Shown piece by piece: positions 1 through 64,000 of a stretch of DNA of 64,000 nt. The notes below the pieces were generated by a model, which did not search any database, was not told the DNA's origin, and was given only the letters and a program-made list of their open reading frames with translations. Numbering within the stretch: the first letter of the stretch is position 1; each line of letters opens with the position of its first letter. The position numbers were made by a program, and so were the translations under genes. This stretch comes from Burkholderiaceae bacterium (lineage in GTDB: Bacteria; Pseudomonadota; Gammaproteobacteria; Burkholderiales; Burkholderiaceae_E), in contig JAMLIS010000016.1 of assembly GCA_023954015.1 (NCBI GenBank), positions 1-64,000 on the forward strand, read 5' to 3'.

Positions 1-10
1 AGCAAGGAAA

Positions 11-799
11 ATGCCGTCCCGGCCATTGAGGATCGGCCTGTCGGCGCGCCTGCTGCACGCGCCGCCCCGCGAACTCGGCTTTCGCAACAAGGTCCTGCAG
101 TACCTCGAACAGTCGATCGCGCACTGGATCCTGTCGCACGGCGCGCTCGTCTTCATGATTCCGACGATCGGCTCGAGCGCCGAGGTATCGCGACGCGGGA
201 TCTCGGTGAGCAGCTACGTGCGCGAGCTCGACGGCCTCGTGCTGCAAGGCGGCGCCGACGTGAGCCCGCGCTCCTACGGGACGCAGCCGCTGCGCGGCGA
301 ATGGGCCGGCGACATCGTGCGCGACCGCTACGAGATGGAACTGCTGCACGAGTTCATGGCGCAGGGCCGCCCCGTGCTCGGCATCTGCCGCGGCGCCCAG
401 CTGATGAACGTGGCCTTCGGCGGCACGCTGATCCAGGACATCGCCACGCAGCGCCCCGATTCGATCCCGCACGTCGACGCCGACCTGTACGACCGGCTCT
501 CGCACGAGATCCGCTTCGAACCGGACTCGCTGTTGTCGAAGTTGTACAAGCCGCTGACCGCGGCGCGCGTCAACAGCATCCATCACCAGGCGGTCGACCG
601 GCTCGGCGGTGACCTCGTCGTGGACGCGCGATCGAGCGCCGACGCGATCGTCGAGGCGATCCGCTGGCGCGGCTCGGGCTACGCGCTGGGCGTGCAATGG
701 CACCCGGAGTTCCACCGCGGCGCGGAGGAGTCGCTGCTCGACGGCTCGCCGATCCTGCTTGATTTCCTGGCGGCGGCGCAGAGAATGAGACAGGGCTGA
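11..799 (+). CDS. Peptidase C26 / class I glutamine amidotransferase, gamma-glutamyl-GABA hydrolase-like (PuuD-type)
   Basis: 262 aa. The class I amidotransferase nucleophile elbow is clear (GICRGAQLMNVAFGG, Cys near residue 124), followed by HHQAVDRLG and the catalytic His in GVQWHPEF near the C terminus. The family hydrolyses gamma-glutamyl amide bonds, for example in putrescine catabolism or removal of gamma-glutamyl adducts. No puuABC-type genes are visible here, so the substrate is an inference from family only. The ATG follows a purine-rich AAGGAAA at the window edge. The gene converges on the cardiolipin synthase gene with 14 bp between stop codons. Family is secure, substrate is not. 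Confidence 0.85.
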   Translation: MPSRPLRIGLSARLLHAPPRELGFRNKVLQYLEQSIAHWILSHGALVFMIPTIGSSAEVSRRGISVSSYVRELDGLVLQGGADVSPRSYGTQPLRGEWAGDIVRDRYEMELLHEFMAQGRPVLGICRGAQLMNVAFGGTLIQDIATQRPDSIPHVDADLYDRLSHEIRFEPDSLLSKLYKPLTAARVNSIHHQAVDRLGGDLVVDARSSADAIVEAIRWRGSGYALGVQWHPEFHRGAEESLLDGSPILLDFLAAAQRMRQG

Positions 800-813
800 G
801 CAAGGCTCCCGAA

Positions 814-2064
814 TCAGTACTCCGCCCCGCGCCCCGTCAACGCGACGCCGATGCGCACGAGCAGCAGCGCGATCCGGTTCATCGCCCGTACCGGCCAGGG
901 CCGACGCGCATGGGTGTCGAGCACCACGCGCCGGCCACCGTCGTCGATCGCCCGGTTCAGGCGCTCGCGCAACTGCCGCGCGAAGTCCGCGTCTTCGATG
1001 GCGACGTTCGCCTCGCGCGCGAGCAGCAGCGAGAACGGGTCGATGTTCGACGAACCCACGGTGGCCCAGTCGTCGATCACCGCGACTTTCGCGTGCAGGA
1101 AGCTGCGCCGGTACTCGACGATCTCGATGCCCGCACGCAGCCAGGTCTCGTACAACGCCTGCGAGGCGTAGTGCTGCAGTCGATACTCGACGCGGCCCTG
1201 CAGCAGCAGGCGCACGCGAACGCCGCGACGCACGGCCGACTTCAGCGCGCGCCGGAAGCGTCCGCCGGGGAAGAAATAGGCGCAGGCGATCAGCACTTCG
1301 GTGCGCGAGCGACCGATCGCCCGCAGGTATGCCCGCTCGATGGTGCGCCGATGGCGCAGGTTGTCGCGCAGCATCAGCGCCGCGCGCATCCGCCCCGACG
1401 AGGCAACGTCGCTGCGCACCCGCTCGGGCAATTGCAGCAGTTCGCGCGCAGGCGCCTCCTTGCCGCCGCGAGCCAGCCGGTTCACGGTCGCCGTCTCCCA
1501 CCACAGCCGCGCGGCGGCGACGTGCGCCTGCGCGACCAGCGGTCCGCGCACGCGCACCGCGTAATCGAGCCGCGGATGGTCGAGCGCGCCGTGGTTCGGA
1601 TCGTAATGGTCGTCGAGCACGTTGATGCCGCCAACGAAGGCGACCGCTCCGTCGACGACGACCATCTTGCGATGCATGCGCCGCAGCCGCTGGCGATCGA
1701 GCGACCAGCGCCGCAGCTCGGGCCGGTACACCTCGAGCCGCACGCCCGACTCGCACAGGGCCCGCGAACGCCGCGGGTCCATGCCCGCCGTGCCGAAACC
1801 GTCGACCACGACGTGCACGCGCACGCCGCGGCGGGCGGCGCGCGCGAGCGCGGCGCCCATGCGCCGCCCGCTCGCGTCGTCCTCGAAGATGTAGGTCTCG
1901 AGATAGACGCTCGAGCGCGCCTCGTCGATCGCCCGCTCGAGCGCGGGAAAATACTGTCCGCCGGATTCGAGCAGCTCGATTTCGTGGCCGCGCCTCATGC
2001 GCGGCTTCAGGCTCTCGTACCAGCGCAGCGAGACCGCGTCCTCGGCGCCGGGCGGCTGGCTCAT
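814..2064 (-). CDS. clsB: Cardiolipin synthase, phospholipase D superfamily (ClsB-like)
   Basis: 416 aa. Two PLD catalytic HKD motifs are visible: HRKMVVVDGAVAFVGGINV in the first half and HAKVAVIDDWATVGSSNIDP in the second, each with the H-x-K-x4-D spacing. The family transfers phosphatidyl groups to make cardiolipin at the inner membrane. ClsB types lack the N-terminal membrane helices of ClsA, as here. The ATG at 2064 overlaps the upstream nuclease stop by 4 bp (ATGA), which decides the start; the reading frame stays open far upstream but that extension is a shadow of the neighbour. It is the last gene of the fmdB-aspS operon. The pairing of an EEP nuclease with a Cls also occurs in E. coli ybhP-clsB. 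Confidence 0.88.
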   Translation of the reverse strand: MSQPPGAEDAVSLRWYESLKPRMRRGHEIELLESGGQYFPALERAIDEARSSVYLETYIFEDDASGRRMGAALARAARRGVRVHVVVDGFGTAGMDPRRSRALCESGVRLEVYRPELRRWSLDRQRLRRMHRKMVVVDGAVAFVGGINVLDDHYDPNHGALDHPRLDYAVRVRGPLVAQAHVAAARLWWETATVNRLARGGKEAPARELLQLPERVRSDVASSGRMRAALMLRDNLRHRRTIERAYLRAIGRSRTEVLIACAYFFPGGRFRRALKSAVRRGVRVRLLLQGRVEYRLQHYASQALYETWLRAGIEIVEYRRSFLHAKVAVIDDWATVGSSNIDPFSLLLAREANVAIEDADFARQLRERLNRAIDDGGRRVVLDTHARRPWPVRAMNRIALLLVRIGVALTGRGAEY

Positions 2065-3092
2065 GCGTCTTCGGGAAGCTCGAGGTCGGCCACCAGCGGG
2101 CTGTGGTCCGAGAGCCTCGCCCATTCGAGCCCGCGCAGCACGCGCGCGGCGGTGACGCGAAAACCGCGCTGGTAGATCCGGTCCATGCGGAACCAGGGCA
2201 CGAGCGCGGGATAGGTGCGCGCGGTACGCACCATGCGCGGCAGCCGCGACATCGGCGGCGCCTCGAATGCGCCGACCTCGGCCAGGCGATCGCGCACGAA
2301 GTAGGCGGCGCGCTGCAGCATGCGCGGGTGCACGGCGTCGAAGACCTCGACCACGCCGGCGGCCTCGCACAGCCGCTGCGACAGCGTATTGCGCCAGTCG
2401 TTGAAGTCGCCCGCGACGATCAGCGGCTGGTCGCCCGGCACCTCCGCGTCGATCCAGCCGAGCAGCGCGTCGAGCTGGCGTTCGCGACTCGCGGCGAGCA
2501 GCCCGAAGTGCACGACGAAGCAGTGCACCCGCCTGCCCGCGACGTCGACGGTGCAGTGCAGGACGCCGCGCTTTTCGAGCGCGTGGTCGGAAACGTCGCG
2601 GTTCTCGAGGCCGACGATCGGAAAGCGCGACAGCAGCGCGTTGCCGTGATGGCCGTGCAGGTAGCTGGCATTTCGCCCGTACGCCGTCTGGAACGCCTGC
2701 TGCGCGGTCGGCGACTTCGACAGGAAGAGCTCCTGCGATTCGGCGGGCCACTGCGCGAAGCGACGCGCGTAGCGCTGGTGCTGGCCCTGCACTTCCTGCA
2801 GGAAGATCAGGTCGCTCTGGAGCTCGTGCAGGCGTGCGCGCAACTCGTGGATGCGCGCCACGCGACGCAGTCCGGTGAAGTCGCGCAGCACCCCCTTGTG
2901 AATGTTGTAGGTGGACACGCGCAACCGGCGTTCGGAGTTGCCCGCCTCGGCCGCCTCGGCCGCCTCGGCCGCCGCCGCGAGCCGCGCGGAGCCGCGCCGC
3001 TGCACCTGCGCCGCCGATCGCGTTCCGCGCGCGGTCTCGCGCGTGCGCGCGGCCTTCGCCTGCGCAGCCGTGCGCGGCGTGGGGAACTTCAT
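2061..3092 (-). CDS. Endonuclease/exonuclease/phosphatase (EEP) family protein (YbhP-like)
   Basis: 343 aa from the ATG at 3092; an alternative ATG lies at 3101. EEP fold motifs appear in order: STYNIHKG (metal-binding Asn), FLQEVQG (catalytic Glu), GDFNDW and the terminal SDHSPLVADLE. The family covers Mg-dependent phosphodiesterases; the substrate is unknown. The start at 3092 is chosen because it gives an ATGA overlap with nudB, as at other junctions of this operon. The first 55 residues or so are low-complexity and Ala/Arg-rich, including a short AEA repeat from 9-bp GC-rich units near 2941-2975, and are not part of the fold. Its stop overlaps the cardiolipin synthase start, so a membrane-lipid role alongside Cls is plausible but inferred. 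Confidence 0.82.
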   Translation of the reverse strand: MKFPTPRTAAQAKAARTRETARGTRSAAQVQRRGSARLAAAAEAAEAAEAGNSERRLRVSTYNIHKGVLRDFTGLRRVARIHELRARLHELQSDLIFLQEVQGQHQRYARRFAQWPAESQELFLSKSPTAQQAFQTAYGRNASYLHGHHGNALLSRFPIVGLENRDVSDHALEKRGVLHCTVDVAGRRVHCFVVHFGLLAASRERQLDALLGWIDAEVPGDQPLIVAGDFNDWRNTLSQRLCEAAGVVEVFDAVHPRMLQRAAYFVRDRLAEVGAFEAPPMSRLPRMVRTARTYPALVPWFRMDRIYQRGFRVTAARVLRGLEWARLSDHSPLVADLELPEDA

Positions 3093-3544
3093 CGGCGGCA
3101 TTGCGCGACGCGTTGCGGCAGTTCGCGGATCGCCTGCGAGTTGCTCCACGAGAAACAGCGCTCGGCGGCGTTCTCCCACGGCAGCCACTCGAAGCGCAGG
3201 TGTTCGCGCGGCGAGAGCGCGACCTCGCGCGGCGCCGGCAGCCGCAGCCCGAACACGTGCTCGACGTTGTGCGTTATGCCTTCGGCGTAGCGATGACGCC
3301 AGTGCGAGTAGATCTCGAAGCGATTCTCGTGCCGCCAGTCGCACAGGTCGAAGTCGGCGACGTCGAGGCCGGTTTCCTCGAGCACCTCGCGCCGGCAAGT
3401 CTGCGCCAGGGGCTCGTCGAGCGTGGCGCGGCTGCCGGTGACCGACTGCCAGTAGCCGGGATGATCGGCCCGCTCGAGCAGCAGCACCTGCAGGTCGCCG
3501 GTGTGCACGACGACCAGCACCGACTCGGGAATCTTCGCGCGCAT
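3089..3544 (-). CDS. nudB: Dihydroneopterin triphosphate diphosphatase (Nudix hydrolase)
   Basis: 151 aa. The Nudix box lies at about residues 37-60, from TGSRATLDEP to REVLEETGL, with the metal-binding REVLEE core. The first Gly-to-Glu gap is six residues rather than the canonical five. NudB removes pyrophosphate from dihydroneopterin triphosphate in folate synthesis, and in many betaproteobacteria it sits directly downstream of aspS as here (59 bp gap). The ATG at 3544 and the length fit the family. The stop overlaps the next gene. Nudix substrate specificity cannot be read from motifs; synteny is the main argument for NudB. Confidence 0.82.
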   Translation of the reverse strand: MRAKIPESVLVVVHTGDLQVLLLERADHPGYWQSVTGSRATLDEPLAQTCRREVLEETGLDVADFDLCDWRHENRFEIYSHWRHRYAEGITHNVEHVFGLRLPAPREVALSPREHLRFEWLPWENAAERCFSWSNSQAIRELPQRVAQCRR

Positions 3545-3603
3545 CTTTCCTTCTTCCTGCCGCCTGCCCGCGCCGTCCGCCTGCCGTCCGTCCGCGCCTG
3601 CGC

Positions 3604-5400
3604 TCAGGCCGTGCGCACTTCGGCCTTGCGCAGCCGGATGTGCAGCTCGCGCAACTGCTGCTCGTCGACCGTCGACGGCGCCTGCACCAGAAGATCCTGC
3701 GCCCGCTGTGTCTTCGGGAAGGCGATGACGTCGCGGATCGAATCGGCGCCGGCCATCATCGCGACGATGCGATCGAGCCCGAAGGCGATGCCGCCGTGCG
3801 GCGGGGCGCCGTATTGCAACGCATCGAGCAGGAAGCCGAATTTCGCGCGCGCCTCCTCCGCCCCGATGCGCAGCGCACGGAACACCTTGCTCTGCACCGC
3901 CTCGCGGTGGATGCGCACCGAACCGCCGCCGATCTCCCAGCCGTTGAGCACCATGTCGTAGGCCTTGGCTACGCACTGCCCCGGCGAGCTTTCGAGCATG
4001 TCCTCGTGGCCGTCCTTCGGCGACGTGAAGGGATGGTGCATCGCCACCCAGCGTTCGGCTTCCTCGTCGTACTCGAACATCGGGAAGTCGGTGACCCACA
4101 ACGGCATCCATCCGGCGACGCTCGCGCCGGTGCGCCGGCCGAAGTCGGAGTGGCCGATCTTCGTGCGCAGCGCGCCGATCGATGCGTCGACGATCTTCGC
4201 CTGGTCGGCGCCGAAGAAGACCAGGTCGCCGTCCTGCGCACCGGTGCGAGAGAGGATCGCCTCGATCGCCGCGTCGTGCAGGTTCTTGACGATCGGCGAC
4301 TGCAGGCCTTCGCGGCCGCGCGCGGCCTCGTTGACCTTGATCCACGCCAGGCCGCGGGCGCCGTAGATCGACACGAACTGGCCGTAGGCGTCGATCTCGC
4401 CGCGCGTGAGCGCGCCGCCCCCGGGAACGCGCAGCGCGACGACGCGTCCGTCCGTCGCGTTGGCCGGCGCCGAGAACACCTTGAACTCGACGTCGCGCAT
4501 CGCGTCGGTGAGCTCGGTGAACTCGAGCTTCACGCGCAGGTCGGGCTTGTCGGAGCCGAAGCGGCGCATCGTCTCGGCGTAGGTCATCGACGGAAACGGA
4601 TCGGGCAGCTCGATGCCGATCGCGTTGCGGAAGACGACGCGGATCATCTCCTCGAAGATCGCGCGGATCTGCGCCTCGCCCAGGAACGAGGTCTCGCAGT
4701 CGATCTGCGTGAACTCGGGCTGGCGGTCGGCGCGCAGGTCTTCGTCCCGAAAACACTTGACGATCTGGTAGTAGCGGTCGAAGCCCGCCACCATCAGCAT
4801 CTGCTTGAACAACTGCGGCGACTGCGGCAGCGCGTAGAACTCGCCGGCGTGCACGCGCGAAGGCACGAGGTAGTCGCGCGCACCCTCGGGGGTGGAGCGC
4901 GTGAGCATCGGCGTCTCGATGTCGACGAAGCCGTTCGCATCCAGATGACGGCGCACCTCGCGCGTGACGCGGTAGCGCAGCATCATGTTCTGCTGCATCG
5001 GCGGGCGGCGCAGGTCGAGCACGCGATGCGTCAGGCGCGTCGTCTCGGACAGGTTCTCGTCGTCGAGCTGGAACGGCGGCGTTACCGACGCGTTGAGGAT
5101 CTCGAGGCTGTCGCAGACGACCTCGACCTCGCCGCTGCGCAGGTTCGGATTCACCGTTCCTTCGGGACGCCGGCGCACGTGGCCGACGACCTTCACGCAA
5201 TACTCGTTACGTACGCGTTCGGCGGTGGCGAACACCTCGGGCCGCTCGGGGTCGCAGACGACCTGCGCCAGCCCCTCGCGGTCGCGCAGGTCGATGAAGA
5301 TCACGCCGCCGTGGTCGCGCCGGCGATGCACCCAGCCGTACAGCGTGACGGTCCGGTCCAGGTGCTCGGCGGAGATCTCGCCGGTGTAGCAGGTCCGCAT
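3604..5400 (-). CDS. aspS: Aspartate--tRNA ligase, probably non-discriminating (AspRS)
   Basis: 598 aa, normal for bacterial AspRS. The N-terminal OB-fold anticodon-binding domain begins [20 protein letters not shown] with [20 protein letters not shown]. The class II catalytic core follows: motif 2 near [18 protein letters not shown] and motif 3 in [14 protein letters not shown], with the bacterial GAD insertion domain between. It charges tRNA-Asp in the cytoplasm; many Burkholderiales enzymes also charge tRNA-Asn, but whether this one does cannot be read here. Start ATG at 5400 overlaps the DUF502 stop by one base (TGATG). Confidence 0.97.
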
Positions 5401-6170
5401 CAGGTTCTCCGGTTCAGCGGCGGCGCCACGGCGGGCGCGACGGGTTCGACGCCGATCGGCGGCCGCGTCTCGGGCGCGCGCGGCATCGGCGCGCCCCGGT
5501 CGAACGGCGCGACGACGCCCATCGAAACGACGTACTTCAACGCCTGGTCGACGCTCATGTTCAGCGCGATGGTTTCCGCCCGGGGCATCATCAGGAAGAA
5601 ACCCGAGGTCGGGTTCGGCGTCGTGGGCACGTAGACCGACACCATGTCGATGTCGATGTGACGGCGTACTTCGTCGGCCGGCACGCCGGTGAGAAAGCCG
5701 ATCGTCCACACGCCGCTGCGCGGGTATTGCACGAGCAGTGCCTGGCGAAAGGCCTGCCCGCTGGGCGACAGGATCGTGTCGCTCACCTGCTTCACGCTCG
5801 AGTAGATCGAGCGCACGATCGGAATGCGTCCGAGCAGCCCTTCCCAGTAGAGCAGCAGCCGCTCGCCGATGATGTTGCGCGCGGCAACCCCGGTGAGCAC
5901 GACGACGGCGATCGACAGCAGCGCTCCCAGCCCCGGGATGTCGTGGCCGAACCAGCTGCGCGGGTGCAATTGCGCCGGAAGCAGCTGCAGGCTCTGGTCC
6001 ATCGTCGCGACGATCAGGTTCAGCACCCAGAGCGTGATGACGAGCGGGATCCAGATCAGCAGGCCGGTGACGAGGTACTTGCGCATTCGTGCTCGCTGCC
6101 CGGGACGCGGCGCGGGCTCGTCGGCTTCGGCCGCGCGCTTGCGCTGCGGCCGAAGGATCGGCGGGCTCAT
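5400..6170 (-). CDS. DUF502 family inner-membrane protein
   Basis: 256 aa from ATG 6170; the conserved family start [20 protein letters not shown] begins at ATG 6086, so the first 28 charged residues may not be translated. Two hydrophobic segments are visible, one right after MRKY and one around [18 protein letters not shown]. The conserved soluble part contains [15 protein letters not shown] and a proline/arginine-rich C-terminal tail. Function is unknown; the family is widespread and in betaproteobacteria is typically found between fmdB and aspS, as here. It ends with a TGATG overlap onto aspS, so it is probably translated with it. Confidence 0.85.
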
Positions 6171-6194
6171 CGGGGCGCGCCCCGGACGGGGCGC

Positions 6195-6590
6195 TCAATC
6201 CGCCGTCGAACCGGCCGGCGCAGTGCCGCCCGACCCGGCGGCCGATCCGGCGCTCTTCGCGGGAACATCGGCCTTCGCGCCGTCGCCCCTGGCTTCCCCG
6301 GCCTTCGCGTCCGCGGCCGTTGCGCCGTCGCCTTTCGCGCCGGCTGCGGCGTCGTCGGACTTCGACGCGGGCCCCCCGTTGCCGGAAACCGGCTGCTTCG
6401 CCTTGTTTCCGTCGCGGAAATCGGTGACGTACCAGCCGCTGCCCTTGAGCTGGAAGGCGGGCGCCGTGAGCACCCGGTGGAAGGACGTGGCACCGCAGGC
6501 CGGGCAGACCTCGAGCGGTGCGTCGGAAAACTTCTGCAGCACGTCCTTCTCGGTGCCGCAGGAATCGCAGCGATACGCGTAGATCGGCAT
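6195..6590 (-). CDS. FmdB-family zinc-ribbon protein
   Basis: 131 aa. The first 70 residues are a zinc ribbon with two Cys pairs (YRCDSCG and CPACGA) and the family start [12 protein letters not shown]. Then a 60-residue low-complexity tail rich in Ala, Gly, Asp and Lys follows, which is common in this family. FmdB proteins are called putative regulatory proteins; the true role is unresolved. It is the first gene of the minus-strand aspS operon. A perfect TATAAT lies 60 bp upstream on the minus strand. Confidence 0.85.
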
Positions 6591-6649
6591 TTCTTCGGCT
6601 CGAAATTCGCCGTCGCCAAGCGACGGCGGGAAAACTGGGAAAACCTTGA

Positions 6650-6655
6650 ATTATA
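6650..6655 (-). promoter_or_regulatory. Putative -10 box of the fmdB-aspS operon
   Basis: On the minus strand the sequence reads TATAAT, a perfect sigma-70 -10 element in otherwise GC-rich DNA, 60 bp upstream of the fmdB ATG. No convincing -35 box is visible at 16-18 bp spacing. The same AT-rich patch lies upstream of livG on the other strand and could serve both directions. Confidence 0.45.
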
Positions 6656-6722
6656 AAGGGAAACGGTGCCGCCACGGAGGCAACGCCTTGCGCGCTCGGC
6701 GGCGGCAATGGGAGCATGGCAG

Positions 6723-7514
6723 ATGACGACACGAAGCATCCCCGACGATCCGCTGTTGTCCGTCGAAGACGTCGAGCTGCGATTCGGCGGCATCGTCGCG
6801 CTCGACGGCGTCACCTTCGTCGTGCAGCGCGGAATCGTCTGCGGACTGATCGGCCCGAACGGCGCCGGGAAGACGACGTTGTTCAACTGCCTGTCGCGCC
6901 TCTACGAGCTCGACGCGGGACGCATCGTCTTCGACGGCGTCGATCTCGGCGCGCTGCCGCGGCATCGCGTCGCCGCGCTGGGCATCGGACGCACCTTCCA
7001 GGACCTGGCGCTGTTCGGCTCGATGAGCGTGCTCGACAACGTGCTGGTGGGAACCCACGCCCGCACGCGCAGCGGCTTTCTCGCCAACGCGCTGCGGCTG
7101 CCGGGCGTAGCGGCCGAGGAACGCGCGGCCGAGGAACGCGCGGCGCAGCGCCTCGGGCTGCTCGGACTCGACGCGGTGATGCACGTGCGCGTGGCCGAGC
7201 TTCCCTTCGCCACCCGCAAGCGAGTCGAGCTGGCGCGCGCGCTCGCCGCCGAGCCTCGACTGCTGCTGCTCGACGAACCGGCGAGCGGGCTGGATCACGG
7301 CGAGATCGAGGCGCTCGCCGGCTCGATCCGCGCCCTGCGCGATCGTCTCGGCCTGACGATCGTGCTCGTCGAACACCGGATGAAGCTCGTGATGGACGTC
7401 TGCGACAAGGTGGTGGCGCTGAACTTCGGACGCAAGATCGCCGAGGGGCGACCCGACCGGGTGCGGGTGCATCCGGAAGTCGTCGAGGCGTATCTCGGGA
7501 CGGGGACGAATTGA
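6723..7514 (+). CDS. livG: Branched-chain amino-acid ABC transporter ATP-binding protein LivG
   Basis: 263 aa. Walker [10 protein letters not shown], Walker [16 protein letters not shown] and the H-loop [15 protein letters not shown] are visible. The ABC signature is degenerate ([15 protein letters not shown] in place of LSGGQ), which is usual for LivG. Together with LivF it powers uptake by the LivHM permease at the inner membrane. The start at 6723 is chosen over GTG 6666 and ATG 6708 because GGGAG precedes it by 8 bp and the conserved domain starts soon after. It is first gene of livGFHMK. Confidence 0.92.
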
Positions 7515-8245
7515 CCGCCGCCGAGACGCCGGCGGCGGCGCTGCTGGACGTGCGCGACCTGGTTGCCTCGTACGGAGCGACGCGCGTACTGCACGGCCTT
7601 CGCTTCGAGATGGCGCGCGGATCGGTCACGGCGCTGCTGGGCGCGAACGGCGCGGGCAAGACGACGACACTGCGTGCGCTGTGCTCGATGGTGCGCACGC
7701 GCGGCGAAATCCGGCTCTGCGGCGAACGGATCGACGGCAAGGCCACGGAAGACGTCGCACGGCTCGGCGTCGCGCACGTCCCCGACGGCCGCGGTACCTT
7801 CCTCGGACTGAGCACCGAGGAGAACCTGCGGCTGGGGGCCTGGGCGCGGCGCGACCGGCGCGCGGTCGCCGCCGACCTCGATCGCATCTACGGCTACTTC
7901 CCTCGCCTGCGCGAGCGGCGCCGGCAGCAGGCGGGAACGCTTTCCGGCGGCGAGCAGCAGATGCTCGCGGTCTCGCGCGCGCTGATGTCGCGGCCGCGAC
8001 TGCTGCTGCTCGACGAGCCGTCGTTCGGGCTGGCACCACGCGTCGTCGGCGAGATCTTCGAGATCATGCGGCGGATCAACGAGACCGACGGCGTGTCGAT
8101 CCTGCTCGTCGAGCAGAACGCGTCGATGGCGCTCGGGCTGGCGGACCACGCATACCTGCTCGAGACCGGTCGCATCGTGCTCGCCGGCCGCGCCGACGAG
8201 CTGCGCCGCGACGACACGGTGCGCCGCGCTTATTTCGGTCACTGA
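7511..8245 (+). CDS. livF: Branched-chain amino-acid ABC transporter ATP-binding protein LivF
   Basis: 244 aa. Walker A GANGAGKTT, signature LSGGEQQMLAVSRAL, Walker B LLLLDEPSFGLAP and the H-loop LLVEQNASMAL are all present. It partners LivG. The only in-frame start before the conserved ABC domain that matches family length is TTG at 7511, which overlaps the livG stop as TTGA. The same unusual TTGA coupling recurs at ccoI, ccoG and the element helicase. livH follows after 18 bp. Confidence 0.9.
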   Translation: MTAAETPAAALLDVRDLVASYGATRVLHGLRFEMARGSVTALLGANGAGKTTTLRALCSMVRTRGEIRLCGERIDGKATEDVARLGVAHVPDGRGTFLGLSTEENLRLGAWARRDRRAVAADLDRIYGYFPRLRERRRQQAGTLSGGEQQMLAVSRALMSRPRLLLLDEPSFGLAPRVVGEIFEIMRRINETDGVSILLVEQNASMALGLADHAYLLETGRIVLAGRADELRRDDTVRRAYFGH

Positions 8246-8263
8246 GCGGTCACTGAGGGGTAC

Positions 8264-9136
8264 ATGGACAGCTTCCTGCACCAGGTGTTCGCCGGCCTGG
8301 CCACCGGCGGCATCTACGCCAGTGTCGCGCTCGCGCTGGTGATGATCTACCGGGCCACGCACCTGGTGAACTTCGCGCAGGGCGAAATGGCGATGTTCTC
8401 GACCTATCTCGCGTGGACGATGATCGACGCCGGGTTGCCGTACTGGGCGGCGTTCTCGATCACGCTGCTCGCCGCATTCGCGCTCGGCGCGGCGATCGAA
8501 CGCTTCGTGATCCGGCCGGTGCAGAACGCGCCGGCGCTGACGGTGGTCGTCGTCTTCATCGCACTGCTGCTCGTCCTGAACAGCGTGGCGGGCTGGCTCT
8601 GGTCCTACACGATCCGCAGCTTCCCGAGTCCGTTCCCGGCGACGCCGGTATTCGGCCAGACGCTCGTGTCGGCGCACGAACTCGGCGCCACCGGCGTCAC
8701 GCTCGTCGTGCTCGCGCTGCTCTACGCGTTCTTTCGCTGGACCGCGCTCGGCCTGGCGATGCGCGCCGTCGCGCAGAACCCCGATTCGAGCCGGCTCGTC
8801 GGCATTCGCGTAGACGCGATGCGCGCGCTCGGATGGGGGCTGGCCGGCGCGATCGGTGCGGTGGCCGGCATGATGATTGCGCCCATCGTCTATCTCGAAC
8901 CGAACATGATGGGCGGAATCCTGCTGTACGCGTTCGCCGCGGCGTTGCTCGGCGGCATCGACAGCCCGGCAGGGGCGGTCCTGGGCGGCTTCGTCGTCGG
9001 CGTGCTGGAGAACCTGCTCGGCGCCTACGTGATCGGCAACGAGCTGAAGCTTTCGGTGGCGCTCGCGCTGATCGTCGGCGTGCTGATCGTGCGACCCGCC
9101 GGCCTGCTCGGCTCGCGCCAGGTGACCCGCGTATGA
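8264..9136 (+). CDS. livH: Branched-chain amino-acid ABC transporter permease LivH
   Basis: 290 aa, hydrophobic throughout with about eight predicted membrane segments. The family motif LVNFAQGEMAMF is near residue 35 and the cytoplasmic loop around AVAQNPDSSRLVGIRVDAMR contacts the ATPases. Its stop overlaps the livM ATG (ATGA). LivH and LivM form the heterodimeric channel for leucine/isoleucine/valine or related amides. Confidence 0.92.
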   Translation: MDSFLHQVFAGLATGGIYASVALALVMIYRATHLVNFAQGEMAMFSTYLAWTMIDAGLPYWAAFSITLLAAFALGAAIERFVIRPVQNAPALTVVVVFIALLLVLNSVAGWLWSYTIRSFPSPFPATPVFGQTLVSAHELGATGVTLVVLALLYAFFRWTALGLAMRAVAQNPDSSRLVGIRVDAMRALGWGLAGAIGAVAGMMIAPIVYLEPNMMGGILLYAFAAALLGGIDSPAGAVLGGFVVGVLENLLGAYVIGNELKLSVALALIVGVLIVRPAGLLGSRQVTRV

Positions 9137-10149
9137 AATGGCCCGCGCCAGGCGATTCGCCCGCGGGGCGCGCACCGACCGCCTGCGCCGTCGCTTTCGG
9201 CGTGATCGGCATCGCCTGCGCTCTTCCCTTCGTGGTCAGCGACTACCGGCTCTTCCAGCTGACGATGGTGATCGTCTACGCGATCGCGCTGCTCGGCCTG
9301 AACGTGCTCACCGGCTTCAACGGCCAGATCTCGCTCGGCCACGGCGCCTTCTACGCGATCGGCGCATACAGCGCGGCGATCGCGATGGAGCACGCGGGGC
9401 TGCCGTACTGGGCGACGCTCCCGCTCGCCGGCGTGGTTTGCGGTGTCGCCGGCTTCCTGTTCGGTCTTCCGGCGCTGCGCCTCGAGGGCGTGTATCTCGC
9501 GCTCGCCACCTTCGCCCTCGGGCTGGCGCTGCCGCAGCTGCTCCGGTACCGGCATTTCGAAGGCTGGACCGGCGGCGTGCAGGGCCTCGCGATCCCGAAG
9601 CCCGACGTGCCTTTCGGCCTGCCGCTGAACGCGGACCAGTGGCTGTACTTCTTTGCGCTGGCGGTCGCGATCGCGCTGTTCGCGGTCGCTCGCAACCTGC
9701 TGCGCGGGCGCGTGGGCCGGGCCATCGTCGCGATCCGCGACCACCCGATCGCCGCGCAGGCGATGGGCATCGATACCGCGATGTTCAAGTCGCTCACCTT
9801 CGGCGTGTCGGCGCTCTACACCGGCGTGGCGGGCGCCCTCGGCGCGATCGCCGTCCAGTTCGTCGCCCCCGACAGCTTCGGTTTCTTCCTGTCGATCATC
9901 TTCCTCGTCGGCAGCGTGATCGGCGGCGTCGCGTCGATCCAGGGCGCGATCTGGGGAGCGCTGTTCATCCAGTTCGTCCCCAACGTCGCCGACCGCATCT
10001 CGAAGGCCGCGCCGTGGGCGATCTACGGCCTGACGATGATCGCGTTCGTCTACCTGATGCCGAGCGGCGTGGCCGGCGGCATCGCGCTGCTGCGCGCGAA
10101 GCTCGCGGCGGCGACACCGAACGGACGACCTGCGCCCAAGACACCGTGA
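9133..10149 (+). CDS. livM: Branched-chain amino-acid ABC transporter permease LivM
   Basis: 338 aa polytopic protein. GFNGQISLGHGAFYAIGAY is the LivM counterpart of the LivH motif, and the coupling loop IRDHPIAAQAMGIDTAMFK is conserved. The start at 9133 forms ATGA with livH. A 115-bp stretch containing a small CCCGGCGCCGGG palindrome separates it from livK. Confidence 0.92.
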   Translation: MKWPAPGDSPAGRAPTACAVAFGVIGIACALPFVVSDYRLFQLTMVIVYAIALLGLNVLTGFNGQISLGHGAFYAIGAYSAAIAMEHAGLPYWATLPLAGVVCGVAGFLFGLPALRLEGVYLALATFALGLALPQLLRYRHFEGWTGGVQGLAIPKPDVPFGLPLNADQWLYFFALAVAIALFAVARNLLRGRVGRAIVAIRDHPIAAQAMGIDTAMFKSLTFGVSALYTGVAGALGAIAVQFVAPDSFGFFLSIIFLVGSVIGGVASIQGAIWGALFIQFVPNVADRISKAAPWAIYGLTMIAFVYLMPSGVAGGIALLRAKLAAATPNGRPAPKTP

Positions 10150-10262
10150 ATCCCGACCCGGCGCCGGGATCGGAATCCGGGAATCGGCATCATGTCGTCC
10201 GGATATCCGATGGAGCCCGACGCTGCCGCGCCGGCGGCCATCGGCAGACGAAGGACTCGCGC

Positions 10263-10343
10263 GCATGGATGCAGAAGCACGACCCCGAAGGCAATGCGAC
10301 GAACGACCCCGGCGTGTACGGCTACGCCGTGGCGCAGTCGCTG
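10263..10343 (+). pseudogene. Out-of-frame relic of a livK C-terminal segment
   Basis: Read in the frame beginning at 10263, this stretch encodes WMQKHDPEG and VYGYAVAQSL-type motifs that align without gaps to residues 326-352 of the downstream livK (bases 11240-11320), 14 of 27 residues identical. Similarity stops right at the livK signal peptide. The start codon of the intact livK lies inside the relic in the +1-shifted frame. It looks like the leftover of a diverged tandem livK copy removed by deletion. Confidence 0.65.
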
Positions 10344-11530
10344 GCTGGATGCTTTGCGTGGCGCTGTCGCTCGCCGGCGGCGCCGTGTTCGCGCAGAAGC
10401 GCTACGACCCGGGCGCCTCCGACACGACAATTCGCATCGGCCAGACCATGCCGTACAGCGGCCCCGCGTCGGCCTACGGCACGATCGGCAAGGCGCAGGC
10501 GGCCTACTTCCGAATGATCAACGAGCGCGGCGGCATCGGCGGGCGCCGCATCGAATTCCTGTCGCTCGACGACGGGTACAGCCCGCCTAAAGCCGTGGAG
10601 ATGACGCGCCGGCTCGTCGAAGGCGACGAAGTGCTCGTCGTGTTCGGCACGCTCGGCACGCCGTCGAACTCGGCGATCCGCAAGTACCTGAACGATCGCC
10701 GCGTGCCGCAGTTGTTCGCCGCGACCGGCGCGGCGAAGTGGAACGATCCGCGGCACTTCCCGTGGACGATGGGCGGACAGCCCGACTATCGCACCGAGGC
10801 GCGGATCTACGCGCAGCACATCCTGCGCACGAGACCCGAGGCGCGCATCGGCGTGCTCTACCAGAACGACGACTTCGGCAAGGACTACCTCGCCGGGCTG
10901 CGCGACGGGCTGGGCGCCCGCGCCGACGCGATGATCGTCGCCGAGGCTTCGTACCAGGTGACCGACCCGACCGTCGATTCGCAGATCGCGACGCTGCAGG
11001 GCGCAGGCGCGGACGTGTTCGTCAACGTGACGACGCCGAAATTCGCCGCGCAGGCGATCCGACGAGCGTACGACATCGGCTGGCGACCCCTGCAGTACCT
11101 GGCGAGCGTCTCGGTGAGCGTGAACTCGGTGATGCGCGCCGCCGGATTCGAGAAAGGCGTGGGGATCGTCTCGTCGGCCTACCTGATGACGCCCGGCGAC
11201 CCGGAGTGGAACGACGAACCGGCGATGCGCGAATGGCGCGACTGGATGGCGAAGTACTACCCGGAAGGCGACACGACCGACTACCTGAACGTCTACGGGT
11301 ACGTGACCGCGCAACTCCTCGTGCAGGTGCTGCGGCAGGCGGGCGACGAGCTCACGCGCGAGAACGTGATGCGACAGGCGGCAAAGCTGCAGCGCTTCGC
11401 CCCGAAGATGATGCTGCCGGGAATCACCGTGGAGACCGGAGAAGACGACTTCGCGCCCTTCGAGTCGCTGCAATTAATGCGCTTCGACGGAAAGTCGTGG
11501 GTGCGGTTCGGGGAAGTGCTCGGGGAGTAG
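10265..11530 (+). CDS. livK: Branched-chain amino-acid ABC transporter substrate-binding protein (LivK-like)
   Basis: 421 aa, periplasmic binding protein type I fold. After a hydrophobic core (MLCVALSLAGGAVFA) a signal-peptidase I site is likely before QKRYDPG, then the family start TIRIGQTMPYSGPASAYGTI. The ATG at 10265 has AAGGA 9 bp upstream, but gives an unusually long arginine-rich n-region of about 28 residues; ATG 10349 is the other choice and lacks a clear ribosome site. The n-region is translated from the out-of-frame paralogue relic (10263-10343), so the native 5' end was probably replaced. Ligand specificity (branched-chain amino acids, amides or aromatic acids) is not readable. 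Confidence 0.88.
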   Translation: MDAEARPRRQCDERPRRVRLRRGAVAGWMLCVALSLAGGAVFAQKRYDPGASDTTIRIGQTMPYSGPASAYGTIGKAQAAYFRMINERGGIGGRRIEFLSLDDGYSPPKAVEMTRRLVEGDEVLVVFGTLGTPSNSAIRKYLNDRRVPQLFAATGAAKWNDPRHFPWTMGGQPDYRTEARIYAQHILRTRPEARIGVLYQNDDFGKDYLAGLRDGLGARADAMIVAEASYQVTDPTVDSQIATLQGAGADVFVNVTTPKFAAQAIRRAYDIGWRPLQYLASVSVSVNSVMRAAGFEKGVGIVSSAYLMTPGDPEWNDEPAMREWRDWMAKYYPEGDTTDYLNVYGYVTAQLLVQVLRQAGDELTRENVMRQAAKLQRFAPKMMLPGITVETGEDDFAPFESLQLMRFDGKSWVRFGEVLGE

Positions 11531-11550
11531 GCGGCTGCAGCTCGCCCCGC

Positions 11551-12165
11551 TCAACCTCGCAGCGCCTGCGCCGCATCGTCGATCGCAGCGCGCAGTTCCT
11601 CGTAGCTGTGCGTCACCGGAAACTGCGGGAACTGCTTCGCGATCGCCTCCGGCGGATGGATGAAGAAACCGGCATCGGCCGCGGCGAGCATGCCCGTGTC
11701 GTTGTACGAATCACCGGCGGCGATCACGCGGAAGTTCAATCCCTGCAATGCCTGCACGGCGGCGCGCTTCTGTTCCGGCATGCGCAGCCGCCAGCCGCGC
11801 ACGAAACCGGCTTCGTCGACGTCGAGGCGATGGCACAGCAGCGTCGGCCGGCCGAGCGCGCGCATCAGCGGATCGGCGAACTCGTAGAAGGTGTCCGACA
11901 GGATGAACACCTGGTAGCGCGCGCGCAGATCGTCGAGGAATTCCCGTGCGCCCGGCAGCGGGCCCATGCTCTCGATCACGCGCTGGATGTCGGCGAGCGC
12001 GAGGCGGTGCCTGGCGAGCAGCTCCAGGCGGAAGGCCATCAGCTTGTCGTAGTCGGGCTCGTCGCGCGTCGTGCGCGACAGCTCGGCGATGCCCGTCCTG
12101 CGCGAGAACTCGATCCAGATCTCGGGAACGAGCACCCCTTCCAGATCGAGACACACCACCTGCAT
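11551..12165 (-). CDS. thrH: Bifunctional phosphoserine phosphatase / homoserine phosphotransferase ThrH
   Basis: 204 aa HAD-superfamily enzyme. Motif I is DLEGVLVPE, the form typical of ThrH rather than SerB; motif II is in ILSDTFYEF, and motif IV is GDSYNDTGMLAAADAG. ThrH dephosphorylates phosphoserine and can pass the phosphate to homoserine, linking serine and threonine synthesis in the cytoplasm. ATG 12165 gives the normal family length; the frame is open upstream without conserved sequence. It is transcribed divergently from the PaaK-like gene with a 209-bp spacer and converges on livK. Confidence 0.9.
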   Translation of the reverse strand: MQVVCLDLEGVLVPEIWIEFSRRTGIAELSRTTRDEPDYDKLMAFRLELLARHRLALADIQRVIESMGPLPGAREFLDDLRARYQVFILSDTFYEFADPLMRALGRPTLLCHRLDVDEAGFVRGWRLRMPEQKRAAVQALQGLNFRVIAAGDSYNDTGMLAAADAGFFIHPPEAIAKQFPQFPVTHSYEELRAAIDDAAQALRG

Positions 12166-12374
12166 CGCACGACTCCGACTTTTCCCGACGCCGCCCGGCG
12201 TCACGCGGGCGCCATGGTAGCGCAGCGTCCGCGCGGCGCGCGTCGGGAACCCGGACGCCGCGCACTGCATGCGCCGGACACCCCCTGCCACGAAGCGCCT
12301 TCGAAGGTCGCTTCGACCCCGCCGACACTGATCCGCGTCAATGCTCCGCCGACCCCGCGCGCTAGATTGCAACG

Positions 12375-13838
12375 ATGACCGACCCGTTTCCGCCCGGAAC
12401 CTTCTTCGCACCCGATCCGCTCGATTGGTGGCGCGGCGGCTGCGAATGGGTGCGCTGCAGCGCGCGACTGCAGGAACTGTGGGCCGAACGCCTGGGCAGC
12501 GCGGAGTCGCGACGCGACAAGCGCGATGCGCGCGTGGCGTCGCTGCTCGCGCACGCGCGGTCCCGCTCGCGGTTCTTCGCGCGACACTGGAGCGGCACCT
12601 CGCCTGCCACGCCGCTGCATGCGCTGCCTCCGGTCGCGCGCGACGAGCTGATGGCGCATTTCGACGATTGGGTCACCGACCCCGGGATCCGCCTGGACGA
12701 CGTGCGCCGCTTCGTCGCCGACCCGTCACGCATCGGTGAAGCCTTCCTCGGCCGATACGCGGTGTGGACGAGTTCGGGCACTACCGGAGTACCCGGCATC
12801 TACGTGCAGGACGAGGACGCACTCGCTACCTACGGCGCGCTCCTCGGCGCGCAGGCCGACTTCGCGCCCACCATCGATCCGCGCAGCGTCATGGGTGGCC
12901 CGTTGCGACTCGCGCTCGTCGCGGCCACCGGCGGGCACTTCGCCGGGGTCGTCTGGTGGCAGCGGCTGTGCCGCATGTATCCGCTGCTCGGCGCGCATGC
13001 GCGCATCTTCTCGATCCTCGAGCCGCTCGACGCGCTGTGCGAGGCGCTCGACGAATGGAGCCCCACCTCGATCGCCAGCTACCCGACCGTGCTCGCGCAG
13101 CTGGCCGCCGAGCAGCGCGCCGGCCGCCTGCGGCTCGCCCCGCGCACGCTGCTCAGCGGCGGCGAGGCGCTGTGCGAAACCGAGCGGAGCGCGATCGAAG
13201 AGACCTTCGGCTGCTCGGTGGTCGAGGATTACGGCGCCTCCGAATGCATGAACATCGCGCACGGCTGCCGCGCGCATCGGCTGCACCTGAACGAAAGCTG
13301 GGTCGTGCTCGAGCCGGTCGACGAGCGCATGAAGCCGTTGCCGCCGGGCGAGCCGTCGTTCACCGTTCTCGTCACGAACCTGGCCAACCACGTGCAGCCG
13401 ATCGTGCGCTACGACCTCGGCGACAGCGTGACGATCGACGCAGGGCCCTGCGACTGCGGCGACGAGCGCCCCACGCTTCGCGTGAGCGGACGCGCGGATG
13501 ACGTGCTCGAGTTCGACGCGCACCACGGCGAGTTCGTGCGCGTGCTGCCGCTGGCCATCGAGACCGTGCTCGAGGAAGACAGCGGCCTGTCGCGCTTCCA
13601 GTTGACGCAGACCGCGCGCGACGAACTCCGATTGCGAATCGATTCGGGCGACTCGCACGAACGGCGTCGCGCTTTCGAGCGTGCGCAGCAGGCGCTCGCT
13701 CGATTCCTGGCGAAGCAGGGAGTCGCGAACCCGGTGCGCCTGCACCTGGACGACGAGGCACCGCAGGTCGATCGAGCCAGCGGGAAGCTGCGGCGGATTC
13801 GCTCGAGGACCGCAGGGGGCGCGGATCCGTCGGCGTGA
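12375..13838 (+). CDS. PaaK/CapK-like adenylate-forming enzyme (AMP-binding)
   Basis: 487 aa. Adenylation-domain motifs: P-loop-like SSGTTGVPGIYVQ near residue 134, the A5-type EDYGASECMNIAHGC, and YDLGDSV followed by a Cys-rich CDCG turn and RVSGRADDVLEF, all as in phenylacetate-CoA ligase relatives. Such proteins activate aryl or other carboxylic acids as AMP or CoA derivatives. No phenylacetate pathway genes are nearby, so the substrate is unknown. A 20-bp exact tandem duplication (13821-13860) spans its stop codon. Confidence 0.78.
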   Translation: MTDPFPPGTFFAPDPLDWWRGGCEWVRCSARLQELWAERLGSAESRRDKRDARVASLLAHARSRSRFFARHWSGTSPATPLHALPPVARDELMAHFDDWVTDPGIRLDDVRRFVADPSRIGEAFLGRYAVWTSSGTTGVPGIYVQDEDALATYGALLGAQADFAPTIDPRSVMGGPLRLALVAATGGHFAGVVWWQRLCRMYPLLGAHARIFSILEPLDALCEALDEWSPTSIASYPTVLAQLAAEQRAGRLRLAPRTLLSGGEALCETERSAIEETFGCSVVEDYGASECMNIAHGCRAHRLHLNESWVVLEPVDERMKPLPPGEPSFTVLVTNLANHVQPIVRYDLGDSVTIDAGPCDCGDERPTLRVSGRADDVLEFDAHHGEFVRVLPLAIETVLEEDSGLSRFQLTQTARDELRLRIDSGDSHERRRAFERAQQALARFLAKQGVANPVRLHLDDEAPQVDRASGKLRRIRSRTAGGADPSA

Positions 13839-13860
13839 CGGCGGATCCGTCGGCGTGACG
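13821..13860. repeat. 20-bp perfect tandem duplication across a stop codon
   Basis: GCGGATCCGTCGGCGTGACG occurs twice head to tail. The first copy holds the TGA of the PaaK-like gene; the second is untranslated. It looks like a recent slippage duplication. Confidence 0.9.
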
Positions 13861-13888
13861 GCGTCCGCGCCGGCGGCGATCCGCCTTG

Positions 13889-14773
13889 CTAGCGCACGAC
13901 GCCGGCGCTAGCCGGTCGCGATCGCTTCCTTCGCTCCGCCGCCGCCATCGCCAGCGCCACGCCGCCGACGATCCCGGCGCTGGCGATCAGCAGTCTTCGC
14001 GTCAACGGCTCGTCGATGAAGACGACGCCGCCGGCCGCGGCGATCGCAGGAACGGTCAGCTGGACGATTGCCGCCGTCGTGCGCGCAAGCCGCGGGAGCA
14101 CGCCGTACCAGATGATGTAACCGAGACCCGAGGCCAGCGCACCGGAGGCGAGGGCGTACGAGAGACCGCGGGCGTCCGGTTGCATCGTGATCGCGCCGCC
14201 CACGATCAGCACGACGCCGATCGGCACGCAGCGGATGAAGTTGCCGGCGGTGTCCAGCATCGGCGATCGTGACGCGCCGCCGACCAGGCAATACGCCCCC
14301 CACGACAGTCCGGCGACGATCATCAGCAGCGAGCCGATCAACGAAGGCGCGACGAGCCCCGGCGACAGAAGATAGGCCAGCGCGGCGAGAGCCACACCCA
14401 TCCCCGTCCATTCGAGCGGCGCGGGCCGATCGCCGCGCGCCACCGACCAGCCGAGCATCCCGATCTGCACGCTGGCGAAGAGGATCAACGCGCCCGGCCC
14501 TGCACCCACCATCCCGTACGCGATCGAAAAGGTGGTCGCGTACAGAAGAAGCGATGCAGCGCCGAGGCGAGACCCCATCTCGCCGAGCCGCGGACGTCGG
14601 GAGCGCGCGGAACGCAGCCACGCAATCGCCGCGAGCACGACGGCGCCGGAAACGAGCCGGATGCCGGTGTACGCGAGCGGATCGATGTGCGCGCCCGACA
14701 GCGCGAGTCGGGCAAGAATCGAATTGGTCGCGAAGGCCAGCATCGCGACGGCGGTGAGAAGGGCGGTTTTCAC
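13889..14773 (-). CDS. EamA/DMT-superfamily transporter
   Basis: 294 aa with ten hydrophobic segments in two EamA repeats, ending in a basic tail (AAAERRKRSRP). Typical DMT motifs include the FATNSILARLALSG start and the second-repeat SGALASGLGYIIWYGVLPRL. It is an inner-membrane metabolite exporter of unknown substrate. The start is GTG at 14773 just after a small hairpin (14774-14791); an ATG nine residues in would also work. It lies immediately left of the ssb-targeting element and was probably a near neighbour of ssb before integration. Confidence 0.85.
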   Translation of the reverse strand: MKTALLTAVAMLAFATNSILARLALSGAHIDPLAYTGIRLVSGAVVLAAIAWLRSARSRRPRLGEMGSRLGAASLLLYATTFSIAYGMVGAGPGALILFASVQIGMLGWSVARGDRPAPLEWTGMGVALAALAYLLSPGLVAPSLIGSLLMIVAGLSWGAYCLVGGASRSPMLDTAGNFIRCVPIGVVLIVGGAITMQPDARGLSYALASGALASGLGYIIWYGVLPRLARTTAAIVQLTVPAIAAAGGVVFIDEPLTRRLLIASAGIVGGVALAMAAAERRKRSRPASAGVVR

Positions 14774-14891
14774 GCGGGAGGATTCTCCCGCGCCCGCGGA
14801 TCCGGATGCGCAATGCCTGATCCCAGGAGCGCCGGCGCGAGCCCGCGCCGACTCTTTGCCTTCACGACGCCCCTGGCAGTGGTCGCAGTTC

Positions 14892-14905
14892 GGGTGTCAG
14901 AACGG
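14892..14905. repeat. Left attachment-site repeat of the ssb-targeting element
   Basis: GGGTGTCAGAACGG. It matches GGGTGCTAGAACGG at 26646-26659 in 12 of 14 positions, with the last seven (AGAACGG) identical. On the minus strand it reads CCG TTC TGA, that is Pro-Phe-stop, the expected last codons of ssb. It is therefore best read as the displaced original ssb end (attL or attR by convention). Confidence 0.75.
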
Positions 14906-14923
14906 TTAAGCCCATCAAAAATG

Positions 14924-14932
14924 GTAAACAAC
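14924..14932 (+). repeat. GTAAACAAC box, left end
   Basis: It starts 18 bp inside the left core and is the exact inverse of GTTGTTTAC at 26622-26630, which ends 22 bp inside the right core. A second direct copy is at 15037-15045. In the circular form the two outer boxes would flank the core as an inverted pair, the arrangement of tyrosine-recombinase binding sites. Confidence 0.65.
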
Positions 14933-15036
14933 CGTGCTCGTGTGAGTGAGTGAGCGCGGTTAGGCGGCGTTTCCGTAGAGCGCTATGTCAACGACCGAGG
15001 CCACAAGTAGCGTAGTCAAGGCAGTAATCGCAGTTT

Positions 15037-15045
15037 GTAAACAAC
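15037..15045 (+). repeat. Second GTAAACAAC box, left end
   Basis: Exact copy of the 14924-14932 box in the same orientation, 113 bp further in. The 14906-15061 stretch holds no gene. The box is a candidate arm-type or excisionase site. Confidence 0.5.
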
Positions 15046-15061
15046 GCTGCGGGGCTTCAAG

Positions 15062-15280
15062 TCAGCACGAGGAGCACGAGGAACTACCCGCCTGCATCGG
15101 GGGGCACTTGTACGTCCCGTACGAACAGAACACGCAACAATCGCCGGCCTTGGGCCGCAACACGGTCTTGCAACCCTCGCATTCGTAGAACCACTGGCAG
15201 GCGTCCGTTGGCATTGTCTCTGTCTTCTTGTGGCCGCATACGGGGCAAGTGATTGTGGATTGCAGAACGATGCTGCTCAC
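15062..15280 (-). CDS. GDCCVxC-domain small protein (cysteine form)
   Basis: 72 aa starting from GTG 15280, 3 bp after the previous stop. It has a zinc-ribbon-like start (CPVCGHKKTETMP), an ECEGC pair and the hallmark KAGDCCVFCSYG, then KCPPMQ. The family name comes from this motif and some members carry selenocysteine; here the positions are Cys codons with no in-frame TGA. Related small proteins often sit in mercury-resistance or mobile contexts, but the role is unknown. The C terminus (SSSCSSC) adds two further cysteines. It is the last gene of the element. Confidence 0.7.
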   Translation of the reverse strand: MSSIVLQSTITCPVCGHKKTETMPTDACQWFYECEGCKTVLRPKAGDCCVFCSYGTYKCPPMQAGSSSCSSC

Positions 15281-15283
15281 ACT

Positions 15284-16195
15284 TCACTCCACACCCGCCC
15301 AGTCGACGATTTCTTGGGCAAGCGGTTGCGCCCCATCGTGCGTGGCAACTCGGAAGCCCCGCTTCTCGAGCCGCCAGAGTCGCTCACCAAGAACATTCTC
15401 GAGACGCTCCATGTCCGGCTTGGGCATCGAATCAGGCTTCGGAGCCATCACAAAAAGCGCGCGGTCTTCAAGGTTGCGCAGGCGCGCAAACGTAGACACG
15501 TCTTCAGAGGCGCGTAGCAAGTTGAGCTCCACTCTCTCGTGCCCTTTATAAACCGCCGAGACGACCGAACCCACCTTGCCCTCGGGATGAAGGTTGAACT
15601 CGAGACGGTGGCGCGCTCCGCTACCCGGCTCCGCGACGTCGTGCACCGACTCGATGACGATGCGTTCGAAGGCCATACGTGCAATTCGCTTGAGCTCCCG
15701 GTTCACCAGTTCGCGGACCGCTTCGTTGTCCATCGTTTCGAAGTCTCGCAGGCGCCGTTCTTCCTTGGGTATGAACGGCACCACATCGGCGTAGAGCCGC
15801 GAAAGAACGACTTCGATTGAGGCACCAGACGTGGGCCACAGTTCGCCAAGCGACACCATGTCCGTTTCGAACTGAATCGACCCCAGACTCACCGCGTTGC
15901 GCCGCGCTTCTTGCAGCGCGTCTTCTGCGGACTGAAGCACAGCGCGCAGAAGAGCGACGTCGTTCTTGCCGTAGATGCACTCGAATTTGGACAGGTCTTC
16001 GAGCAGGAGGAACTGGAACTCGCCCTCGTGTGCGCCAACCACGACCCCGACTGTGTAGCGCTGCCGTGCAAAGAGGTCCGGCTGAATCTCGACAGTGGCC
16101 CATACGCCGCGGAAAGGCGCCTCGGGCACGGGCGTCAAGTGCCCCTTCAAGTGAGCGAACGGGTCAGACCCGGACGATAAAAAAAGGCTGTTCAT
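15284..16195 (-). CDS. DUF3037-like protein encoded with a HipA-like kinase
   Basis: 303 aa, no signal peptide or membrane segment. The N-terminal part (ATVEIQPDLFARQRYTVGVV and LLLEDLSKFECIYG) resembles the start of DUF3037 proteins, which are typically encoded beside HipA-like kinases. That is a motif-level resemblance from memory. The remaining two thirds, from about residue 110, match nothing I recognise. Its ATG overlaps the kinase stop (ATGA), so the two are translationally coupled and probably act together. Confidence 0.55.
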   Translation of the reverse strand: MNSLFLSSGSDPFAHLKGHLTPVPEAPFRGVWATVEIQPDLFARQRYTVGVVVGAHEGEFQFLLLEDLSKFECIYGKNDVALLRAVLQSAEDALQEARRNAVSLGSIQFETDMVSLGELWPTSGASIEVVLSRLYADVVPFIPKEERRLRDFETMDNEAVRELVNRELKRIARMAFERIVIESVHDVAEPGSGARHRLEFNLHPEGKVGSVVSAVYKGHERVELNLLRASEDVSTFARLRNLEDRALFVMAPKPDSMPKPDMERLENVLGERLWRLEKRGFRVATHDGAQPLAQEIVDWAGVE

Positions 16196-16998
16196 GAAAT
16201 CTGTCCCAATTCATTCGCTAGCCAGCCGGGTTGTGCGCGCGCGTCGAGAAACTCCAGTACCGTGGCGGCGAACGCGTTGCCAGCTTGCGTGTCAGGAGCC
16301 ATCGACAGTATGAACTGACGCAGCCGCGGGCTCACGTCCTCAAGCGCGGGAAGATGTTGGTCGGATGCGAGAATCATCGCAGCCTCGAACCTCTTATAGT
16401 CACCGGACTTCAACTGCGCGCGGGCCGCGGCGCGCAAGCTGTTGTGGCCGAATGGAAGGCCGTTCGCAAGCCACAAGAGGCTGTACAGAATCAGCTCGTT
16501 GTCGATGGGAACATAGTCCCCCTGTGCCGTCTGAAGGAAATTTCCGAGATGACGGTCCTGGTTCTCCGCCCAGACATCGAACGCAGCAATCTCAGCTACG
16601 GAGGCGTGCCTGAGCGCCGACGCGTGACGCCGTCTCGCGATGAACGGCCAGCGACTGGTGATATGCCTGCCGGGAACCGCGGAGGAGCAATACCCGAGAA
16701 TCGTCGGGTACCTTCGCCAATGCTGGTCCAACCCCATGTGCTGCATGAGCTGGGGAACAGGCAGGAGAATGACGGCAGCAAACTGGGGACGAGGCAAGTC
16801 CAGGGCCTTCGCAATCATCCATGCAATGGCCTCCGCAATAACCATCGGAAAACCTGGAGGAGAGGCCTTCACGTAACACAGATGCTCAATGCCCTGTGCG
16901 TCGACTATCAGAGCCTGGTGCGTCGTGTGGTTCTGCCCCTTGTTTTTTGCGACTCCCCTGAATTCTCTCCAGGCGGACGCTGGCAGTATCGGAATCAT
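16192..16998 (-). CDS. HipA-like Ser/Thr kinase (HipA_2-type)
   Basis: 268 aa from ATG 16998 (MIPILPASAWREFRG, the typical HipA_2 opening); TTG 17043 would add 15 residues. Motifs: a beta-strand with VKASPPG in the ATP-lysine region, the helix MVIAEAIAWMIAKALDLPRP, the catalytic loop ENQDRHLGNFL and the metal-binding PIDNELILYS. Unlike classical HipA there is no HipB-like HTH gene; the partner is the overlapping DUF3037-like gene. The target and whether the pair is toxic, regulatory or defensive are unknown. A gap of about 140 bp separates it from the helicase, so it may have its own promoter. Confidence 0.7.
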   Translation of the reverse strand: MIPILPASAWREFRGVAKNKGQNHTTHQALIVDAQGIEHLCYVKASPPGFPMVIAEAIAWMIAKALDLPRPQFAAVILLPVPQLMQHMGLDQHWRRYPTILGYCSSAVPGRHITSRWPFIARRRHASALRHASVAEIAAFDVWAENQDRHLGNFLQTAQGDYVPIDNELILYSLLWLANGLPFGHNSLRAAARAQLKSGDYKRFEAAMILASDQHLPALEDVSPRLRQFILSMAPDTQAGNAFAATVLEFLDARAQPGWLANELGQIS

Positions 16999-17139
16999 TT
17001 CCCCGTCGCATTTACAGTTGCTTATTTTGTGCGACTCTACCAACCAGAGCTTTGCAGCGAAACTACCGCGGCCGCTCGTCGCCTGAAACGTTCGACCTCA
17101 GTGTGTCCGCACCGCCACAGCAACGAGTCAAGGCCGCCC

Positions 17140-19371
17140 TCACGGGCTGGACGCAACTCGCTCAGCGGGCGCTGCTGGAACAAGCGATTTCTGCGAAGCC
17201 TTCAGTAAGTTCAGTAGCGTGAGGTCCAGCGCGACGTCTCGCTCTTCTACTCGCGGCAGCGATTCAACCGCCTCCCTCGCCGCGGCCTCATCGCCAACCA
17301 GAATGACCTGAGATTCGGCTCGCGTGATTGCGGTGTAAAGCATCGCGCGGTCAAGACCCCTCCCGGGTACGACCGGAACAATGATTCTCTTCCACTGAGA
17401 GCCCTGTCCCTTGTGCACGGTCACCGCGTATCCGAGGGTTATGTCATCCAGCATTTCCTCCACAATCGGGCGGGTAACCCCATCGTCCCACTCGACCCAT
17501 GCCAGCGACCATCCCATCGAATGGCCAGCAGAGTCGAGCTGCTCGGTAGGGGTGTTGTCAATGGATGCAATGACACCCATGGAACCGTTCTGCAGTCCGC
17601 GGTCCCACATGTTGCGCGTGCAAAGAACCGTGTCGCCGACATGCAAGCCGGTGGCTTCGTTGGCCAGCGTCAGAACGGGAGCGGTCGTGCGAGCGAATCG
17701 CTGCTGCGCAATGGCGTTAATGAGGCTTGCGCCGCCCGCACCGTTCTTCTTCGACACGAGCACTTGGGTCGACGTTGGGTCCAGTCCGTAGAGGTCGACC
17801 ACGAGGGTAGCCAACTCGTTCTCGTCACAAGAGCTTGCCAAGAAGCATATGGGCTGCTCGATGTCGCTTGGAAGCGCAGGCCAGCTGCCTTTGCGGACGC
17901 GTTGTGCCGCGGCGAGGATGGCCCCGCCGTAGCGACGAACGGACTTCAACTCGACCTGCGGCACCGAAGGAACTTTGACAAGAGCGTGCAGAACAAGACC
18001 CGGGCCGACAGGCATCAACTGAGCGGGGTCGCCAAGCAGCAGCAGCCGAGTATCCGGACCCAGTCGCTCGCATATGGCCGCCATGGAGATGATGTCCAGC
18101 ATCGAGGCCTCGTCGATGACCACTACCGTCGGGGACTCAAGGTCTCCCGGTTTGGTCTGGCGAATGAACGAAGCCACCGTGCTCGCTGGCTTACCCGTCG
18201 CGTCCTGCATGCGCTTGGCAGCGCGCCCAGCGAGGGCAATCTGGATGATTCGCGTGTTGGCCTGCTCGTAGACCTTGTGAATGGCCTTGAGCACGGTCGT
18301 CTTGCCGACGCCTGCTCCACCGGTGATGACCGCAACGGGGTGACGGTTGGCGAGTCCAACCGCCAGGCGTTGTTCGCCGTTGAGGTGCATGGACTCGGCA
18401 CGCTCGTAGTCGTCGATGAGTCCGTGCAGGTCATCCTCCGGAATTTCCGGCCGGGGCTCGATGTTCTTGGCGAGAAAGCGCGCAACGACACCTTCCATTG
18501 CAGCAGCACCGAGGGGCTGCACACCATAGGGGCCGATAACGAACGAGCCATTGGCCAGTCCTTGGTCCAGCGCCTCGTTAGCCGCAGTCCAGGAGCCCGG
18601 TCCCAGAAGCCGCGCGAGACGAGTCCGCAAGTCGGCCCGCAGCACAGAGGTGTGCCCCTGCGCGAATGCCGCATAGCACGCTTCCTCGATGGCCCCCTGA
18701 ATCCGGCGGGGGTCGTCTGCGCGCACGCCGAATGTCTTCCTTGCAATCTCGTCGACCTGCTTCCACGTCGCACAGAATGACAGCAACCGATAGGGGTCCT
18801 CGCTCAAGCGCTCTTCAGTCGCCGGCCCGTGGAACTCGAGTACCTTTCGTCCGATGGTCACGTCCAACCGAAGGCTCTGGAGCCACTTCAATGCCTGGGA
18901 GTTGCCGGACAGCGCCCAAGCCGAAACCGCGTTCGTAGCGACGTCCGCAGAGAGATACCGGGACAGCGTTGCGACGTCACCCTTGTCCAGCACGTCATAC
19001 AACGCATCGCCAAGCGCATCCCATAGCCGCCGTGCCTTGACCATGCCGATGCCGGCGAATGCGGGCGTGCGTGCCAGGTACATCACGAGATGCTCGCCAG
19101 AGAGCCGCTGCATGGTGGCTGTCTTTGCGGTGAGCGATATCTCCGTCAGTCGGAACCCATTGACCTCGACGTCGCGCGACGCTGTATCGCCTTCGAGGGT
19201 CCACCACTGACCCGGCTCAACGAGAGTGCCGAAGACGCTTTGCGGAGCGGTGACCAGAACGTAGGCGCGTCCGTCCACGACCCGCCCCTCGGCGTCGAGC
19301 TCTTTGCCCGTGAACACCGTCCGACCAGGAGTCTGCTTGCGGACGGTCGCGACGCGAACGGTGAGGCTCAA
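17140..19371 (-). CDS. RecD-like SF1 helicase of the element
   Basis: 743 aa. Residues 1-300 hold an OB-like start and helix-hairpin segments as in RecD2; ATPase motifs then follow: Walker A GGAGVGKTT, motif II VVVIDEASMLD, motif III LLLGDPAQLMPVGPG, motif V-like TLGYAVTVHKGQGSQWKRII and motif VI MLYTAITRAESQVILVG. These define an SF1B 5'-3' helicase of the RecD/TraA group. TTG 19371 overlaps the upstream stop as TTGA. Being coupled to the recombinase train, it probably serves element processing or replication rather than RecBCD. Confidence 0.85.
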   Translation of the reverse strand: MSLTVRVATVRKQTPGRTVFTGKELDAEGRVVDGRAYVLVTAPQSVFGTLVEPGQWWTLEGDTASRDVEVNGFRLTEISLTAKTATMQRLSGEHLVMYLARTPAFAGIGMVKARRLWDALGDALYDVLDKGDVATLSRYLSADVATNAVSAWALSGNSQALKWLQSLRLDVTIGRKVLEFHGPATEERLSEDPYRLLSFCATWKQVDEIARKTFGVRADDPRRIQGAIEEACYAAFAQGHTSVLRADLRTRLARLLGPGSWTAANEALDQGLANGSFVIGPYGVQPLGAAAMEGVVARFLAKNIEPRPEIPEDDLHGLIDDYERAESMHLNGEQRLAVGLANRHPVAVITGGAGVGKTTVLKAIHKVYEQANTRIIQIALAGRAAKRMQDATGKPASTVASFIRQTKPGDLESPTVVVIDEASMLDIISMAAICERLGPDTRLLLLGDPAQLMPVGPGLVLHALVKVPSVPQVELKSVRRYGGAILAAAQRVRKGSWPALPSDIEQPICFLASSCDENELATLVVDLYGLDPTSTQVLVSKKNGAGGASLINAIAQQRFARTTAPVLTLANEATGLHVGDTVLCTRNMWDRGLQNGSMGVIASIDNTPTEQLDSAGHSMGWSLAWVEWDDGVTRPIVEEMLDDITLGYAVTVHKGQGSQWKRIIVPVVPGRGLDRAMLYTAITRAESQVILVGDEAAAREAVESLPRVEERDVALDLTLLNLLKASQKSLVPAAPAERVASSP

Positions 19372-19808
19372 CGCGGCATCCTTCCAGTGAGCTCCAAGGC
19401 CTCCCGGATGACCGCGTGCCGCTCCAGGGCGAACTTCAACTCGGCCACCTCGGCACGCAGGGCGGCGTTCTCCTGCTCCAGACGCCGCAGGCGCTCCAAA
19501 TCCTGCCGGGTGGCACCCACCCCCTGTCCCTCGCGCTGCGGGCGCTCTGAGGGCGTTGTAGGGCCCTTCCCGGCCAAAGCAGGGAGGACCCCTCGTTCAC
19601 GCAGGTGTGTCTCGAGCTCAGCCAGGGCCGCTTTGACGCGCGGGTTCTGGGCAAGCGCCGACTTCGCGAAACCGCACTCCTTGGCGATTTCCGTTCGAGA
19701 CAATTGACCGCGGACGGTCATCTCCCGGAAGTCTGCATCAGTCTTCGACGCCGCCCACGCTGTGAACAGCTCGACGTTGACTTCCGCAAGTTGCTGTCCG
19801 CTGGCCAC
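19368..19808 (-). CDS. VPA1267-family-like small protein of the recombinase module
   Basis: 146 aa, GTG start with GGGAG upstream. The N-terminal half has an HTH-like segment (LSRTEIAKECGFAKSALAQN), and the C-terminal half is a predicted coiled coil (LERLRRLEQENAALRAEVAE), ending RMPR. This layout resembles, from memory, VPA1267-family proteins that accompany multi-recombinase mobile modules. It is likely a DNA-binding accessory factor; no enzymatic motif is seen. Confidence 0.6.
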   Translation of the reverse strand: MASGQQLAEVNVELFTAWAASKTDADFREMTVRGQLSRTEIAKECGFAKSALAQNPRVKAALAELETHLRERGVLPALAGKGPTTPSERPQREGQGVGATRQDLERLRRLEQENAALRAEVAELKFALERHAVIREALELTGRMPR

Positions 19809-19811
19809 GCC

Positions 19812-20234
19812 CTACTCCCTCGTCTGTCCGCGGTAGGTCTTCACCAGAGGCGCGTTGAGCATCTCCGATGTCAGCCCCTTCTTCTGGGCGTTGGCGGCCC
19901 AAAGAATGAACATCTCCCGGTGTGCGTTGAGCTCTGCCTTCAGGCGCGCGTTCTCGGCACTCAACTTCGCCACCACATCGCTCAATGCGTTGACTCGGCT
20001 ATCTTTCGAAAGTGGTCGTCCGGCCTCCTTGGCGACCGCACTCTTGCGCAGGACGAACGCGTCGGCAATGCGCTTGTGCCCCGCGAGCGCCTGACGTGTG
20101 TACTCGGTGCCGATGCTCGCCTTGATGGCCTTGATGAGCGCATCCCAGGTGAGCTTGCCCTTCCACCCATCGAGAATGTCGAGGATGGCCTCGGTGATTT
20201 GCTCGTCGATGACGCGTCCGCGCGACTTAGCCAA
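19812..20234 (-). CDS. Small coiled-coil accessory protein of the recombinase module
   Basis: 140 aa, TTG start with GGAG 6 bp upstream, overlapping the recombinase 3 stop by 8 bp. An N-terminal helical region (DEQITEAILDILDGWKGKLT) is followed by a basic linker and a heptad-like stretch (LSAENARLKAELNAHREMF). Size and position recall Tn554 TnpC or GmtX-type accessory proteins, but I see no specific sequence match. Function unknown. Confidence 0.6.
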   Translation of the reverse strand: MAKSRGRVIDEQITEAILDILDGWKGKLTWDALIKAIKASIGTEYTRQALAGHKRIADAFVLRKSAVAKEAGRPLSKDSRVNALSDVVAKLSAENARLKAELNAHREMFILWAANAQKKGLTSEMLNAPLVKTYRGQTRE

Positions 20235-21030
20235 GTTTGGCTCCTTCGAGCAGCGGAGTTTGCCGAGCAGGAAGCGCTACACGGTGCTCGCCCTCACGCT
20301 GCGCCCGCGCTTGCTCGAGACGGGAGGCTGGCTTGACGCCGGCCAAGCGAATGGTTGCCCCTTCGGGAACAGCTGAGTTCTCGAGAATGGCAAGCAGCTG
20401 GTTGCAGTGCGCAAGTGTCTGCCGCTGATGCGCCACCCACCGCGAGGCACCATAGGTCTCGCATTGCTCAGCTTCCTCAGCCTGCCGCAACATCGCCTCG
20501 GTCTGGTCCCGCAAGCGCCGTATGTTCTCGGTTTTCACCAGGTCGCCCTTCACGCAAACCAGCTCGTTGCAGTTCAGGCAGTCGGCATATAGCTGGCAAG
20601 GCGACATCGCGTAGTCGTGCGTGCAGAAGCCATAGTCCGTGATGTGTGCTGAGCCGGTAACGAGGTGACCGGCCTCGTCTCGGCGCGCCACGACGCGAAT
20701 TCTCGGGGTATCGAGGTCGCCGCCAAAGAGCGGCGAAGCAACCGTTGCGAGTTCGCGCACGTTCGACATGATTCGGTCGGGCGTGACGTGGTCATAGGCT
20801 TTGTTCTGCCCCACGTCCGCGCGTCCGGACCACATTGCGATGTCGAGCTGCGAGGCGTTGTTAGCCTGAGCCAACGTGTTGAGATAATGGCGAACCTGAT
20901 GGCTTGCCAATGCGATGGGCGAGCCGTCGTCCTCGGTGAGACCGAATCTGTCGAAGACGGTCTGTTTCGTGGTGCCGCTGCTGCCTACCCGGCTGGCAAT
21001 CTGGTCGGACGACAGGTAGTCGATGAGACA

Positions 21031-21040
21031 CATGTAGGTC
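21031..21040. repeat. IS target-site duplication, left copy
   Basis: CATGTAGGTC, repeated exactly at 22499-22508 on the other side of the IS. Ten base pairs is within the range for IS4-family elements. No mutations have accumulated, so the insertion is probably recent. Confidence 0.92.
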
Positions 21041-22498
21041 CAATACTGTTCAGATAGAAGATCTACTGGCATAATGCGGCTCCGTCCCCTTCGAAGAAGG
21101 ACGGAGCCCTCATGGCAAGAACACGCAAGTCGCTGCCGGAGAAGGTCGACGTGGCTCATCTGATCAGCACCGGGGTGCTGGCCAGCGTGTGCCCACGAGC
21201 ACTGATCGATGAGGTGTTGCAGGAAACGGGCCGCGCCAGCCAGCGCAATCGGTTGCTGCCGGCGCCGGCGGTCGTGTATTACGTGATGGCACTGGCGCTG
21301 TGGCGCGATGCGCCGCTCGAAGAGGTGCTGCGAGTCGTATGCGAAGGGCTGCAATGGCTCGGCGGGGGCGAATCCGAGGCGGTGCAGGCCAGCAAGTCGG
21401 CGATCTCGCAAGCGCGCACCCGACTGGGGCCGGAAGTGATGCAACGGCTCGCGCAGCGGGTGCTGCGCCCGCTGGCCGAGCCCGGGGCGCCGGGCTCGTG
21501 GTACCGGGGGCTGCGCGTGATGGCGCTCGATGGCAGCGGCATGGATGTGGCCGACGAGCGCGCCAACGCCGAATTCTTCGGCTATCCAACGGCTACGCGC
21601 GGCCAGAGCGCCTTTCCACAGGCGCGCCTACTCGGTCTGGTGGAGTGCGGCACGCATGCCGTCGTCGCGGCCGACATCGCGCCTTATGCACGCAGCGAGA
21701 GAGCGATGGCCGCGCAGCGACTGCCCCAGTGGCTGCGCCAGGACATGCTGGTGATGGCCGACCGGGGCTTCTACGGCTTCAAGCTGTGGGGTCTGGCCTG
21801 CGCCAGCGGGGCGGCGTTGCTGTGGCGCGTGAACTCGGTGCTGAAGCTGCCGGCGCAGCAAGTGCTCTCCGACGGCTCGTACCTGAGCACCGTATTCGAT
21901 AGCACCGACAGCGCCCGGCGAGACGGTCGACTCGTGCGTGTCATCGAGTACACGCTGACTGGGGCGGGCGTCGCCGCGCAAGAGAGCTACCGTCTGGTGA
22001 CGAATCTGCTCGACCCCGAAGCTGCACCCGCTCTCGAGTTGGCTGCGCTGTACCACGAACGCTGGGAGATCGAGGGGGTGTTCGACGAGTTCAAGACGCA
22101 CTTGCGTGCGGCCAGCACGGTGTTGCGCAGCAAAACGCCCGACCTTGTGCATCAGGAGCTCTGGGGGTTGCTGCTGGCGCACTTCGCCATTCGTCAGTTG
22201 ATGGCGCAAGCGGCCTGGCAGCGCGGACTCGACCCGGATCGGCTGAGCTTCAGTCACGCGGTGCGCGTGATTCGACGCAAGATGCCGCAAGCTGCGGCCG
22301 TTCCCCCCTGAGCGCCTGGAACGTTGGCGCGAGGCGCTGCTCACCGAGATCGCTCGCGGCCGCTGCGTGAGTAGTCGTGGGCGGCACAACCCGCGCGGCG
22401 TCAAGCGCAAGATGAGCAACTTCAACGTTCGGCATCGCGGCGCCGCGCTCCATCAGCGCCTTCAACCGGTACCGGTGATATCTATCTGAACAGTATTG
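21041..22498 (+). mobile_element. IS4-family insertion sequence, 1458 bp
   Basis: Bounded by perfect 18-bp inverted repeats, CAATACTGTTCAGATAGA at 21041-21058 and its inverse at 22481-22498, with a 10-bp target duplication outside. It carries one transposase gene reading opposite to the host element. The end of the transposase frame is shifted (see the CDS entry). It lies within recombinase 3. Confidence 0.95.
21112..22311 (+). CDS. IS4-family transposase (C terminus out of frame)
   Basis: 399 aa. DDE residues are recognisable: ALDGSGMDV, VMADRGFYGFK and the IS4 YREK signature YHERWEIEGVFDEFK. The frame stops at TGA 22309 directly after a run of six C. In the +1 frame the coding continues from 22301 as FPPERLERWREALLTEIARG and on to KRKMSNFNVRH, the usual IS4-type C terminus, ending at a TGA just inside the right inverted repeat (about 22489). 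Either one base was lost or gained, or the CCC-TGA site supports +1 frameshifting. Confidence 0.9.
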   Translation: MARTRKSLPEKVDVAHLISTGVLASVCPRALIDEVLQETGRASQRNRLLPAPAVVYYVMALALWRDAPLEEVLRVVCEGLQWLGGGESEAVQASKSAISQARTRLGPEVMQRLAQRVLRPLAEPGAPGSWYRGLRVMALDGSGMDVADERANAEFFGYPTATRGQSAFPQARLLGLVECGTHAVVAADIAPYARSERAMAAQRLPQWLRQDMLVMADRGFYGFKLWGLACASGAALLWRVNSVLKLPAQQVLSDGSYLSTVFDSTDSARRDGRLVRVIEYTLTGAGVAAQESYRLVTNLLDPEAAPALELAALYHERWEIEGVFDEFKTHLRAASTVLRSKTPDLVHQELWGLLLAHFAIRQLMAQAAWQRGLDPDRLSFSHAVRVIRRKMPQAAAVPP

Positions 22499-22508
22499 CA
22501 TGTAGGTC
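22499..22508. repeat. IS target-site duplication, right copy
   Basis: CATGTAGGTC, identical to 21031-21040. Confidence 0.92.
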
Positions 22509-23720
22509 CGCAGCTTCGCATCCAGCTCGAACCTGCGCATCACAAAGAGAGACTCACTGAACTTCAGCCCGGGCTGCGCGTAAGGGAAGCCCTTGGGCAA
22601 CTTCTTGAGCACGCGGTCCTGAACGTCGTCGAAGGCGTATGTGCCGTCACGACGGGGCACCTTTTCGCTGATGCACCATCCCTTTGCGGCCTGCGCGTCT
22701 TCGACACCGATGAGGATGAGCGAGACCTCCTCCGGACGAAGTCGTTTTGCCGAACGAAGGTGCTCGATGCGTGAGTGGAGGTAGATTTGTTGCGGATGCT
22801 CTTCGTACCAGCGCGCAATCGCCCTTGCTTCAGCGGAGACTGCCTTGAGCTTGGCTATCGCTTCCCGCGCGACATCCGCCATCGAGGGCAGTATCCACTT
22901 GATACCGTTCTCGAAGCCCTTCGACGGCGGCCATCGGAGCCCGTACTGGACGGTGCCCGCTGAATCCTTCTGCTCCACCTCGCAGTCGACTTTGAGCCTG
23001 ACTGTCTCGTTGATGCGCTGTGGTGCGCAATGCAGCAACGCCAACGTCGAGCCGACATACAGCTCGTTGGGTTCCTCAGCATTCACGAACACATGAGCCA
23101 TCGCCGCAATGGCCGCGGCCGAGGGCATGCGCTTTTGCCGCGCTTCGTCCGCGTCCTTGCCGACCCGCAGGTTGAGCTCTCTCGCCTTCTTGAGGGGCTT
23201 GACCCACTTCGTCTTCATCTCGACCAGCCGGGACTCGACGAGGAAGGTGGCGAGCAACTCTATCTGCCCGGCGATTTTTGGAGCGAGAGTCTCCGAGTAG
23301 TTCTCCACCGCCAGGCCAACGGCGCGGTTCAACGTATCGTGGGTGATAGCCGTGACACGACCGCCATGTCCGGACTCGCAAAGCGCAGCATCGACCAGGC
23401 GAAGTGCAGTGAGCCGTTGCGCGAACGCCGCCGTGGGTCGCATCGCGTGCATGTAGCGGAAGTACGCCTTGGCAAATGCCTGGAACCCTGGGGCCATCGT
23501 CGGCGTATTTCGATTCGCCTTCGCGGCCTCGAGCGAGGAGAACACGACACGAACGGTCGTCGTCCGACCCTTCAATTGGATGTATTCGCTGACGTCCCAG
23601 ACGTCCTTGTCGAACGGGAGGTCGGCACCCAACGCAGTGAGCGTGTCTCTGCACTGCCGCACGAATGCGACAAGGTTCTGCTCTGCAGCAAGCTCCGCTT
23701 TCGGAGTGAACTGGATGATG

Positions 23721-25274
23721 TCAGCCATTGAGCGCACCTACGCTTTCGGCTTCTCCTTGCCGAATCTGTTGACATGCATCGACGACACTCTGTATTGCCA
23801 TGATGGTGCGGTCGTTGATGGACGCGACGCGCGGACCCGAAGACACGAGCAGCCGTTCCCTCTCGGCAAGAAGGTGCTCGAGAAGAGCCTCATGAGGGGC
23901 GTCCAGCCAAGCCTCGAAGTTGTGGCACGTGTAGCAAGCGATTGGGGCGTTGAACTTGCAGTCGTACCTTGTCCCGCAACTGCCCACCGTCTTGCCCGCA
24001 TTGGCGTAGTCCACGATGTCGCTCGTGGGGTCTCCGGCGCGACTGGCTGCGTCCTTGTCAATCAGAATCCGGCCCTTGAACGCGTTGGCGATAGGCGCGA
24101 GTTCCTTTGCAAGTTGCTTGTCCAAGCGCTGCGCAATCTCCGGAATCACGGCGACATAGCACTTGACGTTCTGCGTGTCGACATGGCCCAGCAGTTCGGC
24201 GATGACGAGCTCGCCATAGCCCTCCTGCGCAGCGCGAGTCCCAAGCGTATCTCGGAACCTGCCGATGCCGATGTGTATCGGCTCGCCTGTCCGCATGCTG
24301 ATGGGCGCTATTCGACGTAATCCTTGTCTGAAGTAGGCGCCGAGCGCCACCACATCGGGGTGATGGCGAAACTCGTCGTTGAGCTGCATGTCCTCATTCG
24401 CGACCGAGGTGGTCGGGAACAACGGGGCGTCCTCGCCCAGCTCGCTGTGAAAGCGGGCAACGTCCTGTGCGTACTCCCAGAGCGCCTTGCCAATCTGTTC
24501 GGGCAGCGGTCGCATGAGGAAGGCATCGCGAAGCAACGCGTCTCTTTGCTTCGCACGCGGGATGTCAATCTGGTACTCGGTGCGATGTTCGGATTCCACA
24601 CGACGGACGTCCTTGACCTTGAGCGAGCAATACTGGCAGGTGCGTTGTCCGGTCAGTGCGACGAGCCACGCCAACAGGAAGAGCTTTTCTTCAATCACGT
24701 TCTCCGCATATGCATGCGTGACCGCGGACATGAGCTCTTCGAACTCCAGGTCACTCAGGGGACCCTGGACGGGGTCCAAAGTCACAACAGCTTCTCCCTT
24801 GATGTTGCCCTTCTTTCGGCGGCTGGTGAGGAATCGAACGGCCTCGTCGGATACTCCTTCAAGACCTAACGCTGACCAGCGATTGAGCAAAGCAGCAACC
24901 TGCGATTCGAGACCAAGTCTGTCGCTTGTTCCGCACTTGGCGATGAAGTTCAGCAGGTGGACGGTTTCGATACGTTCGACCGTCTCGCCTTGCTCTGCCA
25001 CTACGCTCGCCAGCCTGCGAAAGTTGTAGAACATGTTGCTGGCGTAAACCGACGAGTTACGCTGGAGGATGTCGATTAGCACCCTTTTCAGGCTCTGCTT
25101 AAGGGCTTCGACTTGCGAAGGCAGACTATCGAAGTCGATGTAAATCGAGCGAACACCGTCGAGAAAGCGCCAGTAGTTGTCGCGTGGTGCGAACCGCGCA
25201 CCACTGCGCAACGTGATGACCTCGGGAAGGTCGTCCTCAAACTCCGTCTGGGCTTGTGCTTGATTCAGTGTCAT
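23721..25274 (-). CDS. Tyrosine recombinase 2 of the element
   Basis: 517 aa from ATG 25274, which overlaps recombinase 1 (ATGA). The catalytic domain in the second half has the first Arg in TGQRTCQYCSLKVKDV and a box II that reads IGRFRDTLGTRAA, so the usual first His of HxxR is Gly. LLGHVDTQNVKCYV then supplies the second His and the Tyr. A Cys-bearing tail (GSCGTRYDCKFNAPIACYTC) follows the Tyr and looks like a zinc-binding knot, as in some multi-recombinase elements. It is predicted to act with the two flanking recombinases. Confidence 0.82.
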   Translation of the reverse strand: MTLNQAQAQTEFEDDLPEVITLRSGARFAPRDNYWRFLDGVRSIYIDFDSLPSQVEALKQSLKRVLIDILQRNSSVYASNMFYNFRRLASVVAEQGETVERIETVHLLNFIAKCGTSDRLGLESQVAALLNRWSALGLEGVSDEAVRFLTSRRKKGNIKGEAVVTLDPVQGPLSDLEFEELMSAVTHAYAENVIEEKLFLLAWLVALTGQRTCQYCSLKVKDVRRVESEHRTEYQIDIPRAKQRDALLRDAFLMRPLPEQIGKALWEYAQDVARFHSELGEDAPLFPTTSVANEDMQLNDEFRHHPDVVALGAYFRQGLRRIAPISMRTGEPIHIGIGRFRDTLGTRAAQEGYGELVIAELLGHVDTQNVKCYVAVIPEIAQRLDKQLAKELAPIANAFKGRILIDKDAASRAGDPTSDIVDYANAGKTVGSCGTRYDCKFNAPIACYTCHNFEAWLDAPHEALLEHLLAERERLLVSSGPRVASINDRTIMAIQSVVDACQQIRQGEAESVGALNG

Positions 25275-26518
25275 CGCATCGCCTTGAACATTTTTTCTTG
25301 CAACTCCGTGAGCGCCGTGTGCGCCTTTTGCTCGACATACCGAACCGTGTAGTTCTCGGCGCTTCGCGACTGGTCGGACCAACCCATGAGGTAGTTGCGC
25401 ACCTTCTTCTCTTCGTCTTCGGTCAGTTTGCCCTCGACGAGCTCGGAGAAACGGTCGTTCCAGGTGTGGCGCAAGAGATGCGCTGACAGCGGCTTGCCGC
25501 CCCAGCATTTGCGCAGCGTTGCGAACATGTAGTCCACAGCGTTCAGCGAAAGCGGCTCGCCTCGCTCACCGACAATCAGGTAAGGGTGCTTTCTCGCGAG
25601 AGAAAGCTTCGAACGCAGGGCCAAGTAGCGCTTGAGCTCGGCCAGAAGTTCAGCCCCCACCTGCAGACCCCTGTCGTACGTCTTTGTTGCTGGCCGACGC
25701 CGGCGGCGCTCTTCCGGGTCGTCCGCGCGACGGGCGATGAACAACCTGCTCTCGGACAAGTTGATGTCGTGGGCCTTGACGCCCAGCATCTCCCCCTTGC
25801 GGATGCCCAGCCCGAGGAGCAGGTAGACGATTAGGTGGTTCCGCAACTGCAGGAACTCGTCCGACCAAGGATTCCGCGGTGATTGTGGACGGACGATTTC
25901 CAGCAACTCGGCTTCGTCCGTCTTGGTCAGCCCGCGTTTGCGCGCGTGAGTCCCGCTCTTTCGTGCTAACGGCACGCGAGAAGAGAGAGCCCTGATGGTC
26001 TTGTCAGCGACTCCCTTGAAGACCTCGCGGTCTCGAGGAAGCTTTTGGAGGTAGGCGTACTCGGCGAGCCAAGCGAGGTACTGCGCTACGTACTTCAGGC
26101 GAACGAGAGCCGTGTTGCTGCTCACCACGGCAAGGTCAGTTCGTTGGCGACCGCCCTTCTTGAATCGAGCAATGCTCAGTCGTGCAGGCTGGCCCTTCGG
26201 CGGCCCACGGTGAATCTCATCGAGGTCCTGCTTCTTCAGCTTGCATTGCTCGACGAGGGTTTCCACTTCTCCCAGCGTCAGCAGCTCGTTGTTCTTGACT
26301 CGCTCAATTAGGTCAATGCCGCTGGCCGACAGAATCTGGTACAGCAGCTGAACCGACCGAAGGGCTTGACCAATAGTGTTCACGGCGCGACCGCGCGAGC
26401 GCATGGTCAGCGCGTAGGCCGTCGGTTCGAAAAGTCCCAGACCAGTGCCCGCGTCGCAGAGGAGTGGCATCTGCTCGCCCGACTCGAGGTCCACGCTGAC
26501 GACGGAAAAGCCGGTCAT
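25271..26518 (-). CDS. Tyrosine recombinase 1 (integrase) of the element
   Basis: 415 aa, first gene of the element, ATG 26518. Box I is LLLGLGIRKGEMLGVKAHDI, box II HLLRHTW, and the last motif is LMGWSDQSRSAENYTVRY. The second His is replaced by Trp, a change known in some active recombinases, and ENYT holds the Tyr. The start codon touches a TTGTTTACGTTTT arm of a 13-bp inverted repeat, so the protein may repress its own promoter. Confidence 0.85.
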   Translation of the reverse strand: MTGFSVVSVDLESGEQMPLLCDAGTGLGLFEPTAYALTMRSRGRAVNTIGQALRSVQLLYQILSASGIDLIERVKNNELLTLGEVETLVEQCKLKKQDLDEIHRGPPKGQPARLSIARFKKGGRQRTDLAVVSSNTALVRLKYVAQYLAWLAEYAYLQKLPRDREVFKGVADKTIRALSSRVPLARKSGTHARKRGLTKTDEAELLEIVRPQSPRNPWSDEFLQLRNHLIVYLLLGLGIRKGEMLGVKAHDINLSESRLFIARRADDPEERRRRRPATKTYDRGLQVGAELLAELKRYLALRSKLSLARKHPYLIVGERGEPLSLNAVDYMFATLRKCWGGKPLSAHLLRHTWNDRFSELVEGKLTEDEEKKVRNYLMGWSDQSRSAENYTVRYVEQKAHTALTELQEKMFKAMR

Positions 26519-26586
26519 TGTTTACGTTTTCTTTGACTGCGTTATATCCAGTAGATAGTACGCGGCCAAGAAAAAAACGTAAACAA
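26518..26586. promoter_or_regulatory. 13-bp inverted repeat around the recombinase 1 promoter region
   Basis: TTGTTTACGTTTT (26518-26530) and AAAACGTAAACAA (26574-26586) are perfect inverses separated by 43 bp of AT-rich DNA that must hold the recombinase promoter. Each arm contains 8 of 9 bases of the GTAAACAAC box seen at the element ends. The likely readings are recombinase arm sites or an autoregulatory operator, or both. Confidence 0.6.
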
Positions 26587-26621
26587 AGAAAAACCCCCGT
26601 CTATCGGAGACAAACGGGGGT
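26587..26621 (-). terminator. Rho-independent terminator downstream of ssb
   Basis: On the minus strand ACCCCCGT and ACGGGGGT form a stem of at least 8 bp (more with a G-U pair) and are followed at once by TTTTTCTTT. It lies 30 bp beyond the ssb stop and inside the element end. It would insulate the recombinase operon from ssb transcription. Confidence 0.85.
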
Positions 26622-26630
26622 GTTGTTTAC
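26622..26630 (-). repeat. GTTGTTTAC box, right end
   Basis: Exact inverse of the 14924-14932 and 15037-15045 boxes. It lies 22 bp inside the right core. Confidence 0.65.
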
Positions 26631-26645
26631 GAAATCACACTGACT

Positions 26646-26659
26646 GGGTGCTAGAACGG
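26646..26659. repeat. Right attachment-site repeat within the ssb 3' end
   Basis: GGGTGCTAGAACGG. It includes the current ssb stop (TAG) and the last two sense codons (CCG TTC). The seven bases AGAACGG are shared exactly with the left repeat at 14892-14905, and 12 of 14 overall. Confidence 0.75.
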
Positions 26660-27166
26660 AATGTCGTCGTCCATGTCGTCGAAGTCGTGCGGCTTGCGCG
26701 CCGCCGGCGCCGCACCGCCGCCCGCCGCCGCCGCACCCGGCCCTGCACCGGCCGCCGCGCCCGCCGGCCCCCGCGCCGCCGCAGGCTCGCGCGTATACCC
26801 CGCGTCGTCGCCCATCGCCGCGCCGCTGCCGTCGCGCGAACCGAGCAGCTGCATCGCATCCGCGATGATCTCGGTGGTGTAGCGGTCGTGGCCTTCCTTG
26901 TCCTGCCACTTGCGCGTCTTCAGCCGTCCCTCGACGTAGACCGCACGCCCCTTCTTCAGGTACTCGCCGGCGATCTCGGCGAGGCGATCGTAGAAGACGA
27001 CGCTGTGCCACTCCGTTTCCTCGCGCTTCTCGCCCGAGGCCTTGTCGCGCCAGTTGCGCGTGGTGGCGATGCGCACGTTGCAGATCGCGCTGCCGCTGGG
27101 GGCGAAGCGCGTTTCCGGATCGCGTCCGAGATTGCCGATAAGGATGACCTTGTTCACCGATGCCAT
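26651..27166 (-). CDS. ssb: Single-stranded DNA-binding protein
   Basis: 171 aa. The OB fold covers residues 1-110 ([20 protein letters not shown], then [20 protein letters not shown]), followed by a Gly/Ala/Pro-rich linker and the acidic tip [11 protein letters not shown] that recruits partner proteins. GGAGG lies just upstream of ATG 27166. The element integrated in the last two codons; the tip coding is preserved, with TAG now as stop. It coats single-stranded DNA in replication and repair. Confidence 0.96.
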
Positions 27167-27311
27167 GTTTTCCTCCCGGAAAGCGGGGATAGCCTCATGC
27201 CTGCCCTGCCCGAACGCAGCCGGGCGCGGACAGCTTCCCGCGGTCCGTCGGGCGTGCCCGTCGGGACCGCGTCGTTCACGCACTGTCGCATCGTTCGCGT
27301 CACCGTCCGCC

Positions 27312-28616
27312 TCACGCCGCCTCGCTCGCCGAGGCGGCTCTCGCCGCCGCGCGCGCGGAGCGCGGCCAGCGCCGGTGACCCGATGCAACGACGAGCCACA
27401 GTGCCATCAGCACCGCGCAGGCGACGAACACCGCGGGTCGGCCCCAGACCTGCTGCACCCACCCGCCGATCGCGCCGCCGAAGAACAGGCCGAAGGACTG
27501 CGTGGTGTTGTAGACGCCCAGCGCAGTGCCCTTCGCATCCACCGGCGCGAGCCGCGAGATCATCGACGGCAGGCTCGCCTCGAGCACATTGAACCCTGCG
27601 AAGAACACCAGCAGCAATAGCGCGAAGGTCGGTAGGCCGCTCGGTTGAGCGACCAGTGCGAGCTGCACGACGAGCACCATCGCGATCGACGCGAGGAATA
27701 CCACGCGCAGCCTGCCGCGCCGCTCGCTCCAGAACAGCGGCGGCAGCATCAGCAGGAACGACAGCACGACCACCGGCAGATAGATCTTCCAGTGCTCGCT
27801 CACCGGGATTCCTGCGCGGTCGGCGAGCCAGGTGGGCAGTACGACGAACATCGCCATCTGCACGGCGTGCAGCGAGAAGATGCCGAAGTTCAGCCGCAGC
27901 AGGTCGGGCTCGCGCACGACGTCGCGCAGCGGCGTGCGCGAAGCGTCGGCGATCACCGCGCGCGGCACCGGCGGCACGACGAAGACGACGACGAGGATCG
28001 CGACGATCGCCAGCACGCCGGTGAACGCGAAGATCCCTCCCATGCCGATGCGTTGGTAGAGCAGCGGCGCGCCGACCAGCGACAGCGCGAAAGTGAAGCC
28101 GATCGAGCCGCCGACCATCGCCATCGCCTTGGTGCGCTGGCTGTCGCGCGTGCTGTCGGCGACGAAGGCGGTGACCGCCGCCGAGATCGCGCCGGCGCCC
28201 TGCAGTGCGCGTCCGATGATCGTGACGACGATGCCGCTGGCCACCGCGGCGACGAAGCTGCCGAGCGCGAACAGCAGCAGTCCGGCGACGATCACCGGCT
28301 TGCGCCCCCAGCGGTCGGACGCCATGCCGAAGGGCAGTTGCAGCAGGGCCTGCGTGAGTCCGTAGATGCCCAGCGCCAGTCCGACGAGCGCGGCATCGTC
28401 GCCGCCCGGAATGCCGCGCGCGTACACGGCGAACACCGGCAGGATCAGGAACAGGCCGAACATCCGCAGGGCGAAGATCGACGCGAGCGAGACGCTCGAT
28501 CGTCTTTCGAGCTTCGTCATGCGCGGATCGTCGTGCTCCGGGGACGACCGGGGCTTCGACGAAGCCGCCTCGGCGGCGGCGCCGTGCGGCGCGGAATCGG
28601 GGGGGACGGACGGCAT
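27312..28616 (-). CDS. MFS transporter (YajR-like drug/metabolite exporter)
   Basis: 434 aa from ATG 28616; the conserved part begins at ATG 28520 ([20 protein letters not shown]), so the first 32 low-complexity residues may be untranslated. There are twelve hydrophobic segments, the motif A-type loop [13 protein letters not shown] and the signature [17 protein letters not shown]. Position between ssb and uvrA is typical for Burkholderiales. Substrate unknown. Confidence 0.88.
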
Positions 28617-28635
28617 CGGGTGGCCAGGAGCGACC

Positions 28636-28646
28636 GGGTATATTAG
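28636..28646 (+). promoter_or_regulatory. Possible -10 region in the MFS/uvrA divergent spacer
   Basis: GGGTATATTAG is the only AT-rich patch in the 68-bp spacer between the divergent MFS and uvrA starts. I see no CTGT-N8-ACAG SOS box. Weak evidence. Confidence 0.25.
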
Positions 28647-28684
28647 TCGATTGCCCTTCGGCCGCCTGCCCTCGGCACTTGCGC

Positions 28685-31648
28685 ATGGAATCGATCCGGA
28701 TCCGAGGCGCCCGGACGCACAACCTGAAGAACATCGATCTCGACCTGCCGCGCAACCGGCTCGTCGTGATCACCGGCCTGTCCGGATCGGGAAAATCGTC
28801 GCTCGCCTTCGACACGCTCTACGCGGAGGGTCAACGCCGCTACGTGGAATCGCTGTCGGCCTACGCGCGGCAGTTCCTGCAGCTGATGGAAAAGCCCGAC
28901 GTCGACCTGATCGAAGGGCTGTCGCCGGCCATCGCCATCGAGCAGAAGGCAACCAGCCACAACCCGCGCTCCACGGTCGGCACGGTCACCGAAATCAACG
29001 ACTACCTGCGGCTGCTGTTCGCGCGCGCCGGCAGGCCGTATTGCCCCTGCCATCCCGAGCGTGCACTCGAAGCACAGAGCGTCGCGCAGATGGTCGACGC
29101 GGTGCTCGCGCTGCCCGAAGGCACGCGGGCGATGATCCTCGCGCCGGTGCTCACCGGACGCAAGGGCGAGCACCTCGATCTGTTCGAGTCGCTGCAGGCG
29201 CAGGGCTTCGTGCGGGTGCGCGTGCGCCCGCACCGCATCGGCGCCGACACCGACGCGCCCGTCGACGCGGAAGCGCGCATCGTCGAACTGAACGACGGCG
29301 GCGCCTTGCCCCGGCTCGAGCGCCACCGCAAGCACTCGATCGACGTCGTCGTCGATCGCATCAAGGTCGCGCCGGCGGCGCGCCAGCGGCTGGCGGAGTC
29401 CTTCGAGACAGCGCTGCGCCTGGCCGACGGCCGCGCGATGGCGCTCGACCTCGATCGCGGCGACACGCAGATGTTCTCGAGTCGATTCGCGTGTCCGGTG
29501 TGCAGCCACGCGCTGGCCGAGCTCGAGCCGCGTCTGTTCTCGTTCAACAATCCGCTGGGCGCCTGCCCCGAGTGCGACGGGCTGGGCACGGTGCCGTTCT
29601 TCGATCCGCAGCGCGTGGTGGCCTTCCCGGCCCTCAGTCTCGCCTCCGGCGCGATCAAGGGCTGGGACCGGCGCAACGCCTTCTATTTCCAGCTGATCCA
29701 CGACCTCGCCGCGCACTACGGTTTCGACGTCGACACGCCCTTCGAGGCGCTGTCCGAAGCCGTCCGCCGGATCGTGCTGCACGGCTCGGGCCGCGAGAAG
29801 CTGCCGTTCACCTACCTCGGCGACGGCGGCAAGCCCACGGTGCGCGAGCACGCCTTCGAAGGCGTGATTCCGAACCTCGAGCGCCGGCATCGCGAAACCG
29901 ACTCGCCGCACGTGCGCGAGGAACTCTCCAAGTATGTGAGCACTCGCCGCTGCCCTGCCTGCGAAGGCACGAGGCTGCGGCTGGATGCGCGCTTCGTTCG
30001 CGTCGGCCCGCGCGGGGGCGACAAGGCGATCTACGAGGTGTCGGGCTGGACGCTGCGGCACGCGCTGGCCTGGTTCGAGTCGCTCGAGCTGCCGGGCGCG
30101 CGGCGCGCCGTCGGCGAGCGCATCGTGCGCGAGATCGCCGCGCGCCTGCGCTTCCTGAACAACGTCGGCCTCGATTACCTGTCGCTCGACCGCCCGGCCG
30201 AGACGCTGTCGGGCGGCGAGTCGCAGCGCATCCGGCTCGCTTCGCAGATCGGCTCGGGGCTCACCGGCGTGATGTACGTGCTCGACGAGCCGTCGATCGG
30301 ACTTCACCAGCGCGACAACGGCCGGCTGCTCGAGACGCTGCAGCAGTTGCGCGACCTCGGCAACAGCGTCATCGTCGTCGAACACGACGAGGATGCGATC
30401 CGTGCTGCCGATCACATCGTGGACATGGGCCCGGGCGCCGGCGAGCACGGCGGCGCCGTCGTCGCGCAGGGCTCGGCGCAGGCGATCGAGGCCTGCGAGG
30501 AATCGCTCACCGGGCGCTACCTGTCGGGCGCGATGCGCATCGAGGTGCCGCCGCTACGCAAACCACCGGGTGAGCACTCGCTCCTCGTGCGCGGTGCGCG
30601 CGGCAACAACCTGAAGAACATCGACGTCGACATTCCGATCGGCCTGCTGGTCTGCGTCACCGGCGTGTCGGGCTCGGGCAAGTCGACACTCGTCAACGAC
30701 ACGCTGTATGCCGCGGCTGCTCGCGCGATTCACCGCGCGTCGGCCGACCCGGCCCCGCACGATTCGATCGAAGGGCTCGACGCGCTCGACAAGGTGATCG
30801 CCGTCGACCAGAGCCCGATCGGGCGCACGCCGCGTTCGAATCCGGCCACGTACACGGGGCTGTTCACGCCGATCCGCGAACTCTTCGCCGAAACGCCGAT
30901 CGCGCGCGAGCGCGGCTACGGTCCCGGGCGCTTCTCGTTCAACGTACGCGGCGGGCGCTGCGAGGCCTGCCAGGGCGACGGCGTGCTGCGCGTGGAGATG
31001 CACTTCCTGCCCGACGTCTACGTCGCCTGCGACGTCTGCGGCGGCCGGCGCTACAACCGCGAGACGCTCGAGGTGCAATACAAGGGGCGCAATGTCGCCG
31101 AAGTGCTCGACATGACGATCGAGCAGGCGGCCGGCTTCTTCGCGGCGGTGCCGGCGATCCGGCGCAAGCTGCAGACGCTGCTCGAAGTGGGACTGGGCTA
31201 CGTGCGCCTGGGGCAAAGCGCCACCACGCTGTCGGGCGGCGAGGCGCAGCGCGTGAAGCTCGCCGAGGAACTGTCCAAGCGCGACACCGGCCGCACGCTG
31301 TACATCCTCGACGAGCCGACCACCGGCCTGCACTTTCACGACATCGCGCTGCTGCTTCAGGTGATCCACGCGCTTCGCGACCGGGGCAACACGGTCGTCG
31401 TCATCGAGCACAACCTCGACGTGATCAAGACGGCCGACTGGGTGATCGACCTCGGCCCGGGAGGAGGCGACGCGGGCGGCGAGCTGGTGGCCAGCGGAAC
31501 GCCCGAGGAGATCGCCGCCTGCGAGGCGAGCGCCACCGGGCGCTATCTCGTGCGGGCGCTGGCAGGACAGCGCGATGCCGCCGCGCCGAACTCGCGCCGC
31601 GCGAGCCCCCGGCTGCGCCGCAACGAGGCGCGCAGCGCGACAGGTTGA
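28685..31648 (+). CDS. uvrA: Excinuclease ABC subunit A
   Basis: 987 aa, slightly longer than usual because of an Arg-rich tail. It has two ABC modules: Walker [13 protein letters not shown] and [12 protein letters not shown]; signatures [12 protein letters not shown] and [12 protein letters not shown]. Zinc modules are seen as CPVCSHAL...CPEC and CEACQGDG...CDVCGG. It scans DNA for bulky lesions and loads UvrB. ATG 28685 is preferred over TTG 28679. Divergent from the MFS gene. Confidence 0.97.
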
Positions 31649-31677
31649 CGGCGCGGTCGCGCGACGCGGTGCGCGGT

Positions 31678-32375
31678 TCAGGCCGCGTCGCCGCGGTAAC
31701 GCCCGAACCGGGCGTGCACCTGCGTCATCGCTGCCGCATCCAGCCGCGCCGGTTCGCCCAGCTGCAGCGCCAGCCAGTACATCCGCGCCAGGTTCTCGAG
31801 CTCGGCGGAGAGATCGAGCGCCGCCCCCAGCTCCGCCCCGAGCGCGACCGTCCCGTGCTGCGCGAGCAGGCAGGCGCGGCGCCCTTCGAGCGCGACGCGC
31901 GCGTGCTCGGACAGCGCTTTCGTGCCGAAAGTCGCATAGGGCGCGCAGCGGATGTCGTCGCCGCCGGCCACGGCGATCATGTAGTGGAAGGCGGGAATGC
32001 CCTCGGCGTGGATGCGCGGCAGGCAGGCGAGCGCAGTGGCGTGCGCGGGATGCGCGTGCACGATGGCGCCGGCGTCCGGGCGCGCCGCGTACAGGTCGCG
32101 ATGCAGCCGCCATTCGGACGACGGTGCGCGCGTTCCGTGCACGCGCGCGGGCGACTCGGCGAGCGGATCCTCGTCGGCGGGCGCTTGGAGCGCAAGCCAG
32201 ACGATGTCGTCGATCGTCGTTCGTTCGTAGGCGAGCGCACTCGGCGTGATCAGGAGCCCCTCCTCGCCGCCGCGATGCCAGCGCAACGAGACATTGCCGG
32301 TGCGCCCGACGTTGATCCCCAGCGGCGCCATCCGCCGAGCAGCGTCGACGATCGCGGCGCGCGCCTCGTTCTCGG

Positions 32376-32379
<4 letters not shown>
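31678..32379 (-). CDS. Class II aldolase, probable methylthioribulose-/deoxyribulose-1-phosphate aldolase
   Basis: 233 aa. Class II aldolase motifs: TGNVSLR near residue 27, the catalytic-Glu region SSEWRLHRDLYAARPD, zinc ligands in IVHAHPAHATAL and LLAQHGTVALG. It overlaps mtnA (ATGA), so the two are co-translated. In the DHAP shunt an aldolase of this type splits the MtnA product into DHAP and (methylthio)acetaldehyde; that role is inferred from the pairing. The alternative is MtnB dehydratase, but mtnC and mtnD are not nearby. Confidence 0.75.
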
Positions 32380-33479
<1,100 letters not shown>

Positions 33480-33568
33480 GGCTCAGGAATCCTTTGCGCC
33501 TACGGGGTACCATCCGCCGCGTTCCAGTCTAATCGATGACATCGAGGAGTCCGTCGGAGTCCTGAAGC

Positions 33569-34321
33569 ATGAGTCTCTCGCTGATGTCAGCGTTCCTGCT
33601 CGGACTGTTCGGCGGCGTCCACTGCGCGTCGATGTGCGGCGGAATCGTCGCACTGCTCGGTGCACGGCACCGCATGATGCCGCTGCAGCTGCCGTCCGGC
33701 GGCGCCGCCGTAGCGGCGATGCAATCGGGCGCGCTGCTCCAGTTCGCATACAACGCCGGCCGCATCGGCAGCTACGGCTTGGCCGGCGCGATGGCCGGCG
33801 CCGTCGGCTCGGCCGCCTGGATGGCCGAGCGCGTGCTGCCGGTGCAGCAGGCGAGCTTCGTGGCTGCAAACCTCGTGCTCATCGTGCTCGGCCTGGCGCT
33901 CACCGGGGGCCTGCGACGACTGCGCATGCTCGAGCGCCTGGGCGCCGGCGCCTGGAAGCGCATCGCCCCGTTCGCCTCGCGACTGCTCGGCGCCGACAGC
34001 GTTCCGGGCGCATTTGCCGCCGGCGCCGCGTGGGGCTGGGTGCCCTGCGGAATGGTCTACGGCGTGCTCGCGGCGGCGCTCGTCTCGGGCAGCGCGCTCG
34101 ACGGCGCACTGCTGATGTTCGCCTTCGGCGCCGGCACGCTGCCGAATTTGCTCGCGCTGGGGCTCGCCGCGCAGCGCTTCGCGCGCTGCTTCGCGCAGCC
34201 CGCAGCGCGTCTCGGGGCCGGCCTGCTGATCGTCGCCTTCGGCGTGGCGGGGCTCGCGCGCATCGATCCGATCGCGCATCTCCAGCAGGCGGTCGACGTC
34301 TGCGTACAGTGGTTCCGTTGA
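33569..34321 (+). CDS. Sulfite exporter TauE/SafE-family (UreH-like) membrane protein
   Basis: 250 aa, six hydrophobic segments. Conserved Cys residues in GVHCASMCGGIVALLG and the GWVPCGMVYGVLAAAL segment match the DsbD-like/SafE-type proteins that usually precede ccoI in Burkholderiales. A role in copper or thiol handling for cbb3 oxidase assembly is inferred from synteny. The stop overlaps the ccoI TTG start. Confidence 0.82.
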   Translation: MSLSLMSAFLLGLFGGVHCASMCGGIVALLGARHRMMPLQLPSGGAAVAAMQSGALLQFAYNAGRIGSYGLAGAMAGAVGSAAWMAERVLPVQQASFVAANLVLIVLGLALTGGLRRLRMLERLGAGAWKRIAPFASRLLGADSVPGAFAAGAAWGWVPCGMVYGVLAAALVSGSALDGALLMFAFGAGTLPNLLALGLAAQRFARCFAQPAARLGAGLLIVAFGVAGLARIDPIAHLQQAVDVCVQWFR

Positions 34322-36927
34322 CAGCCGGGCCCGCCTGCTTTCACTGCGGCGAGGCAGTCGAGCGGCCAGGAGCCTGGCGCACGGCGGTCGACGGCGTCGA
34401 TCGCGAGATGTGCTGTGCCGGCTGCCGTGCGGTGGCCGAGGCGATCACGGCCGCAGGCCTTTCCGACTACTACCGCACGCGCTCGCAGCCGGCAGCGGCG
34501 GGCGTCGTGCCCGAGGGGCTCGAAGCGCTGCGCGTCTGGGACGACGACGAGGTGCAGGCGCGCTTCGTGCGCGGCACGGATGCGGGTAGCGACGAACGCG
34601 AAGCGACGCTGCTCGTCGACGGCATGCGCTGCGGCGCCTGCGTCTGGCTGCTCGAGCAGACGCTGCGGCGCCAGCCCGGCGTGGTCGGCGCGTCGGTCAA
34701 TCTGGCCACCGAGCGCGCGACGATCCGCTGGCAGCCGGGCACGACCCGATTGTCGCGCCTGCTCGAGGCGATCGGCCGCATCGGCTACGTCGCTCGGCCC
34801 TTCGACGCGCGCGGGCGCGAGGAGCAGATCCAGCGCACGACGAAGGCGCTCTTCCGGCGCCTGTTCGTCGCCGCGCTCGCGATGATGCAGGTGACGATGT
34901 ACGCGTTCCCGTCGTACATCGCTGCGCCCGGCGAGCTCGAGGCGGCGCACGAGTCGCTGATGCGCTGGGCGAGCCTGCTGCTCACCGTGCCGGTCGTCTT
35001 CTATTCGGCGACGCCCTTTCTCGCCGGCGCCTGGCGCGACCTGCGCGCGCGAAGCCCCGGCATGGACGTGCCGGTTGCGATCGGCGTGCTCGCGGCCTTT
35101 GCCGCGAGCGTGCACGCCACCGTCGTCGGGCACGGCGACGTCTATTTCGACTCGGTGACGATGTTCGTCTGCCTGCTGCTGGCGGCACGCTACGTCGAAT
35201 GGATCGCGCGCCGGCGCGCCGGGCGCGCGATCGACGCCGTCGCCGCGGCCGCGCCCGACACGGCCGAGCGCATCGACCCGCGCAGCGGCGCGATCGAGCG
35301 CGTGCCGGCCACGCGGCTGGCGCCCGGCGACCGCTTCCGGGTTCCGGTGGGCGAGCGCATCGCGGTCGACGCCCGCATCGTCGAAGGACGTACGGCGATC
35401 GACGCATCGCTGCTCACCGGCGAGTCGTCGCCGGTTGCGCGCGCCCCCGGCGACGAAGTGCCCGGCGGCGCAGTGAACGCCGGCAGCGTCTTCGTCGCGC
35501 AGGCGCTGCGCGCGAGCGCCGACAGCGCGATCTCGACGATCGAGCGGTTGATCGACCGCGCCGCCGCCGACAAGCCGCGTCTGGCCGGGCTCGCCGAACG
35601 CGTCGCGCGCGTCTTCGTTTCCGCGCTGCTGCTGCTCGCGCTCGGCGTCTGGCTGGCGTGGCTGCAGATCGATCCGGCGCGGGCCGCGCCGATCGCGATC
35701 GTCGTGCTCGTCGTCTCGTGTCCGTGCGCGCTGTCGATGGCGATGCCGGCGGCGCTGGCCGCCGCCACCGGTGCGGCGATCCGGCGCGGCATCCTCGTCG
35801 CGCGCGGCGACGCGCTGGAACGGCTGGCCGACTGCAGCGACGTCGTCTTCGACAAGACCGGAACGCTCACCGAAGGCCGCCCCGAGGTCGTCGAGGTCGT
35901 TCCGCTGGCGACGGCGGCCGGACAGGCCGATGCGCTCGCGACCGCCGCCGCTCTCGAGGCGGGGCAAAGCCACCCGCTCGCCGCTGCGATCCTGCGGGCG
36001 GCCGAAGCCGCCGGCGGTGCCCCGCTGCAGACCGACGCTCCGCCCGTCACCAGCGCCGGCCTGGGCGTCGAAGCCGCGGTCGACGGGCGTCGCTACCGGC
36101 TCGGTGCCCAGCGCTGGGTCGCCGAATGGCACCCGTCGCTGGGCAACCTCTCGCACGCTTCGCCTCTCTCCGCCGTCTGGCTCGTCGACGAGCACCGACC
36201 CCTTGCGCGCATTCACCTGCGCGACCGGCTGCGCCCCGAAGCACGCAGCGTCGTCGCGGCGCTCGCCGGCCAGCGCCTGCGCCTGCACCTGCTGTCGGGC
36301 GACTGCGAGGCGAGCGTGCATGCCGTCGCCAGCGAGTTGGCGATCGCCCACTTCGTCGCAAATGCCGCGCCTGCCGGCAAGCTCTCCTATGTTCGCGCGC
36401 TGCAGGCGGAAGGCCGGCGCGTCGCGATGATCGGCGACGGCGTCAACGACGCGCCCGTGCTCGCCGCCGCCGACGTCTCGGTGGCAGTCGGCGAAGCCAG
36501 TTCGCTCGCCCGCACGGCGGCCTCGGTCGTGCTGCTGGGCGGTTCGCTGCACGAACTGCTCGCACTGCACCGGCTCGCCCGGCGCACGCGGCGCATCGTG
36601 CGGCAGAACCTGGGCTGGGCGCTGGCCTACAATGCCGCCGCGATTCCCGCCGCGGCGCTGGGCTGGGTGCCGCCGTGGCTCGCGGCGTCGGGGATGACGG
36701 CAAGCTCGCTGCTCGTCGTGCTCAATGCGCTGCGGCTGATTCCCGCCGCGGGCGCGAAAGAGCGCGCTGCGACGGCCATCTCCGCAGCCGTCCCCGCAGC
36801 CGTCCCCGCAGCCGTCCCCGCGGCCGTCCCCGCAGCCGCGCCTGCGGCAGCGCGCCCCGCACAGGGCGAGACGCAACGTGCGAAGGAACATGAATCGGAG
36901 CGCGCGCGCGCCGCGGCGCACGCCTGA
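34318..36927 (+). CDS. ccoI: Copper-exporting P1B-type ATPase for cbb3 oxidase assembly
   Basis: 869 aa from TTG 34318 (TTGA overlap); GTG 34309 is an alternative. An N-terminal Cys cluster (CFHCGEAV and CCAGCRAV) and a heavy-metal domain (DGMRCGACVWLLEQT) come first, then the CPC transmembrane motif VVSCPCALSMAMPAAL, DKTGTLTEG with the phosphorylated Asp, and MIGDGVNDAPVLAAADVSVA. It delivers copper across the inner membrane for the CcoN centre. The C-terminal 55 residues are a repeat-derived AAVP tail not typical of the family. Confidence 0.92.
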   Translation: MTAGPACFHCGEAVERPGAWRTAVDGVDREMCCAGCRAVAEAITAAGLSDYYRTRSQPAAAGVVPEGLEALRVWDDDEVQARFVRGTDAGSDEREATLLVDGMRCGACVWLLEQTLRRQPGVVGASVNLATERATIRWQPGTTRLSRLLEAIGRIGYVARPFDARGREEQIQRTTKALFRRLFVAALAMMQVTMYAFPSYIAAPGELEAAHESLMRWASLLLTVPVVFYSATPFLAGAWRDLRARSPGMDVPVAIGVLAAFAASVHATVVGHGDVYFDSVTMFVCLLLAARYVEWIARRRAGRAIDAVAAAAPDTAERIDPRSGAIERVPATRLAPGDRFRVPVGERIAVDARIVEGRTAIDASLLTGESSPVARAPGDEVPGGAVNAGSVFVAQALRASADSAISTIERLIDRAAADKPRLAGLAERVARVFVSALLLLALGVWLAWLQIDPARAAPIAIVVLVVSCPCALSMAMPAALAAATGAAIRRGILVARGDALERLADCSDVVFDKTGTLTEGRPEVVEVVPLATAAGQADALATAAALEAGQSHPLAAAILRAAEAAGGAPLQTDAPPVTSAGLGVEAAVDGRRYRLGAQRWVAEWHPSLGNLSHASPLSAVWLVDEHRPLARIHLRDRLRPEARSVVAALAGQRLRLHLLSGDCEASVHAVASELAIAHFVANAAPAGKLSYVRALQAEGRRVAMIGDGVNDAPVLAAADVSVAVGEASSLARTAASVVLLGGSLHELLALHRLARRTRRIVRQNLGWALAYNAAAIPAAALGWVPPWLAASGMTASSLLVVLNALRLIPAAGAKERAATAISAAVPAAVPAAVPAAVPAAAPAAARPAQGETQRAKEHESERARAAAHA
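36784..36843 (+). repeat. 12-bp tandem repeat in the ccoI 3' end
   Basis: Four units of GCAGCCGTCCCC (the fourth with one change) plus a degenerate fifth, encoding repeated Ala-Ala-Val-Pro. It stays in frame, so copy-number change alters only tail length. Confidence 0.9.
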
Positions 36928-37157
36928 TGGAAGCGCTGTACCTGCTCGTGCCGCTGAGCCTGGCCATCGTCGCGCTCGCCGCCTGGATCTTCCTGCGGAT
37001 GTCCGACAGCGGGCAGTTCGACGACATGGAAGGTCCGGCGCACAGCATCCTGCACGATGACGATCGGCCGCCCGGCGATCGGGGGGCCGACGAGCGAGCG
37101 CCGGACGTCGACCGAGCGCCGGACGATGCAACGGCGCACACGCGACCGCAGCGATGA
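36927..37157 (+). CDS. ccoS: cbb3-type cytochrome oxidase assembly protein CcoS
   Basis: 76 aa with one membrane helix near the N terminus (LYLLVPLSLAIVALAAWIFL) and the family motif SGQFDDMEGPAHSIL right after it. The Asp/Arg-rich tail is low-complexity. It overlaps ccoI by one base (TGATG). CcoS is needed for heme and copper insertion into CcoN. Confidence 0.9.
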   Translation: MEALYLLVPLSLAIVALAAWIFLRMSDSGQFDDMEGPAHSILHDDDRPPGDRGADERAPDVDRAPDDATAHTRPQR

Positions 37158-37232
37158 AACGCGACCTTGATCGAAGGCAATTTCAATCGACTCGGCGCTT
37201 CCGATAATGCGAATCTCGTTCAGGGGGATGGC

Positions 37233-38714
37233 ATGACCACAGTTGCGATCGGCGCCCCGGCGGGCGCTCCCGGCGCCTCGGGCGTCTCGGAAGCGGCGCT
37301 CACCTACAACTACAAGGTCGTGCGCCAGTTCGCGGTGATGACCGTCGTCTGGGGCGTCGTCGGCATGCTGGTCGGCGTGTGGATCGCCGCCGAACTGGCC
37401 TGGCCTGCCCTGAACATGGACATCCCGTGGCTCACCTACAGCCGGCTTCGACCGCTGCACACGAACGCGGTGATCTTCGCCTTCGGTGGCAGCGCGCTGT
37501 TCGCCACCTCGTATTTCGTCGTGCAACGCACCTGCCAGGCGCCCCTGTTCGCGCCGAAGCTCGCCGCCTTCTCGTTCTGGGGCTGGCAGGCGGTGATCGT
37601 CGCCGCGGCGATCACGCTGCCGCTGGGACTGTCGACCACCAAGGAATACGCCGAGCTCGAGTGGCCGATCGACGTGCTGATCGCGCTCGTGTGGATCGCC
37701 TACGCGGTCGTCTTCTTCGGCACGATCGCCAGGCGCAAGACGCCGCACATCTACGTGGCGAACTGGTTCTTCGGCGCCTACGTGATCACGATCGCCGTGC
37801 TGCACATCGTCAACAGCGCCGCGCTGCCGGTCACGTGGACGAAGTCGTATTCGGCCTACGCCGGCGTGCAGGACGCGATGGTGCAGTGGTGGTACGGCCA
37901 CAACGCGGTGGGCTTCTTCCTCACCGCCGGCTTCCTCGGGATGATGTACTACTTCATTCCGAAGCAGGCCGAGCGCCCCATCTACTCGTATCGGCTGTCG
38001 ATCGTGCACTTCTGGGCACTGATCTTCACGTACATGTGGGCCGGCCCGCACCACCTGCACTACACGGCGCTGCCCGACTGGGCGCAGAGCGTGGGCATGG
38101 TGTTCTCGCTGATCCTGCTCGCGCCGTCGTGGGGCGGAATGATCAACGGGATCATGACGCTGTCGGGGGCGTGGCACAAACTGCGCGAAGACCCGATCCT
38201 GAAGTTCCTCGTCGTGTCGCTGTCGTTCTACGGCATGTCGACCTTCGAGGGTCCGATGATGTCGATCAAGACGGTCAACGCGCTGTCGCACTACACCGAC
38301 TGGACCATCGGCCACGTGCATTCGGGCGCGCTGGGCTGGGTCGGCTTCATCACGATGGGCTCGATCTACTACCTGATACCGCGCCTGTTCGGGCGCACGC
38401 AGATGTACAGCGTGCGGCTGATCGAAACGCATTTCTGGGTCTCGACGATCGGCGTCGTGCTGTACATCGCCGCGCTGTGGATCGCCGGCGTCACGCAGGG
38501 CCTGATGTGGCGCGCGACGAACGTCGACGGCACGCTCACCTACGCGTTCGTCGAATCGGTGAAGGCCTCGTATCCGTACTGGTACATCCGCTTCGCCGGC
38601 GGGCTGCTCTACTTCGGCGGAATGCTGCTGATGCTCTACAACTGCCTGATGACGATCCGTGCCGGCAAGCCGGTCGACGCGCCGGTTCCGGCCGCGGCTC
38701 CCGCGCACGCCTGA
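37233..38714 (+). CDS. ccoN: cbb3-type cytochrome c oxidase subunit I
   Basis: 493 aa from ATG 37233, which has AGGGGG just upstream; the frame is open to 37167. Heme and copper His ligands are visible in [44 protein letters not shown] and [14 protein letters not shown]. It is the catalytic oxygen-reducing subunit of the inner-membrane cbb3 oxidase. I see no clean FNR box in the 75-bp leader. Confidence 0.97.
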
Positions 38715-38723
38715 AGGAAGGAC

Positions 38724-39341
38724 ATGAAGCTCTCGCACGCCCTGATCGAGAAGAATCTCACGCTGATGATCGTCCTGATCGTCGTCGCCATCAGCGTGGG
38801 CGGACTGGTCGAGATCGTTCCGCTGTTCTTCCAGAAGTCGACCACCGCGCCGGTGGAAGGACTGAAGCCCTACGACGCCCTGCAGCTCGTCGGGCGCGAC
38901 GTCTACATCCGCGAAGGCTGCTCGAACTGCCACTCGCAGATGATCCGGCCGTTCCGCGCCGAAACCGAACGCTACGGCCACTATTCGGTGGCCGGCGAAT
39001 TCGTCTACGACCGCCCGTTCCTGTGGGGCAGCAAGCGCACGGGGCCCGATCTCGCGCGCGTCGGCGGACGCTACAGCGACGAATGGCATCGCGTGCACCT
39101 GAGCAACCCGCGCGACCTCGTTCCCGAGTCGAACATGCCCGGCTATCCGTGGCTCTCGAAGGCAGCGGCCGACGACGGCACGGTGGGCAGGCGCATGACG
39201 GTGCTGCGCAAGCTCGGCCATCCGTACAGCGACGAGGAAATCGCGGGCGCGCCCGAAGCGCTGAAGGACCGCACCGAGATGGACGCGCTGATCGCGTACC
39301 TGCAGGTGCTCGGCACGTCGATCCGCAGCACCGCGCGCTGA
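38724..39341 (+). CDS. ccoO: cbb3-type cytochrome c oxidase subunit II (monoheme)
   Basis: 205 aa. One N-terminal membrane helix ([20 protein letters not shown]), the heme c site [14 protein letters not shown] and the axial Met region [12 protein letters not shown]. It passes electrons from CcoP to CcoN. 9 bp after ccoN. Confidence 0.96.
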
Positions 39342-39361
39342 CGCGTTCGAGGAGAGCACGA

Positions 39362-39523
39362 ATGGACATCAACGTATTTCGCGGGCTGCTCGCGGTCGTC
39401 TGCCTGCTCGCGTTCGTCGGCATCGTGGCGTGGGCATGGAGCCGCAACCAGCGCGAGCGATTCGCCGAAGCCGCGATGCTCCCGTTCGTCGAAGAAGACC
39501 AGGAAGCGAAACACCATGGCTGA
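39362..39523 (+). CDS. ccoQ: cbb3 oxidase small subunit CcoQ
   Basis: 53 aa with one membrane helix (GLLAVVCLLAFVGIVAWAW) and an acidic tail (FVEEDQEAKHHG). Start ATG 39362, stop overlapping ccoP by 8 bp. It stabilises the complex. Confidence 0.88.
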   Translation: MDINVFRGLLAVVCLLAFVGIVAWAWSRNQRERFAEAAMLPFVEEDQEAKHHG

Positions 39524-40445
39524 TTTCGTCGCTCCGGGCTGGAGCCTGTACATCACGATCGTCACGCTTGCGTCGGTCGCCTTCTGCGTCTGGCTGACGC
39601 TGGCGCTTGCGCGCGGTCGCACGCCGGGCCAGCAGGTGGGCACGACCGGGCATCGCTGGGACGGCGACCTCGAGGAGTACAACAATCCGCTGCCGCGCTG
39701 GTGGCTGTGGCTGTTCCTGATCACCTGCATCTTCGCCTTCGCGTACCTGGCGCTGTACCCGGGGCTCGGCTCGTTCCAGGGCCTGCTCGGCTGGAGCCAG
39801 AAGAGCCAGTACGAGCGCGAGGTCGCTCGCGTCGACGATGCCACGGCGCCGCTTTTCGCCAGGTACCTGCAGCAGGAGATTCCGCGGGTCGCCGCCGATC
39901 CGCAGGCACGCGAGATGGGCGAGCGCATGTACCTCACGTACTGCGTGCAGTGCCACGGTTCGGACGCGCGCGGCAGCCGCGGCTTCCCGAACCTGTCCGA
40001 CGCCGACTGGCTCTACGGCGGCGACCCGGACACGATCAAGGCGACGATCACGCAGGGGCGCCACGGCGTCATGCCGCCGATGGCAGCCGCCGTCGGCACG
40101 GCCGACGACGTGAAGAACGTCGCGAACTACGTGCTGTCGCTGTCGGGCAGCCGGCACGACGAGGCCGCCGCTGCCGCCGGCCGGGACAAGTTCGCCGTCT
40201 GCGCGGCCTGCCACGGCGAGAGCGGCACCGGCAATCCGGCGCTGGGCGCGCCGAACCTCACCGACACCACCTGGCTGTACGGCGGCAGCCTCGCGCGCAT
40301 CGTCGAGACGATCGAGGGCGGGCGCTCGAACGAGATGCCCGCCTTCGGCGAGATGCTGTCGGAAGGCAAGATCCACCTGCTCGCGGCCTACGTCTGGGGC
40401 CTGTCGAACGCCGCGGCCCCGGGCACGGCGGCGAAGACGAATTGA
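39516..40445 (+). CDS. ccoP: cbb3-type cytochrome c oxidase subunit III (diheme)
   Basis: 309 aa. Two N-terminal membrane segments separated by the DLEEYNNPLPRWW signature, then two heme c sites, CVQCHGSD and CAACHGES. Axial Met candidates are in HGVMPPMAA and NEMPAFGE. It receives electrons from soluble cytochrome c. The stop overlaps the ccoG TTG start. Confidence 0.96.
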   Translation: MADFVAPGWSLYITIVTLASVAFCVWLTLALARGRTPGQQVGTTGHRWDGDLEEYNNPLPRWWLWLFLITCIFAFAYLALYPGLGSFQGLLGWSQKSQYEREVARVDDATAPLFARYLQQEIPRVAADPQAREMGERMYLTYCVQCHGSDARGSRGFPNLSDADWLYGGDPDTIKATITQGRHGVMPPMAAAVGTADDVKNVANYVLSLSGSRHDEAAAAAGRDKFAVCAACHGESGTGNPALGAPNLTDTTWLYGGSLARIVETIEGGRSNEMPAFGEMLSEGKIHLLAAYVWGLSNAAAPGTAAKTN

Positions 40446-41848
40446 GCGCCAGGGCAACGCCGGCGGCGGCCGACACCGAACGGGCGCTGTACGAAGTCCG
40501 GCGCAAGATCTATCCGCGCGCGGTCACCGGCTGGTACGCGCGCTGGCGCTGGGCGCTGGTGTGGATCACGCAGCTCGTCTTCTACGGGCTGCCGTGGCTG
40601 ACCTGGGGCACCCGCCCTGCCGTGCTCTTCGACCTGGAGGCGCGCCGCTTCTTCCTGTTCGGCCTCGTCCTGTATCCGCAGGACTTCATCTACCTGACTG
40701 CGCTGCTCGTCATCTCCGCGCTCGGCCTGTTCCTGTTCACCGCCGTGGCCGGCCGGCTGTGGTGCGGCTACGCATGTCCGCAGACGGTCTACACCGAGAT
40801 CTTCATGTGGATCGAGCGGCGCATCGAGGGCGATCGCGTCGCGCGCATGAGGCTCGACCGCGCGCCGGCGAGCACGGCGAAGATCGCGCGCAAGGCGGCC
40901 AAGCACGCCGCGTGGTTCGGCATCGCGTTGTGGACCGGCATCACCTTCGTCGGCTACTTCACGCCGATCGACCAGCTGCTCGCCGGCATCGTCACGCTCA
41001 CGCTCGGACCGTGGCAGAGCTTCTGGGTGCTGTTCTACGGCTTCGCCACCTGGGGCAACGCCGGCTTCATGCGCGAGCAGGTGTGCAAGTACATGTGTCC
41101 CTACGCTCGCTTCCAGAGCGTGATGTTCGACAAGGACACGATGGTCATCACCTACGATCGCGAACGCGGAGAGCCGCGCGGCTCGCGCTCGCGCAAGGCC
41201 GACCCGGCATCGCTCGGACTGGGCTCGTGCGTCGACTGCGACGTGTGCGTGCACGTATGCCCTACCGGCATCGACATTCGCGACGGCCTGCAGATCGAGT
41301 GCATCGGCTGCGCCGCGTGCATCGACGGCTGCGACCAGGTGATGGACCGGATGGGCTACGCGCGCGGACTGATTCGCTACACCACGCAGAACGCGCTCGA
41401 CAACAAGCTCGACCGCCGCGCGATCTGGCGCCGGGTGCTGCGCCCGCGCGTGCTGGTGTACAGCGCCGTGCTGCTCGCGATCACGATCGCGGTGTTCACC
41501 CACCTGGCGCTGCGCGCGCCGCTGAAGGCCGACGTGATGCGCGACAGCGCGCTCGGGCGCGAGGTCGAGAACGGGATGATCGAGAACAGCTACCGCGTCC
41601 AGATCACCAACCCGAGCGAACGCACGCGCCGCTTCCGCATCGTCGCCGGCGGCATCGACACCGTGTTCATCGTCGGCGACGACGAGTTCGACGTCGAAGC
41701 GGCCGGCGTGCGCATGGTGCCGGTGAGCGCGCGCATCGAGCCCGAACACGGCACCCGCGGCAGCAATCCGATCGCGTTCCGCGTCGAGGCCGTCGACGAC
41801 GCGTCGGTGGCCGTCGAGGCGCACTCGACTTTTTTCGTGCCGCGATGA
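40442..41848 (+). CDS. ccoG: Cytochrome c oxidase accessory protein CcoG (FixG)
   Basis: 468 aa from TTG 40442 (TTGA overlap with ccoP), which matches the family start. Several membrane helices, a CGYACPQTVYTEIFMW site, and two ferredoxin-type clusters CVDCDVCVHVCPTGIDI and CIGCAACIDGCDQVM. The C-terminal third is an Ig-like periplasmic domain. CcoG is a cupric reductase that supplies Cu(I) for cbb3 assembly. Confidence 0.93.
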   Translation: MSARATPAAADTERALYEVRRKIYPRAVTGWYARWRWALVWITQLVFYGLPWLTWGTRPAVLFDLEARRFFLFGLVLYPQDFIYLTALLVISALGLFLFTAVAGRLWCGYACPQTVYTEIFMWIERRIEGDRVARMRLDRAPASTAKIARKAAKHAAWFGIALWTGITFVGYFTPIDQLLAGIVTLTLGPWQSFWVLFYGFATWGNAGFMREQVCKYMCPYARFQSVMFDKDTMVITYDRERGEPRGSRSRKADPASLGLGSCVDCDVCVHVCPTGIDIRDGLQIECIGCAACIDGCDQVMDRMGYARGLIRYTTQNALDNKLDRRAIWRRVLRPRVLVYSAVLLAITIAVFTHLALRAPLKADVMRDSALGREVENGMIENSYRVQITNPSERTRRFRIVAGGIDTVFIVGDDEFDVEAAGVRMVPVSARIEPEHGTRGSNPIAFRVEAVDDASVAVEAHSTFFVPR

Positions 41849-41864
41849 AGCGGGAGATCGTGCG

Positions 41865-42458
41865 ATGCAGGCGACGCTGGTGACGAGGGAAGCGATGCAG
41901 GGGCAGCGACGCGACGGCCGGAGCGGCGGCGGGAAACCGCCGCAGGGCGCGCCTCCCTGGTATCGACACCGATGGCCGTGGCTGCTCGCGATCGCACCCG
42001 CGGCGGCGCTGCTCGGCGGCATCGTCACGCTGTGGCTCGCCGTGACGACGAGCGACTCGCTGGTCGTCGACGACTACTATCGCGAAGGGCGCGCAATCAA
42101 CCAGCAGCTCGCGCGCGATCGACTCGCGGCGGCGCTCGGCTTGCGCGCGGAGTTGCGGTTCGAGCCGGGCGGCGCGAATGCAGGCGACGTCGTCGCACTG
42201 CAGCTCTCGGCCGAACGCGGATCGGCGTGGCCGCCCGAACTCAGGCTGCGCATCGTGCACGCGACCATCGCTTCGCTCGATCGCGAACATCGCCTCGCGC
42301 ACGTCGGCAACGGACGCTATCTCGTCTCGGGTGCTGCACCCGACTCCGGCGGCCGCTGGCTCGTGCAAGTCGAGGACGCCGGTCGCACGTGGCGGCTCGT
42401 CGCCCCTGCTGTCACGCGCTTCGATGCGCCGCTGACCCTGCGGGCAGGTGCGCAATGA
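41865..42458 (+). CDS. ccoH: FixH/CcoH family protein
   Basis: 197 aa. One membrane helix (WPWLLAIAPAAALLGGIVTL) followed by the FixH motif VVDDYYREGRAINQQLARDR and a beta-rich periplasmic domain. It is required for stable cbb3 complex formation. GGGAGA precedes ATG 41865. The stop overlaps the next gene (ATGA). Confidence 0.88.
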   Translation: MQATLVTREAMQGQRRDGRSGGGKPPQGAPPWYRHRWPWLLAIAPAAALLGGIVTLWLAVTTSDSLVVDDYYREGRAINQQLARDRLAAALGLRAELRFEPGGANAGDVVALQLSAERGSAWPPELRLRIVHATIASLDREHRLAHVGNGRYLVSGAAPDSGGRWLVQVEDAGRTWRLVAPAVTRFDAPLTLRAGAQ

Positions 42459-42745
42459 GCGCGGCGCACCAGGCCATCGCGGGCGAGTCGCGCCTGCTGC
42501 GTGCGGGGCGCGTCGTCATGCAGGTGTTGTGGCCCGCGTTCCTGATGGCGATCGTCGCCGAGGGAATCTTCTTCTCGATGATCGACCCGCGCGAACTGCG
42601 CATCGTCGCCGACTGGCTGCGCGAAAGCCGCGTCGCCGCCTACACGGTCGCGTTCTTCGTCTTCTGGGCGCTGTTCGCGGGATCGAGCGGGATCACGTAT
42701 CTGCTCGTGCACGGCGTGGGCACGACGCCGCCGCAGCAGCGCTGA
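42455..42745 (+). CDS. Small two-helix membrane protein at the end of the cbb3 cluster
   Basis: 96 aa. Hydrophobic segments around VMQVLWPAFLMAIVAEGIFF and YTVAFFVFWALFAGSSGITY with a short charged loop between. It is coupled to ccoH by ATGA, so it probably belongs to the cbb3 assembly unit. Similar small proteins occur at this position in other Burkholderiales, from memory. No function is known. Confidence 0.7.
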   Translation: MSAAHQAIAGESRLLRAGRVVMQVLWPAFLMAIVAEGIFFSMIDPRELRIVADWLRESRVAAYTVAFFVFWALFAGSSGITYLLVHGVGTTPPQQR

Positions 42746-42887
42746 CGAGCGCCCTCTCGCGCGCTCGCACAGTGGGCGGCGATCGCGCAGCGCGGGTCGA
42801 TCGCCCGCGCGGGACGACAGACATGGAAAAGGCCGGGGCTTTTCGGTATTTTAGGCCGCTTCCCGCCGTGCAACGGAGCCCGCAGTC

Positions 42888-43352
42888 ATGTCCGTCCCCC
42901 CGAAAGAGCGCTTCTTCGAGGATTTCCGGCCCGGAGAGGTGCTCGAGTTCGGCGACTACCTGGTCACCGAGGAGGAGATCGTCGACTTCGCGAGGCGATA
43001 CGACCCGCAGCCGTTCCACGTCGACCACGAGGCCGCCGAGAAGTCGATCTACGGCGGGCTCATCGCCAGCGGCTGGATGACCGGCAGCATCGTCATGCGC
43101 CTGCTCGTCGACCATTTCATCTCGCCGCTGTCGAGCATGGGCTCGCCGGGCGTCGACGAGATCCGCTGGAACAGGCCGGTGCGTCCCGGCGATCGGCTCA
43201 AACTGCGCGTGACCGTCGTCGAGACGCGCCGCTCACAGAGCAAACCCGACCGCGGCATCGTCCAGGTGCAGGAAGAAGCGATCAACCAGGACGGCGAGAC
43301 GGTGATGAGCATCCAGGGAATGGGGCTGTACAAGTGCCGGGAGGCCGGATGA
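42888..43352 (+). CDS. MaoC-family (R)-specific enoyl-CoA hydratase/dehydratase
   Basis: 154 aa hot-dog fold. The hydratase-2 motif with catalytic Asp and His is in RYDPQPFHVDHEAA, followed by YGGLIASGWM. Such enzymes hydrate enoyl-CoA thioesters in fatty-acid or PHA metabolism. It stands alone; the 142-bp upstream gap holds a CTTTTCGGTATTTTAGG stretch that may be its promoter. Converges on gltD with 43 bp between stops. Confidence 0.85.
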   Translation: MSVPPKERFFEDFRPGEVLEFGDYLVTEEEIVDFARRYDPQPFHVDHEAAEKSIYGGLIASGWMTGSIVMRLLVDHFISPLSSMGSPGVDEIRWNRPVRPGDRLKLRVTVVETRRSQSKPDRGIVQVQEEAINQDGETVMSIQGMGLYKCREAG

Positions 43353-43395
43353 CGGGCAGCGCGCGGAGCGCGGCCGGGACGCGCCGAACCATCGC

Positions 43396-44937
43396 TCAGC
43401 GCGGCAACGCGCTATTTCCCATCAGGCTTTCGTCCACCGCCCGCGCGCATTGCCGTCCTTCGCGTATCGCCCACACGACGAGCGATTGTCCCCGTCGCAC
43501 GTCGCCGGCCGCGAACAGCTTGTCGACGCTCGTGCGATAGCTGGCCGCGCCTTCCGTCGGCGCCCGCGCGTTCCCGCGCGCATCGCGCTCGACGCCGAAG
43601 GCTTCGAGCAGCGACCCCAGCGGCGAGACGAAGCCCATCGCCAGCAGCACGAGGTCGGCGCGGATCTCGAACTCGCTGCCTTCGATCTCGCGCATGCGCA
43701 TCGGACCGCCCGCCGGGTCGGGCGTCCATTCGAGGCGCACGGCCACCAGCGCACGCACGCGTCCGTCGGCGTCGGCGACGAAGCGCCGGGTGCCGATCGC
43801 CCAATCGCGCTCGCAGCCTTCCTCGTGCGACGAAGACGTGCGCAGCTTGTACGGCCAGTACGGCCAGGTGAGTTCGCGACGCTCGTGAAGCGGCGGCTGC
43901 GGCATCAACTCGAGTTGCGTGACCGACGCCGCGCCCTGCCGGTTGCTCGTGCCGACGCAGTCGGAGCCGGTGTCGCCGCCGCCGATGACGACGACGTGCC
44001 TGCCCTGCGCGCTGATCCCTGCCTGCACGAGGTCGCCGGCGACGACGCGGTTCTGTTGCGGCAGGAACTCCATGGCGAAGTGCACGCCGTCGAGTTCGCG
44101 ACCGGGCACCGGAAGATCGCGCGGCTGCTCGGCGCCGGCCGCGAGCACGACGGCGTCGAAGTCGGCGAGCAACGCATGCGCACCGACGCGCTCTCGCGCG
44201 AGGTTCAGGACGCGCGCCGCATCGACTCCGCTTCGCGCGCCCGCGTCCGGTGCTGCGCCCGCGCCGGCATCGACGGCATCGTCGCCGCAGACGTGCACGC
44301 CGGTCCGGAAGCGCACCCCCTCCTCGCGCATCTGCTGCACTCGGCGGTCGATGTGGCGCTTCTCGAGCTTGAAGTCGGGGATGCCGTAGCGAAGCAGGCC
44401 GCCGGCTCGGTCGTTCTTCTCGAATACCGTCACGTCGTGTCCGACGCGCGCGAGCTGTTGCGCGCAGGCGAGTCCCGCGGGACCCGAGCCGACGATCGCC
44501 ACGCGCTTGCCGGTGCGCCGCTTCGCCGGTTGCGGAACGATCCAGCCCATCTCCCAACCCTTGTCGACGATCGCGTGCTCGATCGACTTGATGCCGACCG
44601 GGTCGTCGTTGATGTTCAACGTGCATGCCGCTTCGCACGGCGCCGGGCAGATACGCCCGGTGAACTCGGGGAAGTTGTTCGTCGACAGCAGCACGTCGAG
44701 GGCGCGCTTCCAGTCGTCCCGGTACACGAGGTCGTTCCAGTCCGGGATGATGTTGTTGACCGGGCATCCGGTCTGGCAGAACGGAACGCCGCAGTCCATG
44801 CAGCGCGCGCCCTGGCGCGATGCGGCTTCGTCGGGCAGGCGCTCGATGAACTCGCGGAAGTGCCGCACGCGCGATTGCGCTTCCTCGGCCGCTTCGTGCA
44901 GCCGCGCGAACTCGAGGAACCCGGTGATCTTTCCCAT
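43396..44937 (-). CDS. gltD: Glutamate synthase (NADPH) small subunit
   Basis: 513 aa. N-terminal 4Fe-4S ligands [17 protein letters not shown] and [12 protein letters not shown] site [23 protein letters not shown] site [15 protein letters not shown]-terminal [14 protein letters not shown]. It feeds electrons to GltB. An Ala/Gly/Asp-rich insertion (about residues 223-245) makes it longer than the roughly 490-aa norm. It starts about 100 bp after the gltB stop. Confidence 0.95.
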
Positions 44938-45039
44938 GCCTGTCGCCCATTCCGTTGCAATCGGCCCGCACCGCTGCGGCCTGCAGCGAAGGCCCCGCGG
45001 CGGCTTGCGCGGGCCGCGCCGGCCGCACGCCGCCCCGCT

Positions 45040-49771
<4,732 letters not shown>

Positions 49772-50009
49772 CGTCGGGATCTCCCGCACTCTCTGGTCTG
49801 TCAGCGCTCGCTGACGCGGAAAACGGCAACCCGGCTCGCTTCTGCGACGCGAAGCGCCCCGGGGAACACGGCCGACGATTTTCAGTCTAGCGCGCGCACG
49901 CGACCACGGGAAGCGTGCGCAAGAAGCTTTTTGCTGCGCAGCACCACGACGGTGCGCGTTGCCCCGATGCGGGGCAGGACGGGCGGCCGCAACGGCCGCG
50001 GATGCACGC

Positions 50010-51287
50010 TCACAGCGCGATCAGGCGCGCATGCTCGCGCATCGCGAAACGGTCGGTCATCCCGGCAATGTAGTCGGCGATCGCGCGCTCGCCGATGCGC
50101 GAGACGCGCTCGCGGTGATCGTCGGGCAGCAACGACGGATCGTCGCGGTAGCGTGCGAACAGCTCGGCGACGACGCTCCGGGCCTGGCGCATCACCGCGA
50201 GCACGCGCTCGTGCTCGTACAGATGCGCGTGCAGGAAGCGCTTCAGTTCGGCGGATTCGGCGCGCACCCGATCCGAGAAGCCGGCCAGCGCGGGCGCCGC
50301 GCGCACGTCGTCGACCGAAGCCACGCCGGCGTCGCGAATGCGCCGCGCGGTTTCGGCAACGAGGTCGGTCACCAGCTCGTCGATCATCCGGCGGATCGTC
50401 TCGTGGACGAGCCGCCTGCCGCCGAGCCCCGGATACGCATCGCGCACGGCGCGGCAGTGCCGTCCGAAGAGGCGCAGGTCGGCGAGCGCCTCGACATGCA
50501 GCAGGCCCGAACGGAGCCCGTCGTCGACGTCGTGGTTGTTGTAGGCAATCTCGTCGGCCCGGTTGGCGACCTGCGCCTCGAGCGAGGGCTGCCGGCCGGT
50601 GACGAAGCGCTCGCCGATCTCGCCGAGCGTGCGCGCGCGTTCCACGGTGCAGTGCTTCAGGATCCCTTCGCGCGTCTCGAAGCAAAGGTTCAGGCCGTCG
50701 TGCTCCGCGTAGCGCTGCTCCAGCTCGTCGACGACGCGCAGCGACTGCAGGTTGTGCTCGAAACCGCCCCACGGCTTCATGCACGCGTCCAGCTCGTCCT
50801 GACCGGCATGGCCGAAGGGCGTGTGGCCGAGATCGTGCGCGAGCGCGATCGCCTCGACCAGATCCTCGTCGAGCCGCAGGCAGCGCGCCACCGAACGCGC
50901 GATCTGCGCCACCTCGATCGAGTGCGTCAGCCGCGTGCGGAAGAGATCGCCCTCATGGTTGACGAAGACCTGCGTCTTGTATTCGAGGCGCCGAAAAGCG
51001 GTGCAGTGGACGATGCGATCGCGATCGCGCTGGAACTCGCTGCGCGTGGGCGACTTCGTCGCCGGAAAGCGCCGTCCCCGGCTCGCCGCAGGGTCGGCTG
51101 CGTAGTCGGCGCGCCCGGACGCCGGCCCGACGCGGCTGGGCGCCGGGTTCGAGGCGTTGCCTGCGCAGCGTTCCCGGGCCGACGCGTCGCCGGCGGGGCG
51201 TTCCGGGGCGGGCGCGTCGCCGGCGGGGCGTTCCGGGGCCGACGCATCGCCGGGGGGGCGTTCCGGGGCGGACGCATCGCCGGCCAT
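50010..51287 (-). CDS. dgt: Deoxyguanosinetriphosphate triphosphohydrolase-like protein
   Basis: 425 aa from ATG 51287 (GTG 51332 would add 15). HD-domain metal ligands: [31 protein letters not shown], then [15 protein letters not shown]. The family start [20 protein letters not shown] comes only after about 75 residues of low complexity, which are decapeptide repeats ([10 protein letters not shown] type). No start codon lies between the repeats and the domain, so they must be translated. It hydrolyses dNTPs to nucleoside and triphosphate. It follows aroB. Confidence 0.9.
51151..51286 (-). repeat. 30-bp tandem repeat at the dgt 5' end
   Basis: Units at 51151, 51181, 51211, 51241 and a partial one at 51271. 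The middle three are nearly identical (GCGTCGCC then GGGGCGTTCCGGGGC); the outer ones are diverged. Exact 30-bp spacing keeps the frame and encodes a 10-residue Pro/Glu/Arg-rich repeat. Confidence 0.9.
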
Positions 51288-51324
51288 GCGCGTCGTGGCC
51301 TTCACTGCTCGCGCCCTGCGCCTT

Positions 51325-51415
51325 GCCGTCACCGCTGCAACCTTGGCCTCGCCGTCACCGCTTCGACCTCGGGCTCGCCGTCACCGTTCTTTGACCTTCT
51401 GCGTCGCCGTCACCG
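51325..51415. repeat. GCCGTCACCG repeated four times across the dgt start/aroB end
   Basis: Exact copies begin at 51325, 51351, 51377 and 51406 (spacing 26, 26, 29). The array spans the possible GTG start of dgt and the last codons of aroB, where it encodes part of a [16 protein letters not shown] tail. Confidence 0.8.
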
Positions 51416-52509
51416 TCTCCACCCCAGCCCTCGCCGAAGGCGGCAAAGGTCTCCGCGAGTGCGTCGTCGGGAACCCGACGCACGACGGCACGCCCGAGCG
51501 CTTCGAGCAGCACGAACCTGGGCGTTCCCTGCTCGGCCTTCTTGTCGACGCTCATCAGTTCGAGCCAGCGCCCGGCGGACCAGCGCGGCGCACGCATCGG
51601 AAGGCGAGCGGCGAATACCGCTTCGGACAGGCGCGCACACGAAGCCGCGTCGAGCATCGACAGCCGGCGCGAAAGATCGGCGGCCATCAGCATCCCGGTG
51701 CCCACGGCCTCGCCGTGCAACCAGCGCCCGTAGCCGCTGCCGCTCTCGATCGCGTGCCCGAAAGTGTGGCCGAAGTTCAGCAGTGCGCGCCGCCCGCTTT
51801 CGCGTTCATCCTGCGCGACGACCCCGGCCTTGATCTCGCACGAACGGCCGATCGCCTCGCGCATCGGCTCCACCTCGCAGCGAAGCAGCGCTTCCATGTC
51901 GCGTTCGAGCGAGACGAGGTAATCGACGTCGGCGATCGCGCCGTGCTTGATCATCTCGGCCAGCCCCGCGCTCAACTCGCGCGGCGGCAGGCTGCGCAGC
52001 GTTTCGACGTCGGCCAGCACCAGCTTCGGCTGATGAAACGCGCCGATCATGTTCTTGCCGCGCGGATGGTTGATCGCCGTCTTGCCGCCGACCGACGAGT
52101 CGACCTGGGCAAGCAGGGTCGTGGGCACCTGCACGAAGTCGACGCCGCGCTGGTAGATGGCAGCGGCAAAACCGGTGAGATCGCCGATCACGCCACCGCC
52201 GAGCGCGACCAGCAGACAGCGCCGGTCGAAGCGCCGCGCGAGCAGCCGGTCGAGGACGATGTCGAGCGAAGCCTGGTTCTTGTGCGCCTCGCCGTCAGGG
52301 ACGAGGATCTCCTCGATCGAGGCCGCCTCGCGCAGCGAACGCCGCAGCGGCGCGAGATACAACGCGGCGACGGTTTCGTTCGAGACGATCGCGACCTGCC
52401 GGCCCTGCGCGAGCACAGCGAGCGACTCGTCGCCGTCGAGCAGGCCCGCGCCGATGCGAATCGGATACGCGCGCTCGCCGAGCGCGACCTGCAGTTCACG
52501 AACGTTCAT
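51355..52509 (-). CDS. aroB: 3-dehydroquinate synthase
   Basis: 384 aa. NAD and metal-site motifs: [40 protein letters not shown], and zinc ligands in [22 protein letters not shown] and [10 protein letters not shown]. Second step of the shikimate pathway. ATG 52509 overlaps aroK (ATGA). The last 20 residues are a Gly/Asp-rich tail formed by the short repeat array. Confidence 0.96.
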
Positions 52510-53066
52510 CGGGCGGGCTGCAGCGATTCGGGCAACGCGTCGATTATAGGAGCGACGAGCTCTTCCACCGGCTGGTGCACGCTCGTGATCGTGCAATGCG
52601 CGACCGACTCGTACAGCGGCTCGCGCTGCGCGAGCAACTGCGCGATGCGCTCGCGCGGGTTCTCCGTGCGCAGCAAGGGTCGCGTGCGATCGCGCCGCAG
52701 CCGTTGCCACAGGTCGGGCGCCGCCGCCTTCAGGTAGATGACCCAGCCGCGCTCGTGCAGCAGGCGCCGGTTCTCCTCGGCGAGCACCACGCCGCCGCCG
52801 GTGGCCAGCACGATGTCGGGCAGCGCGAGCAACTCGCCGAGCAGCGCGCGCTCGCGCCGACGAAAGCCTTCCTCGCCTTCGAGCTCGAAGATCGTCGCGA
52901 TCGGCACGCCGCAACGCTGCTCGAGTTCGCGATCGGCGTCGACGAAGCGCCGGCCCAGCCGGGCGGCAAGGCGCCGCCCCACCGTCGTCTTGCCGGCGCC
53001 CATCATGCCGACCAGGACCAGCGGTCGACTGTCGACAGATGCGGGAGTCGTGGGGGATTCGTTCAT
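52506..53066 (-). CDS. aroK: Shikimate kinase
   Basis: 186 aa. Walker A VGMMGAGKTTVGRRLA, shikimate-binding DADRELEQRCG and LATGGGVVLAEENR, LID RPLLRTENPRERIAQL. Phosphorylates shikimate in aromatic amino-acid synthesis. Coupled to aroB. The first 14 residues precede the fold. Confidence 0.96.
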   Translation of the reverse strand: MNESPTTPASVDSRPLVLVGMMGAGKTTVGRRLAARLGRRFVDADRELEQRCGVPIATIFELEGEEGFRRRERALLGELLALPDIVLATGGGVVLAEENRRLLHERGWVIYLKAAAPDLWQRLRRDRTRPLLRTENPRERIAQLLAQREPLYESVAHCTITSVHQPVEELVAPIIDALPESLQPAR

Positions 53067-53345
53067 CCGGACGGGCGGTTGACGACGCTCGGTGGGAGCA
53101 GGTGCCCGAACAGGTTACCGGATCGGGATGCGCCCGGCGTATGACGGATACGGTCGGCGGCCATCCGCCGGAACGCTGCTACGGGCAGGCGGGGCTCGGG
53201 GCAGGTGGCGTTCCAGCCAGGCAACGCCTCCAAGCAGGCAACGCTCCGCGCGGGCGACGCCCCAGCCAGGCACCGCTGCGCACGTGCGACGCTCCGCGCG
53301 GGCAACGTTCGGGCAGGCAACCGCTCCACCCGCGCCGACCGAAGG

Positions 53346-53498
53346 TGCCGAAATCCGGGACATTCTCGCAACGTTGGCGGGCCCGCGAACCGAAACTCCC
53401 GAATAACGGGACTATTTGGCACTCATGACGTTCGCGTGAACCGGATCTCCCGAAAAGCGGGACTTTCGCTGCCGCAACCGAAAAGACTCCGTGGCTCG
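53346..53498. repeat. Three diverged 51-bp tandem units
   Basis: Units start at 53346, 53397 and 53448, exactly 51 bp apart, each opening with a small palindrome of the CCCGAATAACGGGAC type. On the minus strand one frame reads a 17-residue repeat of the form VPLFGxFGSR. Because 51 is a multiple of three the repeat is frame-neutral, but no start, ribosome site or conserved domain supports translation. Confidence 0.7.
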
Positions 53499-53514
53499 AG
53501 CCGTTCCGATAGTC

Positions 53515-53728
53515 GGGCCGCCTTCGAGCAGGCCCGCGCGCCTCCACCGCAGCCTTGTCCACCTCTGGCGTGGCGCATGCAGACGCCGGCGGTGGGCAAG
53601 TCGTGTACGACGCGATGCGCGGGCCGCCTTCGAGCAGGCCCGCGCGCCTCCACCGCAGCCTTGATGTCCACGCCGGCGTGGCGCATGCCACGCAGACGCC
53701 GGCGGCGGCAAGTCGTGCACGACGCGTG
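53515..53728. repeat. 106-bp tandem duplication
   Basis: Copy 1 starts at 53515, copy 2 at 53621. The first 43 bp are identical; the rest differs by small indels and substitutions. Confidence 0.8.
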
Positions 53729-53870
53729 GGTCCGCGTCGAAGCCCGCGCTTCATAGCATCGAAAAATGGCCTTCCGGTCGTGTAATCCGTTCCCGCGCGA
53801 GAACGCTTCACCCGGAAGCGCAGGCGCACCCCGAAGTACCGGCCCCTCGGCAGCCCTCGTACGCCCCCTG

Positions 53871-53930
53871 GAACACCGCCACGCCCCCCGGAACACCGCC
53901 ATGCTCCCCGGAACACCGCCATGCCCCCCG
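53871..53930. repeat. 20-bp unit repeated three times
   Basis: GAACACCGCCAYGCYCCCCG at 53871, 53891 and 53911 with at most two differences between units. Confidence 0.85.
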
Positions 53931-53938
53931 AAACGACC

Positions 53939-53958
53939 GCGCGCCCCGAAGGGCGCGC
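53939..53958 (-). terminator. Hairpin with UUCG tetraloop downstream of pilQ
   Basis: GCGCGCCC and GGGCGCGC form a perfect 8-bp stem. On the minus strand the loop is TTCG closed by C-G, a very stable tetraloop, 37 bp after the pilQ stop. No long T-run follows, so it may act as a 3' stabiliser or a weak terminator. Confidence 0.55.
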
Positions 53959-53995
53959 GAGCAGGCCGGATGCGCGGACGCGCCGCGCCCGCCAC

Positions 53996-56164
53996 TCAGC
54001 GGGCCAGCGCCGTATCCGTGACCACCCGCGGCGTCAGGAACACGAGCAGCTCGGCGCGGTTGTTGGTGCGCGAGTTGTTCTTGAACGCGTGGCCGATCAC
54101 CGGGATGTCGCCCAGCAGCGGCACCTTGTTGACCTGGTTGCGCTCGAACTGCTCGTAGATTCCGCCAATGACGACGGTGCCGCCGTTCTCGACCAGCACC
54201 TGCGTCTGCACGCGCCGCGTGTCGATCGCGAAGCCGGCCGGCGTGAGGATGCCCACCGCGTCGCGGTTGACCTGCACTTCGAGGATCACGTTGCCCTCGG
54301 GCGTGATCTGCGGCGTTACTTCGAGTTTCAGGTTCGCTTTGCGGAACTGGATCGACGTGGCACCGCTCGAGGTCGCCTGCTGGTACGGCAGTTCCGTTCC
54401 CTGCTCGATCACCGCGGTGCCCTGGTCGGCGGTGAGCACGCGCGGGCTCGAGACGACCTTGCCGCGCTGGTCGGCTTCGAGCGCGGACAGCTCCAGGTTC
54501 AGGAAGCGGGTGAGGTCGGAGCTGAACAGGCTGACGGCGAAGGTCGCCGGGTCGGTGCCCGAGATCGCCGCCGCCGGCAGGTTGACGAAGTTGGTGTTCG
54601 GCAGCAGCGTGCCGCCCGAACCGGCTCCACCGGGCAACGGCGTCAGGTCGTGCACGCCCTGCAGGTTGCCCGAGACCGACGCGCGCCCGAGCGTGCTGCC
54701 GGCGCTGGCATTGATCCGGTTGAAGCCCAGCCGCACGCCGAGGTTGCGCGAGAAGCGGTCGTCGGCCTCGACGATGCGCGCTTCGATCAGTACCTGGCGC
54801 ACGGGGATGTCGATCTGCGCGATGACCTTGCGCACTTCTTCGAGGCGCGTCGGCGTGTCCTGGACGAACACCTTGTTGGTGCGCTGGTCGATGACGACGC
54901 TGCCGCGCTTGGAGAGCACGCGTTGCTTGTCGTCGGCGAGCAGCTTCTGCAGCGCTTCGGCCTTCTGGTAGTTGAGCTGGAAGGTTTCGGTGCGCAGCGG
55001 CTCGATGTCCGAGATCTGCGCGCGCGATTCGAGGTCGAGCTTCTCCTTGGCGGCGATCTCTTCGCGCGGCGCGACCATGATCACGTTGCCGTTCTTGCGC
55101 ATGTCCAGGCCCTTGGAGTCCAGGATGATCGCAAGGGCCTGGTCCCAGGGAACGTCCTTCAGGCGCAGGGTCAGGCTGCCCTGCACGGAATCGCTGGTGA
55201 CGATGTTCAGGTTGGTGAAGTCGGCGATGACCTGCAGCAGCGCGCGCACGTCGACGTTCTGGAAGTTCAGCGACAGCCGCTCGCCCTTGTAGCCGGGCTG
55301 CGTGCCGGCGACGAGCCGGTTCGGGTCCTCGCGCACGGGCTTGACCTCGACGACGAACTGCGTGTCGCTCTGGTACGCGTTGTGTTCCCACTGACCCTGC
55401 GGTTCGATGACGAGTCGCGTGTTCTCGCCCTGCTGGAACGCACGCACCGTGCGCACCGGCGTGCCGAAGTCGCTCACGTCCAGGCGACGGCGAAGGTTCT
55501 CGGGCAGCTTCGTGCCGATGAAGTCGACGACGACGCTCTGGCCCTGCTGGCGGATGTCGACGCCTACGCCGGGATCGGACAGGTCGACGACGACGCGCCC
55601 TTCGCCTTCCTTGCCGCGCCGGAAGTCGATGTCGCGCAGCGCGTGTTCGCGCTGCGTGTCGTCGGGCTTCGCGAAGCTGTAGGTCGTCGCGGGCTGCGCG
55701 GTCGCGGCCGCCGACGGCGCGGGCTCGAGCGCGACGACGATCGAGTTCGCGTCGATCGAGGTCTGGTAACTCATCGGGCGCTTCAGGTTCAGGACGACGC
55801 GCGAGCGCTCGCCCGACTGCACGATCGCGACGCTGCGCACGTCGCCCTGCGGCAACTCGATGCTGTTGTGTCCCGAGACGTTGGCCGTGTCGACGAAATC
55901 GAAGGCGACGCGCGGCGGGTTCGACACCGAGAAGCCCACCGGTGCGACGGTGGGGGCGTTCTTCAGCTGGATGCGCAGCCACGTCGTGCTGCCCTGCTGC
56001 ACGCTGCTGACCGACTCGATCGCGTTGGCCTGCGCACGGGCGGGGCCCGACGCGAGGCCGCCCGCGACGAAGGCGGTCGCGATGCATGCGACGCCGACTG
56101 CGCGAGCGGCGGTCGCGCCGATCGCGCGCAGTGCCGTGCCGATGCTGCCGAACAACGCTTTCAT
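53996..56164 (-). CDS. pilQ: Type IV pilus secretin PilQ
   Basis: 722 aa. A signal peptide ends near PARAQA, then AMIN domains (for example PPRVAFDFVDTANVSG), the N0/N1 region around LSLNFQNVDVRALLQVIADF, and the secretin core ending VPLLGDIPVIGHAFKNNSRT and RAELLVFLTPRVV. It forms the outer-membrane pore for the pilus. It overlaps pilP (ATGA) and ends the operon. Confidence 0.96.
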   Translation of the reverse strand: MKALFGSIGTALRAIGATAARAVGVACIATAFVAGGLASGPARAQANAIESVSSVQQGSTTWLRIQLKNAPTVAPVGFSVSNPPRVAFDFVDTANVSGHNSIELPQGDVRSVAIVQSGERSRVVLNLKRPMSYQTSIDANSIVVALEPAPSAAATAQPATTYSFAKPDDTQREHALRDIDFRRGKEGEGRVVVDLSDPGVGVDIRQQGQSVVVDFIGTKLPENLRRRLDVSDFGTPVRTVRAFQQGENTRLVIEPQGQWEHNAYQSDTQFVVEVKPVREDPNRLVAGTQPGYKGERLSLNFQNVDVRALLQVIADFTNLNIVTSDSVQGSLTLRLKDVPWDQALAIILDSKGLDMRKNGNVIMVAPREEIAAKEKLDLESRAQISDIEPLRTETFQLNYQKAEALQKLLADDKQRVLSKRGSVVIDQRTNKVFVQDTPTRLEEVRKVIAQIDIPVRQVLIEARIVEADDRFSRNLGVRLGFNRINASAGSTLGRASVSGNLQGVHDLTPLPGGAGSGGTLLPNTNFVNLPAAAISGTDPATFAVSLFSSDLTRFLNLELSALEADQRGKVVSSPRVLTADQGTAVIEQGTELPYQQATSSGATSIQFRKANLKLEVTPQITPEGNVILEVQVNRDAVGILTPAGFAIDTRRVQTQVLVENGGTVVIGGIYEQFERNQVNKVPLLGDIPVIGHAFKNNSRTNNRAELLVFLTPRVVTDTALAR

Positions 56165-56712
56165 TGACCGCTCCCGTCCTGGATCTGCAGTGTCGTCTCG
56201 CGTTCGACCCAGTCGCCTACGGCGTCCTGGACCAGTTCCTTCAACCTGACCTCGGTGTCGCTGATGCGCGTGATCATCCCGAAGTTCTGTCCCGCGTAGT
56301 TGCCTACGCGCGCCTGGTAGACGAGGCTTTCGGCCTGCAGCAGGGCGTAGTTGCCTTTGCGGTTCGCCAGGTGCCCGACCATGCGGATCGCGTCGAGCGG
56401 ATAGCTTTCGAGCGCCTCGCGCGGGCGGTTCGTGTCCGGCTTCAGGCCGCCGCGCGGCGCATCGGGCCCGGTCGCGCCCACGGCACCGCCGAGCTTGGCG
56501 ATCGAGAACGGGTCGACCTGGCCTTCGTTGTCGTAGCGGTAGGGCTCGAAGCGGCGCGGCTCCGCGATCGTCTGGTGGATCGGCTGCACGCCGGCGCGTA
56601 CCGACTCCATCCACTCGCGCAGCTCGGCCTGGTCGTCGCCGCAGCCGGCGAGCAGCGTTGTCGCCGCCACCGCGCCGAGCGCGGCGAGAAGCGTCTTCGT
56701 GTTCGTTCGCAT
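56161..56712 (-). CDS. pilP: Type IV pilus lipoprotein PilP
   Basis: 183 aa. Lipobox LLAGC near residue 24. The C-terminal beta domain contains RMVGHLANRKGNYALLQ and VGNYAGQNFGMI. It links the PilMNO inner-membrane platform to PilQ. Overlaps pilO by one base (TGATG). Confidence 0.94.
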   Translation of the reverse strand: MRTNTKTLLAALGAVAATTLLAGCGDDQAELREWMESVRAGVQPIHQTIAEPRRFEPYRYDNEGQVDPFSIAKLGGAVGATGPDAPRGGLKPDTNRPREALESYPLDAIRMVGHLANRKGNYALLQAESLVYQARVGNYAGQNFGMITRISDTEVRLKELVQDAVGDWVERETTLQIQDGSGQ

Positions 56713-57401
56713 CACTTCTTCTTCGCCTCCGCTTGGGCCGCCTTGCGCCGCTGCTCGGCGATCTCCTCGGGATCGAGATAGCGGAAAGTCTTCGCGATCG
56801 CCTCCATCGACAGGTTGCCCGACGCGGCCGCCGCCTCGCTCGTGCGCTCGGCCGGCAGCGCGATCTGCAGGTTGTTCAGCGTGACGATGCGCGCGAGGTT
56901 GGCGATCTCGCTGGTGAAGGCGCCGAAGGCGTGGTAGGTGCCGGTGACGCGGATCGCGATCGGCAGCTCGGCGTAGTAGTCGCGCACGACGACCTGCCCG
57001 GGCTTGAACAGCTCGAACTGCAGCCCGCGGCCGACGCCGGCCTGGTTGATGTCGGAAAGCAGCGCGTCCATCTCGGCCTTGCTCGGCAGCTGCTTCTCGA
57101 GCGCGCTGACGTACTGCATCACCTGTTCCTTCTGCTCGCGCAGCGCCTCCAGGTTCACCGCCTGGCGTGTCTTGTCGGCGAACTCCTGCTTGAGCTGATG
57201 CTCCTCGGCGATGCGGACGTCCAGGTCCTCGAGCTGGCCGCGCCAGTAGCCGGCCCACGCCGCGGCGCCGAGCGCCACGACGATCGCGGCCAGCAGCGCG
57301 ATGCGAGGAACGAGCGGCCACAGCCCGGGATGACGGCCCTGCAGCCCCTGGAACTGCGCGGTGATCGCGGAAAGGTCGATCGAAGGATTGAAGCCGGCCA
57401 T
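56712..57401 (-). CDS. pilO: Type IV pilus alignment protein PilO
   Basis: 229 aa. One membrane helix (IALLAAIVVALGAAAWAGYW), a coiled coil, then a ferredoxin-like domain with ELPIAIRVTGTYHAFGAFTS. The C-terminal tail is Lys/Ala-rich (KAAQAEAKKK). Pairs with PilN in the inner membrane. 5 bp after pilN. Confidence 0.94.
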   Translation of the reverse strand: MAGFNPSIDLSAITAQFQGLQGRHPGLWPLVPRIALLAAIVVALGAAAWAGYWRGQLEDLDVRIAEEHQLKQEFADKTRQAVNLEALREQKEQVMQYVSALEKQLPSKAEMDALLSDINQAGVGRGLQFELFKPGQVVVRDYYAELPIAIRVTGTYHAFGAFTSEIANLARIVTLNNLQIALPAERTSEAAAASGNLSMEAIAKTFRYLDPEEIAEQRRKAAQAEAKKK

Positions 57402-57406
57402 CGTGC

Positions 57407-58048
57407 TCACCTCGCGGCTTTGACCGCCACCGTCGCGCCGGCGACCTTCACCGGCTGACCGGCGCCGTTGGCGTCGTTGGTGCGCACCAGCGCGTTCAGC
57501 GAGAACTCGAAGAGACGGCGCGAAGTCTCCTTCGCGTTCGCCTTCGCGTCGCCCAGTTGCACCGCCTTGATCTCGACGAGCTCCGGGCGCTCGAGCCACG
57601 GCGTGTTGTTCGCCAGGTTGCGCAGCAGGTCGGAGACGCGCTCGTTCGACTGCGCGTAACCGACCAGCGTCACCTTGCGCTCGTCCTGCCGCATCGACTT
57701 CAGGTACAGGCCTTCGGGCACGTGCTTGACCAGTTCGTCCATCAGGTGGACCGGGATCGTGCGGTTCGTCTGCAGGCTCTCGACGGCTGCCTGGCGGGCG
57801 CGCAACGATTCGATCTCCGCGCGCAGCGTCGCGATCTCCTTGATCTGCGTGTCGAGCTTCGCGTTCTCCGCACGGATGAACTCGTTGCGCGCGCGCTGCT
57901 CGTCGATGCGGCTGTCGATGGCCAGCGCCACCAGCACGCAGCCCACGCCGGCGAGGATCGCCGTGAGCAGGCCGGCCATGACGAAGTCCTTCTTGCGCCG
58001 CTCGCGGCGCATCTCCCGGTGCGGGAGTAGGTTGATGCGCGGAATCAT
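57407..58048 (-). CDS. pilN: Type IV pilus assembly protein PilN
   Basis: 213 aa. The N-terminal PilM-binding motif PRINLLPHRE is intact, followed by a membrane helix (MAGLLTAILAGVGCVLVALA), a coiled coil and a periplasmic domain with TLVGYAQSNERVSDLLRNL. Start overlaps pilM (ATGA). Confidence 0.94.
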   Translation of the reverse strand: MIPRINLLPHREMRRERRKKDFVMAGLLTAILAGVGCVLVALAIDSRIDEQRARNEFIRAENAKLDTQIKEIATLRAEIESLRARQAAVESLQTNRTIPVHLMDELVKHVPEGLYLKSMRQDERKVTLVGYAQSNERVSDLLRNLANNTPWLERPELVEIKAVQLGDAKANAKETSRRLFEFSLNALVRTNDANGAGQPVKVAGATVAVKAAR

Positions 58049-59127
58049 GCGTCGAATCTCCGCATGGCGAGCCCGGCGGCGACGAGCAACGCAGGCGCGT
58101 CGGCGCGCAGCTGCCGTTCGCGCACGGCCTCGGACACTTCCATTCCCTGGAAGGGGCTGAGGATCTCGGTGGGCACCTGCGTGCGCTGCATCACCGCGTC
58201 GGCCAGGCCCGGAACGACCGAGGAGCCGCCGGCCAGGTAGATCTGGTCGACGCGCGTGTACGGCGTCGACGTGAAGAAGAACTGCAGTGCGCGAGCGATG
58301 TCGGTGGCGCCCTGCTCGACGAAGGGCTGCACCAGGTCGCGCTCGTAGTTGTCGGGCAGGTCGCCGGTACGCTTCTTCAGCTCCGCCTCTTCGGGGGTGA
58401 GCCCGTACAGTCGCACGAGGTCCTGCGTGAGCTGCTGGCCGCCGAAGGTCTGCTCGCGTTCGAAGACGGTCTGCTCGTTGAGCACGACGGCCAGCGAGGT
58501 CGTCGTCTGCCCGATCGAGAACACCGCGATGATCTGGCCCTGCCCGTTGTTCGGCAGGAAGCGCGTCACGTGATCGACCGCCGAGCGAAGCGCGTAGCTC
58601 TCGACGTCGACGACGACCGGATGCAGCCCCGACATCTCGGCGACGGCGACGCGATCGTCGACCTTCTCCTTGCGCGAGGCAGCCAGCAGGACCTCGATCT
58701 CGTCCTCGGACCCCTTCGCCGGCCCGAGCAGCTGGAAGTCGAGATTCACTTCCTCGATCGGGAACGGGATGTACTGGCTCGCCTCGGTCTCGACCTGGAT
58801 CTCGTAATCCTCTTCGCGCAGGCCTGCGGGAACGAGGATCTTCTTCGTGATCACCGAGCCCGCCGGCAGCGCGAGCGCGGCTTCGCGTGCACGGGTATTG
58901 CACTTGCGCAGCGCGCGCGTCAGCGCTTCGGCGACCGCCTCCGGCTTCTCGATGTTGCCGTCGACGATCGCGCCTCGCTCGATCGGCTCGATGGCATAGC
59001 GCTCGAGGCGCATCGGCGTGCGCTGGCCCTTCGCGAGTTCGACGACCTTCACGCTGGAGGCGCTCAGGTCGATGCCCACCAGCGGCGGAGCCGTTCGGCG
59101 GAACAGACTGGCAAGTGCTATCGCCAT
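58045..59127 (-). CDS. pilM: Type IV pilus actin-like ATPase PilM
   Basis: 360 aa. Actin-fold motifs VGIDLSASSVKVVEL, VFSIGQTTTSLAVVLN and IYLAGGSSVVPGLADAV. It binds the PilN tail on the cytoplasmic face. ATG 59127 is the operon start; 19 bp upstream is a terminator-like hairpin. Confidence 0.95.
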   Translation of the reverse strand: MAIALASLFRRTAPPLVGIDLSASSVKVVELAKGQRTPMRLERYAIEPIERGAIVDGNIEKPEAVAEALTRALRKCNTRAREAALALPAGSVITKKILVPAGLREEDYEIQVETEASQYIPFPIEEVNLDFQLLGPAKGSEDEIEVLLAASRKEKVDDRVAVAEMSGLHPVVVDVESYALRSAVDHVTRFLPNNGQGQIIAVFSIGQTTTSLAVVLNEQTVFEREQTFGGQQLTQDLVRLYGLTPEEAELKKRTGDLPDNYERDLVQPFVEQGATDIARALQFFFTSTPYTRVDQIYLAGGSSVVPGLADAVMQRTQVPTEILSPFQGMEVSEAVRERQLRADAPALLVAAGLAMRRFDA

Positions 59128-59145
59128 CAGGGATCCCGACTGAAA

Positions 59146-59168
59146 AAGTCCCTTAAACTTAAGGACTT
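59146..59168 (-). promoter_or_regulatory. Terminator-like hairpin in the pilM leader (possible attenuator)
   Basis: On the minus strand AAGTCCTTAA and TTAAGGGACTT pair with one bulged G, followed directly by TTTTT. It sits between the putative promoter and the pilM ATG. It could be a leader attenuator or an operator. Confidence 0.45.
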
Positions 59169-59195
59169 GCGTTCGCTTTTTAATGTCCGCCCGAG

Positions 59196-59225
59196 ATGCT
59201 AGCGACGAGCTCGATTTACTGTAAA
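59196..59225 (-). promoter_or_regulatory. Putative sigma-70 promoter of pilMNOPQ
   Basis: On the minus strand TTTACA (59225-59220) and TAGCAT (59201-59196) are spaced by 18 bp. The predicted transcript would begin about 60 bp upstream of pilM and include the hairpin. Confidence 0.35.
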
Positions 59226-59363
59226 GCGTTTTGTGCGGGAGTTCGCATGGCGTCGCGACCATCGGTCGTACGCCACCGACCACTGGGCTGCACTGCTGCA
59301 ACGGTGCCGATCGACGGCAGTCCGCGGCGTTCGCGCGGCACACAACCCGCCGCCGGCGATCCG

Positions 59364-59371
59364 TATAAAAT
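59364..59371 (+). promoter_or_regulatory. Putative -10 box of ponA
   Basis: TATAAAAT in GC-rich surroundings, 31 bp before the ponA ATG. No clear -35 box. Confidence 0.4.
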
Positions 59372-59402
59372 CCGCAACAGTTTCAGCGGGGTACGCCCCT
59401 AA

Positions 59403-61748
59403 ATGCCCGCACGCAAGGCCCGGAAGCCCCGGCGCAAGTCCTCTCCCGAGAAGTCCGTCTGGCTGCGTGTCGCGCTCGCGGCGTTGGCGATCCCTGCAAC
59501 GCTCGTCGCCTGCGGCGCGCTCGTCGGCGCCCTGTCGCTGCTGCTGCTCAACGACCGGCTTCCTTCGCTGGACGCGATGCTCGACTACCGGCCGCGCATC
59601 CCGTTGCGCGTGTACGCGGCCGACGGGCAGCTGATCGGCGAATTCGGCGAGGAACGGCGCACCTTCGTGCACATCGAGGACGTGCCGCAGGTGATGAAGA
59701 ACGCCGTGCTGGCCGCCGAAGACACGCGCTTCTTCGAGCACATCGGCGTCGACCCGGTCGGCGTGGCGCGCGCGGCCGTCACGAACCTGTTCGCCGGCGG
59801 CAAGGAACAGGGCGCGAGCACGATCACGATGCAGCTCGCGCGCGAGTTCTTCCTGTCGAACGAGCGCACCTACACGCGCAAGATCGTCGAGATCCTGCTC
59901 GCGCTGCGCATCGAGGACACGCTGAGCAAGGAACAGATCTTCGAGCTGTACCTGAACCAGATCTACCTCGGCAAGCGCTCGTACGGCTTCGCCGCGGCGG
60001 CGCGCACCTATTTCGACAAGCCGCTGTCGCAGTTGAGCGCTGCCGAGGCTGCCGTGCTCGCCGGGCTGCCGAAGGCACCGTCGCGCTTCAATCCGATGGT
60101 GAACCCGGCGCGCGCCATCGAGCGCCAGCGCTACATCCTCGGGCGCATGCGCGAGTCCGGCTTTCTCACGCAGGCCGAATACCAGGCGGCGATGACCGAG
60201 CGTCTCGTCTTTTCGCCGGCGCGCGCCGACTACGCGGTGCAGGCGCCGTACGTCGCCGAACTCGCCCGGCAGCTCGCCTTCGACCTGTACCACCAGGACG
60301 TCTACTCGGCGGGCCTGAAGGTCTACACGACGATCGATCCGAAGCACCAGGCGGCGGCCAACGCAGCGCTCGAGAAAGGCATCGTCGAATACGACCGCCG
60401 GCACGGCTTCCGGGGCCCCGAGCGCGTGATCGAGCTGCCGGCCGATCCGCGCGCCGCCGACGACGCGGTCGATGCTGCGCTGGACGAACACGCCGACATC
60501 GGCAACTTCCTGGCGGCAGTCGTTCTCGAGGCCGATCCGAAGCGCGTCGTCGTCTCGCGCGGCGACGACAAGCCGATCGAGATCACCGGCAATGGCCTGA
60601 AGTTCGTCGCCTCCGCGCTCGGTCCGCGCGCCGCCGCGTCGCGTCGCCTCGTCCGCGGCTCGGTCGTGCGCATCTCGCCCGACGGCGACGGCAGCTATCG
60701 CATCTCGCAGCTGCCCGAAGTGCAGGCGGCCTTCGTCTCGATGGACACGCACGACGGCGCCGTGCGCGCACTCGTCGGCGGCTTCGACTTCGAGCGCAAC
60801 CGCTTCAACCGCGTCGTGCAGGCGTGGCGCCAGCCCGGTTCGAGCTTCAAGCCCTTCATCTACTCCGCGGCGCTCGAGAAGGGCTTCATGACGTCGACGA
60901 TCGTCAACGACGCGCCGGTGCTGATCGACCCGGCACGCACCGGCGGCCAGCTCTGGGACCCGAGGAACTACGACGGCAAGTACGAAGGCCCGATGCCGCT
61001 GCACCTGGGCCTGGCCAAGTCGAAGAACATGGTGTCGGTGCGGGTCCTCGACGCGATCGGTCCGCAGTACGCGCGGGACTACGTCTCGCGCTTCGGCTTC
61101 GACCCGGAGCGGCACCCGGCGTATCTCACGATGGCCCTGGGCGCGGGCGCAGTCACGCCCTGGCGGATGGTCGAGGCGATCTCGGTGTTCGCCAACGGCG
61201 GCTATCGCATCGAGCCGTACCTGATCTCGAGCATCACCGACAGCAACGGGCGGCTGCTCGCCAGCGCCCGGCCCGATCACGCAGGCGACGAAGCGGTGCG
61301 CGTGATCGACGAGCGCAACGCGTTCCTGATGGATTCGATGCTGCGCGACGTCGTGCGCGTGGGCACCGCCACGCGCGCCAAGACGCTCAAGCGCAGCGAC
61401 CTCGCCGGCAAGACCGGAACGACGAACGACTCGATCGATGCGTGGTTCGCCGGCTACCAGCCGTCGCTCGCGGCCGTCGCCTGGGTCGGCTTCGATCAGC
61501 CGCGCAAGCTCGGCGATCGCGAGACCGGCGGCGGGCTCGCGCTGCCGATCTGGATCGACTACATGGCCACCGCGCTGAAAGGAGTGCCGGAGGAGCCGAA
61601 GCAGATGCCCGATGGCGTCGTGCGCATCGACGGCCAGTTCTACCTGGCCGAGACGCGGCCCGGCCAGGGAATCGCTTCGCTGGGCGTCGCCGACGAGGGG
61701 CTGGCGCCCGGCGCCGAAGCCGACCGAATCCGCGACCAGGTGTTCTGA
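59403..61748 (+). CDS. mrcA: Penicillin-binding protein 1A (bifunctional transglycosylase/transpeptidase)
   Basis: 781 aa. A cytoplasmic basic start and one membrane helix are followed by the glycosyltransferase domain (LAAEDTRFFEHIGVDPVG, GASTITMQLAREFFL, RKIVEILLAL), then the transpeptidase with SSFKP (catalytic Ser), SKNMVSVR and KTGTTNDSIDAWF. It polymerises and cross-links peptidoglycan in the periplasm. Divergent from pilM, as usual in this group. Confidence 0.96.
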   Translation: MPARKARKPRRKSSPEKSVWLRVALAALAIPATLVACGALVGALSLLLLNDRLPSLDAMLDYRPRIPLRVYAADGQLIGEFGEERRTFVHIEDVPQVMKNAVLAAEDTRFFEHIGVDPVGVARAAVTNLFAGGKEQGASTITMQLAREFFLSNERTYTRKIVEILLALRIEDTLSKEQIFELYLNQIYLGKRSYGFAAAARTYFDKPLSQLSAAEAAVLAGLPKAPSRFNPMVNPARAIERQRYILGRMRESGFLTQAEYQAAMTERLVFSPARADYAVQAPYVAELARQLAFDLYHQDVYSAGLKVYTTIDPKHQAAANAALEKGIVEYDRRHGFRGPERVIELPADPRAADDAVDAALDEHADIGNFLAAVVLEADPKRVVVSRGDDKPIEITGNGLKFVASALGPRAAASRRLVRGSVVRISPDGDGSYRISQLPEVQAAFVSMDTHDGAVRALVGGFDFERNRFNRVVQAWRQPGSSFKPFIYSAALEKGFMTSTIVNDAPVLIDPARTGGQLWDPRNYDGKYEGPMPLHLGLAKSKNMVSVRVLDAIGPQYARDYVSRFGFDPERHPAYLTMALGAGAVTPWRMVEAISVFANGGYRIEPYLISSITDSNGRLLASARPDHAGDEAVRVIDERNAFLMDSMLRDVVRVGTATRAKTLKRSDLAGKTGTTNDSIDAWFAGYQPSLAAVAWVGFDQPRKLGDRETGGGLALPIWIDYMATALKGVPEEPKQMPDGVVRIDGQFYLAETRPGQGIASLGVADEGLAPGAEADRIRDQVF

Positions 61749-61804
61749 GAACGAGCATGCGCATCCGACTCGCGGCCGTGGATGCCGTCACGGCCCCCGC
61801 GCCG

Positions 61805-61864
61805 ACGCGATCGGCGACGCGATCGACGACGCGATCGGCGACGCAGGGCGCGACGCAGGCCGCA
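61805..61864 (+). repeat. 12-bp tandem repeat at the lptM 5' end
   Basis: ACGCGATCGGCG units at 61805, 61817 and 61829, with decayed units at 61841 and 61853. They would encode Thr-Arg-Ser-Ala repeats if the upstream ATG 61757 is used. Confidence 0.8.
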
Positions 61865-61879
61865 GCGCGCGCCGTCGGC

Positions 61880-62083
61880 GTGCGTCGCACCGCGCTGCTC
61901 GCGGCCGTCGCCTCGCTGCTCGTCGCCGGATGCGGCCAGCGCGGTCCGCTCTACCTTCCCGAAGATGCCCCGCCGCGCCGGCGCCGGCGAACGACGCCGC
62001 AACAGGCGCCGGAGGCCGTGCCGACGCCGTTGCCGGCGCCCTCGCCGGCGCAGGCGCCAACGCCAACCGACCCGCAGCGATGA
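61880..62083 (+). CDS. lptM: LPS translocon maturation chaperone LptM (YifL-like lipoprotein)
   Basis: 67 aa from GTG 61880. This start gives a clean lipoprotein signal (RRTALLAAVASLLVAGC) followed by the hallmark GQRGPLYLP, then a Pro-rich tail. ATG 61757 would add 41 residues of repeat-derived sequence before the signal peptide, so it is less likely. LptM helps mature LptD. The stop overlaps lysA (ATGA), the usual neighbour. Confidence 0.82.
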   Translation: MRRTALLAAVASLLVAGCGQRGPLYLPEDAPPRRRRRTTPQQAPEAVPTPLPAPSPAQAPTPTDPQR

Positions 62084-63348
62084 ACCAGGAATCCGCCTTC
62101 CGCTACCGCGAGCATTCGCTCTTCGCCGAGGACGTCGCGCTCGCCGACATCGCGCGCGAACACGGCACCCCGGCCTACGTCTATTCGCGCTCGGCGATCG
62201 AGACGGCCTTCGCGTCCTTCGTGCAGGCCTGTCGGGGGCGCGACGCGCTCGTCTGCTTTGCGCTGAAGGCGAACTCGAACCTCGCGATCATCGAGCTGCT
62301 CGCACGCGCCGGCGCCGGCTTCGACATCGTCTCCGGCGGCGAACTGCAGCGCGTCGTCGCGGCCGGCGGCGATCCGTCGAAAGTGCTGTTCTCCGGCGTC
62401 GGCAAGAGCGAGGCGGAGATGCGGTGCGCGCTCGACGCGGGCGTTCGCTGCTTCAACGTCGAGTCGGAAAGCGAGCTGCTGCGGCTCGATCGCGTCGCGG
62501 CATCGAGGAAGCTTCGTGCGCCGGTGTCGCTGCGCGTCAATCCCGACGTGGACGCGGGCACGCATCCGTACATCTCCACCGGGTTGCGCGAGAACAAGTT
62601 CGGCATCGCGCACGAGGACGCGCTCGACGTCTACCGGCGCGCGGCAGCACTCGCGAACATCGAGGTCAAGGGAATCGCCTGCCACATCGGCTCGCAGATC
62701 ACCTCGGTCGATCCGTACCTGGCGGCCGCGGACAAGCTGCTCGAACTCGTCGACGCGCTGCACGCCGACGGAATCGAGCTGCATCACATCGACTTCGGCG
62801 GCGGACTGGGCATCCGCTACCGCGACGAGGATCCTCCGTCGGCGCAGGCGCTGCTCGAGGCACTGTTCCGCCGGCTCGATCGCCATCCGCGCGGCAGCCG
62901 CTACGGCGTGTTCTTCGAGTTCGGCCGCTCGATCGTCGGCAACGCCGGCGTGCTGCTCACGCGCGTGGAATACCTGAAGCAAAACGGCGAGCGGCGCTTC
63001 GCGATCGTCGACGCGGCGATGAACGACCTGATGCGCCCGGCGCTGTACGAGGCATACCACGGCGTGCTGCCGGTCCGGCAGCGCGACGACGTCGAAGCGC
63101 GACGCTACGACGTGGTCGGGCCGGTCTGCGAATCGGGCGACTGGCTCGCGCGCGATCGATCGCTGGCCATCGAGGAAGGCGACCTGCTCGCGATCGCGTC
63201 GGCCGGCGCCTACGGCATGGCGATGGCGTCGAACTACAACACCCGGCCGCGCGCGGTCGAGCTGCTCGTGGACGGCGCACAGGTGCAGGTCGTCCGGGAA
63301 CGGGAGAGCGTCGCGTCGCTATTCGCGCTCGAGCGGCGACTGCGGTAG
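62080..63348 (+). CDS. lysA: Diaminopimelate decarboxylase
   Basis: 422 aa. PLP Lys in CFALKANSNLAI, phosphate loop in HIDFGGGLGIRY, KGIACHIGSQI, and the active-site CESGDWLARDR. The usual EPGR motif reads EFGRSIV (Pro to Phe), while Arg is kept. It makes lysine from meso-DAP. Coupled to lptM. Confidence 0.94.
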   Translation: MNQESAFRYREHSLFAEDVALADIAREHGTPAYVYSRSAIETAFASFVQACRGRDALVCFALKANSNLAIIELLARAGAGFDIVSGGELQRVVAAGGDPSKVLFSGVGKSEAEMRCALDAGVRCFNVESESELLRLDRVAASRKLRAPVSLRVNPDVDAGTHPYISTGLRENKFGIAHEDALDVYRRAAALANIEVKGIACHIGSQITSVDPYLAAADKLLELVDALHADGIELHHIDFGGGLGIRYRDEDPPSAQALLEALFRRLDRHPRGSRYGVFFEFGRSIVGNAGVLLTRVEYLKQNGERRFAIVDAAMNDLMRPALYEAYHGVLPVRQRDDVEARRYDVVGPVCESGDWLARDRSLAIEEGDLLAIASAGAYGMAMASNYNTRPRAVELLVDGAQVQVVRERESVASLFALERRLR

Positions 63349-63445
63349 CGCCGGCAAGAGATACCGGGTCGTCTGCTCGAAGCAGCCGGGGGCGTTCCGG
63401 GTTGTCGCCCGGTGCCGCCGGGCGTCGCGAACGCAGGAGGAGCCG

Positions 63446-64000
63446 TTGGAAGGCAAGCGGATCGCCGCGCAGACGCTCGTCCAGGCAGCCGTCGTGGCGC
63501 TCGTCGTTCTCGCCGTGCTGCTCGTGCTCAGGGGCGCGGAAGTGTTCCTGGTCGCCTTCGGCGGAATCCTGCTGGCGATTCTCTTTCAGGGAAGCGCCCG
63601 CTGGCTGCAAGAGAAGCTGGGCATATCGAATGGCTGGGCGCTCCTCGTAACGATACTCGGCCCATTGGCCCTGCTGGTGTCGGCCGCCTGGCTGGCAGCG
63701 CCCGACGTGGCGAGCCAGGCGAGCGAACTGGCCGATCGCGTGCCCAAGGCGGTGCAACACCTCCAGAGCCGCCTGCGGGAACTCGACTGGGCCGACCGCA
63801 TCCTCGAGCAGGGACAGCGCATCGAGAACGCGCTTCCCGACGGCTCGGCAGCGGCAACGATCGCCACCGGCTTCTTCTCATCCACGTTGGGCGGTCTCGG
63901 CAATCTCCTCTTTGCATTGGCGATCGGCCTGTTCGTCAGCGTGAATCCCGGCCTGTACCTGCGAGGTCTGCTGCGGCTGGTTCCTCCGACCAGGCGCGAT
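63446..64000 (+). CDS. AI-2E/PerM-family transporter (N-terminal part)
   Basis: 185 codons, open to the window end. TTG start with AGGAGG 5 bp upstream. Hydrophobic segments begin at AAVVALVVLAVLLVLRGAEV and GWALLVTILGPLALLVSAAW; a soluble helical stretch (VPKAVQHLQSRLRELDWADR) and the segment LGNLLFALAIGLFVSVNPGL follow the family layout. The substrate of such permeases varies (AI-2, sodium/proton, unknown). Truncated by the window, not by mutation as far as seen. Confidence 0.8.
   Translation, partial: MEGKRIAAQTLVQAAVVALVVLAVLLVLRGAEVFLVAFGGILLAILFQGSARWLQEKLGISNGWALLVTILGPLALLVSAAWLAAPDVASQASELADRVPKAVQHLQSRLRELDWADRILEQGQRIENALPDGSAAATIATGFFSSTLGGLGNLLFALAIGLFVSVNPGLYLRGLLRLVPPTRRD

Follow-up and report, generated by a model that had tools for sequence, protein, structure and literature searches.

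We conclude that two overlapping genes in the window, the 64,000-nucleotide stretch of a Burkholderiaceae genome analyzed here, probably encode a divergent member of the PDC-M66/DS-6/HipAD group that a GInt island carries among its cargo, and that they most likely act, judging by homology, as an abortive infection system of the toxin-antitoxin type. The combination of a HipA-like kinase with a DUF3037 protein is the PADLOC candidate PDC-M66. The initial annotation had put the pair forward as the best candidate for an undescribed system, a view that is not supported: beyond the PDC-M66 entry, systems of this kind have been validated as DS-6/HipAD (PMC13092281) and in retron-Sda1 (PMC12548924). 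Novelty is limited to a divergent branch that escapes the PADLOC and Pfam models or only just registers with them.

Both genes are intact and joined by an ATGA overlap (Table 1), as had been noted for a coupled 303-aa partner. A longer kinase frame could begin at a TTG at 17043; the ATG is favored because relatives start at the equivalent codon. The kinase carries NQDRHLGN and PIDNE, in agreement with the ENQDRHLGN and IDNE motifs first picked out, and neither a HipB-like open reading frame (ORF) nor an HTH partner lies beside the two genes, the absence of HipB having likewise been claimed. In six other genomes the two genes are neighbors in the same order with the same 4-bp overlap. Within one close genome pair (G810/G793), dN is well below dS for the kinase (0.013 versus 0.146; dN/dS, ~0.09) and for the partner (0.041 versus 0.381; dN/dS, ~0.11), and purifying selection thus acts on the pair in close relatives. 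Given this conserved neighborhood and the low dN, the two ORFs are not due to chance.

Table 1. Features of the kinase/partner pair and of the island that carries it (window coordinates)
Feature	Position	Strand	Basis or remark
att repeat, far end: GGTGTCAGAACGG	14893..14905		Imperfect partner of ssb-end repeat
Motif GTAAACAAC, copy 1	14924..14932	+	3 in window versus 0.02 expected
Motif GTAAACAAC, copy 2	15037..15045	+	As above
GDCCVxC small cysteine-rich protein, 72 aa, directly after pair	15062..15280	-	Other cargo
Partner, 303 aa, divergent long DUF3037 (PDC-M66B-like)	15284..16195	-	Intact ORF; profile homology
ATGA overlap, kinase stop/partner start	16192..16195	-	Sequence; translational coupling
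HipA-like kinase, 268 aa	16192..16998	-	ATG at 16998; intact ORF; HipA_2/PDC-M66A-type homology
RecD2-like helicase, cargo between gin operon and pair	17140..19371	-	TIGR01448, 318 bits, below cutoff
VPA1267-family small protein	19368..19808	-	NF040697, 179.5 bits (cutoff, 90)
Candidate ginD, 140 aa	19812..20234	-	Inferred from position after ginC; weak VPA1267 match
ginC-like recombinase, split by IS4 copy	20227..23737	-	680 aa stop-to-stop across empty IS site
IS4-family insertion	21041..22498	+	NF033592, 253 bits; 18-bp perfect terminal inverted repeats
ginB-like tyrosine recombinase	23721..25274	-	NF041502, 457 bits (cutoff, 350)
ginA-like tyrosine recombinase	25271..26518	-	Phage_integrase PF00589, 45.6 bits
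Motif GTAAACAAC, copy 3	26622..26630	-	As above
att repeat, end of ssb: GGTGCTAGAACGG	26647..26659		11/13 identical to other end

The kinase is present in 3 of 150 related genomes, its own genome being counted and one match being weak, and the pair also occurs in G128 and Massilia aurea (G647). Searching 392 genomes of one family with a partner profile retrieved 12, in 7 of 44 genera (the X group, defined here, included), and each of the 12 has the kinase gene immediately upstream of the partner gene. We refer to the pairs of the window, G128, M. aurea, G538, G810, G793, and G749 as the window group and to those of G824, G707, G672, G702, G779, and G667 as the X group. The G749 kinase is cut by a contig end, and the G672 kinase is split into two frames. 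X-group pairs (L046-L051) consist of a kinase and a 280-aa partner ("GEWATLAFRPDLGSQQEF"), and the one pair checked, L049, has no PADLOC match. Canonical pairs, which were gathered with Pfam DUF3037, have partners that are short (~130 aa) or long (280 to 290 aa). A clear PDC-M66 pair, L015 (PDC-M66A, 1e-71; PDC-M66B, 5e-93), matches the window pair in gene order, gene sizes, and overlap. A further kinase with a 275-aa partner is found at L052 (8767-10409), where the likeness to DUF3037 was judged by eye only.

For the kinase, the match to Pfam HipA_2 (PF20613) lies just below the threshold (E value, 4.7e-6; 26.5 bits against a cutoff of 27), and that to PADLOC PDC-M66A is marginal at an E value of 0.001 (PADLOC results are given as E values, without its own cutoffs). 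Comparison of profiles is clearer, as the kinase profile matched PDC-M66A-type kinases in hhalign at 96.6% (E value, 5e-10). Residues K44, E56, D141, D148, R149, N153, and D166 are invariant in 30 of 30 aligned kinases from six groups; the active site, on whose conservation among homologs the initial annotation had made its reading depend, is therefore conserved in these kinases. A PDB sequence search returned no match for kinase or partner, and the kinase as query matched nothing among plasmid and phage records or, used alone in a first search, among genome contigs. The structure model of the kinase (mean pLDDT, 55) retrieved generic protein kinases with Foldseek/VIA-align (Z up to 7.6), including PI4KII, CtkA, and HipA-HipB (4pu4; Z, 6.2) among the rows spanning most of the model; such matches are no better than background for models of this kind and thus are not used as evidence.

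The partner alone matched nothing in Pfam (including PF11236) or PADLOC (including PDC-M66B), nor did it match any of the viral contigs searched. The DUF3037 remark in the initial annotation is thus a judgment by eye, without direct support in any library. Its link to DUF3037 is a profile comparison: window and X groups together matched canonical long DUF3037 proteins at 88.5% (hhalign; E value, 2.7e-6; score, 49.8), a score that needs the X group added to the window group. With the Z group added to the canonical side, the match rose to 94.7% (E value, 6e-8; score, 60.3), and the best of 60 column-shuffled controls scored 18.7 in the first comparison and 17.9 in the second. The window group alone reached 13.6% (E value, 0.002), and none of 100 shuffles scored as high. 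Columns 32 to 307 align with canonical columns 13 to 281, and from this alignment, running from near the start to the end, we conclude that the partner is a diverged long DUF3037 protein with approximately 25 additional N-terminal residues. The earlier view that only its start resembles DUF3037 was wrong; nearly the whole length aligns to PDC-M66B, and known long partners measure 280 to 290 aa. An AlphaFold2 model of the partner built from a two-row alignment was unusable (mean pLDDT, 34.8). The partner is predicted to be the antitoxin, or keeper, of the kinase and possibly a sensor.

From the published relatives, we infer toxicity of the kinase, neutralization by the partner, and protection against phage. 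The partner would be translated right after the kinase from the same message, coupled to it, and would hold it inactive. Phage infection would disturb this hold, and the freed kinase would phosphorylate an essential target of the host (or of the phage), with growth stopping before the phage finishes. The validated members are far diverged from the window pair, and target and trigger could differ. It is even possible, if unlikely, that the window and X groups constitute a separate class of kinase/keeper defense, in which the extra N-terminal segment and the diverged DUF3037 domain would sense another phage signal and the kinase would hit a target other than that of HipAD.

The carrier is a GInt island (14893-26659) at the end of ssb, which substantiates the carriage on an integrative element first proposed, and its G+C content is 61% versus 69% outside. 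Two tyrosine recombinases, a third recombinase-like gene, and small proteins, followed by cargo, make up a GInt (PMC5385486). The island has the three tyrosine recombinase genes and ginD, the small protein, in one operon, with cargo after ginD. Its insertion is site specific and lies at the end of ssb, a frequent site for GInts, between imperfect repeats within the 10- to 17-nt range of these elements, here 13 nt long and identical at 11 of 13 positions (GGTGtcAGAACGG and GGTGctAGAACGG). Integrase models match ginA and ginB; the assignment of ginD, and of ginC once the IS is read through, is based on position and size, as neither matches a family model in its own right. In a congener (G010; L075), ssb and an EamA gene lie ~0.5 kb apart with no island, and homology to the window breaks at the right-hand (ssb-end) repeat. 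Within the window, GTAAACAAC is confined to the island ends, in inverted orientation, and its copies are possibly recombinase binding sites. The island differs from other GInts in that an IS4 copy, bounded by a target duplication of 10 to 11 bp (CATGTAGGTC(C)), splits ginC; as ginABCD are all reported to be essential, the island is probably immobile.

We rejected a gamma-mobile-trio island despite the VPA1267-family gene (GmtY model, 20.9 bits against a cutoff of 340). Among the other cargo, the GDCCVxC protein has a relative on 349 plasmids, some of the best matches being beside mer or ars genes, and the RecD2-like helicase is not beside the other pairs in the neighborhoods of relatives. A three-gene system that includes the helicase or the GDCCVxC protein was rejected, as neither accompanies the other pairs.

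The surroundings of the relatives could be read for six of the seven window-group pairs, and all six are on mobile DNA or beside Hma, an XhoI-type restriction-modification (R-M) system, or a methylase/ATPase module, an association that is descriptive and covers six loci. The G128 pair adjoins HmaABC (full-length matches), and those of M. aurea and G538 adjoin genes for an XhoI-type restriction enzyme together with its methylase (the XhoI label was assigned by eye; that of PADLOC is type II restriction enzyme). Next to the G810 and G793 pairs is a module of four genes, among them those for a DUF1156-like methylase and an ATPase, and apparent type IV secretion genes, recognized by eye, also adjoin the G810 pair. 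The G749 pair lies at a contig end, with ordinary genes downstream. Beyond the window group, the X-group pair of G779 has both a type I R-M system and a gene for a PtuA-like ATPase as neighbors, and the canonical pair L012 adjoins type I R-M genes (by eye). Close relatives thus occur in mobile or defense surroundings and not mainly in core genomes away from mobile DNA, the finding that was to have overturned the initial annotation. As for the four-gene module itself (L043, 127-8122; L044, 89-8084), it encodes proteins of 313 aa, ~904 aa (the ATPase), 331 aa, and ~1,100 aa (the DUF1156-like methylase), and three of the four have no PADLOC match at 1e-20.

Of the roles first suggested, namely defense, addiction, or host control, homology and the surroundings of the relatives make defense the more likely. 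We consider it improbable that the pair is purely an addiction module whose kinase would kill or arrest cells on loss of the GInt and play no part against phage. The toxin-antitoxin logic would be identical, and addiction modules, R-M systems among them, have been reported on GInts (PMC5385486); however, close relatives are neighbors of Hma, R-M, and methylase modules, some without a visible element of their own, and protection against phage is what the known system of this type provides. Addiction and defense are not mutually exclusive. That the pair is an inert passenger, decaying on an island disabled by the interruption of ginC, is very improbable, as neither gene is broken, no catalytic residue is missing, and relatives are under purifying selection.

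Least probable of all is a housekeeping regulatory pair akin to the short HipA_2 and 130-aa DUF3037 pair of the same genome, for although the same two domains occur there in the same overlapping order, short pairs have shorter partners and ordinary surroundings, whereas partners in the window group are long, and the group itself is patchily distributed and lies in mobile or defense surroundings. That short pair (contig 11 of G000; L011, 3980-5264) is found among ordinary chromosomal genes; it and its counterpart in G372 have half-length partners, and no link to defense was seen for them.

If the pair is, as we favor, an abortive infection system, HipA-DUF3037 defense pairs would extend further and vary more than present detection models indicate: PADLOC and Pfam see little or nothing of two branches (the window and X groups), and GInt islands would be among the carriers of such pairs. 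Such natural variants could help to locate the residues that set target and trigger specificity.

The comparison with known systems sets the window pair apart from HipBA and HipBST, with which it shares a HipA-type kinase and, as predicted, the restraint of a toxin by a partner. The kinase gene comes first, the partner is unrelated, and there is no HipB-like HTH antitoxin; HipBA was rejected on the grounds that an HTH partner is missing and that the partner is DUF3037-like. Closer is the HipA-DUF3037 unit in the operon of retron-Sda1, which needs none of the retron parts to defend against phage Bas51; deletion of HipA ends this defense, and deletion of DUF3037 is toxic (PMC12548924). The window pair is likewise a two-gene kinase/DUF3037 unit; it differs in its GInt carrier, and no reverse transcriptase gene was seen on the island. 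DS-6, or HipAD, protects Escherichia coli, an active-site mutation of the kinase abolishes defense, AlphaFold3 predicts a kinase-partner complex, and the system has been proposed to be abortive and of the toxin-antitoxin type (PMC13092281). The link of the window pair to DS-6/HipAD and Sda1 runs through the PDC-M66 models and the statements of those papers. PADLOC does not recognize both genes (no match to PDC-M66B and an E value of 0.001 to PDC-M66A), and the kinase, marginal to HipA_2 and PDC-M66A, stands with the X group on a branch of its own, while the partner, with its extra N-terminal residues, is missed by PF11236 and PDC-M66B. The failure of PADLOC tests the sensitivity of its models, not the biology, and hence we use the label "divergent relative." In common with PDC-M66/DS-6/HipAD, the window pair has two genes that overlap by 4 bp, kinase first and partner second; a kinase of ~265 aa with the catalytic Lys, Asp, Asn, and Asp intact; a partner of 280 to 300 aa, homologous over nearly its full length, in which the N-terminal DUF3037 domain and the C-terminal half are recognized at the profile level only; and surroundings of mobile or defense genes. 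It is the profile homology of both proteins, together with the retained catalytic residues, that identifies the pair as a divergent relative of PDC-M66, that is, of DS-6/HipAD.
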